A stretch of 64,000 nucleotides of DNA from positions 310,001 through 374,000 of the forward strand of contig NZ_JAJIRN010000001.1 in assembly GCF_025717515.1 (NCBI RefSeq). The letters are read 5' to 3'. The notes beneath the pieces are model-generated. The model was not told the DNA's origin. It did not search any database and saw only the letters and a list, made by a program, of their open reading frames with translations. The position numbers and the translations under genes are program-made. The stretch's first letter is position 1. Each line of letters starts with the position of its first letter. Origin of the DNA: Roseateles oligotrophus. Its GTDB lineage: Bacteria > Pseudomonadota > Gammaproteobacteria > Burkholderiales > Burkholderiaceae_C. This document shows, in pieces, positions 1 through 64,000 of the stretch.

Positions 1-2193
1 GCTGCACCTAAGCGCAAGCGCAGTCCGGCGAAGCCTAAGGTTGAGGCCGCTGAGGCCGTTGCTGCTGTGGCCGATACGGCAAGCAGCGTCGAGGCTGTTG
101 CAGCGGTCAAGCCGCGCGCTCCGCGCAAGACGGCCGCCAAGAAGGTGGCTCCGGATCAGGTTGCTGCTGTTGTCGCCGATGTCGCGGCCGAGGTCGCTGT
201 AGCAGCGGCGGCGGTTGAGGCGATTGCCGGCGTTTCCACCGAAGAAGCGCCTAAGCGCCGTGCGCCGCGCAAGACTGCGGCCAAGTCGGTCGCCGTTGAA
301 GTTGCGGAAGCCCCAGTGGCCGAGCCAAGCCAGCCTCAGCCAATGTTCACGTTGGCGCCGGAGCCAGTGGATATGCGTGGCGCCGAGTTGGCCGAGGGTG
401 CTGAAGGCGGTCAAGCCAATGAGGCCAGCGAAGCCAATGCAGCTCATGAAGCAGGCGAGCGCGGTGGGCGAAACCGCAATCGCCGTCGTGGCCGCAAGGA
501 CGGCGTCGATGGTTTTGACGAGCGCCCGCCACGTGCCGAGCCTGCAAGTGTCGAGCCTGCGCCCGAGTTGGTGGCGGCGGTCGGTGAGCGCTTTGCCGAG
601 GTACTGGCCGGCGAGTTCGGCGAGGCCGATGATGAGGTGGACGAGCTGCCCGAGGTTCAGGAAGAAGAGGTCGAGAGCAAGCGCGTCTTGGCCGCCGAAG
701 CCGACGCGCCCAAGCTGCAAAAAGTGTTGGCTCAGGCGGGTATCGGTTCGCGCCGTGACATCGAGGACATGATTGCCGATGGCAAGATCGAGGTGAATGG
801 CGAAGTGGCGCATATCGGCCAGCGCATCTCCTTTGGTGACAATGTGCGAGTGGCGGGCAAGCCGATCCGCATCCGGATTTCTCCGCCGCCGCCGCGCATC
901 CTGGCGTATCACAAGCCGGCCGGCGAGGTCGTGACCTTCAATGACCCGGAAGGCCGCCCGACGGTGTTCCGTCACCTGCCACGCTTGCAGCAAGGCAAGT
1001 GGCAGGCGGTGGGCCGTTTGGACATGAATACTGAAGGTTTGCTCTTGTTCACCAACTCGGGTGAATTGGCGAACCAGTTGATGCACCCACGCTTCGGCGT
1101 CGAGCGTGAATACGCGGTGCGCGTCCTAGGCACCTTGAATAATGAGCAGCGCGCTCGTTTGCTTGAAGGCGTGATCATTGAGGGCCAGAAGGCGGCCTTC
1201 AAGAGCATCGAAGACGGCGGCGGCGAGGGCATCAATCGCTGGTACCGCGTCGTCATCACCGAAGGTCGCAATCGCGAAGTGCGCAAGTTGTTCGACTCGA
1301 TGGGTTTGACGGTGAGCCGTTTGATCCGTATCCGCTATGGCACGGTGGTGCTGCCGCGCGGCCTCAAGCGCTGCGTCTGGATCGAGTTGGGCGAGGACGA
1401 TGTGCAGGTGATTCGTCGTTTGGCCGGTGGTGATCAGGCGCGCGGTGGACGCGGCGACCGTAGTGAGCGCGGCGCTGAGCGTGGCGGTGAGCGCGGCAAT
1501 CGATCCAATGAGCGTGGCGACAACCGTGGTGGCGAGCGTGGCGACAACCGTGGCCTTGAGCGCGGTGCCGAGCGCGGACCGGATCGTGGTGGTGAGCGCA
1601 ATGCCGAGCGTGGCAATGCGAATACCCGTGGTCGGCGTGCCGATGGCCGCCATGCCGGTGTAGGCCCACGCCCAAGTCGGGTGGCGGAGCGTCCGGAACG
1701 TGCGCCAGGCAACGACCGTGGTGATCGCAATGATCGTGGTGACCGTCCGCAAGGCCGTGGCCCGGAGCGGGGCAATGACAGGCCGTCCGAGCGCTTCAGT
1801 GAGCGGCCACCGGAGCGCGCCAACGAGCGCGGTCCCGATCGTGGCGATGACGATTTCGAAGACGCAATCCCGCGCAATATCAATCCGCTGGAGCAGACCT
1901 TCGATCGTCGCTTTGCCGGCAAGGGTCGCGGTATCCCATCCGGTTTCGGTGCCGGTGGCAGCGCCCCGGATCGTGGCGGCAGGCAAGGCGGCCGTGGCGA
2001 TGGCGGTCGTGGCGACGGTCCGCGTCAGCCCGATCCGCTGCAGACTTCGGTCGGCTATATCGGCGCCGATGCCTTTGTGCGTCGCAGTGGGCGCGGCGGC
2101 GGTGGCGGTGGTCGTGGCGGCCAAGGCGGGCAGGGCGGCAACTCGGGTGGCGGTGGCCGTTCGGGCGGCGGCTACGGCGGCCGCAACCGTTGA
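1..2193 (+). CDS. rluB: 23S rRNA pseudouridine synthase RluB-type, 5' end outside window
   Basis: RsuA-family synthase converting a uridine of 23S rRNA (position 2605 in E. coli numbering) to pseudouridine. The frame is open from base 1, so the true start lies upstream; a GTG at 67 is only an internal candidate. Counting residues from 67, an Ala/Lys-rich N-terminal tail of about 215 residues precedes an S4 RNA-binding domain ([16 protein letters not shown]) and the catalytic domain, whose active-site aspartate lies in [12 protein letters not shown]. From about residue 455 the protein becomes a roughly 250-residue Arg/Gly/Glu/Asp-rich tail with degenerate ERGGERGN and ERGDNRG repeats, probably disordered and RNA-binding. 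E. coli RluB is about 290 residues, so both ends are extensions. RluB rather than RluE/F is inferred from the S4 domain and from neighbours typical of Burkholderiales rluB. Confidence 0.92.
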
Positions 2194-2301
2194 GTTTTGA
2201 TGCCGGGTCAGATTGGCTCGGCAGCCCGGCCAAGCCGTCTGTCACCGTCACACAGTACAATTCTTGGTTTTGCCAAGCCCTAAGATTTCAGGAGAATACC
2301 C

Positions 2302-2727
2302 ATGGCTATCGAACGCACCCTTTCCATCATCAAGCCCGACGCAGTGGCTAAGAATGTTATCGGCCAAATCTACGCCCGTTTCGAAGGCGCTGGCCTGAAG
2401 ATCGTGGCAGCGCGTATGGCGCACCTGTCGCGCGGCGAAGCCGAAGCGTTCTATGGCGTGCACAAGGCCCGTCCTTTCTTCAACGACCTGGTGAACTTCA
2501 TGATCTCCGGTCCCGTGATGATCCAGGCTCTGGAAGGCGAGAACGCCATCCTGACGCACCGTGATCTGATGGGCGCCACCGATCCTAAGAAGGCCGAGAA
2601 GGGCACGATCCGCGCCGACTTCGCCGACAGCATCGACGCCAATGCCGTGCACGGTTCCGACGCCGCTGAAACAGCCGCAGTCGAAATCGCGTTCTTCTTC
2701 CCTGGCATGAATGTTTACAGCCGTTAA
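2302..2727 (+). CDS. ndk: nucleoside diphosphate kinase
   Basis: Transfers the gamma phosphate from NTPs to NDPs through a phospho-histidine, keeping NTP and dNTP pools balanced in the cytoplasm. The 141-residue length is normal. The N-terminus [15 protein letters not shown] and the active-site motif NAVHGSDA (catalytic His117) are intact. The ATG is preceded by a good ribosome site (AGGAGA) about 7 bases upstream. It sits between rluB and rlmN on the same strand. A small GC-rich hairpin without a T tract lies between ndk and rlmN (about 2757-2778), so read-through to rlmN is likely. Confidence 0.97.
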
Positions 2728-2795
2728 TTTGGCTTGAATTGGTTTTGCCTCACAGCCGCTCGGGCCTTGAGGCCTGAGAGGCGAGAGGCATCATC

Positions 2796-3929
2796 ATGGA
2801 CGCGGTCAACCTACTTGGTTTGACGAACCTAATCGGTTTCGATCTAGAGGGCCTGGCCGCATACTGCGAGCAGCTGGGTGAAAAGCGCTTTCGCGCCACC
2901 CAGTTGTTTCGTTGGATTCATCAAAAAGGTGCGTCTGATTTTGATCAGATGTCCGACCTGGCCAAGTCGCTGCGCGACAAATTGGCTTCCCGGGCGCATA
3001 TCACTGCGTTGCCGGTGATCTCCGAACATCTTTCTGCCGACGGCACGGTCAAGTGGCTGTTTGACGTTGGCGCCGGCGATGCGGTCGAGGCGGTGTTCAT
3101 TCCCGAAACCGACCGTGGCACGCTGTGCATTTCCAGTCAGGCCGGTTGTGCCGTCGGCTGCCGTTTCTGTTCGACCGGCCATCAAGGTTTTAGTCGCAAT
3201 CTGGACACCGGCGAAATCATTGCCCAGCTTTGGTACGCCGAGCACAGCATGCGCAAGCGCTTAGGGAAAAGCGAGCGCGTCATCTCCAACGTCGTCATGA
3301 TGGGCATGGGCGAGCCGCTGCAAAACTACAACGCGCTGGTGCCGGCGCTGCGCATGATGCTGGACGACCATGGCTACGGCTTGTCGCGCCGACGGGTGAC
3401 GGTGTCGACCTCGGGCGTGGTGCCGATGATCGACCGTCTGCGCGATGATTGCCCGGTGGCGCTGGCCGTGTCGCTGCATTCGCCGACCGATCCGCTGCGT
3501 GACCAGTTGGTGCCGCTGAACAAGAAGTACCCGATCGCCGAGTTGCTGGATGCCTGCAATCGCTATCTGGACAAGGCGCCGCGCGATTTCATCACCTTCG
3601 AGTACTGCATGTTGGACGGTGTCAATGACACGCCGGAGCAGGCGCATGCCTTGGTCGACTTGTTGCGCGGCCATGTGTCTTGCAAGATCAATCTGATCCC
3701 GTTCAATCCGTTTCCCGCATCGGGTTTGAAGCGCAGCTCGCGTGAGCGGGTGATGGCGTTTGCCGAAATCTTGATCCAGTCCGGCTTGGTCACCACCGTG
3801 CGCAAAACCCGCGGTGATGATATTGACGCGGCTTGCGGTCAGTTGGCTGGCGAGGTTCAGGATCGGACCCAGGTTCAGGTGCGCATGGTGCGCGCGCCAA
3901 TGATGGTAAAAGGCGCAGGTTCTTCCTGA
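2796..3929 (+). CDS. rlmN: dual-specificity 23S rRNA/tRNA adenine C2-methyltransferase RlmN
   Basis: Radical-SAM enzyme that methylates C2 of A2503 in 23S rRNA and A37 in some tRNAs. The iron-sulfur motif CAVGCRFC gives Cys118, Cys122 and Cys125. The SAM-binding segment [13 protein letters not shown] and the C-terminal resolving cysteine region ([10 protein letters not shown]) are present. Length 377 residues is usual. An AGAGGC-type ribosome site precedes the ATG. The stop codon is directly followed by the ATG of the pilF-like gene, so the two are probably co-translated. Confidence 0.97.
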
Positions 3930-4793
3930 ATGCCAACAACGAGTCATAGCCGCATGAATCGCATGAATATTGCCTTGTCAGTCTCTGCTCTGCCCAGCGT
4001 ATTGGCGCGCTTGAGCGCCTGTTTTGCGGCGGCCCTTGCGGTGTTGGCTGTGGCTGCTTGCGCCGTGCCGTCGGAGCCCAAAGGAGAAGAGCCCCGGACC
4101 GCGTCTGATCAGACCGACGCCGATCGCCGCGCCAGTGTGCGCATGGAGTTGGCGGCGGCCTATTTTGGTCGCGGTCAATTCAATACCGCCTTGGATGAGG
4201 TCAAGTTGGCCTTGAGTTTGAAGCCGGATCTGCGCGAGGCGGTCAATCTGCGTGGTTTGATCTATGCCGCCATGGGCGAAACCAAGTTGGCCGAAGACAG
4301 CTTCAGGCGAGCCTTGCAGCTCTTTCCCCGCGACCCGGATACCTTGCATAACTATGGCTGGCTGCTGTGTCAGGAGCAGCGCTGGGCCGAGGCCGATGCG
4401 CAGTTCGACTTGGCCCTATTGCAAGCGAATTACCGTGCGCCGTCCAGAACATTGATGGCCAAAGGCATTTGCGAAGCGCGTTCCGGCCGCATGAGTGAGG
4501 CTGAGCGCAGTCTGGCCAAGGCCTTCGAGTTTGATCCGGCGAGCCCGGCCGTGGCCGTGAATTTCGCCGAGGTTCTCTACCGTAACGGACAATATACGCG
4601 GGCGCAGTTTTATATCAAACGGGTCAACGCCCAGCCCGAATTCAGCAATGCCCAGAGCCTGTGGCTGGCCTTGCGCATTGAGCGCCGCCTGGGCAATACA
4701 AGAACAGTGGATGAGCTGAGCCAGACCTTGCGGAATAAATATTCAGAGTCGCCCGAGCGACTGGCATTGGATGATGGCCGCTTCGATGAATGA
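3930..4793 (+). CDS. pilF: type IV pilus biogenesis lipoprotein PilF/PilW, TPR protein
   Basis: Outer-membrane pilotin-like lipoprotein needed for type IV pilus secretin assembly. The N-terminus has a hydrophobic segment ending in a lipobox (LAVAAC), followed by about six TPR units, including 'AAYFGRGQFNTALDEVKLAL' and 'FRRALQLFPRDPDTLHNYGW'. Three in-frame ATGs (3930, 3954, 3963) could start it; 3930 abuts the rlmN stop, while 3954 or 3963 would give a more typical signal peptide length. The position between rlmN and rodZ is the usual PilF/PilW context in Proteobacteria. Its 3' end is close to the next gene. Confidence 0.88.
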   Translation: MPTTSHSRMNRMNIALSVSALPSVLARLSACFAAALAVLAVAACAVPSEPKGEEPRTASDQTDADRRASVRMELAAAYFGRGQFNTALDEVKLALSLKPDLREAVNLRGLIYAAMGETKLAEDSFRRALQLFPRDPDTLHNYGWLLCQEQRWAEADAQFDLALLQANYRAPSRTLMAKGICEARSGRMSEAERSLAKAFEFDPASPAVAVNFAEVLYRNGQYTRAQFYIKRVNAQPEFSNAQSLWLALRIERRLGNTRTVDELSQTLRNKYSESPERLALDDGRFDE

Positions 4794-4803
4794 GGGAGAA
4801 CGC

Positions 4804-5745
4804 ATGTCTTCAGACCTGAGCGAGGCGCCGCCCTTGTTGCTAACGCCTGCGCCGCATTCAAGTGCCGGCGCAATGCTGCGCGAGTTGCGTATGAAGCAGG
4901 GTTTGCACATTGGCGCCATGGCCGCGATGTTGAAGGTTCCGCAGGCCAAGTTGGAGGCGCTGGAGTCCGATCGTTGGGACGAGCTGCCCGACGCAACGTT
5001 TGCCCGCGCGCTGGCCAAGGCCATGTGCCGGGTCTTGAAGGTTGACGCGGCCGCGGTGCTGGCCCTGCTGCCCAGAAGCAATGAGCCGGAGTTGATGGTT
5101 TCGCGAGGCTTGAATCAGCCCTATCGTGAGCACGATGGACGCTCCGAGGGCTTGTCTCTGGCGGTTTTGCGGCGTCCGCTCGTGTGGGGCTCCCTCTTGT
5201 TATTGCTGGGTGCGGCGGCGATCTACTTGATGCCGGCGGGCTGGGTCGATCGCTTGGGGCAGGCTCAGCCCAAAGCACCCGAGGCGGTGTCGGTGCCTCT
5301 GCCCGGCCCGGCAGTCGTGGAGCCGACCCTGATTGAGCCAACCGCCTCGGCATCGGCCCCCGCGGTGGCGCTGGAGGAGAAGGTTGCCATCGTTGTACCC
5401 GCTGCGGCCTCGTCGGCTTCGGCGGTACGCGGCGTTTCGGCCCTTAACTCGATCCTGGCTTCCGTCCCAGCGGCCTCGGCGCCAGTTGCCGGCGCGCCGC
5501 CTGCCGGCGCCGTGCCGCTGGCCGTCAAGGCCTCGGCCGAGACTTGGGTAGAGGTCGTCGACGCAAGGGGCCAAGTCTTGCTGTCCAAGACCCTGCGGGC
5601 CGGCGAAGAGCAGGCTTTGGCCGGTTTGCCCCCGCTCAAGGTCAAGGTCGGCAATGTCGCCGGCACCGAGATGCATTTGCGCGGCAGCAAGGTTGATCTT
5701 GCTGGGCAAGCCCAGAACAATGTCGCCCGTATTGAGTTGAACTGA
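4804..5745 (+). CDS. rodZ: RodZ-like cytoskeletal HTH membrane protein
   Basis: RodZ links MreB to the cell-wall elongation machinery. The 313-residue protein has an N-terminal HTH_25 domain (LRELRMKQGLHIGAMAAML, then ALESDRW and ARALAKAMCRVL), one membrane helix (WGSLLLLLGAAAIYLM), a long Ala/Pro/Ser-rich periplasmic linker, and a C-terminal DUF4115 beta domain (SAETWVEVVDARGQVL). An in-frame ATG at 4771 overlaps pilF, but ATG 4804 has a strong ribosome site (GAGGGAGA) and is preferred. It lies in the usual place between pilF and ispG. Confidence 0.88.
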   Translation: MSSDLSEAPPLLLTPAPHSSAGAMLRELRMKQGLHIGAMAAMLKVPQAKLEALESDRWDELPDATFARALAKAMCRVLKVDAAAVLALLPRSNEPELMVSRGLNQPYREHDGRSEGLSLAVLRRPLVWGSLLLLLGAAAIYLMPAGWVDRLGQAQPKAPEAVSVPLPGPAVVEPTLIEPTASASAPAVALEEKVAIVVPAAASSASAVRGVSALNSILASVPAASAPVAGAPPAGAVPLAVKASAETWVEVVDARGQVLLSKTLRAGEEQALAGLPPLKVKVGNVAGTEMHLRGSKVDLAGQAQNNVARIELN

Positions 5746-5773
5746 ATTGCACTGAACCGATTGATTGAAGACT

Positions 5774-7066
5774 ATGAGCGCACCCTTGATTGACACCACC
5801 AGTTCCTTGGAAGAAGCCATCGCGGCCGCCAGGCCCGCGCCGCGCCGCTCGCGCCAGGCAAGGGTGGTGTGGGGCGACCGGGTCGTCACGGTCGGCGGCG
5901 ACGCGCCAGTGCGCATTCAGTCGATGACCAATACCGATACGGTTGACGTCATCGGCACCGCCATTCAGGTCAAGGAGCTGGCGATTGCCGGCTCCGAGAT
6001 GGTGCGCATCACCGTCAACACGCCCGAGGCGGCCGAGGCCGTGCCGCATATCCGCGATCAACTCGACCGAATGGGCATCGATGTGCCCTTGGTCGGTGAC
6101 TTTCACTTCAACGGCCACCGCTTGTTGACCGACTTCCCGGCGATGGCGCAGGCCTTGTCCAAGTACCGCATCAACCCAGGCAATGTCGGCAAGGGCGATA
6201 AGCGCGACCGTCAATTCGGTCAGATGATCGAAGCGGCGGCGCGTTACGACAAGGTCGTGCGGATTGGCGTCAACTGGGGCAGCCTCGACTCCGAGTTGCT
6301 GGCGCAGATGATGGACGAGAACGCCGCGCGGGCCGAGCCCTGGGATGCCCAGCAGGTGATGTACCAGGCGTTGATTCAATCAGCACTAACGTCGGCCGCC
6401 TACGCACGCGAGCTCGGCCTGAATCCCGACAACATCATCATCAGCTGCAAGGTCAGCGGCGTGCAGGATCTGATTTCGGTCTACCGAGCCTTGGCCAAGC
6501 GCTGCGACTACGCGCTGCATCTGGGCCTGACCGAAGCCGGCATGGGCACCAAGGGCACGGTCGCCTCGGCGACTGCCTTGTCCATCCTGCTGCAAGAAGG
6601 CATCGGCGACACGATTCGAATTTCACTGACACCGCAGCCGGGCGAAGCGCGCACCCAAGAGGTGGTGGTCGGGCTGGAGATTTTGCAGTCCTTGGGTCTG
6701 CGTGCCTTTAACCCGAGCGTGACCGCCTGCCCGGGGTGCGGTCGCACTACCAGCACCACCTTCCAGGAGTTGGCCAAGCAGATCGATGACTTCCTGCGTG
6801 CGCAGATGCCGATCTGGCGTGCCAAGTATCCGGGCGTCGAGAATATGAAGGTCGCGGTGATGGGCTGCATCGTCAACGGCCCCGGTGAAAGCAAGCATGC
6901 CGACATTGGCATCAGTCTGCCCGGCACCGGCGAAGCCCCGGCAGCCCCCGTTTTCATCGACGGCGAAAAAGCCTTGACGCTGCGTGGCGCCGCCATCGCC
7001 GATGAGTTCCAGGTTTTGGTTGAAAACTATATTGAGAAGCGTTTTGGTGGCGTGATCGCTGCCTGA
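5774..7066 (+). CDS. ispG: 4-hydroxy-3-methylbut-2-en-1-yl diphosphate synthase
   Basis: Penultimate step of the MEP isoprenoid pathway: reductive ring opening of MEcPP to HMBPP on a [4Fe-4S] cluster. Cluster cysteines are visible in [10 protein letters not shown] and [18 protein letters not shown]. The early motif [14 protein letters not shown] is typical. At 430 residues it matches the long betaproteobacterial form, which includes an insert around residues 175-215 compared with the E. coli enzyme of about 372 residues. A TTG at 5765 is in frame, but the ATG at 5774 is the natural start. It works in the same pathway as dxr further along the window. Confidence 0.96.
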
Positions 7067-7092
7067 ACCAAGTGCCTGAGCTGGATACGAGA

Positions 7093-8433
7093 ATGACTGC
7101 AGTTGACTTGAAGACAAACGCCCAGAAGAGCGCGCAAAAGCCAGAAGTCTTGCGTGCCGTAAAGGGCATGAACGATATTTTGCCGGCCGAAGCCGCGCGC
7201 TGGGAATGGCTGGAAGACAAGATGCGCAGCGTCTTGCAGCGCTATGGCTATGCCAATGTGCGCACGCCCATCGTTGAGCAGACCGCCTTGTTTGTGCGCG
7301 GTATTGGCGAGGTCACCGACATCGTCGAGAAGGAGATGTATGCCTTCGAAGACCGCGCCGACAAGCATGGCCAAGCCGAGCATTTGGCGCTGCGCCCCGA
7401 GATGACGGCCGGCGTGGTGCGCGCCATGATCGAGCACTCCTACCTGCGTGACTCGGGCCGCCGTCTTTACTACTTCGGTCCGATGTTCCGGCGTGAGAAG
7501 CCTCAAAAAGGGCGCTCCCGCCAGTTCCACCAGATGGGTGTGGAGGCCTTGGGCTTTGCCGGCCCGGATGTCGACGCCGAAGTGATCCTGCTGGGCAGCC
7601 GGCTCTTGCGTGAGTTGGGCTTGATCGCCGGTGAGCATTTCACCTTGGAGCTGAACTGCCTGGGCGAAACCGCCGAGCGCCTCGCCCACCGCGAGGCCTT
7701 GATCGCTTATCTGGAGCAGCACAAGGACTTGCTGGACGAAGACAGCCAGCGCCGCCTCTACAGCAATCCGCTGCGTGTGCTGGACACCAAGAATCCGACC
7801 ATGCAGGAGATGGTCAATGCGGCGCCTAAGTTGCTGGACTTTTTGGGCGAGGCCTCGATGGCCCATTTCAACGGGGTGCGGGCCATTCTTGACGCGGCCG
7901 GCGTGGGCTATCGCATCAATCCGCGCTTGGTACGTGGCCTGGACTATTACAACTTGACCGTGTTCGAGTGGGTGACCGACAAGCTCGGCTCGCAAGGCAC
8001 GGTCTGTGGTGGTGGGCGTTACGACGGTTTGATCGAACAGCTGGGCGGCAAGGCCGCGCCGGCGGTCGGCTTTGGCATGGGTATGGAGCGCATGCTTTTG
8101 CTGCTGGAGGAGGTGGGCGTGCTGGCTGCTGCGCCGACCTTGCATGCCTACGCCATCGTGCCCTCAAGTCAGGGCCTGCCGCAGGTGATGGTGGCCTTGG
8201 AGGCGCTGCGCGGCGCGGGTGTGTCTGTGCAATTCCATCCCGGTCAGAGCAGCATGAAGTCGCAGTTCAAGAAGGCCGATGCCAGCGGTGCCGGCTATGC
8301 GCTGATCTTCGGTGAGGATGAGTTGGCGCAGGGTCTGGTGGCCGTCAAGCCACTGCGCCGCGAAGGCGGCGAGCAGGGGATGCGCAGTATTTCTTGTGCC
8401 GCTGATTGGGCCGCCGAGCTGCTCAACGCATAA
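7093..8433 (+). CDS. hisS: histidyl-tRNA synthetase
   Basis: Class II aminoacyl-tRNA synthetase charging tRNA-His. Motif 1 lies near [16 protein letters not shown], motif 2 is [17 protein letters not shown], the histidine-specific signature is [15 protein letters not shown], and motif 3 is in [15 protein letters not shown]. The anticodon-binding domain follows. Length is 446 residues from ATG 7093. A GTG at 7072 is in frame but adds only seven non-conserved residues. It is the third gene of the ispG-hisS-yfgM-bamB-der run. Confidence 0.97.
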
Positions 8434-8488
8434 TCGCGGGCTAATTTCGCCCATTTCTATTCCAATAAATTCCGAGCAAATTTCATCC

Positions 8489-9172
8489 ATGGCGACGCAT
8501 CTCGATCTCGAAGAACAAGAACAGCTGGACCAGCTGAAGGCTTTTTGGAAGCAATATGGCAACCTGATCACCTGGACCATCACCTTGGTGTTGGCCGGCT
8601 TTGCGGCCTGGAACGGCTGGACCTGGTGGCAACGTGATCAGGCCGTCAAGGCTGCGGCCATGTATGAAGAGCTTGACCGTGCTGTGCAGGCCTTGGATGC
8701 CGACAAGGCCGGGCGCGTGTTTGGTGATCTGAAAGAGCGCTACCCGAAAACGACTTACACCGCCCAGGCGGCGATGCAAGCGGCCAAGCTGCAATACGAC
8801 AAGGGTCAGGCCGAGGCTGCGCGCGCCAGCTTGGCTTGGGCGGCCGACAACGCCGCCGACGATGAGTACCGTGATCTGGCGCGTCTGCGTTTGGCCGGTT
8901 TGCAAATGGAAGCCAAGCAATTCGCCGAGGCCGCCAAGACGCTTGATGCGATCAAGTTGCCCGACTTCACCGCGCTGCAGGCCGACCGCCGTGGCGATTT
9001 GTTTGTGCTGCAGGCCAAGCCCGAGTTGGCGCGCGCCGAGTATCAAAAGGCCTATGCGGCGATGAATAGCAAGCAGGACTATCGTCGTTTGATCGAAGCC
9101 AAGCTGGCAACCCTGGGCGTGGCGTCCGTAGAAGCGGCCGCTTCCGGGGCGGCCAAGGGAGCCGCCAAATGA
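8489..9172 (+). CDS. yfgM: YfgM-like ancillary SecYEG translocon / periplasmic chaperone protein
   Basis: Membrane-anchored TPR-like protein, related to the E. coli YfgM that partners PpiD at the Sec translocon. The 227-residue product starts MATHLDLEEQEQLDQLKAFW, has one membrane helix (LITWTITLVLAGFAAWNGW) and a periplasmic helical-repeat domain (YPKTTYTAQAAMQAAKLQYD onward). The ATG at 8489 is chosen because homology to the family begins there. The frame is open further upstream into hisS, but that part is not protein-like. The stop overlaps the bamB start (ATGA), implying translational coupling. Confidence 0.88.
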   Translation: MATHLDLEEQEQLDQLKAFWKQYGNLITWTITLVLAGFAAWNGWTWWQRDQAVKAAAMYEELDRAVQALDADKAGRVFGDLKERYPKTTYTAQAAMQAAKLQYDKGQAEAARASLAWAADNAADDEYRDLARLRLAGLQMEAKQFAEAAKTLDAIKLPDFTALQADRRGDLFVLQAKPELARAEYQKAYAAMNSKQDYRRLIEAKLATLGVASVEAAASGAAKGAAK

Positions 9173-10293
9173 TCGGCAAGAACTTCGTTGCTGCGGCTCT
9201 GTTGGTCGGCTTGCTGGCCGGCTGCTCCGTATTTAGCTCGTCCACGGCGACGAAGCCCGCTGTGTTGGAGCAGGTGACGCCCGCCATTGCCGGCACTGTG
9301 GTCTGGACGGCTCGGCTTGATAGCGTCAAGTTTCCACTTTCGATCGCGGCAGTTCGAGATCAATTCGTGGTCGCCGGCGGGGACGGCACGGTGCAGTCGC
9401 TGCAAGCCAGCGATGGGCGTGCGCTATGGAGTGCCAATGTCGGTCAAAAGCTGGCGGCCGGAGTGGGCAGTGATGGCCGCTTTGCCGCCGTCGTGACAAC
9501 GGGCAATGAAGTGGTGGCGCTGGAAGAAGGCCAGGTGATCTGGCGCAAGACGCTGCCGACGCCGGTCGTCGCGGCGCCCTTGGTGGCCGGAGAGCGGGTT
9601 TTCGTGCTGACGGTTGACCGTCAAGTGCATGCGTTTGATGCAAAAAATGGCGACAAGATATGGATCTTGCGCCGCCCGGGCGAGCCCTTGACGTTGGCGC
9701 AGCCGGGCGTGATTGCAGCCTACAAAGACACCTTGATCGTTGGCCAGGGTACCCGCATGGCGGGTGTTGACCCTTTGCGCGGCACGATCCGCTGGGAGGC
9801 CAGTGTGGCCAGCCCGCGAGGCACCAATGAAGTCGAGCGTCTGGCCGATTTGGTCGGCCCCATCGTGCGCAGCGGCGAGACGCTTTGCGCTCGTGCTTTC
9901 CAGTCGGCTGTTGGCTGTGTCAATGCCGAGCGCGGCAGTCTGATGTGGACGCGCAATGTCGGTGGCACCTTGGGTGTCGGCGGCGATGCGAAGCAAATCG
10001 TCGGTGGCGATGCGTCCGACCGCCTAAGCGCCTGGAGCACGCCCAATGGTGATGTGCTTTGGACCGCCGAGCAGTTTCTCAATCGGCGTTTGAGCTCGCC
10101 GCTGTTATTGGGCGCTACGGTGATTGTGGGGGACTTCGAGGGCTATGTGCACTTCCTCTCTGCAGCCACCGGCAAGACGCAGCTGCGCCTCTCCACCGAT
10201 GGCTCGGCCGTGGTTGCGGCGCCCGTCGTGCTGGGCAACACGATCTTGATAGCCACCCGAAATGGTGGCCTGTTTGCCATGCGACCCGAATAG
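9169..10293 (+). CDS. bamB: outer-membrane assembly lipoprotein BamB
   Basis: Beta-propeller lipoprotein of the BAM complex that helps BamA fold outer-membrane proteins. It has a lipoprotein signal with lipobox LLAGCSVF. A PQQ-like eight-bladed propeller follows, with repeated blade motifs such as GTVQSLQASDGRALW, VHAFDAKNGDKIW and PNGDVLW. At 374 residues it is normal length. It overlaps yfgM by four bases and precedes der, the standard order. Its partner bamA is at 32642-34948. Confidence 0.95.
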   Translation: MIGKNFVAAALLVGLLAGCSVFSSSTATKPAVLEQVTPAIAGTVVWTARLDSVKFPLSIAAVRDQFVVAGGDGTVQSLQASDGRALWSANVGQKLAAGVGSDGRFAAVVTTGNEVVALEEGQVIWRKTLPTPVVAAPLVAGERVFVLTVDRQVHAFDAKNGDKIWILRRPGEPLTLAQPGVIAAYKDTLIVGQGTRMAGVDPLRGTIRWEASVASPRGTNEVERLADLVGPIVRSGETLCARAFQSAVGCVNAERGSLMWTRNVGGTLGVGGDAKQIVGGDASDRLSAWSTPNGDVLWTAEQFLNRRLSSPLLLGATVIVGDFEGYVHFLSAATGKTQLRLSTDGSAVVAAPVVLGNTILIATRNGGLFAMRPE

Positions 10294-10363
10294 GACCGAA
10301 AATCGGTGCCTGATTCCTTGTGCGAATCGGCCTTGAATTCTTTGTAGTGAGAAAAATAAAAAT

Positions 10364-11704
10364 ATGAAACCCGTCATCGCCCTGGTAGGTCGCCCCAATG
10401 TGGGCAAGTCCACGCTCTTCAACCGGTTGACCAAGACGCGTGATGCGATCGTGGCCGACTTTGCCGGCCTGACCCGCGATCGCCATTACGGGGATGGCCG
10501 CATCGGCAATCAAGAGTTCACCGTCATCGACACCGGCGGCTTCGAGCCCGACAGCACCACCGGCATCGTCAAAGAGATGGCCAAGCAGACCCGCCAAGCG
10601 GTGGCCGAGGCCGACGCGGTGGTTTTTGTGGTCGATGTGAGGCTGGGCCTGTCGGCGCAGGATTCGGACATTGCGCGTTATCTGCGCCAAGCCAGCAAGC
10701 GCATTTTCCTGTGCGTCAACAAGGCCGAGGGCATGAGTGAATCGCCGCTCCTGGGCGAGTTCTTTGAGCTCGGCATGGGCGAGCCTCATCCGATTTCGGC
10801 CTCGCATGGCCAGGGCATCCGTAGCCTGATGGAAGCGGTGCTGGAGCCGTTTGAGTTCGAGGACGAAGAAGAGGGCGCGGAAGAACAGGCGCCGGACGGC
10901 GTGATTCGCCTGGCTGTGGCCGGCCGCCCCAATGTGGGCAAGAGCACCTTGATCAACACTTGGTTGGGTGAGGAGCGCCTGGTGGCCTTCGATATGCCCG
11001 GCACCACGCGCGACGCCATCAGCGTGCCCTTCGAGCGCAACGGTCAGAAGTTCGAGTTGATCGATACGGCCGGTCTGCGCCGCAAGGGCAAGGTGTTCGA
11101 GGCGGTTGAAAAGTTCTCGGTCGTGAAGACCTTGCAGGCGATTGCCGACGCCAATGTGGTGCTGCTCTTGCTGGATGCAACTCAAGGCGTGTCGGACCAA
11201 GATGCCCATATTGCCGGCTACATCCTGGAGAGCGGCCGCGCGGTGGTCTTGGCCATCAATAAATGGGACGCCATCGACAGCTATCAGCGCGAGATCTTGC
11301 AACGCTCGATCGTGCAGCGCCTGGGCTTCTTGAAGTTCGCCCCGATTCACAATATTTCGGCCCTCAAGCGCCAGGGCATCGCGCCCTTGTGGGGGGCATT
11401 TGCCGACGCCTATGCCTCGGCTTTCCGCAAGATGACGACGCCGGTATTGACCCGTCTGATTCAGGAGGCGGTCGAGCACCAAACGCCGAAACGCAGCGGT
11501 CACTTCAGACCCAAGCTACGCTATGCCCACCAGGGCGGCATGAATCCGCCCCTGGTGATCGTGCATGGCAATTCGCTGGAAGGTGTGACCGAGGTCTATA
11601 AGCGTTATTTGGAGGGCCGCATTCGCGCGCACTACAAATTGGTCGGCACACCGATGCGCATTGAAATGCGCTCTTCGAAGAATCCGTTCAGCGACAAAGA
11701 CTGA
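10364..11704 (+). CDS. der: ribosome-assembly GTPase Der (EngA)
   Basis: Tandem GTPase required for 50S subunit maturation. Two G domains are present, each with G1 GRPNVGKS (residues 8-15 and about 185-192), G3 (DTGGFE and DTAGLR) and G4 (NKAEG and NKWD). A C-terminal KH-like domain ends with [16 protein letters not shown]. Length is 446 residues. The gap from bamB (70 bases) is A-rich just before the ATG and has no clear terminator. Confidence 0.98.
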
Positions 11705-11795
11705 ACTCTGCCAGTGGCCTCACGGGTCAGCGCTTGCGCGCCTGTGTTAAGGTCGAATCTATATTTTTTAACCCTCTCACAACACGGAGCATATC

Positions 11796-12047
11796 GTGAG
11801 TAATAAAGGCCAACTTCTGCAAGACCCCTTCCTGAACCTGCTGCGCAAAGAGCATGTGCCGGTGTCCATCTATTTGGTCAACGGCATCAAGTTGCAAGGT
11901 CAGATCGAGTCCTTCGACCAGTATGTGGTGCTGCTGCGTAATACCGTTACGCAGATGGTCTACAAACACGCTATTTCGACCGTGGTGCCGGGTCGGGCGG
12001 TGAACTTCCATACCGCCGACGGCGGCGAAGACGACAGCGCTGCCTGA
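11796..12047 (+). CDS. hfq: RNA chaperone Hfq
   Basis: Hexameric Sm-like protein that pairs small RNAs with mRNAs. The 83-residue product has the full Sm core: [38 protein letters not shown], and the Sm2 motif with YKHAIS. The start is GTG at 11796, with a CGGAG ribosome site 6-10 bases upstream. The C-terminal tail is short and acidic (DGGEDDSAA). hflX, hflK and hflC follow, the conserved order. Confidence 0.97.
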
Positions 12048-12090
12048 GCGTTGCATTCCGCTTAGTCGAACAGAGACCAATCTAATCACC

Positions 12091-13404
12091 TTGGCATCCT
12101 CCTCCTCTCACTTGGCCCACGCCGCGCAACCGCCTCCGGACGAGGCTCGTGCGATTCTTGTTGGCGTCGATTTCGGCCGTTCTTCCAAGGCCGGATCACC
12201 GTTCGATGCCACCCTCGATGAATTGGCCTTGCTGGCTGAGTCGGCCGGTGACACGCCGGTGGCGCGCGTCATTGCACGCCGCCAAGCACCCGACGCCGCA
12301 CTCTTTGTCGGTTCCGGCAAGGCCGACGAGATTAAGCTGCTGGTACAGGCCCATCAGGCCCACACGGTCTTGTTTGACCAGGCGATTTCGCCCGCTCAGC
12401 AGCGCAATCTGGAACGGGTGTTGGGGGTGCCGGTGGCGGATCGCACCGCCTTGATTTTGGAGATTTTTGCCGCTCGGGCCAAGAGTGCCGAAGGCAAGAT
12501 GCAGGTCGAATTGGCCAGGCTGCAATATCTGGCCACACGACTGGTGCGGCGCTGGAGCCATCTGGAGCGTCAAAGCGGCGGTATCGGCATGCGTGGTGGT
12601 CCCGGCGAGGCGCAGATCGAGCTTGATCGACGCATGATCGACGACCGCATCAAGACCATCAAGGAAAAACTCAAGAAGGTTGAGCGCCAGCGTAGTACGC
12701 AGCAACGGGCCCGCGCACGTAATAGCGTATTTCGTGTGTCGCTGGTCGGATATACCAATGCCGGTAAGTCGACGCTCTTCAATGCCTTGGTGAAGGCGCG
12801 CACCTACGCCGCTGATCAGCTGTTCGCGACCCTGGATACGACCACCCGCTCACTTTATCTGGAGCAGGCGGGCACCAGTGTGTCGCTGTCGGATACCGTC
12901 GGTTTCATTCGCGACCTGCCGCACAAGTTGGTGGTGGCGTTTCGCGCGACCTTGCAAGAGGCCGCTGATGCCGATTTGTTGCTTCACATCGTCGATGCCG
13001 CCTCGCCGGTATTGGATGAGCAGATGTTGGAAGTGGAGCGAGTGCTGGATGACATCGGCGCCGCGTCTATCCCGCAAATCATTGTTTACAACAAGCAAGA
13101 CATGCTTGAAGAAGATCAGCGCCCGCGCGAAATGCTTGACTGGGTCGAGCGCCCAGGCGACGGCGACGGTGCTGGCCTGCGGGCCGCGCGCGTCTTCGTC
13201 AGCGCGCTGGACGGCAGCGGGCTTGATATCTTGCGTGAGCAAATTGTGTTGGCTATGCAGAGCCACCAAGGTGAAATCGCCACGTCTGCTGCGGCCTTGA
13301 ATTTTCCTGAGCCTCCCCCAGATAGCGAAGTTGAGCTTGATCCCGAAGACTTAAGCGCGGAAAACGATATGGATTCCGCAGCAACCCATCCCACACAGGC
13401 ATGA
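12091..13404 (+). CDS. hflX: ribosome-splitting GTPase HflX
   Basis: GTPase that splits stalled or heat-stressed ribosomes. The N-terminal HflX domain ends with GGIGMRGGPGEAQIELDRR. The G domain has G1 GYTNAGKS, G3 DTVGF and G4 NKQD. The 437-residue product appears to start at TTG 12091; no ATG is available before the conserved VGVDFG segment. The stop overlaps the hflK start (ATGA). A C-terminal acidic tail of about 40 residues is unremarkable. Confidence 0.94.
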   Translation: MASSSSHLAHAAQPPPDEARAILVGVDFGRSSKAGSPFDATLDELALLAESAGDTPVARVIARRQAPDAALFVGSGKADEIKLLVQAHQAHTVLFDQAISPAQQRNLERVLGVPVADRTALILEIFAARAKSAEGKMQVELARLQYLATRLVRRWSHLERQSGGIGMRGGPGEAQIELDRRMIDDRIKTIKEKLKKVERQRSTQQRARARNSVFRVSLVGYTNAGKSTLFNALVKARTYAADQLFATLDTTTRSLYLEQAGTSVSLSDTVGFIRDLPHKLVVAFRATLQEAADADLLLHIVDAASPVLDEQMLEVERVLDDIGAASIPQIIVYNKQDMLEEDQRPREMLDWVERPGDGDGAGLRAARVFVSALDGSGLDILREQIVLAMQSHQGEIATSAAALNFPEPPPDSEVELDPEDLSAENDMDSAATHPTQA

Positions 13405-14717
13405 GCATGAATACCTTTGAGCCAGTGAGCCGTCAGCGGCAAGTGCAAAACGGCACGGCCGGTCGATTGAAGCCCTTGGCTGCGGCCGCCATGGCCTTGC
13501 TTGCGGGCTTGTTGCCTAGCGGCTGGCGTGCCGGCCGGCATGAGAGCAATGGCCGCAATGACGGTCCGCCCGACCTTGACGAGTTGTGGCGCGATTTCAA
13601 TCGCAAGCTTTCCGGCTTGTTCGGAGGCAAGCCCGAGGGTTCGGGCGGCAACGATTCGGGTGGCGGTGGAAATAACTTTCAAGCTCCCGACATGAAAAAC
13701 GCCGGCATCGGTGCAGGCCTGATCGGTGGCGTCGTGCTACTGGGTTGGCTGGGCAGCGGTTTCTTCATTGTGCAAGAAGGCCAGCAGGGCGTCGTAACCT
13801 CATTCGGTAAATTCAGCAAGACGGTCGAGGCGGGCTTTCAGTGGCGCCTGCCCTATCCTTTTCAGGCCGATGAGATTGTCTCGGTGACCCAGTTGCGGCA
13901 GGTGGAAGTGGGTCGGAATTCGGTCGTTGCTGCGACCGGGCTGCGCGATTCTTCGATGTTGACCTTGGACGAGAACATAGTCGACATCCGTTTCACCGTG
14001 CAGTACACGCTGAAAAACGCGCGCGACTTTCTGTTCGAAAACCGCAATCCGGACGAGGCGGTGACCTTGGCGGCAGAGTCGGCGGTGCGGGAAATCGTCG
14101 GCAAGAGCAAGATGGATTCGGTACTTTATGAGCAGCGCGATGCCATCGCTGTGGATTTGGCCAAGTCGGTGCAGGCTCAGCTCGACCGCTTGAAAGCTGG
14201 CATTCAGATCAAGAACGTCAATGTGCAAAACGTGGCGCCTCCCGAGCAGGTGCAGGCCGCGTTTGATGACGCGTTCAAGGCGGGTGCTGATCGTGAGCGC
14301 CTGAAGAACGAAGGTCAAGCCTACGCCAACGATGTAATTCCGAAGGCACAGGGCACCTCGGCCCGCTTGCTGGAAGAAGCCGAAGGCTACAAGTCTCGTG
14401 TGGTGGCGCAAGCGGAAGGTGATGCGCAGCGTTTTCGCAGTGTCCTGACCGAGTATCAGAAGGCGCCGGGTGTGACGCGGGATCGGCTCTACATCGACAC
14501 GATGCAACAGGTCTACTCGAACGTCAGCAAGGTCATGGTTGATAGCCGCAGCGGTTCAAATCTACTCTATTTGCCCTTGGATAAATTGGTCCAGCAGGCT
14601 GGTGGAACGGTCACTGCGACCGCTCCCGCGCCGGTGCCTTCGACCGATGGCGCGGCACCTGCTGCCGCCAACGATGTTCGCTCGCGCGACGGCTTGCGCA
14701 GCCGTGACGGCCGCTGA
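13401..14717 (+). CDS. hflK: HflK, FtsH protease modulator subunit
   Basis: SPFH/band-7 membrane protein that forms the HflKC cage around FtsH. The Gly/Asn-rich cytoplasmic N-terminus is followed by one membrane helix (IGGVVLLGWLGSGFFIV), then the band-7 domain (QGVVTSFGKFSKTVEAGFQW) and a coiled region (ARLLEEAEGYKSRVVAQAEG). It overlaps hflX by four bases, and hflC begins 18 bases after its stop. The 438-residue length is normal. Confidence 0.95.
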   Translation: MSMNTFEPVSRQRQVQNGTAGRLKPLAAAAMALLAGLLPSGWRAGRHESNGRNDGPPDLDELWRDFNRKLSGLFGGKPEGSGGNDSGGGGNNFQAPDMKNAGIGAGLIGGVVLLGWLGSGFFIVQEGQQGVVTSFGKFSKTVEAGFQWRLPYPFQADEIVSVTQLRQVEVGRNSVVAATGLRDSSMLTLDENIVDIRFTVQYTLKNARDFLFENRNPDEAVTLAAESAVREIVGKSKMDSVLYEQRDAIAVDLAKSVQAQLDRLKAGIQIKNVNVQNVAPPEQVQAAFDDAFKAGADRERLKNEGQAYANDVIPKAQGTSARLLEEAEGYKSRVVAQAEGDAQRFRSVLTEYQKAPGVTRDRLYIDTMQQVYSNVSKVMVDSRSGSNLLYLPLDKLVQQAGGTVTATAPAPVPSTDGAAPAAANDVRSRDGLRSRDGR

Positions 14718-14735
14718 GTCCAGGGAGTTACACAG

Positions 14736-15638
14736 ATGAATCGTATTGCCTCTATCGTTGTCGGTGCCTTGATCGCATTTATGTTGGCCAGCTCCACGCT
14801 GTTCATCATTGATCAGCGCCAGTTCGCCGTTGTCTATGCCTTGGGTGAAATCAAAGAAGTTATCACCGAGCCGGGCTTGAAGTTCAAGCTGCCGCCACCT
14901 CTGCAAAATGTGGTTTTGCTGGATCGCCGCGTGCAAACCCTGGACAGTCCAGAATCGCGGCCGATATTTACCGCTGAGAAGAAAAGTTTGGTGATTGATT
15001 GGCTGGTGAAGTGGCGCGTGGCCGAGCCGCGCCAGTTCATTCGCAACAATGGCGCCGATATGCGTAACGTTGAGAATAGGCTGAGCCCGGTTGTGCAGGC
15101 GGCGTTCAACGAGGAGGTCACCAAGCGTACCGTTTTGGCGGTCTTGTCCACCGAGCGCGACAAGGTCATGAATGACGTTCGCAAGCGGCTCGAAGATGAG
15201 GCCAAGCAGTTCGGTATCGAGATCTTGGACGTGCGGATCAAGCGCGTGGACTTTGCGGCCAACATCACCGATTCGGTCTATCGCCGGATGGAGTCCGAGC
15301 GCAAGCGGGTCGCCAATGAGTTGCGCTCTACTGGCGGCGCCGATGGCGAAAAGATTCGCGCCGACGCGGATCGTCAACGCGAAGTGATCGTGGCTGAGGC
15401 CTACCGGGATGCTCAGAAGATCAAGGGCGAGGGCGACGCGAAAGCATCTGCTTTGTATGCCGACGCTTTCGGGCGTGACCCTCAATTCGCCCAGTTCTAT
15501 CGTTCGCTCGAAGCGTACCGGACCAGCTTCCGCAACAAGACCGACGTGATGGTTGTCGACCCTAGCAGCGACTTCTTCAAGGCGATGCGCGGCTCGGGCT
15601 CCGCCGGTTCGGCCGCTCCGGCGCCGGCGCGCAAGTAA
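14736..15638 (+). CDS. hflC: HflC, FtsH protease modulator subunit
   Basis: Partner of HflK in the periplasmic HflKC assembly. An N-terminal membrane helix (IASIVVGALIAFMLASSTLF) precedes the band-7 domain (DQRQFAVVYALGEIKEVI) and the helical tail with EAYRDAQKIKGEGDAKA. Length 300 residues. A CAGGGAG ribosome site precedes the ATG. The 3' end runs into the small DUF2065 gene. Confidence 0.95.
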   Translation: MNRIASIVVGALIAFMLASSTLFIIDQRQFAVVYALGEIKEVITEPGLKFKLPPPLQNVVLLDRRVQTLDSPESRPIFTAEKKSLVIDWLVKWRVAEPRQFIRNNGADMRNVENRLSPVVQAAFNEEVTKRTVLAVLSTERDKVMNDVRKRLEDEAKQFGIEILDVRIKRVDFAANITDSVYRRMESERKRVANELRSTGGADGEKIRADADRQREVIVAEAYRDAQKIKGEGDAKASALYADAFGRDPQFAQFYRSLEAYRTSFRNKTDVMVVDPSSDFFKAMRGSGSAGSAAPAPARK

Positions 15639-15657
15639 TAGAACCGGGCCGTCTGTT

Positions 15658-15846
15658 TTGTCCGATTCTTTGTGGATGGCCTTGGCCCTGATGCTGGTGA
15701 TTGAAGGGCTGTTGCCCTTCATCAGTCCGGCCGCATGGCGGCAGGTTTTTGCCCGCATGTTGGCGATGAGCGATGGTCAGATCCGATTCATTGGTTTGTC
15801 CAGTATTGCGGTCGGTGCTCTTGCTTTGTTGTTTGTGTGGAGATGA
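15658..15846 (+). CDS. small DUF2065 (YjeT-like) inner-membrane protein
   Basis: A 62-residue product with two hydrophobic helices (MALALMLVIEGLLPFI and LSSIAVGALALLFVW) flanking a short loop with AWRQVFARM. This matches the DUF2065/YjeT family, which commonly follows hflC. The start is unsettled: TTG 15658 gives the usual family length, while ATG 15676 gives 57 residues. No clear ribosome site supports either, so translation may be coupled to hflC. Its function is not known. Confidence 0.75.
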   Translation: MSDSLWMALALMLVIEGLLPFISPAAWRQVFARMLAMSDGQIRFIGLSSIAVGALALLFVWR

Positions 15847-15854
15847 GCGGCTCC

Positions 15855-15887
15855 TTGCACTTGCCTAGCATTTACCCCCGGTACAAT
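15855..15887 (+). promoter_or_regulatory. possible promoter for hisZ-purA
   Basis: A good -10 element, TACAAT (15882-15887), lies 28 bases before the hisZ start. The -35 match is poor: TTGCCT at 15861 gives a 15-base spacer and TTGCAC at 15855 a 21-base spacer. Function is inferred only. Confidence 0.3.
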
Positions 15888-15915
15888 GCCGTTTTTAACC
15901 GGATCCACTATCAAC

Positions 15916-17079
15916 ATGGCTTCTGCCTGGCTGCTGCCTGAGCACATTGCCGATGTGCTGCCTTCACAGGCTAGACGCATCGAGGAACTCCGCCGCGAAC
16001 TGCTGGACATGGCACGCAGCTATGGCTGCGAATTGGTGATGCCGCCCTTGTTGGAGCACCTGGATTCGCTGCTTTCCGGTACCGGTCATGCGCTTGATTT
16101 GCAGACCTTCAAACTGGTCGATCAATTGTCCGGGCGCAGCCTTGGGCTGCGCGCTGACACCACGCCGCAAGTTGCCCGCATCGATGCTCATTTGCTGAAC
16201 CGCGCTGGAGTGACGCGGCTTTGCTATTGCGGCCCTGTGCTACACACGCGGCCGGCAGGCTTGCATTCCACGCGCGAGCCGCTGCAATTCGGCATTGAAA
16301 TTTACGGGCATGGTGGGCTCGAGGCCGACCTTGAGGTGCAGGAACTGGCGTTGGATGCCGTCCAGCGAGCCGGCTTGAAGCACACGACCTTGGATTTGGG
16401 TGATGCCCGTTTGGTGCGCGGCGTACTCGGTGAAGTGGTCTTGAGTGCGGCGGCGATGGACGAGTTGGTCTCGGCCTTGGCAACCAAGGACAGTGCCGCT
16501 TTGGGCGCTTTAAGTCAAACCTTGCCGCTTGGCGTGCGCCAGGGGCTTCAGCAGTTATTGTCTTTGTACGGCGGGATTGAAGTCCTGAGCTTGGCTCGCC
16601 AGCAGTTGCCGGCCCACCCTTTGATCACGGCGGCTCTGGATGACTTGCAGTGGTTGTCTGCGCATTTGTTGCAGACCCATCCCGAGACTCGGCTTGGTTT
16701 TGACTTGGCTGATCTGACTGGGTACGCGTATTACAGCGGAGTTCGTTTCGCGCTGTATGCCGAGGGGTCAAGCGACGCGGTATTGCGCGGTGGGCGTTAC
16801 GACGAGGTTGGTGCGGTTTTTGGGCGCCGTCGTCCTGCGGTCGGTTTCAGTCTCGACTTGAAAGCTCTTGAGGCTTTGAGCCCGCCGACACCTCTGCGTG
16901 CGGCGGTCAAGGCACCCTGGAGTGAGGCCGCGGGTTTGCGTGCCGCGGTGCGGGCCTTGCGCGCGGCGGGTGAAACTGTGGTTTGTGTCTTGCCGGGCCA
17001 CGAACACGAAGGTGATGAATTCGACTGCGACCGCGAACTGGCGCAGATCGATACACAGTGGGTGCTGCGCGCGCTTTGA
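15916..17079 (+). CDS. hisZ: ATP phosphoribosyltransferase regulatory subunit
   Basis: HisS-like paralogue without synthetase activity that partners the short HisG to catalyse the first step of histidine synthesis. The start [19 protein letters not shown] matches the family, so ATG 15916 is preferred to an upstream in-frame ATG at 15886. The class II core is visible in [15 protein letters not shown] and in [16 protein letters not shown]. The HisS anticodon-binding domain is missing, as expected, and the length is 387 residues. It sits directly before purA, the common betaproteobacterial arrangement. Confidence 0.93.
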
Positions 17080-17103
17080 GCCGCAGTTCACCGAAGAATC
17101 TAA

Positions 17104-18462
<1,359 letters not shown>

Positions 18463-18502
18463 AGCGCTTAGTTTTTAATTCATCAAACAGGAGTTGTCCT
18501 TT

Positions 18503-19024
18503 ATGTTGACCGATGACGGCAAGCATTTGTACGTGTCCTGGGACGAGTACCACATGTTGACTGAGCGCTTGGCGCTGAAGATTCATGCATCCGGCTGGGA
18601 CTTTGATCAGATTTTGTGTTTGGCCCGTGGCGGTATGCGCCCTGGTGATGTGTTGTCGCGGGTGTTTGACAGGCCGCTGGGCATCATGTCGACGAGCTCC
18701 TATCGCGCCGAGGCCGGCACGATTCAAGGTCGTTTGGACATTGCCAAATACATCACCATGCCCAAAGGCGATTTGGCTGGCCGGGTTTTGCTGGTCGATG
18801 ATTTGGCCGACTCGGGCGTGACACTGAAGGCGGTGGTGGAGCGCCTGCGCGGCATGCCCGCTATCACCGAGTTGCGCTCGGCGGTGATCTGGACCAAGGG
18901 TGTGTCGACTTACACGCCGGACTACTATGTCGAGATGCTGGAGAGCAGCCCTTGGATACATCAGCCGTTTGAAGAGTATGACGATATGCGGCCGGACGCA
19001 TTGGCCAAGAAATTCGTCGTCTAA
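18503..19024 (+). CDS. purine-type phosphoribosyltransferase (COG2236-like)
   Basis: Type I PRTase fold with the PRPP-binding loop VLLVDDLADSGVTL. The 173-residue product resembles the hypoxanthine/xanthine-guanine salvage enzymes that follow purA in many Burkholderiales. Substrate cannot be read from the sequence. A TTG at 18494 is in frame, but ATG 18503 has a CAGGAG ribosome site at ideal spacing. A strong intrinsic terminator follows at 19056. Confidence 0.85.
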   Translation: MLTDDGKHLYVSWDEYHMLTERLALKIHASGWDFDQILCLARGGMRPGDVLSRVFDRPLGIMSTSSYRAEAGTIQGRLDIAKYITMPKGDLAGRVLLVDDLADSGVTLKAVVERLRGMPAITELRSAVIWTKGVSTYTPDYYVEMLESSPWIHQPFEEYDDMRPDALAKKFVV

Positions 19025-19055
19025 GTTCAGCGACTGGCCTTATTCAATGCAAGCA

Positions 19056-19095
19056 ACAAGCCGACTTTGTGAATGCGAGTCGGCTTGTTTTATTT
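19056..19095 (+). terminator. intrinsic terminator after the phosphoribosyltransferase
   Basis: A perfect 11-base inverted repeat, ACAAGCCGACT (19056-19066) and AGTCGGCTTGT (19078-19088), is followed by TTTATTT. It ends the purA transcript. Confidence 0.85.
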
Positions 19096-19149
19096 GTGCC
19101 GACTTGGATGCAACGTCGTTCGTGACAAGCTTGGCAAACTGTTTGCACA

Positions 19150-19188
19150 ATGAAAAATGGCTGCGTGTCATACGACAGGCAGCCATTT
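19150..19188 (-). terminator. terminator of the tRNA-Leu transcript
   Basis: A perfect 10-base inverted repeat, AAATGGCTGC (19155-19164) and GCAGCCATTT (19179-19188). Read on the minus strand it ends in a short T run, about 60 bases past the tRNA 3' end. Confidence 0.65.
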
Positions 19189-19247
19189 CAGTAATCCGGG
19201 TATTTTGTCTTTTTTCTATTGGCAAGCTTGTTGCCACATATAAATCT

Positions 19248-19332
<85 letters not shown>

Positions 19333-19349
19333 ATCTCAGGAAAGCAAGG

Positions 19350-19379
19350 ATTCTATCATCAAAAATATTAAAAGCGCAA
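19350..19379 (-). promoter_or_regulatory. promoter of tRNA-Leu
   Basis: On the minus strand, a -35-like TTGCGC (19374-19379), an 18-base spacer and a -10 TAGAAT (19350-19355) end 17 bases before the tRNA 5' end, so the leader would be about ten bases. The element lies across the region just upstream of, or at, the start of rnr on the other strand. Confidence 0.6.
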
Positions 19380-19405
19380 GTGCGGCCCCGCAAGACAGCG
19401 CGGGA

Positions 19406-21712
19406 TTGCTGGGCGAAATCGAAGGGGTGGTGCAAGGGCACCGCGATGGTCATGGTTTCCTGATTCCCGATGTGGGCACTCAGGACGTCTATTTGTCGGT
19501 TCAGGAGATGCGCGCCGTCATGCATGGCGACCGTCTGCGGGTGCGCATTGTCCGTACCGATAAACGGGGGCGGCCCGAGGGGCGGGTGCTGGAAATCTTG
19601 GAGCGTAAAAAGCGCCCCATCATCGGGCGGCTGTTATTGGAATCGGGGGTGTGGTTGGTGGCGCCCGAGGACAAGCGCATGGGCCAAGACATTCTGATTC
19701 CCAAGAACGGGCTGGCCAATGCGACGGCGGGCCAAGTGGTCGCGGTGGAATTGATCGAGCCGCCTTCGCTGTACTCGAAGCCGGTTGGCCGGATCGTTGA
19801 GGTGTTGGGTGAAATTGACGACGCCGGCATGGAGATCGAAATCGCCGTGCGCAAGTACGAGGTGCCGCATCGCTTCAGCGCCGAAACGCTGGCGCAGGCC
19901 GGCAAGTTGCCGGAAAAGCTGCGCGCCGTAGATTTGAAACAGCGCGTCGATTTGCGTGACGTCGCCCTGGTGACGATTGACGGTGAAGATGCGCGCGATT
20001 TTGACGACGCGGTCTACTGTGAGCCGCACAAGCAAGGGCGTGGCAAGACGGCTTTCAGTGGTTGGCGTTTGTTGGTGGCGATTGCTGATGTCAGCCATTA
20101 TGTGAAGCCGGGCGACCCCTTGGACGGCGATGCTTATGAACGGGCGACCTCGGTCTATTTCCCGCGTCGAGTCATCCCGATGCTGCCGGAAAAGCTTTCC
20201 AATGGCCTGTGCTCGCTGAATCCGAATGAAGATCGCTTGTCGATGGTCTGCGATATGTTGGTCACCGAAAGTGGTGAGGTTCAGGCCTATCAGTTCTACC
20301 CGGCCGTGATCCGCTCGCATGCCCGTTTCACCTATACCGAGGTGGCGGCGGTGCTGGGCAATACCCATGGCCCCGAGGCCGCCAAACGGCGCGAATTGGT
20401 GCCTCATTTGCTGCATCTGCATGAGGTTTACCGGGCCTTGCTGGCCGAACGAGGGCGCCGTGGTGCGATCGACTTTGATACCGTAGAAACGCAAATCGTC
20501 TGCGACGACAACGGCCGTATCGAGAAGATCATTCCGCGTACCCGTAACGAAGCGCATAAGCTGATCGAAGAGGCGATGCTGGCGGCCAATGTTTGCGCGG
20601 CTGATTTCATTGCGCATTCCAAGCATGGCTCCTTGTTCCGTGTCCATGAGGGGCCGACGCCCGAGAAGCGCGTCGCCTTGCAGGCCTATCTGCGCGCCCT
20701 GGGGCTAGGGCTGTCGATCAGCGACAACCCCAAGCCCAGCGAGTACCAGGCGATTGCCGCAGCCACCAAGGATCGCGTAGATTCGACGCAAATCCACGCC
20801 ATGCTCTTGCGTTCGATGCAACAGGCGATCTATACCTCGGCCAACGCCGGGCACTTCGGTCTGTCATACCTGGCCTACACCCATTTCACCAGCCCGATTC
20901 GGCGTTACCCCGATTTGCTGGTGCACCGGGTCATCAAGGCGATTCTGGCCGATAAGCGTTATCACCTCGACAGCGGCAAGATGGATGTGCCGATGGCGGC
21001 TAAACGGCCGGGCCGCGCGGCGCCCATTGACCCCGCCAAGGCGAGTACCGAAATTGAGCGCTGGGAGGTGGTGGGTGCGCATTGCAGTGCAAATGAGCGG
21101 CGTGCCGATGAGGCCTCGCGCGATGTCGAAGCCTGGCTCAAATGCCGCTATATGCGCGAGCATCTGGGTGAGGAATTTGCCGGAACCGTCAGCGCCGTCA
21201 CCAGTTTTGGCTTGTTCGTTCAGCTGGATGCGCTCTATGTCGAGGGCTTGATTCACATCACCGAATTGGGCGGTGAGTACTTCCGCTTTGATGAGGTTCG
21301 GCAGGAATTGCGCGGAGAGCGCAGCGGTCTGCGTTATGCGACCGGCGCGCGCGTGCAGGTGCAGGTCAGTCGGGTTGATTTGGATGCACGCAAGATTGAT
21401 TTCCGCCTCGTTACCGACAACGAGGAGGCCAAGCTGGTGGCGAGGGCGATGCGCGACAAGGCAGGGCTTGGGGCGGCCGAGCGTCAGCCCGGCAACTCCG
21501 TCGAGGCCTTGGAGCAAGTACGGCGTACCGATCGCGAAGTCAAGAGTGACGCCAAGAATGCCCGCAAGGGTAGGCAGGCTCGTGGTGGTGGTGGGGGTGG
21601 TCAAGCTGCCGCGCATCCCGTCAAGGCTGCGCGTCAGACGGCGCGTGGTGCGGCTTCGCCCAAGTCGGGTGCTGCCGTTGCCGCCGAGCCGCGCGCTCGC
21701 AAGCGCCGTTAG
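19406..21712 (+). CDS. rnr: ribonuclease R, start uncertain
   Basis: 3'-5' exoribonuclease of the RNase II/R family that degrades structured RNA. Cold-shock domains come first (EGVVQGHRDGHGFLIPD), then the RNB catalytic core with the metal-binding aspartates in TIDGEDARDFDDAVY. An S1 domain (GTVSAVTSFGLFVQLDALYV) and a Lys/Arg/Gly-rich tail follow. No ATG or GTG lies between the tRNA and the conserved region, so TTG 19406 (768 residues) is the tentative start; GTG 19427/19430 or a non-standard ATC 19358 behind AAGGA are alternatives. The N-terminal helix-turn-helix of E. coli RNase R is absent. The stop overlaps that of the convergent nnr gene. Confidence 0.88.
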   Translation: MLGEIEGVVQGHRDGHGFLIPDVGTQDVYLSVQEMRAVMHGDRLRVRIVRTDKRGRPEGRVLEILERKKRPIIGRLLLESGVWLVAPEDKRMGQDILIPKNGLANATAGQVVAVELIEPPSLYSKPVGRIVEVLGEIDDAGMEIEIAVRKYEVPHRFSAETLAQAGKLPEKLRAVDLKQRVDLRDVALVTIDGEDARDFDDAVYCEPHKQGRGKTAFSGWRLLVAIADVSHYVKPGDPLDGDAYERATSVYFPRRVIPMLPEKLSNGLCSLNPNEDRLSMVCDMLVTESGEVQAYQFYPAVIRSHARFTYTEVAAVLGNTHGPEAAKRRELVPHLLHLHEVYRALLAERGRRGAIDFDTVETQIVCDDNGRIEKIIPRTRNEAHKLIEEAMLAANVCAADFIAHSKHGSLFRVHEGPTPEKRVALQAYLRALGLGLSISDNPKPSEYQAIAAATKDRVDSTQIHAMLLRSMQQAIYTSANAGHFGLSYLAYTHFTSPIRRYPDLLVHRVIKAILADKRYHLDSGKMDVPMAAKRPGRAAPIDPAKASTEIERWEVVGAHCSANERRADEASRDVEAWLKCRYMREHLGEEFAGTVSAVTSFGLFVQLDALYVEGLIHITELGGEYFRFDEVRQELRGERSGLRYATGARVQVQVSRVDLDARKIDFRLVTDNEEAKLVARAMRDKAGLGAAERQPGNSVEALEQVRRTDREVKSDAKNARKGRQARGGGGGGQAAAHPVKAARQTARGAASPKSGAAVAAEPRARKRR

Positions 21713-23241
21713 CTTGACCTGGGATCGGCGTGGAATGCGTGCATGCGCTCCACCAAATCGGCCGCGCGCAAAGGGCCGGCCGCTTGGGTTTCGGCGGCCA
21801 AGCCATGCCAATGGCAAGCCAGGCTGGCGATGTCAAAGGGGTCGGCCTTGGCTTGCTGTGCCCAAAGCCCGCCGAGCCAGCCGGCCAGCACATCGCCGCT
21901 GCCTGCAGTGGCCAGGGCTGAGCTGCCGCTGGAGTTGATGGCGGGCCGGTGATGCGGGCCGGCGATGATGCTACCCGATCCTTTCAGAACAATATGGCAG
22001 GCCAGTTCATCGGCCAATCTCTGTGCGGCGGCAACGCGGTCGGCCTGAACTAGCGCTGTCTCACAACCTAACAAGCGTGCGGCTTCGAGCGGGTGCGGGG
22101 TCAAAATAGTGGCCAGGCCCAAGGCTTGCCGTTGCTTGAGCAATGCACGCAAGGATGCGTTGGCAGAGACGGCGTTCAAGCCGTCGGCGTCGAGAACCAG
22201 GCGCTCGCCATGCTGGAGTAGCGTGGCTAAGTGGTCGGCGATTTCGCTGCCTCCGCCGCAGCCGCAGACCAACACCTTGCTGGACCATGCAGCGGCCGTC
22301 GAACCCGTCAGCTGCGCCTGATCGAAGCGCATCAACTCCGGCCTCTGCGGGTCCACTTCATCTGCCGGCCCGCCCAGCAGGCTGGCGTAGACGCGGCCGG
22401 CGCCGGCCGCGAGGGCGGCGCGCGCAGCTAATCGTGCGGCTCCACGCATGCCGGGGGCGCCGCCAATTACCAGTACATCGCCTTGGCTGCCTTTGTGCTT
22501 GGCGTGGCCGGTGGCGGCTTGACTCCGCCAATGCTTCAAATGTTCGGCGCCGAGCAGCCGTGCGTCCTCTGTTGTTGGCGAGCGAACGTCCAAATCATCG
22601 AACCAAATTTGCCCGCAATGCTCACGGCCTTCAGCGGTGAATAGGCCTGGCTTGAGAGTCAGTAGTGCCAAGCAATGCTGGGCGCGCACGGCGACTGCTC
22701 CGGTCAAACTGCCCTTGTCTGAATGCAGGCCACTCGGAAGGTCAAGTGCCAACACCGGCGCGGACAGCTCGTTCAATGCGTGGATGGCGGCAGCCATCGC
22801 GGGGCTGGGCGCGCGGCTCAGGCCCAGGCCGAGCAGGGCGTCCAGCGCCAAGCGCGTACCTGCCGGTGCGCTCATATCGTTGCTGATCTTCAGGCCGGCT
22901 TGCTGCGCTGCAGCCAAGGCGGCGGCGGCATCAGCGGGTGGGTTGCTGGTGCCGGCGATCAGGCTGACTTGCACCGGCACGCCCCGCTGGTGCAGCAGTC
23001 GCGCCGCCACCAAGCCGTCGCCGCCGTTGTTGCCGGGCCCGCAGGCAATCCAGATGGGCCCTGCATCGTTTGGGGCTAAGGCCAAGCTCAAGCGGGCTGC
23101 CGCCAAACCGGCGCGCTCCATCAGGCTGTCGGTTTGGCGACTTGGCGCAAGGGCGGCCAAGGCCTCGGCCTCAATGCGGCGGCTGCTGGCCGCGTTGAAC
23201 AAGGGCCAATTGACCTGGGTGGGGAGGAGTCGGGTTAGCAC
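21709..23241 (-). CDS. nnr: bifunctional NAD(P)H-hydrate epimerase / ADP-dependent dehydratase
   Basis: Repairs hydrated NADH and NADPH. The N-terminal YjeF_N epimerase domain shows GPGNNGGDGLVAARLL. The C-terminal ribokinase-like dehydratase shows GGAPGMRGAARLAARAAL, VLDADGLNAVSA, ILTPHPLEAARLLG and the catalytic ATAGSGDVLAGWLGG. At 510 residues it is the fused form. The start is GTG 23241, only 12 bases from the stop of the upstream flavoprotein gene, so the pair is likely one operon. Its stop overlaps that of rnr on the opposite strand. Confidence 0.93.
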   Translation of the reverse strand: MLTRLLPTQVNWPLFNAASSRRIEAEALAALAPSRQTDSLMERAGLAAARLSLALAPNDAGPIWIACGPGNNGGDGLVAARLLHQRGVPVQVSLIAGTSNPPADAAAALAAAQQAGLKISNDMSAPAGTRLALDALLGLGLSRAPSPAMAAAIHALNELSAPVLALDLPSGLHSDKGSLTGAVAVRAQHCLALLTLKPGLFTAEGREHCGQIWFDDLDVRSPTTEDARLLGAEHLKHWRSQAATGHAKHKGSQGDVLVIGGAPGMRGAARLAARAALAAGAGRVYASLLGGPADEVDPQRPELMRFDQAQLTGSTAAAWSSKVLVCGCGGGSEIADHLATLLQHGERLVLDADGLNAVSANASLRALLKQRQALGLATILTPHPLEAARLLGCETALVQADRVAAAQRLADELACHIVLKGSGSIIAGPHHRPAINSSGSSALATAGSGDVLAGWLGGLWAQQAKADPFDIASLACHWHGLAAETQAAGPLRAADLVERMHAFHADPRSS

Positions 23242-23253
23242 GCCGACAGCTTG

Positions 23254-24570
23254 TCAGGCGAAGCGGCAAATGTCTAGCCCCGTGATGTCGGGGGCCTCGC
23301 CGCCGCGCTCGCGGCCGGCGACTTGAGTCGCCAAGGCTCGGGCGGCGCCGCAGGCCAGCGGCCACCCCAGTACCGACGCGGAACCCTGTGCCAGATTCAA
23401 CCAGATACCGTCTCGGCCGCTTGCCCCGAGCAGGGGTAGGCCGTCGGCCGCCAGCGCTTGCGAACCCTGCCATTGTTGTATCTGGCTGTTGAGCATCGAG
23501 CCCGGGAACCAGTCGTTCAGAATGCGGTGCAACAGAGCGTGAGTCGAGGTCTTCTGGCGTTCGCTGGCGGCGCCTGGCTCGATGCCACCGGCAAGCCGAA
23601 TCCGCTGCCCGATGCGGCTGATCGAGACTTGCTGTTGTTGGTCAAACAAGGCGGCCCTGGGTCCAAGGTCGGGGTAGGCCTCAAGTTGTCGCAGTGGTGC
23701 GGTGATCGAGTAGCCGTGTACGGTGGTCAGAGCCGGCTTGAGTTTCAATGTCTGCAACAGGCTGGCGGCGCCTGCGCCGGCGCAGATGATGACGGCATCG
23801 AAACTGTCTTCGATGCAGCCCATTGGCGCCGGTCGGGTGTCGCCGCTGTCGTTGCTTTCCCCGTTCTCGGTCTGCCGAGGGCGCTCGGCCAGATTGGCCG
23901 GCGGCGGTGTGTATTCGTGAATCAGTCGCGCAGGTGCGCCGGGTGTCAGTTGCCGCACCGTCGTATGAAAGCGAAATTGCACGCCCAGACGCTGTGCCGC
24001 GATGCGCATCAGATGGGTGAATTGCCGGCAGTTGCCCGCCTCGCCTTGCTCCAAATGCACGCCGCCATGCAGTTGGGTGTCTGGATTCAGGCCGGGCTCA
24101 ATGCGCAGGCATTGTTCGGCCGACAATACTTGTGCGCTTATGTCCTGTTGTCCCAGCAGGGCCAAGCCAGCCTGCGCGGTGCTCAATTCGCGCTCGCTAC
24201 GCAGCAGCACCAGCACGCCGTCGGCGCGCTCGTAGTCCATCTGCAAGCTGCGGCGCAGTTCTGCTAGTCGTGCATGACTGAAAAGAGCCAGCTTCAGCAG
24301 GCGCTCATGCTGTTCGTTTCGAGTTTTGTCACGGCCGGCGCGCCAGCGTTGCCAGCCCCAGGCCAGCTTGGCGCCGCCGCCAAGGCACGGCAGCTGCGGA
24401 GGGCTCCACGGCAAGCTCAGGCCGGGGGCGGTGATGCCTGCGTTCGCAAAGCTGCCCTCGGCGGCAACGCTGCCGCAGCGCTCGAAGACGGTGACCTGGT
24501 GCCCATCTGCTGCGCATTCGTAGGCGGTGGTGACGCCGGCAATGCCGGCCCCGATGATGGCAATGCGCAT
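23254..24570 (-). CDS. FAD-dependent D-amino acid dehydrogenase-like oxidoreductase (DadA family)
   Basis: Glycine/D-amino-acid oxidase family flavoprotein. The N-terminal dinucleotide fold is MRIAIIGAGIAGVTTAYECA, followed by the FERCGSVAAEGSFANAG segment typical of DadA. A C-terminal FAD-closing stretch contains GRDGIWLNLAQGSASVLGW. Length 438 residues, like DadA (about 430). The substrate cannot be proved from sequence; other amine oxidases of the family are possible. It is the first confident gene of a probable operon with nnr, an NAD(P)HX repair enzyme. Confidence 0.82.
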   Translation of the reverse strand: MRIAIIGAGIAGVTTAYECAADGHQVTVFERCGSVAAEGSFANAGITAPGLSLPWSPPQLPCLGGGAKLAWGWQRWRAGRDKTRNEQHERLLKLALFSHARLAELRRSLQMDYERADGVLVLLRSERELSTAQAGLALLGQQDISAQVLSAEQCLRIEPGLNPDTQLHGGVHLEQGEAGNCRQFTHLMRIAAQRLGVQFRFHTTVRQLTPGAPARLIHEYTPPPANLAERPRQTENGESNDSGDTRPAPMGCIEDSFDAVIICAGAGAASLLQTLKLKPALTTVHGYSITAPLRQLEAYPDLGPRAALFDQQQQVSISRIGQRIRLAGGIEPGAASERQKTSTHALLHRILNDWFPGSMLNSQIQQWQGSQALAADGLPLLGASGRDGIWLNLAQGSASVLGWPLACGAARALATQVAGRERGGEAPDITGLDICRFA

Positions 24571-24571
24571 C

Positions 24572-24781
24572 TCAATATTCTCTGCTCAACGTATTTTCAA
24601 CAAGCTGGCTCAACCCCAGCGCTAAGTCATCTAGTCCGGTCATGCGCCAAGCCATCAAGGACATCGCTAACTCGTCGAGTCGATGGCGGGGAGGCGAGAT
24701 CGCGATGCCGCCGCGTGGACTGATGGCCCGGAACGGAAGGGCTCGCTGCTCGCTGCGAGCTGCTTGACTGCCCGGCTCCAA
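24572..24781 (-). CDS. possible small hypothetical protein upstream of dadA-like gene
   Basis: A 69-codon frame starting with TTG, whose stop TGA lies one base before the ATG of the downstream flavoprotein gene. The C-terminal half (LDELAMSLMAWRMTGLDDLA) looks protein-like. There is no convincing ribosome site and no family is recognised. It could equally be a chance frame or a relic; the tight spacing to the next start is the main argument for it. Confidence 0.22.
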   Translation of the reverse strand: MEPGSQAARSEQRALPFRAISPRGGIAISPPRHRLDELAMSLMAWRMTGLDDLALGLSQLVENTLSREY

Positions 24782-24972
24782 TACACAAACGGTCTGCTTG
24801 GATCAATGGCGGCGCCAAAGCGTGCCAGTGTAGTGCCTCAAGGCGTGACGACGTTGCGGCGACTCAATGGGTCGGCTGCGGTGGTGGTTTGAGTCATGAT
24901 CTGCTGCCCGGTGATGGAGGGGGGTCTCAATGCCTCCGCCTGACGGCCTTCGGGGTGGGTCCGAGGATCGTG

Positions 24973-24978
24973 TATACT
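24973..24978 (+). promoter_or_regulatory. candidate -10 of the rpsB-tsf promoter
   Basis: TATACT at this position is the best -10 in the region and is followed by a CC-rich start. The -35 is poor (TTCGGG with an 18-base spacer). If right, the rpsB leader is about 210 bases long. Confidence 0.4.
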
Positions 24979-24998
24979 CCTTGGGTTTTGCTGAGCGA

Positions 24999-25130
24999 AC
25001 AAGGGTTTGCCCTTGTCTCGATTGGTGAATCATCGGTAAGTTTTTGTACGTCAATCGCAAACCGGCCACTCAGAGGTGTTGCTGCTGTATTCGAGTTCTA
25101 TCGTTAGTGCGCATTTGCTTGCGCTAGCGA
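24999..25130 (+). promoter_or_regulatory. structured rpsB leader, possible S2 autoregulatory RNA
   Basis: Two hairpins lie in the presumed leader. The first pairs ACAAGGG (24999-25005) with CCCTTGT (25010-25016). The second pairs TCGTTAGTGCG (25101-25111) with TGCGCTAGCGA (25120-25130), eleven pairs including three G-U. S2 represses its own operon through the leader in E. coli and relatives; that this RNA does the same is inference. Confidence 0.4.
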
Positions 25131-25194
25131 ATGAGCGTCAAGCTGCAGAGCAATTCGGGCCGGATTTAAGACACAACCTTCGGAGTCAATGAAT

Positions 25195-25941
25195 ATGTCC
25201 GTAACAATGCGCGAAATGCTGGAAGCCGGCGTCCACTTTGGTCACCAAACTCGTTTTTGGCACCCCAAGATGGCCCCGTATATCTACGGCCACCGCAACA
25301 AGATTCACATCATCAACCTCGAGAAGACGCTGCCTGCGTTTGAAGAGGCGATGACTTTCATCCGCAATCTGTCGTCCAAGGGTGGCCGCATCATGATGAT
25401 TGGCACCAAGCGCCAAGCTCGTGAAGTGATCGCTTTGGAAGCCCAGCGTTGCGGCATGCCTTATGTCGACCAGCGTTGGTTGGGCGGCATGATGACCAAC
25501 TTCAAGACCGTCAAGGTTTCCTTGAAGGCGTTGAAGGACATGCAGGCTCAAGTTGATGCTGGCACGCAGCCCGCCATCAAGAAAGAAGCCTTGATGTTTC
25601 AGCGCGACTTGACCAAGCTCGAGCGCAATATCGGCGGCATTCAGGATATGAATGGTCTGCCTGACGCCATCTTCGTGATCGACGTGGGTTTCCACAAGAT
25701 CGCCGTGGCCGAAGCCAAGAAGCTGGGTATCCCGGTCATTGGCGTGGTTGACACCAACCACTCGCCAATCGGTATCGACTACGTGATCCCAGGTAACGAT
25801 GACTCGGCCAAGGCCGTGGCTTTGTATGCCCGCGCCGTGGCCGATGCGGTGCTGGAAGGTCGTGCTAACGCCGGTAACACCGTCGTGCAAGCCGCCGCTC
25901 CTGCAGGCGACGAGTTCGTGGAAGTCAGCGAAGGCGCTTAA
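25195..25941 (+). CDS. rpsB: 30S ribosomal protein S2
   Basis: Primary component of the 30S platform, required with S1 for mRNA binding. The opening [20 protein letters not shown] and the segment [17 protein letters not shown] are typical. The ATG at 25195 is nine bases from the CGGAG ribosome site; an ATG at 25189 is only three bases away and is less likely. Length 248 residues. It is co-transcribed with tsf, though a terminator-like hairpin separates them. Confidence 0.97.
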
Positions 25942-25962
25942 GTTCTCGGCGCTTAAATAAGG

Positions 25963-25988
25963 AGGGGGCTGATTCAGTCCCCTTTTTT
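25963..25988 (+). terminator. attenuator/terminator between rpsB and tsf
   Basis: GGGGGCTGA followed by TCAGTCCCC forms a tight hairpin and leads straight into TTTTTTT. Partial termination here would lower tsf relative to rpsB, as described for the E. coli rpsB-tsf operon. Confidence 0.75.
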
Positions 25989-26065
25989 TCAAAGCATAGC
26001 TTTTTGGTTTGATCGGGTGGCGATTGTTGTCTTGCCCGCAAACCGCTTGAATACGGAGATTAATA

Positions 26066-26962
26066 ATGGTTGCAATTACCGCAAGCATGGTGGCTGAGCT
26101 GCGTGCCCGCACCGACGCCCCAATGATGGAGTGCAAGAAGGCACTGACCGAAGCCGAAGGCGATCTGGTCCGTGGTGAAGAAATTCTGCGCGTCAAGCTG
26201 GGCAACAAGGCCGGTAAGGCTTCGTCGCGCGTGACCGCCGAGGGCGTTGTTGCTGCTGCCGTGATCGGCAACACCGGCGCTCTGCTGGAAGTGAACTGCG
26301 AAACCGACTTCGTGACCAAGAACGATGCGTTCCTGGCTTTCGTGAATGCTTGCGCCGTGTTGGCTGCCGAGCATGCCGTTGCCGACGTTGCGGCCCTGGC
26401 TGCCTTGCCTTTGGCGCAAGAGGGTTTTGGCCCGACGGTGGAAGACGTGCGTCGCGGCTTGATCGGCAAGATCGGCGAGAACATGTCGCTGCGCCGTATC
26501 AAGCTGTATGCATCGGGCGCCAAGCTGGCTTCCTATCTGCACGGTACACGCATTGGCGTGATGGTTGAGTTCGACGGCGACGAAGTTGCCGCCAAGGACG
26601 TCGCCATGCACGTGGCTGCGATGAAGCCCGCTGCCCTGTCGTCTGCCGATGTTTCGGCAGAATTGGTCGAGAAGGAGCGCAAGATCGCTGCCGAGAAGGC
26701 TGCCGAGTCCGGCAAGCCTGCCGACATCGTCGCCAAGATGGTCGAAGGTTCGGTTCAGAAGTTCCTGAAGGAAGTTTCCTTGCTGGATCAGGTCTTCGTC
26801 AAGGCAGCGGACGGCAAACAAACCGTCGCCGGCATGCTCAAGGATAAGGCTACGACGGTCAAGGGCTTCACGCTCTACGTTGTGGGCGAGGGCATTGAGA
26901 AGAAGGTCGACGACTTTGCTGCCGAAGTGGCCGCGCAAGTGGCCGCAGCCAAGGGGCAATAA
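26066..26962 (+). CDS. tsf: translation elongation factor Ts
   Basis: Guanine-nucleotide exchange factor for EF-Tu. The N-terminal UBA-like part [20 protein letters not shown] and the [10 protein letters not shown] signature are present. At 298 residues it is normal length. A CGGAG ribosome site precedes the ATG. A GC-rich hairpin follows the stop. Confidence 0.97.
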
Positions 26963-26977
26963 GCTCCGACGCAAGAC

Positions 26978-27003
26978 AAAGGGCGCCACTGGCGCCCTTT
27001 ACA
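26978..27003 (+). terminator. hairpin after tsf
   Basis: AAAGGGCGCC (26978-26987) and GGCGCCCTTT (26991-27000) form a ten-pair stem with a three-base loop. The T tract is only three bases, so termination may be partial and pyrH may still be read from upstream. Confidence 0.6.
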
Positions 27004-27116
27004 CTTGTGCCGCTGCGCGGACGCTCACGAGGCTTGAGCGTGGCGGTGCAAGACAGTAGTAAGTGCCGCGACTCAGCAGCAACCCTGTACCAACCTAGCA
27101 TCAAGAGGTCAAGATC

Positions 27117-27827
27117 ATGCCCGCGTACAAACGCATTCTGCTCAAGCTCTCCGGCGAAGCCCTGATGGGCGATGACGCTTTCGGTATCAATCGCGCGACC
27201 ATTGTGCGGATGGTGCAAGAAATTCGCGAAGTCACGCAAACTGGCGTTGAGGTCGCGGTAGTGATCGGTGGTGGCAATATCTTCCGCGGTGTGGCCGGTG
27301 GTTCGGTCGGCATGGACCGAGCGACGGCCGACTATATGGGCATGCTGGCCACGGTGATGAATTCGCTCGCTCTGGCCGACACCATGCGTCAAGAAGGCAT
27401 CGTGGCGCGGGTGATGTCAGCCATTGGCATCGAGCAAGTCGTCGAGCCCTATGTGCGTCCCAAGGCCTTGCAGTATCTGGAAGAAGGCAAGGTTGTCGTG
27501 TTCGCTGCCGGCACCGGCAATCCCTTTTTCACCACCGACACGGCCGCTGCGCTGCGCGGTGCGGAAATCGGCGCCGAGATCGTTCTGAAGGCAACCAAGG
27601 TGGACGGCGTTTATAGTGCCGACCCGAAGAAGGATCCGTCGGCCACGCGCTATTCCCGGATCTCGTTTGATGACGCGATCAGCAAGAATTTGCAGGTCTT
27701 GGACGCTACCGCCTTTGCGCTGTGCCGTGACCAAAAGCTGCCGATCCGGGTTTTTAGCATCCTGAAAACGGGGGCGCTGAAGCGGGTCGTTATGGGTGAG
27801 GATGAAGGCACACTGGTCCACGTTTGA
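27117..27827 (+). CDS. pyrH: UMP kinase
   Basis: Phosphorylates UMP to UDP, in the bacterial amino-acid-kinase fold. The N-terminal [16 protein letters not shown] and the GGGNIFRG motif bind phosphate, and [14 protein letters not shown] near residue 160 is characteristic. Length 236 residues. It follows tsf and precedes frr, the conserved order. Confidence 0.97.
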
Positions 27828-27886
27828 GCGTAGAGCAGCGTTAATTAAGAAATGATGGGTGAATCAGGTTATCAAGGTCGAGAATC

Positions 27887-28447
27887 ATGAGCATTGCAGA
27901 CATCAAGCAGAACGCCGAAGCAAAGATGGCGAAGTCGATCGAGGCTTTCAAAGGCGAGTTGCACAAAATCCGTACCGGTCGTGCCCACCCGGGCATTCTG
28001 GACCAGGTCAGCGTTGACTATTACGGCAGCTTGGTGCCGATTACCCAGGTTGCCAATGTGACCCTGTTGGATGCCCGCACGATCAGCGTGCAGCCTTGGG
28101 AAAAAGGCATGGGCGCCAAGATCGAGAAGGCCATTCGTGAGTCCGATCTGGGCTTGAATCCCGCGTCGCAGGGCGACTTGATTCGGGTGCCAATGCCGGC
28201 GCTGAACGAAGAGCGCCGCCGCGACCTGACCAAGTTGGTACGCAATGTCGGTGAGGATGCCAAGATCGCGGTGCGTAATCTGCGCCGTGACGCCAACGAA
28301 CAGGCCAAGAAGCTGACCAAGGAAAAGTTGATCAGCGAAGACGACGAGCGCCGCAGCCTTGACGATGCGCAAAAGCTGACCGACCGTACGATTGCCGAAA
28401 TCGATCGCCTGATCGCCGGCAAGGAAGCCGAAATTCTGGCTGTTTGA
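27887..28447 (+). CDS. frr: ribosome recycling factor
   Basis: Splits post-termination ribosomes with EF-G. The helical signature [20 protein letters not shown] and the C-terminal part [20 protein letters not shown] are intact. Length 186 residues, as usual. The stop is close to or overlaps the start of uppS. Confidence 0.97.
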
Positions 28448-28461
28448 GTGGGCATAGCCGA

Positions 28462-29211
28462 GTGACAAAAGACGCAAAGGCCGCTAGTGGCGAACAAGCG
28501 GCGGGGCCGCGCCACATCGCCATCGTGATGGACGGTAATGGTCGCTGGGCCAAAAAACGCTTTCTGCCGCGTTTTTTTGGTCACAAGGCGGGTGTCGATA
28601 GCTTGGTCAAGGTGGTGCAGGCCTGCATCGACCGTGATGTCGAGTATTTGACCGTCTTCGCCTTCTCGTCCGAGAACTGGAAGCGACCCAGCGATGAGGT
28701 TTCCGGCTTGATGGGATTGGTGTTGGCGGCGGTCTCGCGCTACCTGGCCAAAATGGGGCGGATGGGCGTGCGCATCCGCATCGTAGGTGACCGTGATGCC
28801 GTGTCGCCTAAGTTGCGTAATGCCTGGAATGAGGCCGAGTCGGCCACCGCGCACAACACCAAGCTGACGATGTCGGTGGCCTTCAATTACGGCGGCCGCT
28901 GGGACATTGTGCAGGCCTGCAAGGCGGCGATCAATGCCGGCGTACCGGCAGCCGAGTTGACCGAGGCGCGCCTGTCCGAATTCATGGCAATGAGCTACGC
29001 CCCCGATCCAGATCTGTTTATCCGTACCGGCGGCGAGGTGCGCATCAGCAACTTCATGCTCTGGCAAGTGGCCTATACCGAGTTCGTGTTTTCCGATTGC
29101 CTCTGGCCCGAGTTCGGCGAGAAGCAGCTTGACGCCGCGATCGAGACCTTCCGTGAACGAGACCGGCGTTTTGGTGGTGTCAAAGAGGCACCGGCCGTGG
29201 CCGGTGCGTAG
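28462..29211 (+). CDS. uppS: undecaprenyl diphosphate synthase
   Basis: cis-Prenyltransferase making the C55 carrier lipid for peptidoglycan and O-antigen. The catalytic motif HIAIVMDGNGRWAKKR contains the essential aspartate. The FSSENWKRP and FIRTGGEVRISNFMLWQ segments are also present. GTG 28462 gives 249 residues, the usual length; TTG 28444 would overlap the frr stop and is a possible coupled start. Confidence 0.95.
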   Translation: MTKDAKAASGEQAAGPRHIAIVMDGNGRWAKKRFLPRFFGHKAGVDSLVKVVQACIDRDVEYLTVFAFSSENWKRPSDEVSGLMGLVLAAVSRYLAKMGRMGVRIRIVGDRDAVSPKLRNAWNEAESATAHNTKLTMSVAFNYGGRWDIVQACKAAINAGVPAAELTEARLSEFMAMSYAPDPDLFIRTGGEVRISNFMLWQVAYTEFVFSDCLWPEFGEKQLDAAIETFRERDRRFGGVKEAPAVAGA

Positions 29212-29216
29212 TCCTC

Positions 29217-30068
29217 ATGCTTAAAACTCGCATCATCACGGCCGTGGCCTTGTTGGCCGTCTTGCTGCCGGCTTTGTTCGCGGCGCAGTCGCTGCCCTTT
29301 GCCTTGCTGACCTTGCTGATGATTGGCGCAGCCGGCTGGGAATGGTCGCGCCTGAACGGCGTTGCGGGCGCGTCCGCCTTGGGCTTCGGCTTGGTCGTGG
29401 CCCTGCTGGCCTGGGCCAGTTATATGGCGCTGGGCATGCGGCCGGTTCCCGCCTGGTGCTGGTGGGTGGCAAGTTTGGTCTGGGTGCTGGGTGGTGCTTA
29501 TGCGCTGCGCGGGGGTCCTAGCCGCTGGCCTCATGCCTCAAAATGGCTGCGCATGGTTCTTGGCGCATTGGTTTTGGTGGCTGCTTGGGCCGCGATGGTG
29601 CAGGCCAAGGCCACCGGCATCAATTTCCTGCTGTCGATTTTTTGCCTGGTCTGGATGGCCGACATCGCCGCCTATTTCGGTGGACGCGCCTTTGGCCGCC
29701 GCAAACTGGCCCCGACCATCAGCCCGGGTAAAAGTTGGGAGGGCGTTTGGTCCGGCATGTTGGGCGTGATTGCCTTGGCCTTGGTCTGGGCTTTTTATAT
29801 CGACACGCATTTGGCCGTGGATTCGCCCAGCCTGTATCAATTGCTGCTCAAGCGTCAGCCCCTCCCGATTGGCTTGCTGGCCTTGGTTTTTCTTGGTGGC
29901 ATGAGTGTGGTCGGCGATTTGTTCGAGTCCTTGTTGAAACGGGCTGTCGGAGCCAAGGACAGCAGTCAATTGCTGCCTGGTCACGGCGGTGTGTTGGACC
30001 GGGTTGACGCCTTGCTACCGGTGTTTCCGCTTGCCTTGGCCCTGAGTTCTTTGAGTGCATTTCCATGA
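29217..30068 (+). CDS. cdsA: phosphatidate cytidylyltransferase
   Basis: Integral membrane enzyme making CDP-diacylglycerol from phosphatidate and CTP. Multiple membrane helices begin with [20 protein letters not shown]. The signature near the C-terminus is [26 protein letters not shown] (given here as its parts [10 protein letters not shown] and [12 protein letters not shown]). Length 283 residues. It overlaps the next gene dxr by four bases. Confidence 0.95.
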
Positions 30069-31264
30069 GCAGTTACTCGCGTCCTCAGCGCATCACGGTG
30101 CTGGGTTCGACCGGCTCCATCGGCGTCAATACGCTGGATGTGCTGTCTCGCCACCCCGAGCGTTACGAGGTTTTCGCACTCAGTGCGATGAGTCGCGTCG
30201 ATGCCTTGCTGGCCCAGTGCTTGCAGTGGCGGCCGCGCTTTGCGGTAATGCCTGCTCGCGCATTGGCGCAAGATTTGCGCCTCAAGTTGCGCGAGCAAGG
30301 CAGCAAGACCGAGGTGCTGGATGGCGCCGAGAGCTTGTCCGAAATTGCCGCTCACCCCGATGTTGACATGGTGATGGGCGCCATCGTCGGCGCGGCCGGT
30401 TTGGCGCCTTGCTTGGCCGCTGCACGTGCCGGCAAGCGGTTGCTGCTGGCCAATAAAGAGGCGATCGTCGTTGGCGGAAAGCTCTTTATGCAGGCGGTGG
30501 AGCAGGGCGGCGCGACCTTGCTGCCCATTGACAGCGAGCATTCGGCGATTTTTCAATGTCTGCCTGAGGACCGCAAGACCTGGCCCCAGCGCATCGATCA
30601 CATCGTGCTGACGGCGTCCGGTGGGCCGTTTCGCCAACGCGATCCGGCCACGCTCGCCGAGATCACGCCCGAACAGGCTTGCGCGCATCCGAACTGGGTG
30701 ATGGGCCGAAAAATCTCGGTCGACTCGGCCACCATGATGAACAAGGCGCTGGAGGTGATAGAGGCGCGCTGGTTGTTTGGCCTGGCGCCCGAGCAGATCA
30801 AGGTCATCATCCATCCGCAAAGCATCATTCATTCGATGGTCGTGTGCCGTGATAAATCGGTGCTCGCTCAACTCGGTACGCCAGATATGCGGGTGCCGAT
30901 TGCCTATGGCCTGTCCTTCCCAGAGCGGATCGAGGCCGGCGCCAGCCGCCTGGATTTGCTCAGCGGGCCCTCATTGAGTTTTGAAGATGCCGACGAGCGC
31001 CGCTTCCCTGGCCTGTATCTTTCCTGGCAAGCGCTGCGCGGCCCCGAAGGTGCGACGGCGGTCTTGAATGCCGCCAACGAGGAGGCCGTCGAGGCGTTTC
31101 TGACGGGGCGCCTGCGCTTCGATCAGATTCACCGAATCAATTGCGAGAGCCTCGAAGCGATCCAGCCGGAGGCGGGTGAATGCGGCGCCGTGGCTGGCCT
31201 GCTGGGCCTGGATGCGCGGGCACGCCGTCACGCTCAAGGCCTGATTGCCGGGTTGGTGGCATGA
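30065..31264 (+). CDS. dxr: 1-deoxy-D-xylulose 5-phosphate reductoisomerase
   Basis: Second step of the MEP pathway, converting DXP to MEP with NADPH. The N-terminal NADPH site is [17 protein letters not shown]. The metal/substrate motif [15 protein letters not shown] and the later [17 protein letters not shown] are intact. Length 399 residues. Four-base overlaps on both sides couple it to cdsA and rseP. Confidence 0.97.
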
Positions 31265-32631
31265 GCACCTTGTTGGCATTCTTGCTGACGCTGGCGGTGC
31301 TGGTGGTCGTGCATGAATACGGTCACTACCGTGTGGCACGCGCCTGTGGAGTCAAGGTTCTGCGTTTCTCGGTAGGTTTTGGCAAGGTCATCTGGCGGCG
31401 CCAAAGCAGCCCGGATGCAACCGAGTTCACGCTCTGTGCCCTGCCCTTGGGGGGTTATGTCCGCATGCTGGATGAGCGCGAGGGGCCGGTCGAACCGGCA
31501 CTGCGCTCACAAGCTTTTAACAACCGGCCCTTGCGGCAGCGCGTGGCGGTGGTGGCGGCCGGGCCCTTGGCAAACTTGGCTCTGGCCGTGCTGCTGTTTG
31601 CTGCAGCCATGTGGGTAGGCACCAGCGAACCCAAGGCGTTGTTGGGCACGCCGGCGGCCGAGTCGGTGGCCGCGCGGGCGGGCTTGCGGGCGGGTGACTG
31701 GGTGCGGGCGAGTTCCACGGACGGGCAGCAATGGCGTGATCTGGCCTCCTACACCGAGCTGATGTCGACCGTGCTGGAGGCCTCGTCCACCGGTGAAGCC
31801 GTTCATCTGGATGTGTCCGATGCCAGTGGCCATGGGCGTCGTAGCTTGGTGCTCGACACCGCTCGCCTGAACGCGGCCAGCGTTGACTCGGCGAGTTTGC
31901 GCAAGCTGGGCCTGACGCTCTACAGCGAGGCGGTCTTGGGCATGGTGTCTGAGGGCGGCCCGGCAGAGTTGGCAGGCTTGCAGGCGGGCGACCGCGTGCT
32001 TGCCGTTGACGCTGTGGCGGTCGTAGACGCCGCTGGCCTGCGCGAATTGATTCGCCAGTCGGTGCGTGTCGATGGCCTTGGCCCGGTCAAGTCGGTCTGG
32101 TTGATCGAGCGCGGAGGGCGGCGCTTGGAACTGGAGGTGAGCCCACGTGCCGTCAATGATGGTGGTCAGACCATCGGCCGAATCGAGGCGATGGTGGGTG
32201 CGGCCCCGGTGATGGTAAAGGTTAGCCGTGGCTTCTTCGAGGGGCTCGCACTGGGCGCACAGCGCACCTGGAGCGTGTCATGGATGACCTTGAAAGTGTT
32301 CGGCCGCATGCTGATCGGCGAAGCCTCTTTGAAAAATTTAAGCGGCCCTTTGACGATTGCCGATTACGCGGGCCAATCCGCTAGATCCGGCGTCTCTCAG
32401 TATCTTGGCTTCTTGGCGCTGGTCAGTGTCAGCCTCGGTGTACTGAACTTGCTGCCGCTGCCAATGTTGGACGGTGGACACCTGATGTATTATCTTTTCG
32501 AGGGTTTAAGCGGCCGCCCGGTCTCGGAGTGGTGGCAAACGCAACTGCAGCGCGCAGGTGCGTTGATCCTGATGCTGATGATGGCCCTAGCCCTTTCTAA
32601 CGACGTGGTCCGCTTGACGGGCCTGCATTGA
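31261..32631 (+). CDS. rseP: site-2 protease RseP
   Basis: Intramembrane zinc metalloprotease that cuts anti-sigma factors and remnant signal peptides. The zinc motif HEYGH lies in the first membrane helix ([17 protein letters not shown]), and the third zinc ligand is in [11 protein letters not shown]. Two PDZ domains lie between, in the periplasm (for example [19 protein letters not shown]). The start at 31261 overlaps the dxr stop (ATGA), giving 456 residues. It precedes bamA in the conserved order. Confidence 0.96.
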
Positions 32632-32641
32632 CTCTATTTGC

Positions 32642-34948
32642 ATGTCCTCATCTCTAAGAACGGGCGCTCGTATGCGCCCCTCAATCCTGACCTTGGCCTT
32701 GTTGGCCACACTGCAGTCAGGCGTCGCCTGGGCGGTGGATCCCTTTGTTCTCAAGGACATTCGTGTTGAGGGCTTGAAACGGACCGACCCAGGTACCGTT
32801 TTCGCCTCCTTGCCGTTTCGAATTGGCGACAGCTATAGCGAGGACAAAGGAGCGGCGGCCTTGCGCGCCTTGTTCGCTACCGGCTTGTTCAAGGATGTCC
32901 GCATCAATATCGACGGCGACGCCGTGGTGGTGATGATCGAAGAACGGCCGATCATTGCCAACGTCAGCTTTGTGGGACTGAAGGAATTCGACACCGAGGC
33001 TCTGACCAAGTCGCTGAAAGAAGTTGGTATCGGCGAAGGTAAACCCTTTGACAAGGCCTTGGCCGATCGTGCCGAACAAGAATTGAAGCGCCAATACCTG
33101 ACGCGCAGCCTTTACGGCGCCGAGGTGACGACGACGATTACGCCGTTGGAGCGCAACCGCGTCAACGTAAGCTTCACTGTGAATGAGGGGGAGCCGGCCA
33201 AGATTGGTGCGGTCCGCATTCAAGGCAGTTCGGTGTTTTCTGAAAGCACCTTGGTGGGTCTGCTGGAGCAAACCAGCAGCGGCTGGTTGACCTGGTATAC
33301 CAAGACCGACCGATATTCACGTGCCAAGCTGAATGCCGACCTTGAGACGCTGCGTTCCTATTACCTCAACCGTGGTTACCTCGAGTTTGCAGTCACCTCG
33401 ACCCAGGTGACCATCTCACCCGATAAGCAAAGCATCGACATCGCCATCACCGTCAGTGAAGGCCAGCAATACACGGTGACGGCGGTCAAGCTTGAGGGGG
33501 AATTTCTCGGTCGAGAAGAAGATTTCAAGCGCCTGATCTTCTTCAAGCCAGGCCAGCCCTATCAAGGCGAGGCCGTGGCGCAGACGACGCGGGCATTCTC
33601 CGATTTGTACGGTACCTTTGGCTACGCTTTCGCGAGGGTCGATTCGCGCCCTGAAATCGACCGCGCCACCGGCCAGGTCGTGGTGACGCTGGTGGCCGAG
33701 CCGCAACGCCGCGTCTATGTGCGCAACGTCATCATTTCCGGCAATACGCGCACCCGCGATGAAGTGATTCGGCGCGAGTTCAGGCAGTTCGAATCGGCTT
33801 GGTATGACGGCCAAAAAATCAAGGCCTCGCGTGACCGGGTGGAGCGTTTGGGTTACTTCAAAGAAGTCACCATTGATACATCTGAGGTGCCGGGTGCGCA
33901 GGATCAGGTTGATGTGCTCTTGACCGTGGTCGAGCGTCCGACCGGCAATATTCAGGTCGGTGCGGGCTATTCCAGCCAGCAAAAGCTTTCCTTTACCGGC
34001 GCCATCAAGCAAGACAACGTCTTTGGATCGGGTCACTACCTCGGCATCGAAGTGGCGACCGCGTCTACGGGTCGTAACCTGGTGGTCAGCACGGTCAATC
34101 CCTACTTCACGGTGGACGGTGTGTCGCGCGCCTTGGATGTCTTCTACCGGACTCAGAAGCCGTACAACTCGCTCGGCGAGCCGTACGAGTTGGTCACGGT
34201 CGGCTCATCGATTCGTTTCGGGGTTCCCTTCTCCGAGTTGGATACGGTGTTCTTTGGCTTCGGCTACGAACGCACCAAGATGACGACCAACTCGGGCCTG
34301 CCAAACAGCTATTTGCTTTACGGCCGCCAGTTCGGGCGCGATAGCGTTGCCTATCCGCTGACGATCGGTTGGCAACGCGATAACCGCGATAGCATCATTT
34401 CCCCGACCGTCGGCAAGTATTCGCGCATCAATTTGGAGCTGAGCCCCATGGGGGATGCTCGTTATGCGCGCGCCAATTTGCAATATCAGCAGTACATCCC
34501 GATCACCAACAAGATCACCTTGGGTCTGAACAGTGAGTTGGGTTGGGGCCAGGGATTGGGTAGTAGTCCATTCCCGATTTTCAAGAATTTCTATGCCGGC
34601 GGCTTGGGCTCGGTGCGAGTGTTTGAGGCCGGCTCCTTGGGTCCGGTCGACGTGACGGGTACGCGTACTGGTGGTAATCGCCGCGCCAACGTCAACGCCG
34701 AACTCTACTTGCCCGTTCCAGGTACGGGCAATGACAAAACTTTCCGGCTCTACACTTTTGTGGATGCCGGCAATGTGTGGGGCTCGTTCGAGCAACTCAG
34801 TTTCGACACCATCCGTTCGTCGGCAGGTATTGGTTTGAGTTGGGTCTCGCCCATGGGTCCTTTGCGCTTGAGCTATGGCAAGCCGATTAGCAAGCAGCGC
34901 ACGGATAGAATCGAGCCATTCCAATTCCAGATCGGGAACGCATTCTGA
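32642..34948 (+). CDS. bamA: outer-membrane protein assembly factor BamA
   Basis: Omp85 family pore that inserts beta-barrel proteins into the outer membrane. The signal peptide (ILTLALLATLQSGVAWA) is followed by five POTRA domains, beginning FVLKDIRVEGLKRTDPGTVF. The C-terminal 16-stranded barrel ends in QFQIGNAF with a terminal aromatic. Length is 768 residues from ATG 32642; ATG 32672 would give a more compact signal peptide. The stop overlaps the ompH start by one base (TGATG). Confidence 0.96.
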   Translation: MSSSLRTGARMRPSILTLALLATLQSGVAWAVDPFVLKDIRVEGLKRTDPGTVFASLPFRIGDSYSEDKGAAALRALFATGLFKDVRINIDGDAVVVMIEERPIIANVSFVGLKEFDTEALTKSLKEVGIGEGKPFDKALADRAEQELKRQYLTRSLYGAEVTTTITPLERNRVNVSFTVNEGEPAKIGAVRIQGSSVFSESTLVGLLEQTSSGWLTWYTKTDRYSRAKLNADLETLRSYYLNRGYLEFAVTSTQVTISPDKQSIDIAITVSEGQQYTVTAVKLEGEFLGREEDFKRLIFFKPGQPYQGEAVAQTTRAFSDLYGTFGYAFARVDSRPEIDRATGQVVVTLVAEPQRRVYVRNVIISGNTRTRDEVIRREFRQFESAWYDGQKIKASRDRVERLGYFKEVTIDTSEVPGAQDQVDVLLTVVERPTGNIQVGAGYSSQQKLSFTGAIKQDNVFGSGHYLGIEVATASTGRNLVVSTVNPYFTVDGVSRALDVFYRTQKPYNSLGEPYELVTVGSSIRFGVPFSELDTVFFGFGYERTKMTTNSGLPNSYLLYGRQFGRDSVAYPLTIGWQRDNRDSIISPTVGKYSRINLELSPMGDARYARANLQYQQYIPITNKITLGLNSELGWGQGLGSSPFPIFKNFYAGGLGSVRVFEAGSLGPVDVTGTRTGGNRRANVNAELYLPVPGTGNDKTFRLYTFVDAGNVWGSFEQLSFDTIRSSAGIGLSWVSPMGPLRLSYGKPISKQRTDRIEPFQFQIGNAF

Positions 34949-35454
34949 TGAAGAGCAAACTGTTGAAATCGGTGGCCTTGGCCGCCATGATGTCTGTGTC
35001 GGCCTTCTGTGTCGCACAGGAAATAAAGATTGGCTATGTCAACAGCGAGCGTGTGCTGCGTGAGGCCAATCTGGCCAAGACGGCGCAACTCAAGCTCGAA
35101 GCCGAGTTCGGCAAGCGCGAGAAAGAGTTGAAGGATCAGGAAACGAAGTTGCGCGGTGCCGCAGAAAAGCTCGAAAAAGATGCGCCGACTCTGGCCGAAG
35201 CCGAGCGTAATCGCCGTCAACGCGATTTGGTTGAAGTCGATCGCGACTTGCAGCGCAAGCGCCGCGAGTGGCAAGAAGATCTGACGCAGCGCAAGAACGA
35301 AGAACTGGGTGCCGTGGTTGAGCGTGCTAACCGCGTCATCAAGCAGATCTTTGATGCCGAAAAATATGACATCATCTTGCAGGACGCTTTGAATGTCAGC
35401 GCCCGCGTCGACATCACCAAGAAAGTGATCGACACGCTGAACGCTCAGAAGTAG
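34948..35454 (+). CDS. skp: periplasmic chaperone OmpH/Skp
   Basis: Trimeric periplasmic holdase that carries unfolded outer-membrane proteins to BAM. The signal peptide (LKSVALAAMMSVSAFCVAQ) is followed by EIKIGYVNSERVLREANLA and a long charged coiled-coil hairpin. Length 168 residues. It overlaps bamA by one base and precedes lpxD by three bases. Confidence 0.93.
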   Translation: MKSKLLKSVALAAMMSVSAFCVAQEIKIGYVNSERVLREANLAKTAQLKLEAEFGKREKELKDQETKLRGAAEKLEKDAPTLAEAERNRRQRDLVEVDRDLQRKRREWQEDLTQRKNEELGAVVERANRVIKQIFDAEKYDIILQDALNVSARVDITKKVIDTLNAQK

Positions 35455-35457
35455 CGG

Positions 35458-36492
35458 ATGGCCACGGCAGTCACGCTGGCCGAAGTTATCGCCGCCTTGG
35501 GCGGCGATCTTCATGGCGAGGCCAATACCCGCATAGAGCGTATCGGCACCTTGCTTGGCGCCGATGCGCTGACGCTGTGCTTCTTGGCCAATCCACGCTA
35601 TCAAGCGCAGTTGACGAGCACCGCGGCGGCCTGCGTGATTGTGGCGCCGGCTTTGGCGGATGCTGCCGCAGCAAGGGGCGCGGCCATCGTGACGCCCGAT
35701 CCCTATTTGTACTTTGCCCGTTTGACGCAGTGGTGGGCGCGCCGCGTGCGCTCGCGTGCGGCGCCGCGCATCCACCCGAGCGCGGTGATCGATGCGAGTG
35801 CGCGTCTGGACGCCGACGTGGATGTGGGGGCCTTGGCGGTCATCGAGGCTGACGTACGGGTCGGTGCCGGCGCCATCATCGGCGCGCATTGCGTGATCGA
35901 GCGCGGCGCGGTGATAGGCGCGGGCACGCGCTTGGCAGCCCATGTCACCTTGGGCTTTGATTGCAGCCTGGGTGAGCGCTGCATCGTGCATGCAGGCGTG
36001 GTGATCGGCGCCGACGGCTTCGGTTTCGCTCCGCATGCCGGTCGCTGGGAAAAGATCGAGCAGCTCGGTGCGGTGCGCATCGGCAACGATGTGGAGATCG
36101 GCGCTAACACCTGTATTGATCGGGGTGCGTTGGACGACACGGTCTTGGCCGATGGCGTCAAACTCGATAATCTGATCCAGATCGCGCATAACGTGCGGAT
36201 TGGTGAGCACAGCGCGATTGCCGGTTGCACGGCGATTGCCGGCAGCACCACCATTGGTGCGCATTGCACGATTGCCGGCGCGGCCAATATCGTCGGGCAC
36301 CTGACCATCGCCGACCATGTGCATGTGTCGGCGGCCACCTTGATCAGCCGCAGCATTCACAAGCCGGGTTTGTACAGCGGCGTGTTTCCGTTCGACGACA
36401 ATGCGAGCTGGGAAAAGAACGCAGCCACACTGCGCAACTTGTATTCATTGCGGCAGCGCGTACTCGCGCTAGAGAAGAAGAATTCATCATGA
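35458..36492 (+). CDS. lpxD: UDP-3-O-(3-hydroxyacyl)glucosamine N-acyltransferase
   Basis: Third step of lipid A synthesis, adding the N-linked hydroxyacyl chain. An N-terminal LpxD domain ([20 protein letters not shown]) leads into a left-handed parallel beta helix built of hexapeptide repeats, with [20 protein letters not shown] containing the catalytic histidine. Length 344 residues. Its stop overlaps the fabZ start. Confidence 0.95.
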
Positions 36493-36932
36493 TGGACATC
36501 CACGAAATTCTGAAGAGATTGCCACACCGTTACCCGCTGCTGCTGGTCGACCGTGTGCTCGAGATAGACAAGGGCAAACGCATTCTTGCGCTCAAGAATG
36601 TCAGCATCAACGAGCCGTATTTTGTTGGCCATTTCCCGCATCGCCCGGTGATGCCCGGCGTGCTGATGCTGGAGGCATTGGCTCAGGCTGCAACGCTGCT
36701 GGCGCTGGCCAGCACCGACATCGTGCTCGACGACACGACGGTGGTCTACTTTGCCGGCATCGATAACGCCCGCTTCAAGCGGCCTGTCGAACCCGGTGAT
36801 CAGATCTTGCTGGATGTGACTTTGGACCGCGCCAAGGCCGGCATCTTCAAGTTCTCTGGCAAGGTCATGGTTGGCGATCAATTGGCCGCCGAGGCGCAGT
36901 TGATTTGCACGATGCGAAAAATTGCCGACTGA
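36489..36932 (+). CDS. fabZ: 3-hydroxyacyl-ACP dehydratase
   Basis: Dehydrates beta-hydroxyacyl-ACP in fatty-acid elongation. The catalytic histidine is in [20 protein letters not shown], with the glutamate in the same stretch. The hot-dog opening [18 protein letters not shown] is also intact. Two adjacent ATGs (36489 and 36492) lie on the lpxD stop; both give about 147 residues. It balances flux between fatty acids and lipid A, next to lpxA. Confidence 0.96.
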
Positions 36933-36940
36933 GTACAAGC

Positions 36941-37732
36941 ATGAGCCTGATCCACCCCACGGCCATCATTGACCCTGCCGCTCAGCTGGACAGTTCGGTC
37001 AAGGTCGGCGCCTACACGGTGATCGGCCCGCATGTGCGCATCGGCGCGGGTAGCACGATTGGCCCGCATTGCGTGATCGACGGTCGCACGACGATTGGGC
37101 AAGACAATCGCATTGCTCAATTCAATTCAATCGGCGGTGCGCCGCAGGATATGAAATATGCGGGCGAGCCGACCGAGTTGGTGATCGGTGACCGCAATGC
37201 TGTGCATGAGTTTTGTACCTTCAATCTGGGTACGGTGCAGGACGAAGGCGTCACCCGGATTGGCAATGACAACTGGATCATGGCCTATGTGCATATCGCC
37301 CATGATGTGCGCATGGGCAGCCATGCGGTGCTGGCGAATAACGCGACACTTGCAGGCCATGTGCATGTGGGCGACTGGGCTGTTGTGGGCGGATTGACGG
37401 GCGTGCATCAGTTCGTCAAGATCGGTGCCCACGCGATGATTGGCTTCCAGGCCCATGTCGCCCAGGATGTACCGCCTTTCATCACCGTGGACGGCAACCC
37501 TTTGAGCGCGCGTGCGGTCAATGTGGTGGGGCTGCGTCGACGTGAATATTCGGCCGAGCGAATCGGCGTGATCAAGCAAATGCACAAGCTGCTGTACCGT
37601 TCATCGATGACGCTGGAGCAAGCGGTGGCGGCGATCGGCGACTTGCGTACTCAACAGGGCGGCAACGCTGATTCCGACATCGAGGTGATGTTGAGCTTTC
37701 TTGCAGCCGCAACGCGCGGCATCGTGCGCTAA
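36941..37732 (+). CDS. lpxA: UDP-N-acetylglucosamine acyltransferase
   Basis: First step of lipid A synthesis. It is a left-handed beta helix of hexapeptide repeats starting [19 protein letters not shown], with the catalytic histidine in [13 protein letters not shown]. Length is 263 residues from ATG 36941; the frame is open upstream but starts within fabZ. It lies 8 bases after fabZ and 11 bases before lpxB. Confidence 0.96.
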
Positions 37733-37743
37733 TCCGCCGGGCC

Positions 37744-38901
37744 ATGAACGATAACGCGCCCCGCTTTGGCATGGTCGCCGGCGAGGCCTCCGGCGACTTG
37801 CTGGCCGGTTTGCTGCTGGCCGGTCTGCGCGCGCGTTGGCCGGAGCTGACGGCGCAAGGCATCGGTGGGCCACGTATGGTGGCGCAGGGCTTTGAGCCCT
37901 GGTGGCCGCTCGATAAGCTGTCGGTGTTCGGCTATGTCGACGCCTTGTGGAATCTGCGCGAGTTGCTGAGCATCCGCAAGCAGTTGGGCGACCGTTTATT
38001 GAATCTTCCGCTACGGCAGCGGCCCTCAGCCTTCATCGGTATCGACGCACCGGACTTCAACTTTGGCCTGGAGCAGCGCCTGCGCGAGGGCGGCATCAAG
38101 ACGGTTCATTTTGTCTGCCCCTCGATCTGGGCCTGGCGGGCCGAGCGGGTCGAGAAGATCAAGCGTTCGGCCGATCATGTGCTTTGCCTGTTTCCTTTCG
38201 AGCCCGAGCTGCTCAAGCAGCATGGCATTGCCGCGAGCTATGTCGGCCACCCATTGGCAGACGCGATTCCGCTGGAGCCGCCCAAGGCCGCAGCCCGTGG
38301 GGCGCTCGGCTTGGCCGAGCAAGATGTGGTGGTGGCGCTGTTGCCTGGCAGCAGACGCAGCGAGATCGGCTATATCGCCGAGCCCTTGCTGAAGGCCGCC
38401 GTTTTGATGCAACAAGCCAGGCCTGACTTGCGCTTTGTGATGCCGATGGCGCCGGGCCTGCGCGGCTTGATCGCGCCAATGGTGAAAGCCCATGCGCCGA
38501 ATTTGAACTTGATGCTGTTGGATGGCCGCTCGCACGAGGCCTTGGCGGCCTGCGATGTCAGTCTGGTGGCCAGCGGTACCGCGACGCTGGAGGCGGCGCT
38601 GTTCAAGCGGCCGATGGTGATCGCCTATCGCATGCACGCGCTGAATTGGTGGCGCATGAAGGGTCGCAACTATCAGCCCTGGGTTGGTTTGCCAAATGTA
38701 TTGGCGCGGGAGTTTTTGGTGCCCGAGCTGATTCAGGATGCCTGTACACCGCAGGCCTTGGCCCGCGAAGGTTTGGCTTGGCTGGACGACCATGCCCGCT
38801 ATGCGCGGGCGCAAGCCCGCTTTGAAGAGCAACACCAAATGCTGCGCTGCAATACCGCGCTAAGGGCCAGCGATGCGATCGCGCAAGTCATCGGAGTTTG
38901 A
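37744..38901 (+). CDS. lpxB: lipid-A-disaccharide synthase
   Basis: GT-B type glycosyltransferase (GT19) joining lipid X and UDP-diacylglucosamine. The motifs [33 protein letters not shown] and [11 protein letters not shown] are present. Length 385 residues. Its last 29 bases overlap the rnhB frame. Confidence 0.96.
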
Positions 38902-39496
38902 GCAGCTTGGGCTGGACTGGAACGGGCAGGGCTTGATGGCCGGCGTTGACGAGGCCGGGCGCGGACCTTTGGCCGGGCCGGTGGTGGCCGCCGCGGTGAT
39001 GCTCAATGATGCCGACCCGGTGCTGGGGTTGGCCGACTCCAAGGTGCTGACCGAGAAGAGGCGGGAGCGTCTGTTTGACGAGATCCGCGCCAAGGCGCTG
39101 TGCTTTTGCATCGCCGAGGCCAGTGTGGACGAGATCGATCGCCTGAATATTCTGCAGGCCACCATGCTGGCGATGCGCCGCGCCGTCGAGGGCCTGCGTC
39201 TGAAGCCGGCCATGGTTCTGGTCGACGGCAATCGCTTGCCGATCCTGAAAATAGCGGCTGAAGCCATCGTCAAGGGCGATGCCAAGGTGCCGGCCATTTC
39301 CGCTGCGTCGATCTTGGCCAAGGTCACGCGGGACCGTCAATGCCTGTTGATGGCCGAAAGCTACCCCGACTATGGTTTTGCCCAGCACAAGGGCTACCCG
39401 ACGGCCGAACATTTAGCGGCCTTGCGGGCGCTCGGCGTGACGCCTTGGCACCGGCGCAGCTTCGGTCCGGTGCGTGCTGTGCTGGAGGCCCAATGA
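38873..39496 (+). CDS. rnhB: ribonuclease HII
   Basis: Removes ribonucleotides from DNA and cuts RNA of RNA-DNA hybrids. The catalytic opening [17 protein letters not shown] carries the first acidic pair, and VDGNRLP and [11 protein letters not shown] complete the site. ATG 38873 overlaps lpxB by 29 bases and gives 207 residues. Its stop overlaps the start of the methyltransferase gene (ATGA). Confidence 0.94.
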
Positions 39497-40275
39497 GTCA
39501 AGTGCTACACATCACCTCGCGTGACAACCCCGCCTTGCAGCGCCTGCGCAAGCTCAGCCAAGACGGCGGCGCCTATCGCAAGCTGGGTTCGATCTGGTTG
39601 GAGGGCGACCATTTGGTGCGCGCCTGCTTGCAGCGCAAGTACCCGGTTAGCCTGGCGGTGCTGACCGAGGCGGCAGCCGCCGATCCGGTGCTGCGCTTGC
39701 TTGGCGATGCGGCGCCGCGTCAGTTGATCGTGCCGACGGACTTGTTCAAGACCATCAGCGGCCTGGAGTCACCGGCGCAGATTGGCTTTGAGGTCGTGCA
39801 CGATGCGGGGCAGTCGCTGACTCGCGGTGTGAATACGGTGGTGCTGGACCGCCTGCAAGATGCCGGCAATGTCGGCACTATTTTGCGCAATGCGGCGGCG
39901 ATGGGTTTTCACCAAGTCTTGGCGATCAAGGGCACGGCGGCGCTGTGGAGTCCCAAGGTCTTGCGCGCCGGCATGGGCGCACATTTTGGCCTGCGTCTGA
40001 TCGAAGGCTTGGCTCCTGCCGATCTGGATGCCTTGGGCCTGCCCATGGTGGCCACCAGTTCCTACGCGAAGCAGCAACTGCACCAACTGGTGTTGCCCAG
40101 CCCCTGTGCCTGGGTGATGGGCCATGAAGGGCAGGGCGTGCAGCCCGACTTGATGCAACGTTGTCAGTTGACGGTGGGCATCCCTCAGCCCGGCGGCGAG
40201 GAGTCCTTGAACGTCGGCAGTGCGGCGGCGATTTGCTTGTACGAATCCGCCCGCCAACGCTTGGTCAATCAATAG
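39493..40275 (+). CDS. TrmH/SpoU-family RNA 2'-O-methyltransferase
   Basis: SPOUT knot methyltransferase. The three motifs are visible: [36 protein letters not shown] and [16 protein letters not shown] short N-terminal substrate-binding domain ([20 protein letters not shown]) is like that of 23S rRNA methyltransferases (RlmB/TsnR type). The exact target nucleotide cannot be read. Length is 260 residues from ATG 39493. Its 3' end overlaps the convergent ppsR by seven bases. Confidence 0.87.
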
Positions 40276-41090
40276 ATCAGACGGTCCGGGCGCAGGTCAC
40301 GCAGTATCGTCGTGGCTATTTCCTCGATTGATTTGTGCGTCGATGAGAGCCAGGCGATGCCGTCGCGCTTCATCATCATCTCGGCCTCATTGACCTCGTA
40401 GCGGCAGTTCATCAGGTCCGCATATTTGGAGCCCGGGCGGCGCTCGTTGCGGATCTGGCACAGGCGCTCGGGGTCGATCGTCAAGCCGAAGCATTTGCGT
40501 TTGTAGGGCGCCAGCGAGGCGGGCAGTTTGCCGCGCTCGAAGTCTTCGGGGATAAGCGGATAGTTGGCGGCCTTGATGCCATGCTGCAGCGCCAAGTAGA
40601 GCGAGGTCGGCGTTTTGCCGCTGCGCGAGACGCCGACGAGGATGACGTCGGCAATATCCAGGTTCTTCGAAGATTGCCCGTCGTCATGGGCGAGCGAGTA
40701 GTTGATCGCCTCGATGCGGTCGTGGTATTCCTGACTGCGCGCCACGTCCGAAAAGCGCCCGACCCGGTGGTTCGACTTGACCTCGAATTCTTCTTCGAGC
40801 GGTTCGATAAAGGTGCCGAACATGTCCAGCACCCGGCCGAGGCAATGGTCGCGGACGATCTTCAGTACATCGCGGTCGACCAGGGTGGCAAAGACGATGG
40901 CGCGCTTGCCTTCGCGCTCGCCGGTTTCATTGATCTCGCGCACGACGGCATAGGCCTTTTCGGCGCTGTCGATAAAAGGCCGCCGTACATGGCGCGGCTT
41001 GGTTGGAAACTGGGCCAGGATCGAGTTACCGAAGGTTTCAGCGGTGATGCCGGTGCCGTCCGAGACAAAATACACAGTGCGATGGGGCAT
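40269..41090 (-). CDS. ppsR: PEP synthetase regulatory protein (kinase/pyrophosphorylase)
   Basis: DUF299 protein that inactivates PEP synthase by ADP-dependent phosphorylation and reactivates it by Pi-dependent removal. The N-terminus MPHRTVYFVSDGTGITAET and the P-loop VGVSRSGKTPTSLYLA (lysine 159) are intact. Length 273 residues. It is divergent from its target ppsA, with 241 bases between the two starts, which gives strong contextual support. Confidence 0.95.
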   Translation of the reverse strand: MPHRTVYFVSDGTGITAETFGNSILAQFPTKPRHVRRPFIDSAEKAYAVVREINETGEREGKRAIVFATLVDRDVLKIVRDHCLGRVLDMFGTFIEPLEEEFEVKSNHRVGRFSDVARSQEYHDRIEAINYSLAHDDGQSSKNLDIADVILVGVSRSGKTPTSLYLALQHGIKAANYPLIPEDFERGKLPASLAPYKRKCFGLTIDPERLCQIRNERRPGSKYADLMNCRYEVNEAEMMMKRDGIAWLSSTHKSIEEIATTILRDLRPDRLIY

Positions 41091-41190
41091 GGTGGTGTTG
41101 CTCTAGAGTGTTTGTGAATCATACGAGCATGTAACCCGTAGAATCCCGAGCAATTAGCCGCCAGCACCCAACAGCCATGCGCAGTTTTCA

Positions 41191-41241
41191 TCGACTCAAG
41201 CCCGAGACAGAACAAGAATCCAGAATTCTTGGGCTGAGTCA
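41191..41241 (+). repeat. large imperfect inverted repeat in the ppsA upstream region
   Basis: GACTCAAGCCC (41193-41203) pairs with GGGCTGAGTC (41231-41240) with one bulged A. Inside, AAGAAT (41214-41219) pairs with ATTCTT (41225-41230). It lies about 90 bases before the ppsA start and 100 bases before the ppsR start. It could be an operator or a leader RNA structure. Confidence 0.5.
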
Positions 41242-41331
41242 CTGCGCTATTGGCGTGGGAGGTGCCGCCTTAGGTGCCGCTCATTGCGCCTCGGCGGGAA
41301 GCCCGAATTTTCAACCTTACGGAGTTTTCCC

Positions 41332-43740
41332 ATGTCCACACGCTATGAGCCGACCGCCCTGGTCGTTCCATTTGAGAATCTGAGAATGAGCGACGTCGAG
41401 GTCGTTGGCGGTAAGAACGCCAGCCTCGGCGAGATGATCTCGGAGCTGTCTTCCTCGGGCGTTCGCGTCCCCGGCGGCTTCGCGACTACCGCCCACGCCT
41501 TTCGCGAGTTCCTCAAGCATCAGGGCTTGGACAAGCGCATCGAAGCGCGTTTGTCTACGCTCAATACCGATGATGTGCGCGCGCTGGCCGAGGCCGGCGC
41601 CGAGATCCGTGGCTGGCTGGAGGCGCAGCCCTTTCCGGCCGATCTGGAGGCGCAGATCCGTGCCTCCTTCGCGCAATTGACGCTGGATCACCCCGATGTG
41701 TCTTTCGCGGTGCGCTCTTCGGCCACGGCCGAGGATTTGCCGGACGCGTCCTTCGCCGGCCAGCAGGAAACCTTCCTCAACGTGATCGGCATCGAAGAGG
41801 TGCTGCACAAGATGAAGGAGGTGTTCGCCTCGCTGTACAACGACCGCGCGATCAGCTACCGCGTGCACAAGGGCTTTGCCCATGCCGATGTGGCCTTGTC
41901 GGCCGGCGTGCAGCGCATGGTGCGCTCCGACCTGGGTTCGGCGGGCGTGGTGTTCACCATCGACACCGAGTCCGGTTTCAAGGATGTGGTCTTCATCACG
42001 TCCAGCTACGGCCTCGGTGAGACGGTGGTGCAGGGCGCCGTCAACCCGGACGAGTTCTATGTCCACAAGCCGGCGCTGCAAAAAGGCAAGCTGCCGATCA
42101 TTCGACGTAACTTGGGATCCAAGCTGATCCGGATGGAGTTCACCTCGGCCGCCGAGAAGGCTGCGACCGGCAAGTTGGTCAAAACCGTGGACACGCTGCC
42201 CGAGGCTCGCAATCGCTATTCGCTCAATGATGCCGAGGTCATCGAGTTGGCGCGTTATGCCTTGATCATCGAGAAGCATTACGGCCGCGCGATGGACATC
42301 GAATGGGGTCGTGACGGCATCGATGGCCAGATCTACATTTTGCAGGCCCGCCCAGAGACGGTGAAGAGCCAGGCTGAGGGCCAGATTGAGCATCGCTACA
42401 AGCTCAAGGGCCACAGTGCGGTACTGGTTGAGGGCCGCGCGATCGGGCAGAAGATCGGCACCGGCCCGGTCCGTCTGGTCACCCATATCAGCGAGATGGA
42501 TCGCGTTCAGCCGGGCGATGTGTTGGTGACCGACATGACCGACCCGAACTGGGAGCCGGTGATGAAGCGGGCTTCGGCGATCGTGACGAACCGAGGCGGC
42601 CGTACCTGCCACGCCGCCATCATCGCGCGCGAACTTGGCATCCCGGCCGTGGTGGGTTGCGGCGACGCGACCGAAAAGCTCAAAGAAGGTCAGTTGGTGA
42701 CGGTGGTGTGCTCCGAGGGCGATACTGGCTTCATCTACGACGGCCTGCTCGAGACCGAGGTCTCCGAGGTGCACCGGGGCGAGTTGCCCTATTGCCCGAT
42801 CAAGATGATGATGAATGTGGGCAACCCGCAACTGGCTTTCAACTTTGCGCAACTGCCCAGCGCAGGCGTCGGTTTGGCTCGGTTGGAGTTCATCATCAAC
42901 AACAATATCGGCGTGCACCCGAAGGCGATTCTTGACTACCCGAACATCGACGCCGATCTGAAAAAAGCGGTTGAGTCGGTGGCTCGCGGTCACGCCTCGC
43001 CACGCGCTTTTTATGTCGATAAATTGGTCGAAGGCATCGCCACGATTGCTGCGGCCTTCTTCCCTCGTCCGGTGATCGTGCGCTTGTCCGACTTCAAGAG
43101 TAACGAGTATCGCAAGCTGATTGGCGGCTCGCGCTACGAGCCCGATGAAGAGAATCCGATGCTGGGTTTCCGCGGTGCTTCACGCTACATCAGCGGCGAG
43201 TTTTCGGACGCATTCGCGATGGAATGCGAGGCGCTCAAGCGGGCTCGCAACGAGATGGGCCTGACCAATATCGAGATCATGGTGCCTTTCGTGCGCACCG
43301 TGCGCCAGGCCGAGCGGGTTGTGGCGATGCTGGCGGAGCGTGGCTTGAAGCGCGCTGTGGCGGGCGGGCAAGATGGTCTGCGCGTCATCATGATGTGCGA
43401 GGTGCCCAGCAACGCGATCCTGGCCGAGCAATTCCTGGAGCATTTCGACGGCATGTCGATCGGCTCTAACGATCTGACTCAGCTGACGCTGGGCTTGGAC
43501 CGGGACTCGGGGCTGGAGCAATTGGCGGGTGACTTCGATGAGCGTGATCCGGCCGTCAAGGCCTTGATTTCGCGCGCCATCGCCGCCTGCCGTGCTACCG
43601 GCAAGTACATCGGTATCTGCGGCCAAGGCCCGAGCGATCATCCCGATTTCGCCGACTGGTTGGCCGGTGAAGGCATCACGTCGATTTCGCTCAACCCGGA
43701 CTCGGTGATCGAGACCTGGCAGCGTTTGGCCAAGCGTTGA
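41332..43740 (+). CDS. ppsA: phosphoenolpyruvate synthase
   Basis: Makes PEP from pyruvate and ATP for gluconeogenesis. The N-terminal ATP-grasp part begins [20 protein letters not shown]. The phospho-histidine domain has [20 protein letters not shown], with catalytic His427. The C-terminal PEP/pyruvate barrel shows [15 protein letters not shown] and [17 protein letters not shown]. Length is 802 residues from ATG 41332, which has a CGGAG ribosome site. Threonine next to the catalytic histidine (RTCH) is the site the PpsR family would phosphorylate. Confidence 0.97.
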
Positions 43741-43779
43741 TGACCGGCGGCCCCAAGCGGCCGCAGGGTAGCAAGTCGA

Positions 43780-43805
43780 AAACGGTCCTGCGGGGCCGTT
43801 TTTTT
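43780..43805 (+). terminator. intrinsic terminator after ppsA
   Basis: AACGGTCC and GGGCCGTT form a stem around TGCG, followed by seven T. Confidence 0.85.
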
Positions 43806-43896
43806 GTGGCGTTGCAGCCTTGAGCTTCGGGTTCTTGACTATCGACAGCGGTCGTGCTGGCTTGCATGATGCCGGGCCTAAGCCACAGATAGAAAA

Positions 43897-46023
43897 ATGA
43901 CTTCGCCCCAAGCAGACGCCCTCAAGCGCCGGACCGACACCGGCTCGAGCGCCGACCTGAGCCCCAAACTCAGGCGCATCTATGCCTGGTACACGCTCGG
44001 CTTCGTGCTGTTCGTACTCGTGTTGGCGGTGTTGGAGCAATGGGGCCTGGCCAAGAGCTGGATAGGTTTCAGCTTTATGGCGGCCACCGTTGGTATCTAC
44101 GCCTGCATTGGGCTATTGAGCCGCACCACCGACGCCGATGAATATTACGTGGCCGGTCGGCGCGTACCCGCGATCTTCAACGGTATGGCGGCCGGGGCCG
44201 ATTGGATGAGTGCCGCCTCTTTTATCGGTTTGGCCGGCACGCTGTACTTGTCGGGTTACGGCGGCCTGGCTTTTGTCTTGGGCTGGACGGGCGGTTTCGT
44301 TTTGGTGGCGCTTTGCTTGGCTCCCTACCTGCGCAAATTCGGGCAGTTCACCATCCCGGATTTTTTGGGCGCCCGTTATGGCGGCACCGCGCCGCGCTTG
44401 ATAGGCGCTGCTGCTGCCATTCTGGTGTCTTTCATTTATGTCGTGGCGCAGATCTATGGCGTTGGTTTGATCACCTCCCGCTTGACCGGCTTGGCGTTTG
44501 AGGTGGGTGTCTTTGTCGGCCTGGGCGGCGTCTTGGTGTGCTCGTTTTTGGGTGGCATGCGCGCGGTGACCTGGACGCAGGTGGCTCAGTACATTGTGTT
44601 GGTGATTGCCTATCTGGTGCCGGTGATTTGGCTGAGTGCCAAGCAAACTGGCCTGCCGCTGCCGCAAGTCGCCTATGGCTACCAGTTGGCAAAATTATCC
44701 GAGCGTGAGCAGCAACTACTGGTTGATCCGGCCGAGCTGCAAGTGCGCGCGGTGTTTCAGGCGCGCGCAGACGGCTTCGAGCACAAGCTGCAGAATGTGC
44801 CGGCGTCGCTGGCTCAGGAACGGGCGCAAGCCGCTCAGCGCGTGGCGGATCTGAAGCGGCAGGAAGATACGCCGCTGGCCCTGGTGCAGGCGGCCGAGAA
44901 GAGTCAAGCGGCCTTGCCGCGTACGCCGGCCGAGGCGCGCGAGCAATGGCAGCGTGCCCAAACCACCAATGAAGCGCGGGCGCAGCCGCTGGCAGGCATG
45001 CCGCCACACGCTCAGCAGTTTGCTGGGGACCCGAACGGTACGCCGCAAGAACGGTTGCAGTTCGACGAGTCTCGCCGGAACTTCATGGCCTTGGTGTTCT
45101 GTCTGATGGTGGGGACCGCCGGCCTGCCGCATATCTTGACGCGCTACTACACGACACCCTCCGTGCGAGAAGCGCGTGAGTCGGTGGCTTGGTCACTGTT
45201 CTTCATCGCATTGCTGTACCTGACCGCTCCGGCGCTGGCGGTGATGGTCAAGTACGAGGTTTTCACCGGTTTGGTCGGCACGCCGATAGCCAGTTTGCCG
45301 TCCTGGATCGCCCAGTGGACGAGGGTTGATGCCGGTCTGCTGTCGGTCAGCGATGTGAACGGTGACGGGATATTGCAGTTGGGTGAATTACGCATCAGCA
45401 GCGACATCATCATGCTGATGACGCCGGAGCTTGCTGGCCTGCCTTATGTGGTGTCGGGTATGGTGGCGGCGGGCGGTCTGGCGGCGGCACTGTCTACCGC
45501 CGACGGCTTGCTGCTGACCATCTCGTCGGCCTTGTCCCACGATGTCTATTTCCGCGTGCTCAACCCGACTGCCTCAATGACGCGCCGGGTGACGCTGTCA
45601 AAGGCATTGCTGCTGGCCACGGCCTTGGCGGCTGCTGCGGTCGCGGCACACCGACCTGCGGACATTCTGTATTTGGTGGCGGCGGCATTTTCGGTTGCCG
45701 GGGCGGCTTTCTTTCCTGCCTTGGTGCTGGGTATCTTTTGGCGTCGCGCCAATGGCTGGGGCGCTGTGGCCGGCATGTTGGTAGGCTTGGGGCTCACCTG
45801 CTACTACATGATTCACGCGATGCCCGGACTGCGCGCGGCTTTGGGCGTGCCGGGGCCGGCGCAGTTGTGGTGGGGGATTCAACCCATTTCGGCCGGCTTG
45901 TTCGGTGTGCCTGCGGGTTTCGCCACCATGCTGTTGGTCAGTTATTTGACGCCGGCACCGAGCCCGGCGCAGCTCCATATGCTTGATCAAATGCGCACCC
46001 CAGCCGCCACAGATGGGCGCTGA
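43897..46023 (+). CDS. sodium:solute symporter family transporter (VC_2705/ActP-like)
   Basis: SSS-family secondary transporter of 708 residues, probably for a short organic acid such as acetate. The core starts with DADEYYVAGRRVPAIFNGMA and WMSAASFIGLAGTLYLSGYG; GLAAALSTADGLLLTISSAL holds the sodium-site helix. Three features stand out: an extra N-terminal membrane helix (YAWYTLGFVLFVLVLAVLEQ) before the core, a hydrophilic helical insert at about residues 267-395, and an EF-hand-like loop DVNGDGILQLGE (486-497). No small DUF4212 partner gene precedes it; the N-terminal helix may play that part. The substrate is inferred from family only. Confidence 0.85.
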   Translation: MTSPQADALKRRTDTGSSADLSPKLRRIYAWYTLGFVLFVLVLAVLEQWGLAKSWIGFSFMAATVGIYACIGLLSRTTDADEYYVAGRRVPAIFNGMAAGADWMSAASFIGLAGTLYLSGYGGLAFVLGWTGGFVLVALCLAPYLRKFGQFTIPDFLGARYGGTAPRLIGAAAAILVSFIYVVAQIYGVGLITSRLTGLAFEVGVFVGLGGVLVCSFLGGMRAVTWTQVAQYIVLVIAYLVPVIWLSAKQTGLPLPQVAYGYQLAKLSEREQQLLVDPAELQVRAVFQARADGFEHKLQNVPASLAQERAQAAQRVADLKRQEDTPLALVQAAEKSQAALPRTPAEAREQWQRAQTTNEARAQPLAGMPPHAQQFAGDPNGTPQERLQFDESRRNFMALVFCLMVGTAGLPHILTRYYTTPSVREARESVAWSLFFIALLYLTAPALAVMVKYEVFTGLVGTPIASLPSWIAQWTRVDAGLLSVSDVNGDGILQLGELRISSDIIMLMTPELAGLPYVVSGMVAAGGLAAALSTADGLLLTISSALSHDVYFRVLNPTASMTRRVTLSKALLLATALAAAAVAAHRPADILYLVAAAFSVAGAAFFPALVLGIFWRRANGWGAVAGMLVGLGLTCYYMIHAMPGLRAALGVPGPAQLWWGIQPISAGLFGVPAGFATMLLVSYLTPAPSPAQLHMLDQMRTPAATDGR

Positions 46024-46048
46024 CGCACGCTGCGCCAAGCCGCCTGCC

Positions 46049-46077
46049 TTGTCGGATTCATGAATTTACGCTAGAAT
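46049..46077 (+). promoter_or_regulatory. promoter of rpsF-priB-rpsR-rplI
   Basis: TTGTCG (46049-46054), a 17-base spacer and TAGAAT (46072-46077) make a good sigma-70 promoter, with a leader of about 110 bases before rpsF. Confidence 0.65.
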
Positions 46078-46193
46078 AGCGGGTTCCACCTTGCCGTGAC
46101 CACGTGACTGACGCTGTGGCTCGGCTTCCTCAGGCAAGGCTTGGCCGAAAAGGTTCGACCGAGTCCCTTGCCTGGAATCCACAAGGAGTATTT

Positions 46194-46556
46194 ATGCGTC
46201 ACTATGAAATCGTTCTGCTGATCCATCCGGATCAAAGCGAACAAGTCCCAGCCATGCTGGAGCGCTACAAAGGCCTGATCACCACTGGTGGCGGCGTTGT
46301 CCACCGCGTTGAAGATTGGGGCCGCCGTCAAATGGCTTACCTGATCCAGAAGTTGGCCAAGGCCCACTATCTGTGCGTGAACATCGAGTGCAGCAAGGAA
46401 ACCTTGGTTGAGCTCGAGACCGGCTTCCGCTTCAATGACGCCGTGCTTCGCCACCTGACGGTGCTGAAGTCCAAGGCCGAAACCACACCTTCAGTCATGA
46501 TGAAGTCTGTGGATCGCGAAGAAGCCCGCAAGGCTCCTCAAGTCGCGTCTGCCTAA
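46194..46556 (+). CDS. rpsF: 30S ribosomal protein S6
   Basis: Binds S18 on the 30S platform. The opening [20 protein letters not shown] and the segment [18 protein letters not shown] are typical. The start at 46194 has an AAGGAG ribosome site; the upstream in-frame extension is not protein-like. Length 120 residues. It is the first gene of the rpsF-priB-rpsR-rplI operon. Confidence 0.96.
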
Positions 46557-46644
46557 TTCTTTGAATTGGCTTTAGCTTGGTGTTTGAAACGGTAGTGAGT
46601 GAGCTTGGCTCTAGCGCGCAGCAAAACGGTCGGTGGGTTCTTTC

Positions 46645-46965
46645 TTGAATCACCTGATCTTGCAAGCGCAGTTGCTGGAGTTGGGTTTGGTCAGGTACAC
46701 ACCGGCCGGTTTGATGGCCCTGGACTGTTGCTTGAAGCATGAGTCCCAGGTCCAAGAAGCCGGCAGGCCACGCAAGATTTCTCTGGAAATCAAAGCGGTG
46801 GTAATCGGTGATCTGACCAAGCGCTTACAGAGTTTGGGACTTGGTGGAATGGCCCAATTTACGGGTTTCCTGAGTGCCCAACGCAATGGTCGTGGAACAA
46901 TTTTCCACATCACTGCACTCGATATCGTCACGACGCCAAATTGTTCGAATCCGGATAGAAATTAA
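46645..46965 (+). CDS. priB: primosomal replication protein N (PriB)
   Basis: OB-fold single-stranded-DNA-binding protein of the restart primosome. The opening LNHLILQAQLLELGLVRYTP, the segment PRKISLEIKAVVIGDLTKRL and FTGFLSAQRNGRGTIFHITAL fit betaproteobacterial PriB. TTG 46645 gives 106 residues; GTG 46633 is an alternative with four more residues. The location between rpsF and rpsR is diagnostic. Confidence 0.9.
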   Translation: MNHLILQAQLLELGLVRYTPAGLMALDCCLKHESQVQEAGRPRKISLEIKAVVIGDLTKRLQSLGLGGMAQFTGFLSAQRNGRGTIFHITALDIVTTPNCSNPDRN

Positions 46966-46977
46966 TGAGGTCATCAA

Positions 46978-47268
46978 ATGGCTCCTCCACGCGGTAAAGG
47001 TCGCTTCTCGAAAGACAAGAAGCCCAAGCGCAATACCCAATCCTTGCTGTTCCGTCGTAAGCGCTTCTGCCGCTTCACCGTCACCGGTGTTGAGCAGATC
47101 GACTACAAGGACATCGACACGCTGCGCGATTTCGTCGGCGAAAACGGCAAGATCACGCCCGCTCGCCTGACCGGCACGCGCGCATTCTTCCAGCGTCAGC
47201 TGACTGTTGCGATCAAGCGTGCGCGTTTCCTCGCCATGCTGCCGTACAGCGATCAGCACAAGGTCTGA
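46978..47268 (+). CDS. rpsR: 30S ribosomal protein S18
   Basis: Partner of S6 on the platform. The core contains [39 protein letters not shown] and the terminal [17 protein letters not shown] basic N-terminal extension ([17 protein letters not shown]) makes it 96 residues, longer than the 75-residue E. coli form, as in other Burkholderiales. A GAGG ribosome site precedes the ATG. Confidence 0.97.
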
Positions 47269-47281
47269 GGAGTAGGACAAC

Positions 47282-47737
47282 ATGCAAATTATTCTGCTTG
47301 AAAAAGTAGCCAACCTCGGCAACCTGGGCGATGTCGTCACGGTCAAGAACGGTTACGCCCGCAACTTTCTGATCCCAACTCGCCAGGCACGTCGTGCCAC
47401 CGAGGCAGCGATCAAGGAATTCGAAGTCAAGCGCGCTGAGCTCGAGAAAGTTGCTGCTGAAAAGCTGGCAACCGCTCAAGCTCTGGGCGAAAGCCTGACA
47501 GGCAAGACCGTGCGCATCAGCCAAAAGGCTGGCGTGGACGGCCGCTTGTTCGGCTCGGTGACCAATGCCGACGTGGCCGAAGCACTGGTCAAGTTGGGCT
47601 TTGCCACCATTACCAAGACGCAAGTCCGCATGCCTTTGGGCGCGCTGAAGGCCGTCGGCGAGTTCTCCGTCAACGTTGCTCTGCACACCGATGTGTTGGT
47701 GGAAGTCAGCGTTCAGGTGGTTCGTCAGGCCGACTAA
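47282..47737 (+). CDS. rplI: 50S ribosomal protein L9
   Basis: Two-domain protein at the base of the L1 stalk. The N-terminal domain [20 protein letters not shown] and [17 protein letters not shown], the connecting helix and the C-terminal domain are complete. Length 151 residues. It is the last gene of the operon, and a terminator follows. Confidence 0.97.
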
Positions 47738-47777
47738 GGTCTTGAACTGCTGACCCTGACCGGTCAGTTGAAAAAAG

Positions 47778-47809
47778 AGCCGACAGCTGTCAAAGCCGTC
47801 GGCTTTTTG
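47778..47809 (+). terminator. intrinsic terminator after rplI
   Basis: AGCCGAC (47778-47784) and GTCGGCT (47798-47804) form a stem followed by TTTTT. An A run also precedes the left arm, so it could act on both strands. Confidence 0.8.
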
Positions 47810-47850
47810 CGTTTTCTGGGGGCTGATTTATACAGGGTCGTCCCCCGCAT

Positions 47851-47871
47851 TTCCACAGACTTGTCCACAGG
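47851..47871 (+). promoter_or_regulatory. DnaA-box-like sites upstream of dnaB
   Basis: TTGTCCACA (47861-47869) differs by one base from the DnaA consensus TTATCCACA, and a shorter TTCCACAG lies ten bases upstream (47851-47858). The placement 48 bases before dnaB is suggestive, but function is not shown. Confidence 0.3.
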
Positions 47872-47916
47872 GCAGGGCTGTTTGGCAGTCAGCAAGTCTC
47901 AGCGAGTCCCATCACC

Positions 47917-49374
47917 ATGAGTGCGACCTTTTCTTCAACGCCCCTGCCAGGTTCGTCGGGTTCGTCCGGTTCGCCCGGCGGCGCCGACCGCCGCGACGAT
48001 GAAGTGGCGCGCCTGCGCACGCCGCCGCATTCGATCGAGGCGGAGCAAAGTGTGCTGGGTGGCTTGTTGATCGACAACTCGGCCTGGGACCGTGCCGGCG
48101 ACCTGCTGACCGAGTCCGACTTCTATCGTTTTGAGCACAAGCAGATCTTTGTCGCCATCGGCAAGCTGATCAACGGTGGCAAGCCGGCCGATGTGGTGAC
48201 GGTGTTCGAGGAGTTGACCTCGCACGGCAAGGCGGAGGAATGTGGTGGGCTGGCCTATCTGAATGCCTTAGCCCAGAGTGTGCCGAGCGCCGCCAATATT
48301 CGCCGTTATGCCGAGATCGTCCGCGAGCGCGGCATTCTCCGCAAATTGGTCACCGCCAGCGATGAGATCGCCACCGCTGCTCTGGCACCTCAAGGCCGCG
48401 CTGTGGCCCAAATTCTCGACGAGGCCGAGGGCAAGATCTTCCGCATCGGCGAGGAGGGCTCGCGCAGCCAGCAGGGCTTCCAGAGCATGGACAATCTGGT
48501 CGTGGCGCTGATCGACCGGGTCAATGAGTTGGCCGAGAACGGTGCCGAGGACGTCACCGGCGTGCGCACCGGTTTCTTTGATTTGGACCGCATGACGGCT
48601 GGTTTCCAGCCCGGTGATTTGATCATTCTGGCGGCCCGTCCGTCGATGGGAAAAACGGCATTCGCGATCAATATCGGCGAAAACGTGGCCATCAATGAAG
48701 GCCTGCCGGTCGTTATCTATTCGATGGAAATGGGTGCCGCTCAGCTCGCCATGCGTATGGTGGGCTCGATCGGCCGCATTGACCAAGGTCATCTGCGTAC
48801 CGGCCGCTTGGCCGATGATGAATGGGGGCGCTTGTCCGAGGCTGTCGACAAGCTCGGCAAGGCCAGCATCTTCATCGACGAAAGCCCTGGCCTGTCGCCG
48901 TCCGAGGTGCGTGCACGCGCACGCCGCCAGGCCCGTATATGCGGCAAGTTAGGTTTGATCATCGTTGACTACTTGCAACTGATGAGCGGCAACGGCGGCA
49001 ATGAGGAAAACCGAGCCACCGTGATCGGTGAGATTTCGCGCGGCTTGAAGGCCTTGGCCAAGGAGTTGCAGTGCCCGGTGATTGCGCTCTCGCAGTTGAA
49101 TCGAAGCGTTGAGCAACGCCCTGACAAGCGGCCGATGATGAGTGACTTGCGTGAGTCCGGCGCCATCGAGCAGGACGCCGACATCATCATGTTCATCTAC
49201 CGGGATGACTACTATATGAAGGAAGAATCCAAAGAGCCCGGCGTGGCCGAGATCATCATCGCCAAGCAGCGTAACGGCCCGGTCGGCACGGTCAAGCTGT
49301 TCTTCCAGCGCATGCACACGAAATTCGAGAACCTCGCCCCCGGCTATGTGGGTGTGGGCGGCGACGAGTATTGA
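47917..49374 (+). CDS. dnaB: replicative DNA helicase DnaB
   Basis: Hexameric 5'-3' helicase at the replication fork. The N-terminal domain starts at LRTPPHSIEAEQSVLGGLLI. The RecA-like domain has Walker A ARPSMGKTAFAINI, Walker B LIIVDYLQLMSG and the arginine-finger region. Length is 485 residues; the first 25 residues are a Ser/Gly/Pro-rich tail. No intein is present. It is monocistronic and convergent with the receiver-TPR gene. Confidence 0.97.
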   Translation: MSATFSSTPLPGSSGSSGSPGGADRRDDEVARLRTPPHSIEAEQSVLGGLLIDNSAWDRAGDLLTESDFYRFEHKQIFVAIGKLINGGKPADVVTVFEELTSHGKAEECGGLAYLNALAQSVPSAANIRRYAEIVRERGILRKLVTASDEIATAALAPQGRAVAQILDEAEGKIFRIGEEGSRSQQGFQSMDNLVVALIDRVNELAENGAEDVTGVRTGFFDLDRMTAGFQPGDLIILAARPSMGKTAFAINIGENVAINEGLPVVIYSMEMGAAQLAMRMVGSIGRIDQGHLRTGRLADDEWGRLSEAVDKLGKASIFIDESPGLSPSEVRARARRQARICGKLGLIIVDYLQLMSGNGGNEENRATVIGEISRGLKALAKELQCPVIALSQLNRSVEQRPDKRPMMSDLRESGAIEQDADIIMFIYRDDYYMKEESKEPGVAEIIIAKQRNGPVGTVKLFFQRMHTKFENLAPGYVGVGGDEY

Positions 49375-49403
49375 GTCGACTCGGCCCGGTAAACTGGTTT
49401 GCC

Positions 49404-51023
49404 CTAGACCCGCAAGGCAACACCGCCTGCGGCTCGTTTTTGCCGATTTACCGCCCCCAGCGGCTTCACGTAGCGGTCTTGCAGTTGCTGAATTTTTTCG
49501 TCCAGTTGTTCGGCGTCATCGATTTTTTCGGCATGTCGCTTGAGTACCAGGCTGGCCATATCGATCAGCTTGGCGTTGCGTGTGCTTTCACCTTGCTGGA
49601 TCAATAACTCCACGCCCGCACGGGCCGAGCCTCGCATGGAGTGGCGCATGGCGGTTTCGGCGATGCTGAAAATTTTCGCGTGGCTGTTGCGCAATTCTTC
49701 CGCCACGGCTTGATTGCCTTCGGTCATGGCGACAAGAACCTCGGTGGCGGCTTTTGCTGTGCAAAAGCGCAAGCCCAACAAAGTCACCAACTGGGCCATT
49801 TCTTCCAGTTCAATCATGGCGGCCAGACGCACCCACAAGGCCAGCAACAGACTCGCGGCTTCGAGGTCGAAATCTTCTTGTTCATTGGCCCGACGGGTTA
49901 GATCCCTCGCCAACTCCAAGGCGTCGGCGACTCGCTTGTCCAACATGAAGCGCAGGCATTGAAAGAGCACATCGAAGCGCTGTAGCCGCTTGGAGTTAGG
50001 GTGGCGTTCTAGCTCGCTGGTCATGGCGTCGTAGGCGTACTTGAGGCCCTTGCTGTCTTTGTTGTCAAAGCGCATCAGGCCGATCAACACCAGGGTCAGC
50101 ATGTCGAATAGCTTGGAGCGCAGCCCTTGGGCCATTGTTTGCTCAAGCTGCTTCAAGGCTTCGGGGCGCTGGCCCGCGTAGAAGGCCAGACAGCCGCAGC
50201 GCTGGGCTCTCAGCAGGCAACCCGGGGTCAGCTTTGCCGCGGTTCGATAGGTGGCCAAGGCACCTTCGATTTCGCCCAAATCCATTTGCACCCGGCCCAT
50301 CACATCATGGGAGTCGGCATGATCGGGGATGTCGCCGATCAAGGTTTCCAATGTGCGGCGGGCGGCTGCCATATTGCCCGAGCCGAGTTCGGTGCGCGCC
50401 ACGCCCAGCCTTGCCCAGGGGACCGTTTTGGCTTCAATGATGGCGTCATAGAGCTTGCGCGCATCGTCGAAGCGGTTGAGCCGCAACAGCAGTTCGGCGC
50501 CGATGCGTGCGGCGTAGAGCCAGAATTGGCCGCGCGACTCGAAACGCTTCAAACAATGGCCGGCCGCCGCTTCAAAATCTTGCCGCTCGATGGCCTCAAA
50601 GATGTCCTTCAAGACGCGCTTGCGGTGGCGTGCGTTGGCCAAACGGTCGGACAAGGAGGCCATCGTGTAAGGCTTGACTAAATAGGCGTCAAGCGCGGCC
50701 TCTGCGGCCTCCGCCACTTTGCTGTATGAGGCCTCGCCGGTGACCATCACGAACACGGTCGAATAGGGCAGCAAATGCTCGCGGCGGAGCTCGTCCAGCA
50801 GGTCCTGGCCCGACATCTCGCTGCCATCAAAATGGTAGTCGCAGAGCACGATGTCATAGGCCTTGTGCTCCAGAATCACGCGGGCATCGTTGATGCGCGT
50901 GGCTTGGCGCACTTGAGCAACACCCAAGTCCCGGAGCTGCGAGGCCATCAAGCTGCGGGAGGTCGCATTGCTGTCGATGATCAGCGCGCAGGCGTTCTGG
51001 ATTTCACTGTCCATCATCGCCAT
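49404..51023 (-). CDS. response regulator with C-terminal TPR-like region
   Basis: A 539-residue protein with an N-terminal receiver domain: the phospho-acceptor is Asp62 (IVLCDYHF), with Thr95 (VMVTGE) and Lys117 (YLVKPY) completing the switch site. The usual double acidic pair near the N-terminus is reduced to one aspartate (LIIDSN). From about residue 140 the rest is helical with TPR-like repeats such as VMGRVQMDLGEIEGALATYR. There is no DNA-binding or enzymatic output domain. No cognate kinase lies beside it. Similar receiver-TPR proteins are known in Betaproteobacteria and Pseudomonas, but their role is unclear. Confidence 0.82.
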   Translation of the reverse strand: MAMMDSEIQNACALIIDSNATSRSLMASQLRDLGVAQVRQATRINDARVILEHKAYDIVLCDYHFDGSEMSGQDLLDELRREHLLPYSTVFVMVTGEASYSKVAEAAEAALDAYLVKPYTMASLSDRLANARHRKRVLKDIFEAIERQDFEAAAGHCLKRFESRGQFWLYAARIGAELLLRLNRFDDARKLYDAIIEAKTVPWARLGVARTELGSGNMAAARRTLETLIGDIPDHADSHDVMGRVQMDLGEIEGALATYRTAAKLTPGCLLRAQRCGCLAFYAGQRPEALKQLEQTMAQGLRSKLFDMLTLVLIGLMRFDNKDSKGLKYAYDAMTSELERHPNSKRLQRFDVLFQCLRFMLDKRVADALELARDLTRRANEQEDFDLEAASLLLALWVRLAAMIELEEMAQLVTLLGLRFCTAKAATEVLVAMTEGNQAVAEELRNSHAKIFSIAETAMRHSMRGSARAGVELLIQQGESTRNAKLIDMASLVLKRHAEKIDDAEQLDEKIQQLQDRYVKPLGAVNRQKRAAGGVALRV

Positions 51024-51157
51024 GCAGGACTCCTCTGCGCGACGAGCGACATCAAGGGCTTCAAGTTCGGTTTGGGTGCAAGGCTTCTCACACCGAGCTT
51101 ATCGGCCGAACTTTTGAGAACATGAATCAATCTCGGCCTGGCTGTGTAGAACGGCAC

Positions 51158-51194
51158 AAAAAAGCGCCCTTGCCGGATCGGGCAGAGGGCGCTT
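51158..51194 (-). terminator. intrinsic terminator after dnaJ
   Basis: On the minus strand AAGCGCCCT and AGGGCGCTT form the outer stem around a second small GC hairpin, followed by six T. It closes the chaperone operon. Confidence 0.8.
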
Positions 51195-51218
51195 GGCGGG
51201 TCCGGGGGCGTGGACTAT

Positions 51219-52370
51219 TTACTTGAAGATGTCCTTGACTCGGTCCGTCCAGCTCTTGGTATTGGGTGAATGGCGCTCACCCCCTTCGCGGAAGGACTTG
51301 TCCAGCTCCTTCATCAGCTTGCGTTGATGCTCGGTCAGCTTGACCGGTGTCTCGACGCTGATGTGGCAGTACAGATCACCCGGATAGCTCGAACGCACAC
51401 CCTTGATGCCCTTGCCGCGCAGGCGGAAGGTCTTGCCATGCTGCGTGCCCTCGGGCAGGTCGATTTCGGCCTTGCCACCCAGGGTCGGTACTTCGATGCT
51501 GCCGCCCAAGGTGGCGGTGGTCAGCGGGATCGGCATCGTGCAGTGCAGGTCATCGCCATCGCGTTCGAAGATTTCGTGCTGCTTGATGCGGATTTCAATG
51601 TAGAGGTCGCCGGCCGGGCCCCCGTTGACGCCGGGCTCGCCGTTGCCTGCCGAACGGATGCGCATGCCTTCGTTGATGCCGGCCGGGATCTTGACCTCCA
51701 GGGTCTTGCTCTTTTTGACCTTGCCTTGGCCGTTGCAGGCTGTGCAGGGGTCAGGAATGATCTTGCCGGTGCCGTGGCAATGTGGGCAGGTCTGCTGCAC
51801 CGAGAAGAAGCCCTGGCGCATGTGCACGGTACCCGCGCCGTTGCAGGAGCCGCAGGTCTTGGCGCTGGTGCCGGGTTTGGCGCCTGTGCCGCTGCAGGTT
51901 TCGCAGCCTTCCCAGCTCGGGATGCGGATCTGGGATTCCTTGCCGCGCGCGGCTTCTTCCAGCGTGATTTCCATCGCATAGGACAGATCGCTGCCGCGAT
52001 AGACCTGTTGGCCACCGCCGCCGCGCCGGCCTGCGCCGCCCGCTCCGCCATTGAAGATGTCGCCGAAAATGTCGCCAAAGGCCTCGGCAAAACCGCCGAA
52101 ACCTTCACCGCCCGGGCCGCCGCGAGCGCCCATATTGGGGTCCACGCCGGCATGGCCATGCTGGTCGTAAGCCGCCCGCTTTTGCGGGTTGGAGAGCATC
52201 TCGTAGGCTTCCTTGCCTTCCTTGAATTGCTCCTCGGCCTTCTTCGCCCCGTCGCCTTGATTGCGGTCGGGGTGGTACTTCATGGCCAGCTTGCGGTAGG
52301 CCTTTTTGATTTCGTCCTCGGTCGCATTTTTTGCGACGCCGAGAGCTTCGTAATAGTCACGCTTTGCCAT
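51219..52370 (-). CDS. dnaJ: chaperone protein DnaJ
   Basis: Hsp40 co-chaperone of DnaK. The J domain has [20 protein letters not shown] and the HPD motif (KYHPDRNQG). A Gly/Phe-rich region follows, then four CxxCxGxG zinc repeats ([32 protein letters not shown]) and the C-terminal substrate domain. ATG 52370 is the natural start and gives 383 residues. It lies 136 bases downstream of dnaK. Confidence 0.97.
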
Positions 52371-52506
52371 GAGCCTGGTCCGTGCATCGTGCATATCAAA
52401 CAACAGCGCCGCGACGAGCTTTCGGGGTCTGACCCCAGGGCTGCGACGCGGCGGCGGTGACGGCTAAACCCCAAGCGATGGCAAAGGGTTTAGCGCGCCA
52501 GAAACA

Positions 52507-54462
<1,956 letters not shown>

Positions 54463-54541
54463 GTTCTTTTCTCCTGAAGATTTGTTGAATATCACCATGG
54501 CTGCTCGCCATGGAAATTGTCTAAAACTGATGCTTATAAGC

Positions 54542-54575
54542 TGTGGATAACTTGCGGGCTTTCAAGCCCCGCAAG
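54542..54575 (-). promoter_or_regulatory. grpE-dnaK intergenic hairpin and perfect DnaA-box match
   Basis: CTTGCGGG (54551-54558) and CCCGCAAG (54568-54575) form an eight-pair stem between grpE and dnaK. It could be a processing site or weak attenuator, since only a few T follow on the minus strand. Directly beside it TGTGGATAA (54542-54550) is an exact reverse match to the DnaA box TTATCCACA. Confidence 0.4.
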
Positions 54576-54581
54576 CTATAT

Positions 54582-55106
54582 TTATTTCGGTGCCGTCACC
54601 GTCACCAGTGCCGGGCGCAGTGTGCGATCGGCGATGGAATAGCCTTTTTGCAACACCATCACCACGGTGTTGGGCTCTTGTTCGGCCGGTACGACCGAAA
54701 TCGCCTGGTGTTGATGCGGGTCGAACTTGGTGCCGGCGGGCGGGTTCAACTCGATCACCTTGTTGCGCTCTAGCGCTGCAGCTAACTGGCGCTTGGTGGC
54801 GTGCACGCCTTCCAGCACGGTCTCGACCTTGGCGTCGGGCAGGGCGATTGCGGCTTCCATGCTGTCCATCACCGGCAGCATCGATTCGGCGAAGGACTCG
54901 ACCGCAAACTTGCGCGCCTTGCTCATATCGTCATCGGCGCGGCGGCGGATGTTCTCCACCTCGGCCTTGGCGCGCAGGTAGGCGTCCGACATTTCGGCCA
55001 AACGGGCTTCCAGTTCGGCCACTTTGCTGTCATCGGCGCTGTTGACAGCGGCAATCAGTTCGTCCGGGCTGAGGGGCTCTTGGGGGGGAGTATTGGATGT
55101 CGTCAT
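54582..55106 (-). CDS. grpE: nucleotide exchange factor GrpE
   Basis: Releases ADP from DnaK. A long N-terminal helix ([20 protein letters not shown] and [20 protein letters not shown]) leads into the C-terminal beta domain with [15 protein letters not shown] and [19 protein letters not shown]. Length 174 residues. A sigma-32 type promoter lies just upstream. Confidence 0.97.
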
Positions 55107-55131
55107 GATGCAGAAATAAGCAATGGCGCCT

Positions 55132-55159
55132 ATATGGACGCCTTTCCAGGGATTTCAAG
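55132..55159 (-). promoter_or_regulatory. sigma-32 heat-shock promoter of grpE-dnaK-dnaJ
   Basis: On the minus strand CTTGAAA (55153-55159), a 14-base spacer and TCCATAT (55132-55138) match the sigma-32 consensus (CTTGAAA, 11-16 bases, CCCCATNT) closely. The -10 ends about 25 bases before the grpE start. No CIRCE element was seen. Confidence 0.8.
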
Positions 55160-55196
55160 AGGGCTAATTGGGACAGTTGATGCGGAAATTCGCGCA

Positions 55197-55631
55197 TCAG
55201 TCCCGGTCAGCGGAGGCAGACCAACGGTCCCAGTCTGCCAACCGGCGGCGGTCCTGCTTGGTCGGACGCCCTTGCGTGATGCTTTGGGCGGGCTCCGGCG
55301 CCAAGCGGCGAGCTTCACCGAGTTTTTCACGCAGCGACACGCTTTCTGGTGTTTCTTCGTACAAGGCTTGAGCCTGCGGGGCCGGCCCCCGCACATGGCT
55401 CAAGCCGCGCACCCAAACCTCGCGTTCCACCACCCCTTGGCGGAACTTCAGCAGGTCGCCCGGCTTGAGCTCGCGTGAGGCTTTGGCGATTTGGCCGTTG
55501 ACCTGTACGCGGCCGCGGCCGATGTCTTCGGCCGCCAGCGAGCGGGTCTTGAAGAAGCGAGCAGCCCATAACCATTTGTCCAGTCGGACGCCGGTTGTGA
55601 TTTTGTCAAAGGCGGGCTGGGCTGATTTCAT
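55197..55631 (-). CDS. hslR: S4-domain heat-shock RNA-binding protein (Hsp15-like)
   Basis: Hsp15 binds 50S subunits that carry a stranded nascent chain after heat shock. The S4 domain is near the N-terminus: VRLDKWLWAARFFKTRSLAA and GRVQVNGQIAKASRELKPGD. A basic C-terminal tail follows. Length is 144 residues. It lies directly upstream of grpE on the same strand, which suits its role, but the grpE promoter is separate. Confidence 0.88.
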   Translation of the reverse strand: MKSAQPAFDKITTGVRLDKWLWAARFFKTRSLAAEDIGRGRVQVNGQIAKASRELKPGDLLKFRQGVVEREVWVRGLSHVRGPAPQAQALYEETPESVSLREKLGEARRLAPEPAQSITQGRPTKQDRRRLADWDRWSASADRD

Positions 55632-55645
55632 GCCGGGATTTTCGC

Positions 55646-57076
55646 CTAACTCGGCATGCTGCCGCTCAGCGGCAATTCCGCGACGGCGTCCAGGCCTTCG
55701 ATCTGCCCATGCCTGACCCGGTTTTGCAGCGCGATGCTGCCCCCCAACGACTGCGCGATGCCTTGGCAGATCGCCAGACCCAGACCCGAGCCTTTGCCCG
55801 AGTGGCCCGCGGCAAAGGGCAGAAATAGCTGACTCTGCTGTTCCGGCGAGAGACCCGGTCCCGAATCGGCAATGGTCAGCCTCGCGTGACCCGGCAGCCG
55901 CTCCAGCTTGATGCTCAGTCGCCCGCCAGCGGGGGTGTGCAGCAGCGCGTTGTGCAGCAAATTGCGGGTCAATTCGCGCAAGGCCCAGGCATGGCTGTCG
56001 ACTCCGGCGGATTCGGTCTCGATGTCAAAGTCCAGATGTTGCTCGGCGATCAGCGGCGCCAGATCCAGGGCGACGACCCTTGTCAGCGCGGCCCAGTCTT
56101 GCGTGGGCAATGGCTCCAGCCCCTGGCGCAGCTGTTCCACCTTTGCCAGCGCGAGCATCTGGTTGGCGACCTGGGTGGCGCGGCTGACCGTCTGGTCGAT
56201 CTCGGCCAAGGCCTGCATCGGTTCAACGTCCCCATGCAATGCCGATTGCACTTGCACCTTCAGCACGGCGAGCGGCGTTTTCAATTGATGAGAGGCATCG
56301 CGAATGAAGCGCTTTTGATATTCGAGCAGTTGCCTCAGCCGCTCGACCACTTGGTTGGTGGCCTCAACCAGCGGCAGCCATTCGCGCGGCGCGTCCGGCG
56401 CCTGCACCGGTGAAAGATCGCCCTCCGAGCGATCACGCAATTGCTGACTCAGGCGCCGCACCGGCGCGGTGACACGCTGCACCACCACCACCACCACGAG
56501 GCCAATCACCAGCACCAGCAAGACTTGCCGCCAGACAGTTTCGACCAGAATCTGGCGTGCCAGGGTGCGCCGCAGCTCCAGGGTTTCCGCCACCTGGATG
56601 GTGGCCATACCCTGGCCGGCCGCACCTGCAACCGGCTGCAAAAGCACGGCCATGCGCACCGCCTCGCCGCGAAAACTGTCATCGTAGAAAGTCACCAAGG
56701 CCGCATAGGGGCCTTGGGTGGGCATCTCGCCCTTCCAGGCTGGCAGGTCGTCAAAGCCCGACACCAGCTCATCCGCGAAGCCACTGACACGGTAATAGAG
56801 CCGGCTGCGGTTATCGGCCTCGAATGCCTCCAATGCCGAGTAGCTCAGCTTGGCGTGCAGCTTGGGTACACCGGGCTCGTTGCTGCTGACTTCCAGCAAC
56901 TCGCCGATCGACTTGGCTGTCGCCAGCAGGGTACGGTCATAGGCGGTATCGGCCGCGAGCAAGGCCTGCCGGTACAGGCCGACGGTATTGAAAGCGATCA
57001 AGAGCACGACGGGCAGCAAGATACCGACCATCAATTGACGCCGCAAAGAGCTTGCGCCCATCGCGGACCCGCTCAT
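55646..57076 (-). CDS. tctE: sensor histidine kinase (TctE type)
   Basis: Membrane sensor kinase of 476 residues. A first membrane helix (LMVGILLPVVLLIAFNTVGL) is followed by a periplasmic sensor of about 135 residues, a second helix (VLLVLVIGLVVVVVVQ), a HAMP-like linker, the H box FIRDASHQLKTPLAVL, the N box NLLHNALLHTP and the G boxes DSGPGLSP and GKGSGLGLAICQGIA. The start overlaps the regulator stop by four bases. The divergent tctCBA genes indicate that it senses tricarboxylates such as citrate; that substrate is inferred. Confidence 0.86.
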   Translation of the reverse strand: MSGSAMGASSLRRQLMVGILLPVVLLIAFNTVGLYRQALLAADTAYDRTLLATAKSIGELLEVSSNEPGVPKLHAKLSYSALEAFEADNRSRLYYRVSGFADELVSGFDDLPAWKGEMPTQGPYAALVTFYDDSFRGEAVRMAVLLQPVAGAAGQGMATIQVAETLELRRTLARQILVETVWRQVLLVLVIGLVVVVVVQRVTAPVRRLSQQLRDRSEGDLSPVQAPDAPREWLPLVEATNQVVERLRQLLEYQKRFIRDASHQLKTPLAVLKVQVQSALHGDVEPMQALAEIDQTVSRATQVANQMLALAKVEQLRQGLEPLPTQDWAALTRVVALDLAPLIAEQHLDFDIETESAGVDSHAWALRELTRNLLHNALLHTPAGGRLSIKLERLPGHARLTIADSGPGLSPEQQSQLFLPFAAGHSGKGSGLGLAICQGIAQSLGGSIALQNRVRHGQIEGLDAVAELPLSGSMPS

Positions 57077-57768
57077 GCCTGAGCCTTCAACAGGTAGCCC
57101 AAACCGCGCAGCGTCACCAGCTGTGCGCCGGTATGGGCGATGCGCTTGCGCAAGCGGTAGGCGACGACCTCAATGGCCTCAAGTTGCACCTCGTCTGCAC
57201 CCGGGAATACCGCGTCGAACAAGCGCTCCTTGGCGATGGCGCTGCCAGGGCGAGCCAGCAGGGCTCGCAGCAAGGCCCCCTCGCGCGGCGTCAACTCAAG
57301 CAAGGTGCCGGCGTGATAGACGGCTCCGCTCTCGGCGTCGACGCGCATGCCGCAGAAGGTTTTGCCCTGGGGATCCGCGTTGTTGACGGCGTTGCCGGCG
57401 CCGGCGCGTCGGCCCAAGGCCTGCACGCGGGCCATCAATTCATCCAGATCAAAGGGTTTGGGCAGGTAATCATCGGCGCCCACATTGAGCCCCAGGATTC
57501 GGTCACCGACGGTGCCTCGCGCGGTCAGAATCAGGACCGGCGTGCTCAGCCCGGCCTTGCGCGCTCGCGCCAGCACCTCCAAGCCGTCCAGCCCCGGCAG
57601 GCTCAGGTCCAGTATCACCACATCCGGGGCGCTGGCCTGCCAGCGCCCGATGGCCTGCGCGCCGTCATTGCAGGCCGCGACCTGCAGGCCGCGCCGCTCA
57701 AAACTGCGGGTCAAGCTGAGTTGCATGGCAGGGTCGTCTTCAATCAGTAGCAGCTTCATCAATGTCAA
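57073..57768 (-). CDS. tctD: OmpR-family response regulator (TctD type)
   Basis: Two-domain regulator of 231 residues. The receiver has the acidic pair (LIEDD), phospho-acceptor in VVILDLSLPGLDGLEVL and the lysine in YLPKPFDLDEL. The C-terminal winged helix has LELTPREGALLRALLARPG and VVAYRLRKRIAHTGAQL. It is translationally coupled to the kinase and divergent from tctC, with 94 bases between, which must hold both promoters. Confidence 0.88.
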   Translation of the reverse strand: MTLMKLLLIEDDPAMQLSLTRSFERRGLQVAACNDGAQAIGRWQASAPDVVILDLSLPGLDGLEVLARARKAGLSTPVLILTARGTVGDRILGLNVGADDYLPKPFDLDELMARVQALGRRAGAGNAVNNADPQGKTFCGMRVDAESGAVYHAGTLLELTPREGALLRALLARPGSAIAKERLFDAVFPGADEVQLEAIEVVAYRLRKRIAHTGAQLVTLRGLGYLLKAQA

Positions 57769-57862
57769 TTCGGCGGGTTTGCCCTAATGTGCCCGACAGC
57801 GAACTGACAGGCTTGACGGCGAGGATAAGGGACACCGAGACAAACAACCGGAGACACCCATC

Positions 57863-58822
57863 ATGCGTCGCGATACTTTCTTGAAATCCATGGCCGCCTT
57901 GGTCGCCAGTGCCGGCCTGCCATTGTCGGCTCAGGCCGCAGCCAATCTGAAAATGATGATTCCGGCCAACCCGGGCGGCGGTTGGGACAGCACCGGGCGG
58001 GCGCTCGGCAAGGCCTTGCAGGATGCAGGCTTGGTGTCTTCGGTGCAGTTCGAGAACAAAGGGGGCGCGGCGGGTGCGATCGGCTTGGCGCAGTTCGTCA
58101 ATGCATCCAAGGGCGACCCGAATTCCTTGCTGGTGATGGGGGCGGTGATGCTGGGCGGCATCATCACCGGCAAGCCGCCGGTCAGCCTGTCGCAGGCCAC
58201 GCCGATTGCCCGTCTGACGACCGAATACAACGTCTTTGTGCTGCCGGCCAACTCGCCGCTGAAGGACATGAAGGATGTGGTCGAGCAATTGAAGAAGGAC
58301 CCCGGTAGCGTGAAGTGGGGCGGTGGCTCACGTGGTTCGACCGAGCATGTCGCGGCGGCCATGATTGCTCGCAATGTTGGCGTCGACGCCGCCAAGATCA
58401 ATTACGTGCCCTTCCGCGGCGGTGGCGAGGCCACGGCGGCCATCCTGGGTGGCAATGTCACTGTCGGCGGCAGCGGCTACTCGGAGTTTGCGCAGTACAT
58501 CGCGAGTGGCAAGATGCGCCCGATCGCGGTTACCTCGGATCAGCGTTTGCCGGGTGTCAACGTGCCGACTTTGCGCGAGCTCGGCATTGACGTGGTGATC
58601 GGCAACTGGCGCGGTGTTTACGCGCCACCCGGCATCACGCCGGAGCAGCAGAAGGCTTTGACCGACATGGTCACGGCGGTATTCCGCAACAAGGCCTGGA
58701 TCGCCGCGCTGGAGTCGAACAACTGGACGCCCGCCTTGCTGACCGGCAAGGCCTTTGCCGACTTCGTCGACCAGGAATTCGCCATGCTGCGCGCCATCAT
58801 GGTGAAGTCGGGGATGGTCTGA
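57863..58822 (+). CDS. tctC: tripartite tricarboxylate transporter substrate-binding protein (TctC/Bug family)
   Basis: Periplasmic receptor of the TTT system. The signal peptide begins MRRDTFLKSMAALVASAGLP and ends at AQA; the twin arginine suggests possible Tat export. The mature part opens ANLKMMIPANPGGGWDSTGR, the usual Bug ligand loop, and later shows FENKGGAAGAIGLAQF. Length 319 residues. It is the first gene of tctC-tctB-tctA and divergent from tctD-tctE. Confidence 0.92.
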   Translation: MRRDTFLKSMAALVASAGLPLSAQAAANLKMMIPANPGGGWDSTGRALGKALQDAGLVSSVQFENKGGAAGAIGLAQFVNASKGDPNSLLVMGAVMLGGIITGKPPVSLSQATPIARLTTEYNVFVLPANSPLKDMKDVVEQLKKDPGSVKWGGGSRGSTEHVAAAMIARNVGVDAAKINYVPFRGGGEATAAILGGNVTVGGSGYSEFAQYIASGKMRPIAVTSDQRLPGVNVPTLRELGIDVVIGNWRGVYAPPGITPEQQKALTDMVTAVFRNKAWIAALESNNWTPALLTGKAFADFVDQEFAMLRAIMVKSGMV

Positions 58823-58823
58823 G

Positions 58824-59342
58824 ATGACGGCGTCTGCAGCGGCGGCCATGGTGCGTCATCAAACCTGGGTAGGGGTCGGCGCCTTCTTGACGGGGGGGCT
58901 GATGGCCTACGGCGCCGCCTTCATCTCGGCCGACGCCGGCTATGCGGGCATCGGCCCCAACGCCTTGCCATGGCTGGTGGCGACCGTGCTGATGTTGTGC
59001 GGGCTATGGCTGATCTGGGAGGCCCGCAGCGGCGGTTACCGGGAGATGGAGTTGCCCTCGGGCGCCCCTGAAGGTGACTGGCGCGCTGCTGCCTTTGTGA
59101 TCGCCGGCGTGGTGGCCAATGCGGCCCTGATCACGGTGATCGGCTTCATCCTGGCCTGCTCGTTGTGTTTTGCGCTGGCCGTGCGCGGCTTGCGCATGTC
59201 CGAGGGCAAGGCCGGCGGAGGCCCGCGCCAAAGCCTGCTCGACGGCCTCACCGGGCTGATCATTGCGGCGCCGGTCTTTTGGCTCTTTACCAAGGTGCTG
59301 GCGATCAATTTGCCCGGACTGACCACGAGCGGCTGGCTCTGA
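58824..59342 (+). CDS. tctB: tripartite tricarboxylate transporter small membrane subunit (TctB)
   Basis: Four predicted membrane helices, for example VGVGAFLTGGLMAYGAAFIS, LPWLVATVLMLCGLWLIW and AAFVIAGVVANAALITVIGF. The 172-residue length fits TctB. The start lies one base after the tctC stop. Its function is to work with TctA in the inner membrane. Confidence 0.88.
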   Translation: MTASAAAAMVRHQTWVGVGAFLTGGLMAYGAAFISADAGYAGIGPNALPWLVATVLMLCGLWLIWEARSGGYREMELPSGAPEGDWRAAAFVIAGVVANAALITVIGFILACSLCFALAVRGLRMSEGKAGGGPRQSLLDGLTGLIIAAPVFWLFTKVLAINLPGLTTSGWL

Positions 59343-59354
59343 AGAAAGATTGAG

Positions 59355-60881
59355 ATGGAACTCTGGAACCAACTGCTGGGTGGCTTCGCCACGGCCGGCA
59401 CGCCGATCAATCTGATGTGGGCCTTTCTGGGCTGCGTGATCGGCACCGGCATCGGCGTCTTGCCGGGCTTGGGGCCGGCGGTGACGGTGGCGATGCTCTT
59501 GCCCATCACCTCGCAGGTCGAGCCTACCGCGTCGATGATCTTCTTTGCCGGCATCTATTACGGTGCCATGTATGGCGGCTCGACCACCTCGATTCTGCTC
59601 AACACGCCGGGCGAGACCGGCACCATGGTGACGGCGCTGGAGGGCTTCAAGATGGCCAAGAATGGCCGCGCCGGTGCCGCCTTGGCTACCTCGGCGATCG
59701 GCTCCTTTGTGGCGGGCACGATTGCCACCATCCTGGTCACCTTGTTCGCGCCTGTGATGGCCGAGTTCGCCGTCACCCTGGGGCCGCCCGAGTATTTCTG
59801 CCTGATGTTGCTGGCCTTCACCACCGTCAGCGCGGTGCTCGGCAAGAGCACCTTGCGCGGCATGACGGCGCTCTTCATCGGGCTGGCGATGGGCTTGGTC
59901 GGCTTGGATCAAATCACCGCGCAGGTGCGCTACACGGCCGGCATCCCCGAGTTCATGGACGGTATTGAGGTCGTGCTGGTTGCGGTGGGTCTGTTTGCCG
60001 TCGGCGAGACGCTTTACAACGCGCTCTATGAGGGCCGCTGCAAGCAGGAGATCAACAAGCTCAGCTCGGTCCATATGACCAAGACCGAATGGCGCCGCTC
60101 CTGGCCGGCTTGGTTGCGCGGCACCTTTTTGGGCTTCCCCTTCGGCACCATTCCGGCCGGGGGTTCGGAGATTCCTACCTTCTTGAGCTACGCGATGGAG
60201 CGCAAGCTGTCCAAGCATAAAGAGGAGTTTGGCACTGTGGGTGCGATCGAGGGCGTGGCGGGGCCGGAAGCGGCCAATAACGCCGCAGTCACCGCCACCC
60301 TGGTGCCGCTGCTGACCTTGGGTATTCCGACCTCGGTGACGGCCGCTATTCTGTTGAGCGCCTTGCAGAACTACGGCATCCAGGCCGGCCCGCAGCTGTT
60401 TCAGACCTCATCAACTTTGGTCTGGGCGCTGATTGCCTCGCTCTATATCGGCAATGTGATGCTCTTGGTGCTGAACCTGCCGATGGTCGGCCTATGGGTC
60501 AAGCTGCTGAAGATCCCCAAGCCGCAGCTGTATGCCGGCATCCTGATCTTTGCCACCGTCGGGGTCTACGGCATGCGGCAAAGCTCGTTTGATCTGTTCC
60601 TGATGCTGGTGATTGGCCTGCTGGGGGTACTGATGCGGCGCTTTGATTTCCCGACCGCACCGGTGGTCGTCGGCATGATTCTGGGGCCGATTGCCGAGGC
60701 GCAGCTGCGCAATGCACTGTCCATCGGCGAAGGGCATTGGGGCGTGTTCTTGCAGCGGCCGATGTCGGTCGGCTTGCTCGTCATCGTGGCCCTGGTGCTG
60801 TTGCTGCCGCGCGTCTGGCCGCGGGTGATGCGCTGGCGCGAGGTCAGGCTGAAGGCGCAGCGCAACGCTGCGTCTCATTGA
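59355..60881 (+). CDS. tctA: tripartite tricarboxylate transporter large membrane subunit (TctA)
   Basis: The transporting subunit, with about 12 membrane helices over 508 residues. The family signatures [40 protein letters not shown] and the later [20 protein letters not shown] are present. It follows tctB by 12 bases. Its stop lies five bases from that of hemH on the opposite strand. Confidence 0.95.
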
Positions 60882-60886
60882 GCGCC

Positions 60887-61978
60887 TTAGCTTGAGGCGC
60901 CGGCGGCGAGCGCGAGGTCGCGCTGCATTTGCAGCACGGCTGCATCGGGCTTGAGCTGGGTCGGCCAGCCCTGCAGATGGCGCTCGGCCAGCGCGGTCAG
61001 CGCCCGCATGCCGGCGGGGCTGTCGTTCAAGCAGGGGATGTAGTCGAACCGTTGGCCGCCGGCTTGGAGGAAGGCGTCGCGCGCTTCCATGCTGATTTCT
61101 TCCAGCGTTTCGAGGCAATCGGCGCTGAAGCCTGGGCAGATCACGGCGACATTTTTGACGCCTTCGGCCGCCAGCTTCTTCAAGGTGGGTTCGGTATAGG
61201 GCTCCAACCATTTGGCCTTGCCGAAGCGGCTTTGGAAGGTGACGATGTAGTCGGCCTTGCTTAAACCCAGCGTCTCGGCCAGCAGCCTGCCGGTCTTCAG
61301 GCATTCGCAGTGGTAGGGGTCGCCCAGCGCCAGCGTGCGGGCCGGCATGCCGTGAAAACTGATCACCAGCCGCTCGGGTCGGCCGTTAGCGGCCCAATGC
61401 GCGCGCACGCTTTCGGCCAGTGCGGCAATGTAGAGCGGCTCGTCGTGATAGCGGTTGATGAAGCGAAGCTCCGGCAGATGGCGGGTCTTGAGCGCCCAGC
61501 TCGCCACATCGTCAATCACGCTGGCGGTGGTGGCGCCCGAATACTGCGGGTAAGCCGGCAGCACCAAGATACGGGTCGCGCCCTCGGCACGCAAGGCGTT
61601 CAGAGTGTCGGAGATCGACGGCGAGCCGTAACGCATCGCATAACGCACCGTGACCGCGTGGCCGCGTTCGCCCAGGTAGCCTTGTAAAAGTTTGGCTTGC
61701 TTTTCGGTCCAGACCTTCAGCGGCGAGCCTTCCGAGGTCCAGACGCTGGCGTATTTCGCGGCCGACTTGGCCGGGCGCACGCGCAAGATGATGCCGTGCA
61801 GGATTGCCAGCCATACAAGGCGGGGGATTTCCACCACCCGCGGGTCGCTCAGAAACTGCGCCAGGTAGCGACGCAAGGCCGGGGCGGTGGGGGCATCGGG
61901 AGTGCCGAGGTTGCAATAGAGCAGGGCGGTCTTGTTTGGGCTGCCGTGGCTGTAGGCGGCTTCGGGGCGGGTCGTCAT
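60887..61978 (-). CDS. hemH: ferrochelatase
   Basis: Inserts ferrous iron into protoporphyrin IX, the last step of protoheme synthesis. The N-terminal segment ALLYCNLGTPDAPTAPALRR, the catalytic histidine region LVISFHGMPARTLALGDPYH and the GFSADCLETLEEI motif are intact. ATG 61978 gives 363 residues. A TTG at 62017 is in frame but overlaps the upstream gene by four bases. It lies directly downstream of the cyclase gene on the same strand. Confidence 0.95.
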   Translation of the reverse strand: MTTRPEAAYSHGSPNKTALLYCNLGTPDAPTAPALRRYLAQFLSDPRVVEIPRLVWLAILHGIILRVRPAKSAAKYASVWTSEGSPLKVWTEKQAKLLQGYLGERGHAVTVRYAMRYGSPSISDTLNALRAEGATRILVLPAYPQYSGATTASVIDDVASWALKTRHLPELRFINRYHDEPLYIAALAESVRAHWAANGRPERLVISFHGMPARTLALGDPYHCECLKTGRLLAETLGLSKADYIVTFQSRFGKAKWLEPYTEPTLKKLAAEGVKNVAVICPGFSADCLETLEEISMEARDAFLQAGGQRFDYIPCLNDSPAGMRALTALAERHLQGWPTQLKPDAAVLQMQRDLALAAGASS

Positions 61979-62013
61979 GCGGGAAACTGCTCTTTTGCTA
62001 AATGGCGGTTGGC

Positions 62014-62979
62014 TCAACCGCGGCTGCGTGTATGGCCAAAGCTATGGGGCTCGGTGTCGGCGAAATGAAGTACTTCGAAGCTGACGATGGGCGATGTGGC
62101 ATCGACCGGCGGGCTGCCCAGGCCGATCACACCGTTGCCATGCAGGGTGCAACTGCCGCGCTTCAAGCTGACGACATCGCCGCTGCTGCCGAAGCGCACA
62201 AACGTGCCGTTATAGCTGAGGTCGGTGATCGAGAAACTGCCTGCATGCCAGTCGATCCTGGCATGCGAGCGCGACACCCGAGCATCGGTGATGCAATAGG
62301 TGGCTTGCACGCTGCGGCCCAAGATGATCGGCATATTGTCGATGTCAAACACCCGGTCCAGATCCAGCCAGACCAGTCTGATGCCGTCGGGTTCGACCGC
62401 ATGCTGAACCTCGCCAAACTGCGTGGCGGCCACATCGCCCTGTATGGCTTGGTCCAGCACATGGACATGCACCGGCTCGGCGCGGCCGCGTATGGCGATC
62501 AGGTCGAGGCTGCGAAAGCGCAACTTCTTGGCCGTCGGCAGACCGGCCAAGACCTCGGTGGTGATCAAGGTTTCGTTGTCGCCGGCATGGTTCAATAAAC
62601 GCGCGGCGACGTTGACCGCGTCGCCGAAGCAATCGCCATTCATTTCGACCACTTCACCACGCGCCAAGGCCACCTGCATGCGCAAGGCCCGCAGGCTCGG
62701 CGAGGCGCCTTGCTGCCTGCCGCGAGCTACCACGCGTTCCAGCATTTCATGCATGCGAATGGCCGACAGCACGCCGTCGTTGGGCGACTCGAAGACGGCC
62801 ATCAAACCGTCGCCCAATGTCTTGACCAAGCGACCTCTGCATTCATCGACGGCCTGCGCAATCAAGCCCACCGTTTGCGTCACCAGGGACGTCGCTTCGG
62901 CATTGCCCAGCGTCTCGAAAAGCCCCGTGCTGCCACGCAGATCGGCGAACAAAACAGTGCGTTCCCGGATTTGGGTCAT
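62014..62979 (-). CDS. class III nucleotide cyclase with C-terminal FHA domain
   Basis: A 321-residue cytoplasmic protein. The N-terminal class III cyclase homology domain keeps both metal aspartates (Asp13 in LFADLRGSTG, Asp57 in KTLGDGL), a lysine typical of ATP recognition (Lys53), and the Asn123 and Arg127 of GDAVNVAARL, so it may be an active adenylate cyclase. The C-terminal FHA domain shows IILGRS, SRSHARIDW and YNGTFVRF, and would bind a phosphothreonine peptide. There is no membrane segment. Partners and product are unknown; no kinase gene is nearby. It is 35 bases upstream of hemH. Confidence 0.85.
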   Translation of the reverse strand: MTQIRERTVLFADLRGSTGLFETLGNAEATSLVTQTVGLIAQAVDECRGRLVKTLGDGLMAVFESPNDGVLSAIRMHEMLERVVARGRQQGASPSLRALRMQVALARGEVVEMNGDCFGDAVNVAARLLNHAGDNETLITTEVLAGLPTAKKLRFRSLDLIAIRGRAEPVHVHVLDQAIQGDVAATQFGEVQHAVEPDGIRLVWLDLDRVFDIDNMPIILGRSVQATYCITDARVSRSHARIDWHAGSFSITDLSYNGTFVRFGSSGDVVSLKRGSCTLHGNGVIGLGSPPVDATSPIVSFEVLHFADTEPHSFGHTRSRG

Positions 62980-63335
62980 GGTTGATGAATGAAAGAATAA
63001 ATGGTCAGGCGTGAAATTATGCGCAGTGTAGCCGGGCTGGATGGCACCGTCGTTTTAGAGGGTTAAGCGAAAAAAAGGGGCTGGATTGCTCCAGCCCCTT
63101 TTTGATCCGATCAAGCAGTGATCAGAGCTTATCCAGCTATGTCCTGAGCTTGTGCCTGCGGCGCAAGTTCAGTTATGTCCGCTGCGCGGCCACGACCGCC
63201 GTTGGCGGCACATACCCAGGCAACTTGATTACAAGTTGTCCAAGTATGTCCTGAGCTTGTGCCTGCGGCGCAAGCTCAGTCATGTCCGCTGTGCGGCCAC
63301 GACCGCCGTCGGCGGCATATACCTAGGCAACTTGA
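62980..63335. other. intergenic region between the cyclase gene and rpoD
   Basis: About 355 bases. The left 90 bases must hold the promoter of the cyclase gene on the minus strand only if read from 62980 upward; no clear -35/-10 pair was recognised. The rest holds the rpoD terminator and the 107-base repeats. No gene was seen. Confidence 0.6.
63071..63103 (-). terminator. intrinsic terminator of rpoD
   Basis: AAAAAGGGGCTGGA and TCCAGCCCCTTTTT form a 14-pair stem around TTGC. It works on either strand by symmetry; by position it ends the rpoD transcript after the repeats. Confidence 0.85.
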
Positions 63336-63365
63336 TTACAAGTTGTCCAAGTATGTCCTGAGCTT
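63122..63365 (-). repeat. 107-base tandem repeat carrying copies of the rpoD 3' end
   Basis: Two 107-base units (63138-63244 and 63245-63351) are nearly identical. On the minus strand the last ten rpoD codons (KLRTYLDNL plus stop) occur at 63336-63365 (the real end) and 63229-63258 (an exact copy). At 63122-63151 there is a diverged copy reading KLRT, stop, LDKL, stop. The spacing is exactly 107 bases each time. Each unit also holds a hairpin, GAGCTTG[T/C]GCC with GGCGCAAGCTC, and a second GC-rich palindrome near GCCGCCGACGGCGG. Confidence 0.9.
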
Positions 63366-64000
63366 GTCCGAGCGGCTTGGGTGCTTGAGCTTGCGGATCG
63401 CCTTGGCTTCGATCTGACGAATCCGCTCGCGCGTCACGTCGAACTGCTTGCCGACTTCTTCCAGCGTGTGGTCGGTCGACATCTCGATGCCGAAGCGCAT
63501 GCGCAAGACCTTGGCTTCGCGCGGCGTCAGGCTGTCGAGGATGTCTTTCACCACATCGCGCAGACCCGCTTGCATCGCGGCTTCGATAGGCGCGGTGTTG
63601 TTGGTGTCCTCGATGAAGTCGCCCAGATGCGAATCGTCGTCGTCGCCGATCGGCGTTTCCATCGAGATCGGCTCCTTGGCGATCTTCATGATTTTGCGGA
63701 TCTTGTCCTCGGGGATCTCCATCTTCTCGGCCAGCGTCGGCGCATCCGGCTCGAAGCCGAATTCCTGCAAATGCTGACGCGAGATGCGGTTCATCTTGTT
63801 GATCGTTTCGATCATATGAACCGGAATCCGGATGGTGCGGGCCTGGTCGGCGATCGAGCGGGTGATGGCCTGACGGATCCACCAGGTCGCATAGGTCGAG
63901 AACTTGTAGCCGCGACGGTATTCGAACTTGTCGACCGCCTTCATCAAACCGATATTGCCTTCCTGGATCAAGTCAAGGAACTGCAGGCCGCGGTTGGTGT
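63336..64000 (-). CDS. rpoD: RNA polymerase primary sigma factor, C-terminal part (gene continues beyond window)
   Basis: Sigma-70 regions 2.1 to 4.2 are present. Region 2 has [20 protein letters not shown] and [20 protein letters not shown], which recognise the -10. Region 3 starts at [20 protein letters not shown]. Region 4 has [20 protein letters not shown], the -35 helix-turn-helix, and ends [13 protein letters not shown]. The frame stays open to base 64000, so the N-terminal part lies outside. The 3' end is followed by two further copies of its last codons. Confidence 0.97.

Follow-up and report, generated by a model that had tools for sequence, protein, structure and literature searches.

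Copies of the rpoD end in the window

The end of rpoD, the primary sigma factor gene, occurs three times in a stretch of 64,000 nucleotides from Roseateles oligotrophus (contig NZ_JAJIRN010000001.1, positions 310,001 to 374,000; hereafter the window), which raises the question of whether the copies arose by local duplication or belong to a small element that uses gene ends. In this bacterium and some of its relatives, short self-folding units stand at the rpoD end, supply the working copy of the last ten codons and can stack in tandem.

The gene is encoded on the minus strand, with its end at 63336. As claimed in a preliminary description of this DNA, its end recurs at steps of exactly 107, at 63336-63365, at 63229-63258 as an exact copy and at 63122-63151 as a diverged copy that reads KLRT, stop, LDKL, stop; the claimed length of 30 nt is slightly short, in that the clearly copied part comprises 32 nt (ACAAG to the stop codon, 63336-63367). 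This ACAAG...TAA segment is repeated exactly 107 nt downstream and in diverged form 214 nt downstream, before a terminator-like repeat. The two 77-nt spacers, described as nearly identical, share 92% identity. TRF finds a single array at the rpoD end (period 107, 2.1 copies, score 418), which is the top of its 6 rows for the window. The array consists of two 107-nt units at 63154-63367, each composed of a 32-nt gene end and a 75-nt spacer, followed by the decayed rpoD end and the terminator:

63336 to 63998, minus strand: 3' part of rpoD (primary sigma factor); an open reading frame that continues past the window edge
63261 to 63367, minus strand: unit 1, 107 nt, the last 32 nt of rpoD plus spacer; source of the working C-terminus
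63154 to 63260, minus strand: unit 2, 107 nt, with the anatomy of unit 1, non-coding
63122 to 63153, minus strand: distal decayed copy of the rpoD end, then a flank resembling unit-free relatives; probable native end
63072 to 63103, minus strand: terminator-like inverted repeat 3' of the units, GGGGCTGGAGCAATCCAGCCCC plus a T run

The 220 residues encoded by the 3' part of rpoD are 100% identical in 15 of the 17 matched genus genomes, the present one included.

Fold of the units

Each of the two units, folded alone, forms a cloverleaf made up of a closing stem and three hairpins, to which the linker adds a small hairpin; the loop of hairpin 1 contains the stop codon, and the KLR codons are paired in the closing stem with an arm just before the linker, which reads GCCgcaGGC in both units. 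The parts of unit 1 are as follows, with the basis of the assignment in brackets where it applies:

63355 to 63367, minus strand: F, ACAAGCTCAGGAC, containing the 5' arm of the closing stem (KLR codons)
63319 to 63354, minus strand: hairpin 1, the last codons, the stop codon in the loop and their reverse complement (fold and pair counts)
63302 to 63316, minus strand: hairpin 2, GCCGCC/GGCGGT (fold)
63281 to 63301, minus strand: hairpin 3, CGTG.CCGC/GCGG.CATG (fold)
63271 to 63279, minus strand: F', the 3' arm of the closing stem, CTGAGCTTG (pair counts and fold)
63261 to 63270, minus strand: linker CGCCGCAGGC, a small hairpin that adjoins the ACAAG of the next copy

The fold of the minus strand at 63060-63400, terminator included, is 9.9 s.d. 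better than that of shuffled sequences, none of 100 equalling it, and the individual units reach z values of -5.3 (unit 1) and -3.0 (unit 2), with 0 of 200 shuffles as good in either case. Covariance model R1 scores the two units at 95.7 and 96.1 bits, respectively. Among 11 units of the genus, every lowest-energy fold includes the closing stem and 8 have three separate hairpins, hairpins 2 and 3 being merged in both units of G003 and in G010; the closing stem is absent from the lowest-energy fold in G304, which carries five units. Most units are 100-110 nt long, with a range from 79 to 125.

Synonymous changes in rpoD are accompanied by matching downstream changes in the 11 genus units, 8 of which are the working gene end. 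In the closing stem and hairpin 1 of these units, 94.7% of the cells are paired, compared with 84.5% in shuffles and at most 39.9% with slid partners. Cells changed on both sides number 29 vs 11.8 and the covariation is 0.357 vs 0.181, neither value being reached by any of 500 shuffles. Two of the five shuffle measures are not exceeded by the real units; the 8 pairs changed on both sides are reached by 46 of 500 shuffles, and the 15 further pair types by 496 of 500. Conservation is poor in hairpins 2 and 3, which are not copies of the gene end. The F' arm pairs better with its own F in 11 of 14 cases, equally well in 1 and better with the next F in 2, a comparison that is biased by the choice of F' as the best partner of its own F and is not relied on.

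One explanation for the strong fold and the matched changes in codons and UTR is a functional RNA in the rpoD 3'UTR, in which the cloverleaf would sense terminating ribosomes or protect the mRNA end and the copy number would be incidental. The position of the units agrees with such a role, since they lie between the stop codon and a similar terminator repeat in 7 of the 8 unit-bearing loci of the genus (in the eighth, G013, the contig ends first). However, the counts of double-changed pairs and of pair types are within the reach of shuffles, hairpins 2 and 3 show little conservation, the closing stem is not part of the lowest-energy fold in G304, no Rfam family is matched at the gathering cut-off in 11 loci, and units at rpoD are found in 36 of 399 family genomes and are absent from 6 of 17 in the genus. 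A functional RNA is an unlikely explanation.

Unit number and the native end

The copy number varies among genomes of the genus. The gene was matched in 17 of 18 genomes of the genus (rpoD of G015 was not recovered), and by our reading of the loci, 3 of the 17 ends carry at least two units (G000, G003 and G013), 5 carry one (G005, G006, G009, G010 and G014), 3 carry remnants (G004, G008 and G011) and 6 carry none (G001, G002, G007, G012, G016 and G017, the last with 176 nt visible downstream). A hairpin over the stop codon is retained in G002. Contigs of draft genomes break within arrays (L139 at the start of G013:C3; L151 and L185 in G219:C216 and C277); therefore, the true number of units in a draft genome can be higher than the number counted.

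The working end comes from the proximal copy, and comparison of the flanks agrees with the earlier view that the distal copy resembles the native one. TC or CC follows the stop codon in 9 of 10 unit-free ends (the exception, G016, has TA), in 10 of 23 last copies and in 3 of 32 unit copies. Both units of the present genome are among these 3 exceptions, so the argument for a native end here comes from the distal flank, CTCTGATCA, which resembles G001 and G007 over a longer stretch. To judge from this flank, the copy at 63122-63153 is probably the native rpoD end. In G016, the interval from the rpoD stop to the terminator contains a different repeat (L008, core GAGCTCTGACCCCAACT) and no gene-end copy; a 21-base partial likeness to the gene end is located 433 nt downstream.

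Breadth in the family and recurrence at other genes

A covariance model of the units was searched against 399 family genomes at E 0.01, with stricter filters that may have missed some matches. Matches are found in 42 genomes, and 36 genomes from 22 of 141 genera (genera counted from the list) have a match at the rpoD end, some of them only remnants. All 30 loci that were inspected are at the rpoD end; among the other 12 genomes, six match at rpoD and two at glmS, metK and an enoyl-CoA hydratase-like end account for one each, and two match in coding sequence. Arrays reach five units in G304, a genome consisting of a single contig, which has 100-nt units whose spacers are identical or 1% apart; G159 has two units, and within each of these genomes the units are identical or nearly so.

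When the model was loosened to E 0.3, 36 further places were obtained, of which 5 are at rpoD ends (2 decayed, one 64-nt mini-unit and 2 without a clear unit), and none of the 36 shows a repeated end at another gene at 18/24. The mini-unit (L333, in G175) consists of the gene end, short arms and a linker-like stretch, lacks hairpins 2 and 3 and could be a minimal or deleted form. In 80 named records, one of which is G006 and one of which has no readable end, no downstream copy stands clearly above shuffles; an Aquabacterium MAG (L060) has by eye a hairpin 1 remnant and a second gene end, which do not exceed shuffles.

The same layout, with arms that match the new host gene, is found at glmS in two genomes and at metK in two. 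At glmS of G136 and G358, a long closing stem, hairpin 1 around the stop codon, two further hairpins and the linker GCGGCGCAGGC precede a second copy of the gene end, and the G136 unit folds into the same cloverleaf as at rpoD (z -7.8). At metK of G324 and G257, the unit begins with ACAAG and ends in the linker TTGCGCCG(C/A)AGGC, after which another metK end starts from ACAAG; the fold of the G324 unit has the topology seen at rpoD, although with little strength (z -1.5, equalled by 19 of 200 shuffles). The glmS loci and metK of G324 came from weak covariance-model matches and metK of G257 from a pattern. Both searches select for the linker, and the model additionally selects for ACAAG at the start; because neither selects for the direct repeat, the latter constitutes independent evidence at glmS and metK. 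An enoyl-CoA hydratase-like gene in G088 also has a repeated end and a stop-codon hairpin, with a different junction and a looser resemblance. Two loci that contain the linker (L201 and L203) were judged not to be units. A search with the glmS spacer in four genomes, with 30 loci inspected, yields a repeated gene end at the glmS loci only, one other place reaching 18/24.

Lineages of units and foreign-looking codons

A tree of 36 units splits into lineages A (17) and B (19) with support of 95/99. Both lineages are present in one array in G114 and in G013, and a joint clade is rejected by AU tests (p 0.0019 and 0.010, respectively; the pairs were named after the units had been seen, and the alignment has 109 columns). 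Read by eye, G345 has an A unit followed by a decayed B-like copy, in G114 a B unit is followed by an A unit, and G347 has B followed by an A-like copy; the order within arrays is not fixed. On a tree of 47 rpoD bodies, the number of changes is 9 for the type at the coding end (on average 11.2 with shuffled labels, and as few in 251 of 2000 shuffles) and 12 for unit presence (as few in 1049 of 2000), where the A/B labels were read from the unit tree, remnants were scored as absent, and both the unit tree and the rpoD tree have few supported forks. The distribution of both characters is close to random, with hardly any signal of inheritance. Similarly, unit distance does not track third-position distance in rpoD (r 0.055 for 528 pairs of 33 proximal units), and the closest cross-genus pair has values of 0.09 vs 0.21. 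A and B could be ancient paralogues within an ancestral array.

These results bear on tandem slippage, which the preliminary description regarded as the simpler explanation. Units 1 and 2 of the present genome are sister units (98/93 support), as an old local duplication would leave them, and slippage probably made the near-identical arrays. Slippage alone nevertheless fails because of the mixed A/B arrays, the near-random distribution on the rpoD tree and the recurrence at glmS and metK; the AU tests disfavor it, and the cloverleaf at the level of the single unit and the native-like distal flank are likewise at odds with it. As the whole explanation, it is very improbable.

The gene end borne by the units has unusual codons. 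The end arginine is AGG or AGA in 10 of 47 cases, compared with 5 of 847 arginines upstream (Fisher p 1.5e-10, with related genomes treated as independent). Third-position differences amount to 0.43 in the last nine sense codons vs 0.22 in the 52 before, a value that exceeds all 44 upstream 9-codon windows (maximum 0.30). By its codons, the borne gene end looks foreign in origin, but codon use at gene 3' ends may be unusual for other reasons.

Searches for dispersed copies, carriers and enzymes

The preliminary description had also raised a mobile palindromic element, to be recognized by dispersed spacer copies or by a variable unit number. In the present genome, the spacer is found at rpoD only (next match E 0.03), whereas the unit number varies within the genus; by that test, the idea is therefore half refuted and half supported. 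No dispersed unit copies were found in this genome, where a 13-mer of the linker occurs at 11 places and lies within a unit at the two rpoD places only; in the genus, the 17-nt linker motif has exact matches at rpoD only and two one-mismatch places elsewhere. No second repeated gene end was found among 1812 ORF ends (many of them spurious) in 464 kb of the present genome (approximately 14 kb counted twice), the best place outside the array, an ambiguous one, reaching 20 of 24 bases. The same scan of 400 kb each of G304 and G136 gives nothing convincing apart from rpoD; one 20/24 match in G136 lies inside apparent coding sequence.

Related DNA is absent from the 50,697 phage and 72,556 plasmid records searched, and viral contigs contain no exact match to three patterns. 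The 107-nt unit carries no integrase gene or any other gene. Neither of the HUH transposase families Y1 and Y2 tracks the units in a way that would explain the arrays: Y1_Tnp (PF01797, the family of the RAYT transposases) is found in 21 of 33 unit-bearing vs 34 of 38 unit-free genomes and Y2_Tnp (PF04986, the family of IS91-like rolling-circle elements) in 12 of 33 vs 7 of 38, with 4 and 1 matches in the present genome, respectively. The 38 genomes classed as unit-free have no model match at E 0.01 and no unit seen, and include G008, with a remnant, and G015, whose rpoD was not recovered. Both families are missing from G304 and G159, which carry identical units. It is possible that a transposase was lost later or is supplied from outside.

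Rfam gives only sub-threshold matches at 62500-64000 of the window; those to CsrC, RsmZ, BjrC68 and mir-2558 were taken as the terminator or chance, and no tRNA or known RNA was found at the site. A published description of such units was not found in a literature search that lay outside most subscription papers and all bioRxiv preprints.

Junction, linker and possible template switching

Of the 32 rpoD copies that follow a unit, 31 start with ACAA (22 ACAAG and 9 ACAAA) and one with CCAAG, and the base before the junction, which is G in the gene, is C in all 32 (one copy, in G033, was re-registered by two bases for this count). The repeat likewise begins at ACAAG at metK (L181 and L213) and in the second glmS copy (L177). 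Further upstream, the linker has GCCGC at positions -9 to -5, where 29, 20, 28, 26 and 22 of the 32 copies agree with the gene. In view of this agreement, the repeat may have extended approximately 10 nt further upstream at one time. Either the junction is fixed at G^ACAA and the GC-rich match beyond it is chance-like, or the duplication was formerly longer. In the window, the linker GCCGCAGGC (63261-63270 and 63154-63163) resembles the rpoD codons just before the unit at 63368-63379 (GCCGCTCGG), and this likeness suggests that it may be an old, altered copy derived from rpoD. The metK linker matches the rpoD linkers and not the metK sequence upstream.

An explanation without mobility is that template switching during replication, as in quasi-palindrome correction or small inverted duplications, produces a reverse-complement copy of the gene end and maintains the match between the arms, while tandem duplication and deletion between the 32-nt repeats set the unit number and A and B are old paralogues. 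According to one report, template switching creates hairpins in one step and perhaps helps to maintain hairpin pairing, the latter being less clear according to its authors (PMC8794818). The arms of the units are indeed reverse-complement copies of local sequence, matching the local gene at rpoD, glmS and metK alike. The identical or nearly identical units of G304 (five) and G159 (two) are as slippage would give, the present genome has a single locus, and the GCCGC shared by the linker and the gene upstream of ACAAG is as expected from an old, longer duplication. However, a linker common to rpoD and metK is unexpected from template switching, as are unrelated units within one array, and hairpins 2 and 3 are not gene-end copies. 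As to the junction, which template switching would leave free, ACAA starts 31 of the 32 rpoD copies, but a weak likeness persists further upstream. Template switching with local duplication is possible, though not probable, and is a close rival of the explanation that follows.

A gene-end cassette as the favored explanation

The anatomy of the units, their variable number, the mixed arrays and the recurrence at glmS and metK have been demonstrated here, and the reading that we favor, tentatively and at somewhat short of an even chance, is that of a non-coding gene-end cassette: on arrival ahead of the last codons, it would restore the gene and push the native end away. The cassette would be a cloverleaf palindrome bearing a working copy of the last 10-14 codons of its host gene, and its point of entry, or of copying, would lie immediately ahead of those codons, at or close to G^ACAAG. 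The gene would thereby keep an intact end, and the native end would be pushed downstream as a decaying copy. Later entries at the same place would produce arrays of alternating lineages in which older units give way to newer ones, and slippage across the 32-nt direct repeats would lengthen or shorten the arrays and multiply identical units. The units would move between genomes or loci, presumably as a folded single strand and by means of an enzyme acting in trans.

Because the arms match each host gene, a copying step is needed. Our guess is that the arms come to match a new host gene through hairpin-primed copying of its end; such synthesis, primed by a hairpin as happens in template switching (PMC8794818), would suit this step naturally. 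The cassette and template switching may share part of their chemistry and differ in whether units travel. The cassette reading is weakened because no enzyme and no excised form were found, because the unit of the present genome sits at one gene and because arms that match a new host gene are unexpected of an ordinary transposon. For the mobile element of the preliminary description, recurrence at glmS and metK and the mixed arrays favor more than slippage, but the spacer is found at rpoD only in the present genome; mobility of the units is plausible and unproven.

It is rather doubtful, although worth stating, that the units represent a new class of mobile DNA, namely gene-free cloverleaf cassettes of approximately 100 nt at the 3' ends of essential genes, which would carry the last codons, travel in the form of folded single strands and rebuild their arms from the gene end entered, so that one lineage could pass from rpoD to metK or glmS. 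If the units move, a gene-free parasite has its niche at the ends of essential housekeeping genes and replaces the last codons of rpoD with no change in the protein, so that a comparison at the protein level would miss it. If they do not, the loci of 22 genera preserve a natural history of coding and non-coding arms that have stayed matched, which is relevant to how compensatory changes arise.

Comparison with known systems

Phages, ICEs and IMEs that integrate at gene 3' ends are kilobases long and encode an integrase. As with these elements, the incoming DNA would restore the gene end and leave a second copy at the far side, with repeated entries stacking in tandem, and a direct repeat of the gene end is found on both sides of the units with the gene restored; in contrast, the unit has approximately 75 non-coding nt beyond the gene end and no integrase. 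Integron cassettes with attC form arrays of units that enter at one junction and use a structured single strand, features that the present arrays would share, whereas no integrase and no cassette gene are present here. REP/BIME and RAYT systems involve short palindromic non-coding units between genes. The rpoD units are similarly short, palindromic, non-coding and intergenic, but part of each unit is coding, many dispersed copies are lacking in the present genome, and the Y1 transposase is missing from 12 of 33 unit-bearing genomes.

In Rickettsia palindromic elements, palindromic DNA joins a protein-coding gene without destroying it. Here, palindromic DNA also lies within a coding gene that is kept, although the end of the gene itself is re-supplied, leaving the RpoD end unchanged, and the unit is not dispersed. 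Template-switch mutations and tandem inversion duplications likewise give a gene end, its reverse complement and then a direct copy; unlike these, the units have a linker common to two genes, two extra hairpins and mixed lineages.

Other repeats

Several other repeats were noted. On the minus strand near G000:C1:382989 (L269), 20 of the 24 bases at a short ORF end are repeated 125 nt downstream (CCCGCCAACGGCCTGA), with some likeness to hairpin 2 of the rpoD unit that is perhaps due to chance. In G304:C1:1-140000, three GC-rich palindromic arrays of approximately 77-79 nt (L273, L275 and L279; GGCCCGGCGCCCGGCCGCCCG...) each consist of several near-identical copies and show no sign of a gene end. 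TRF also reports short GC-rich tandem repeats of 12 and 24 nt at 1464-1562 of the window.
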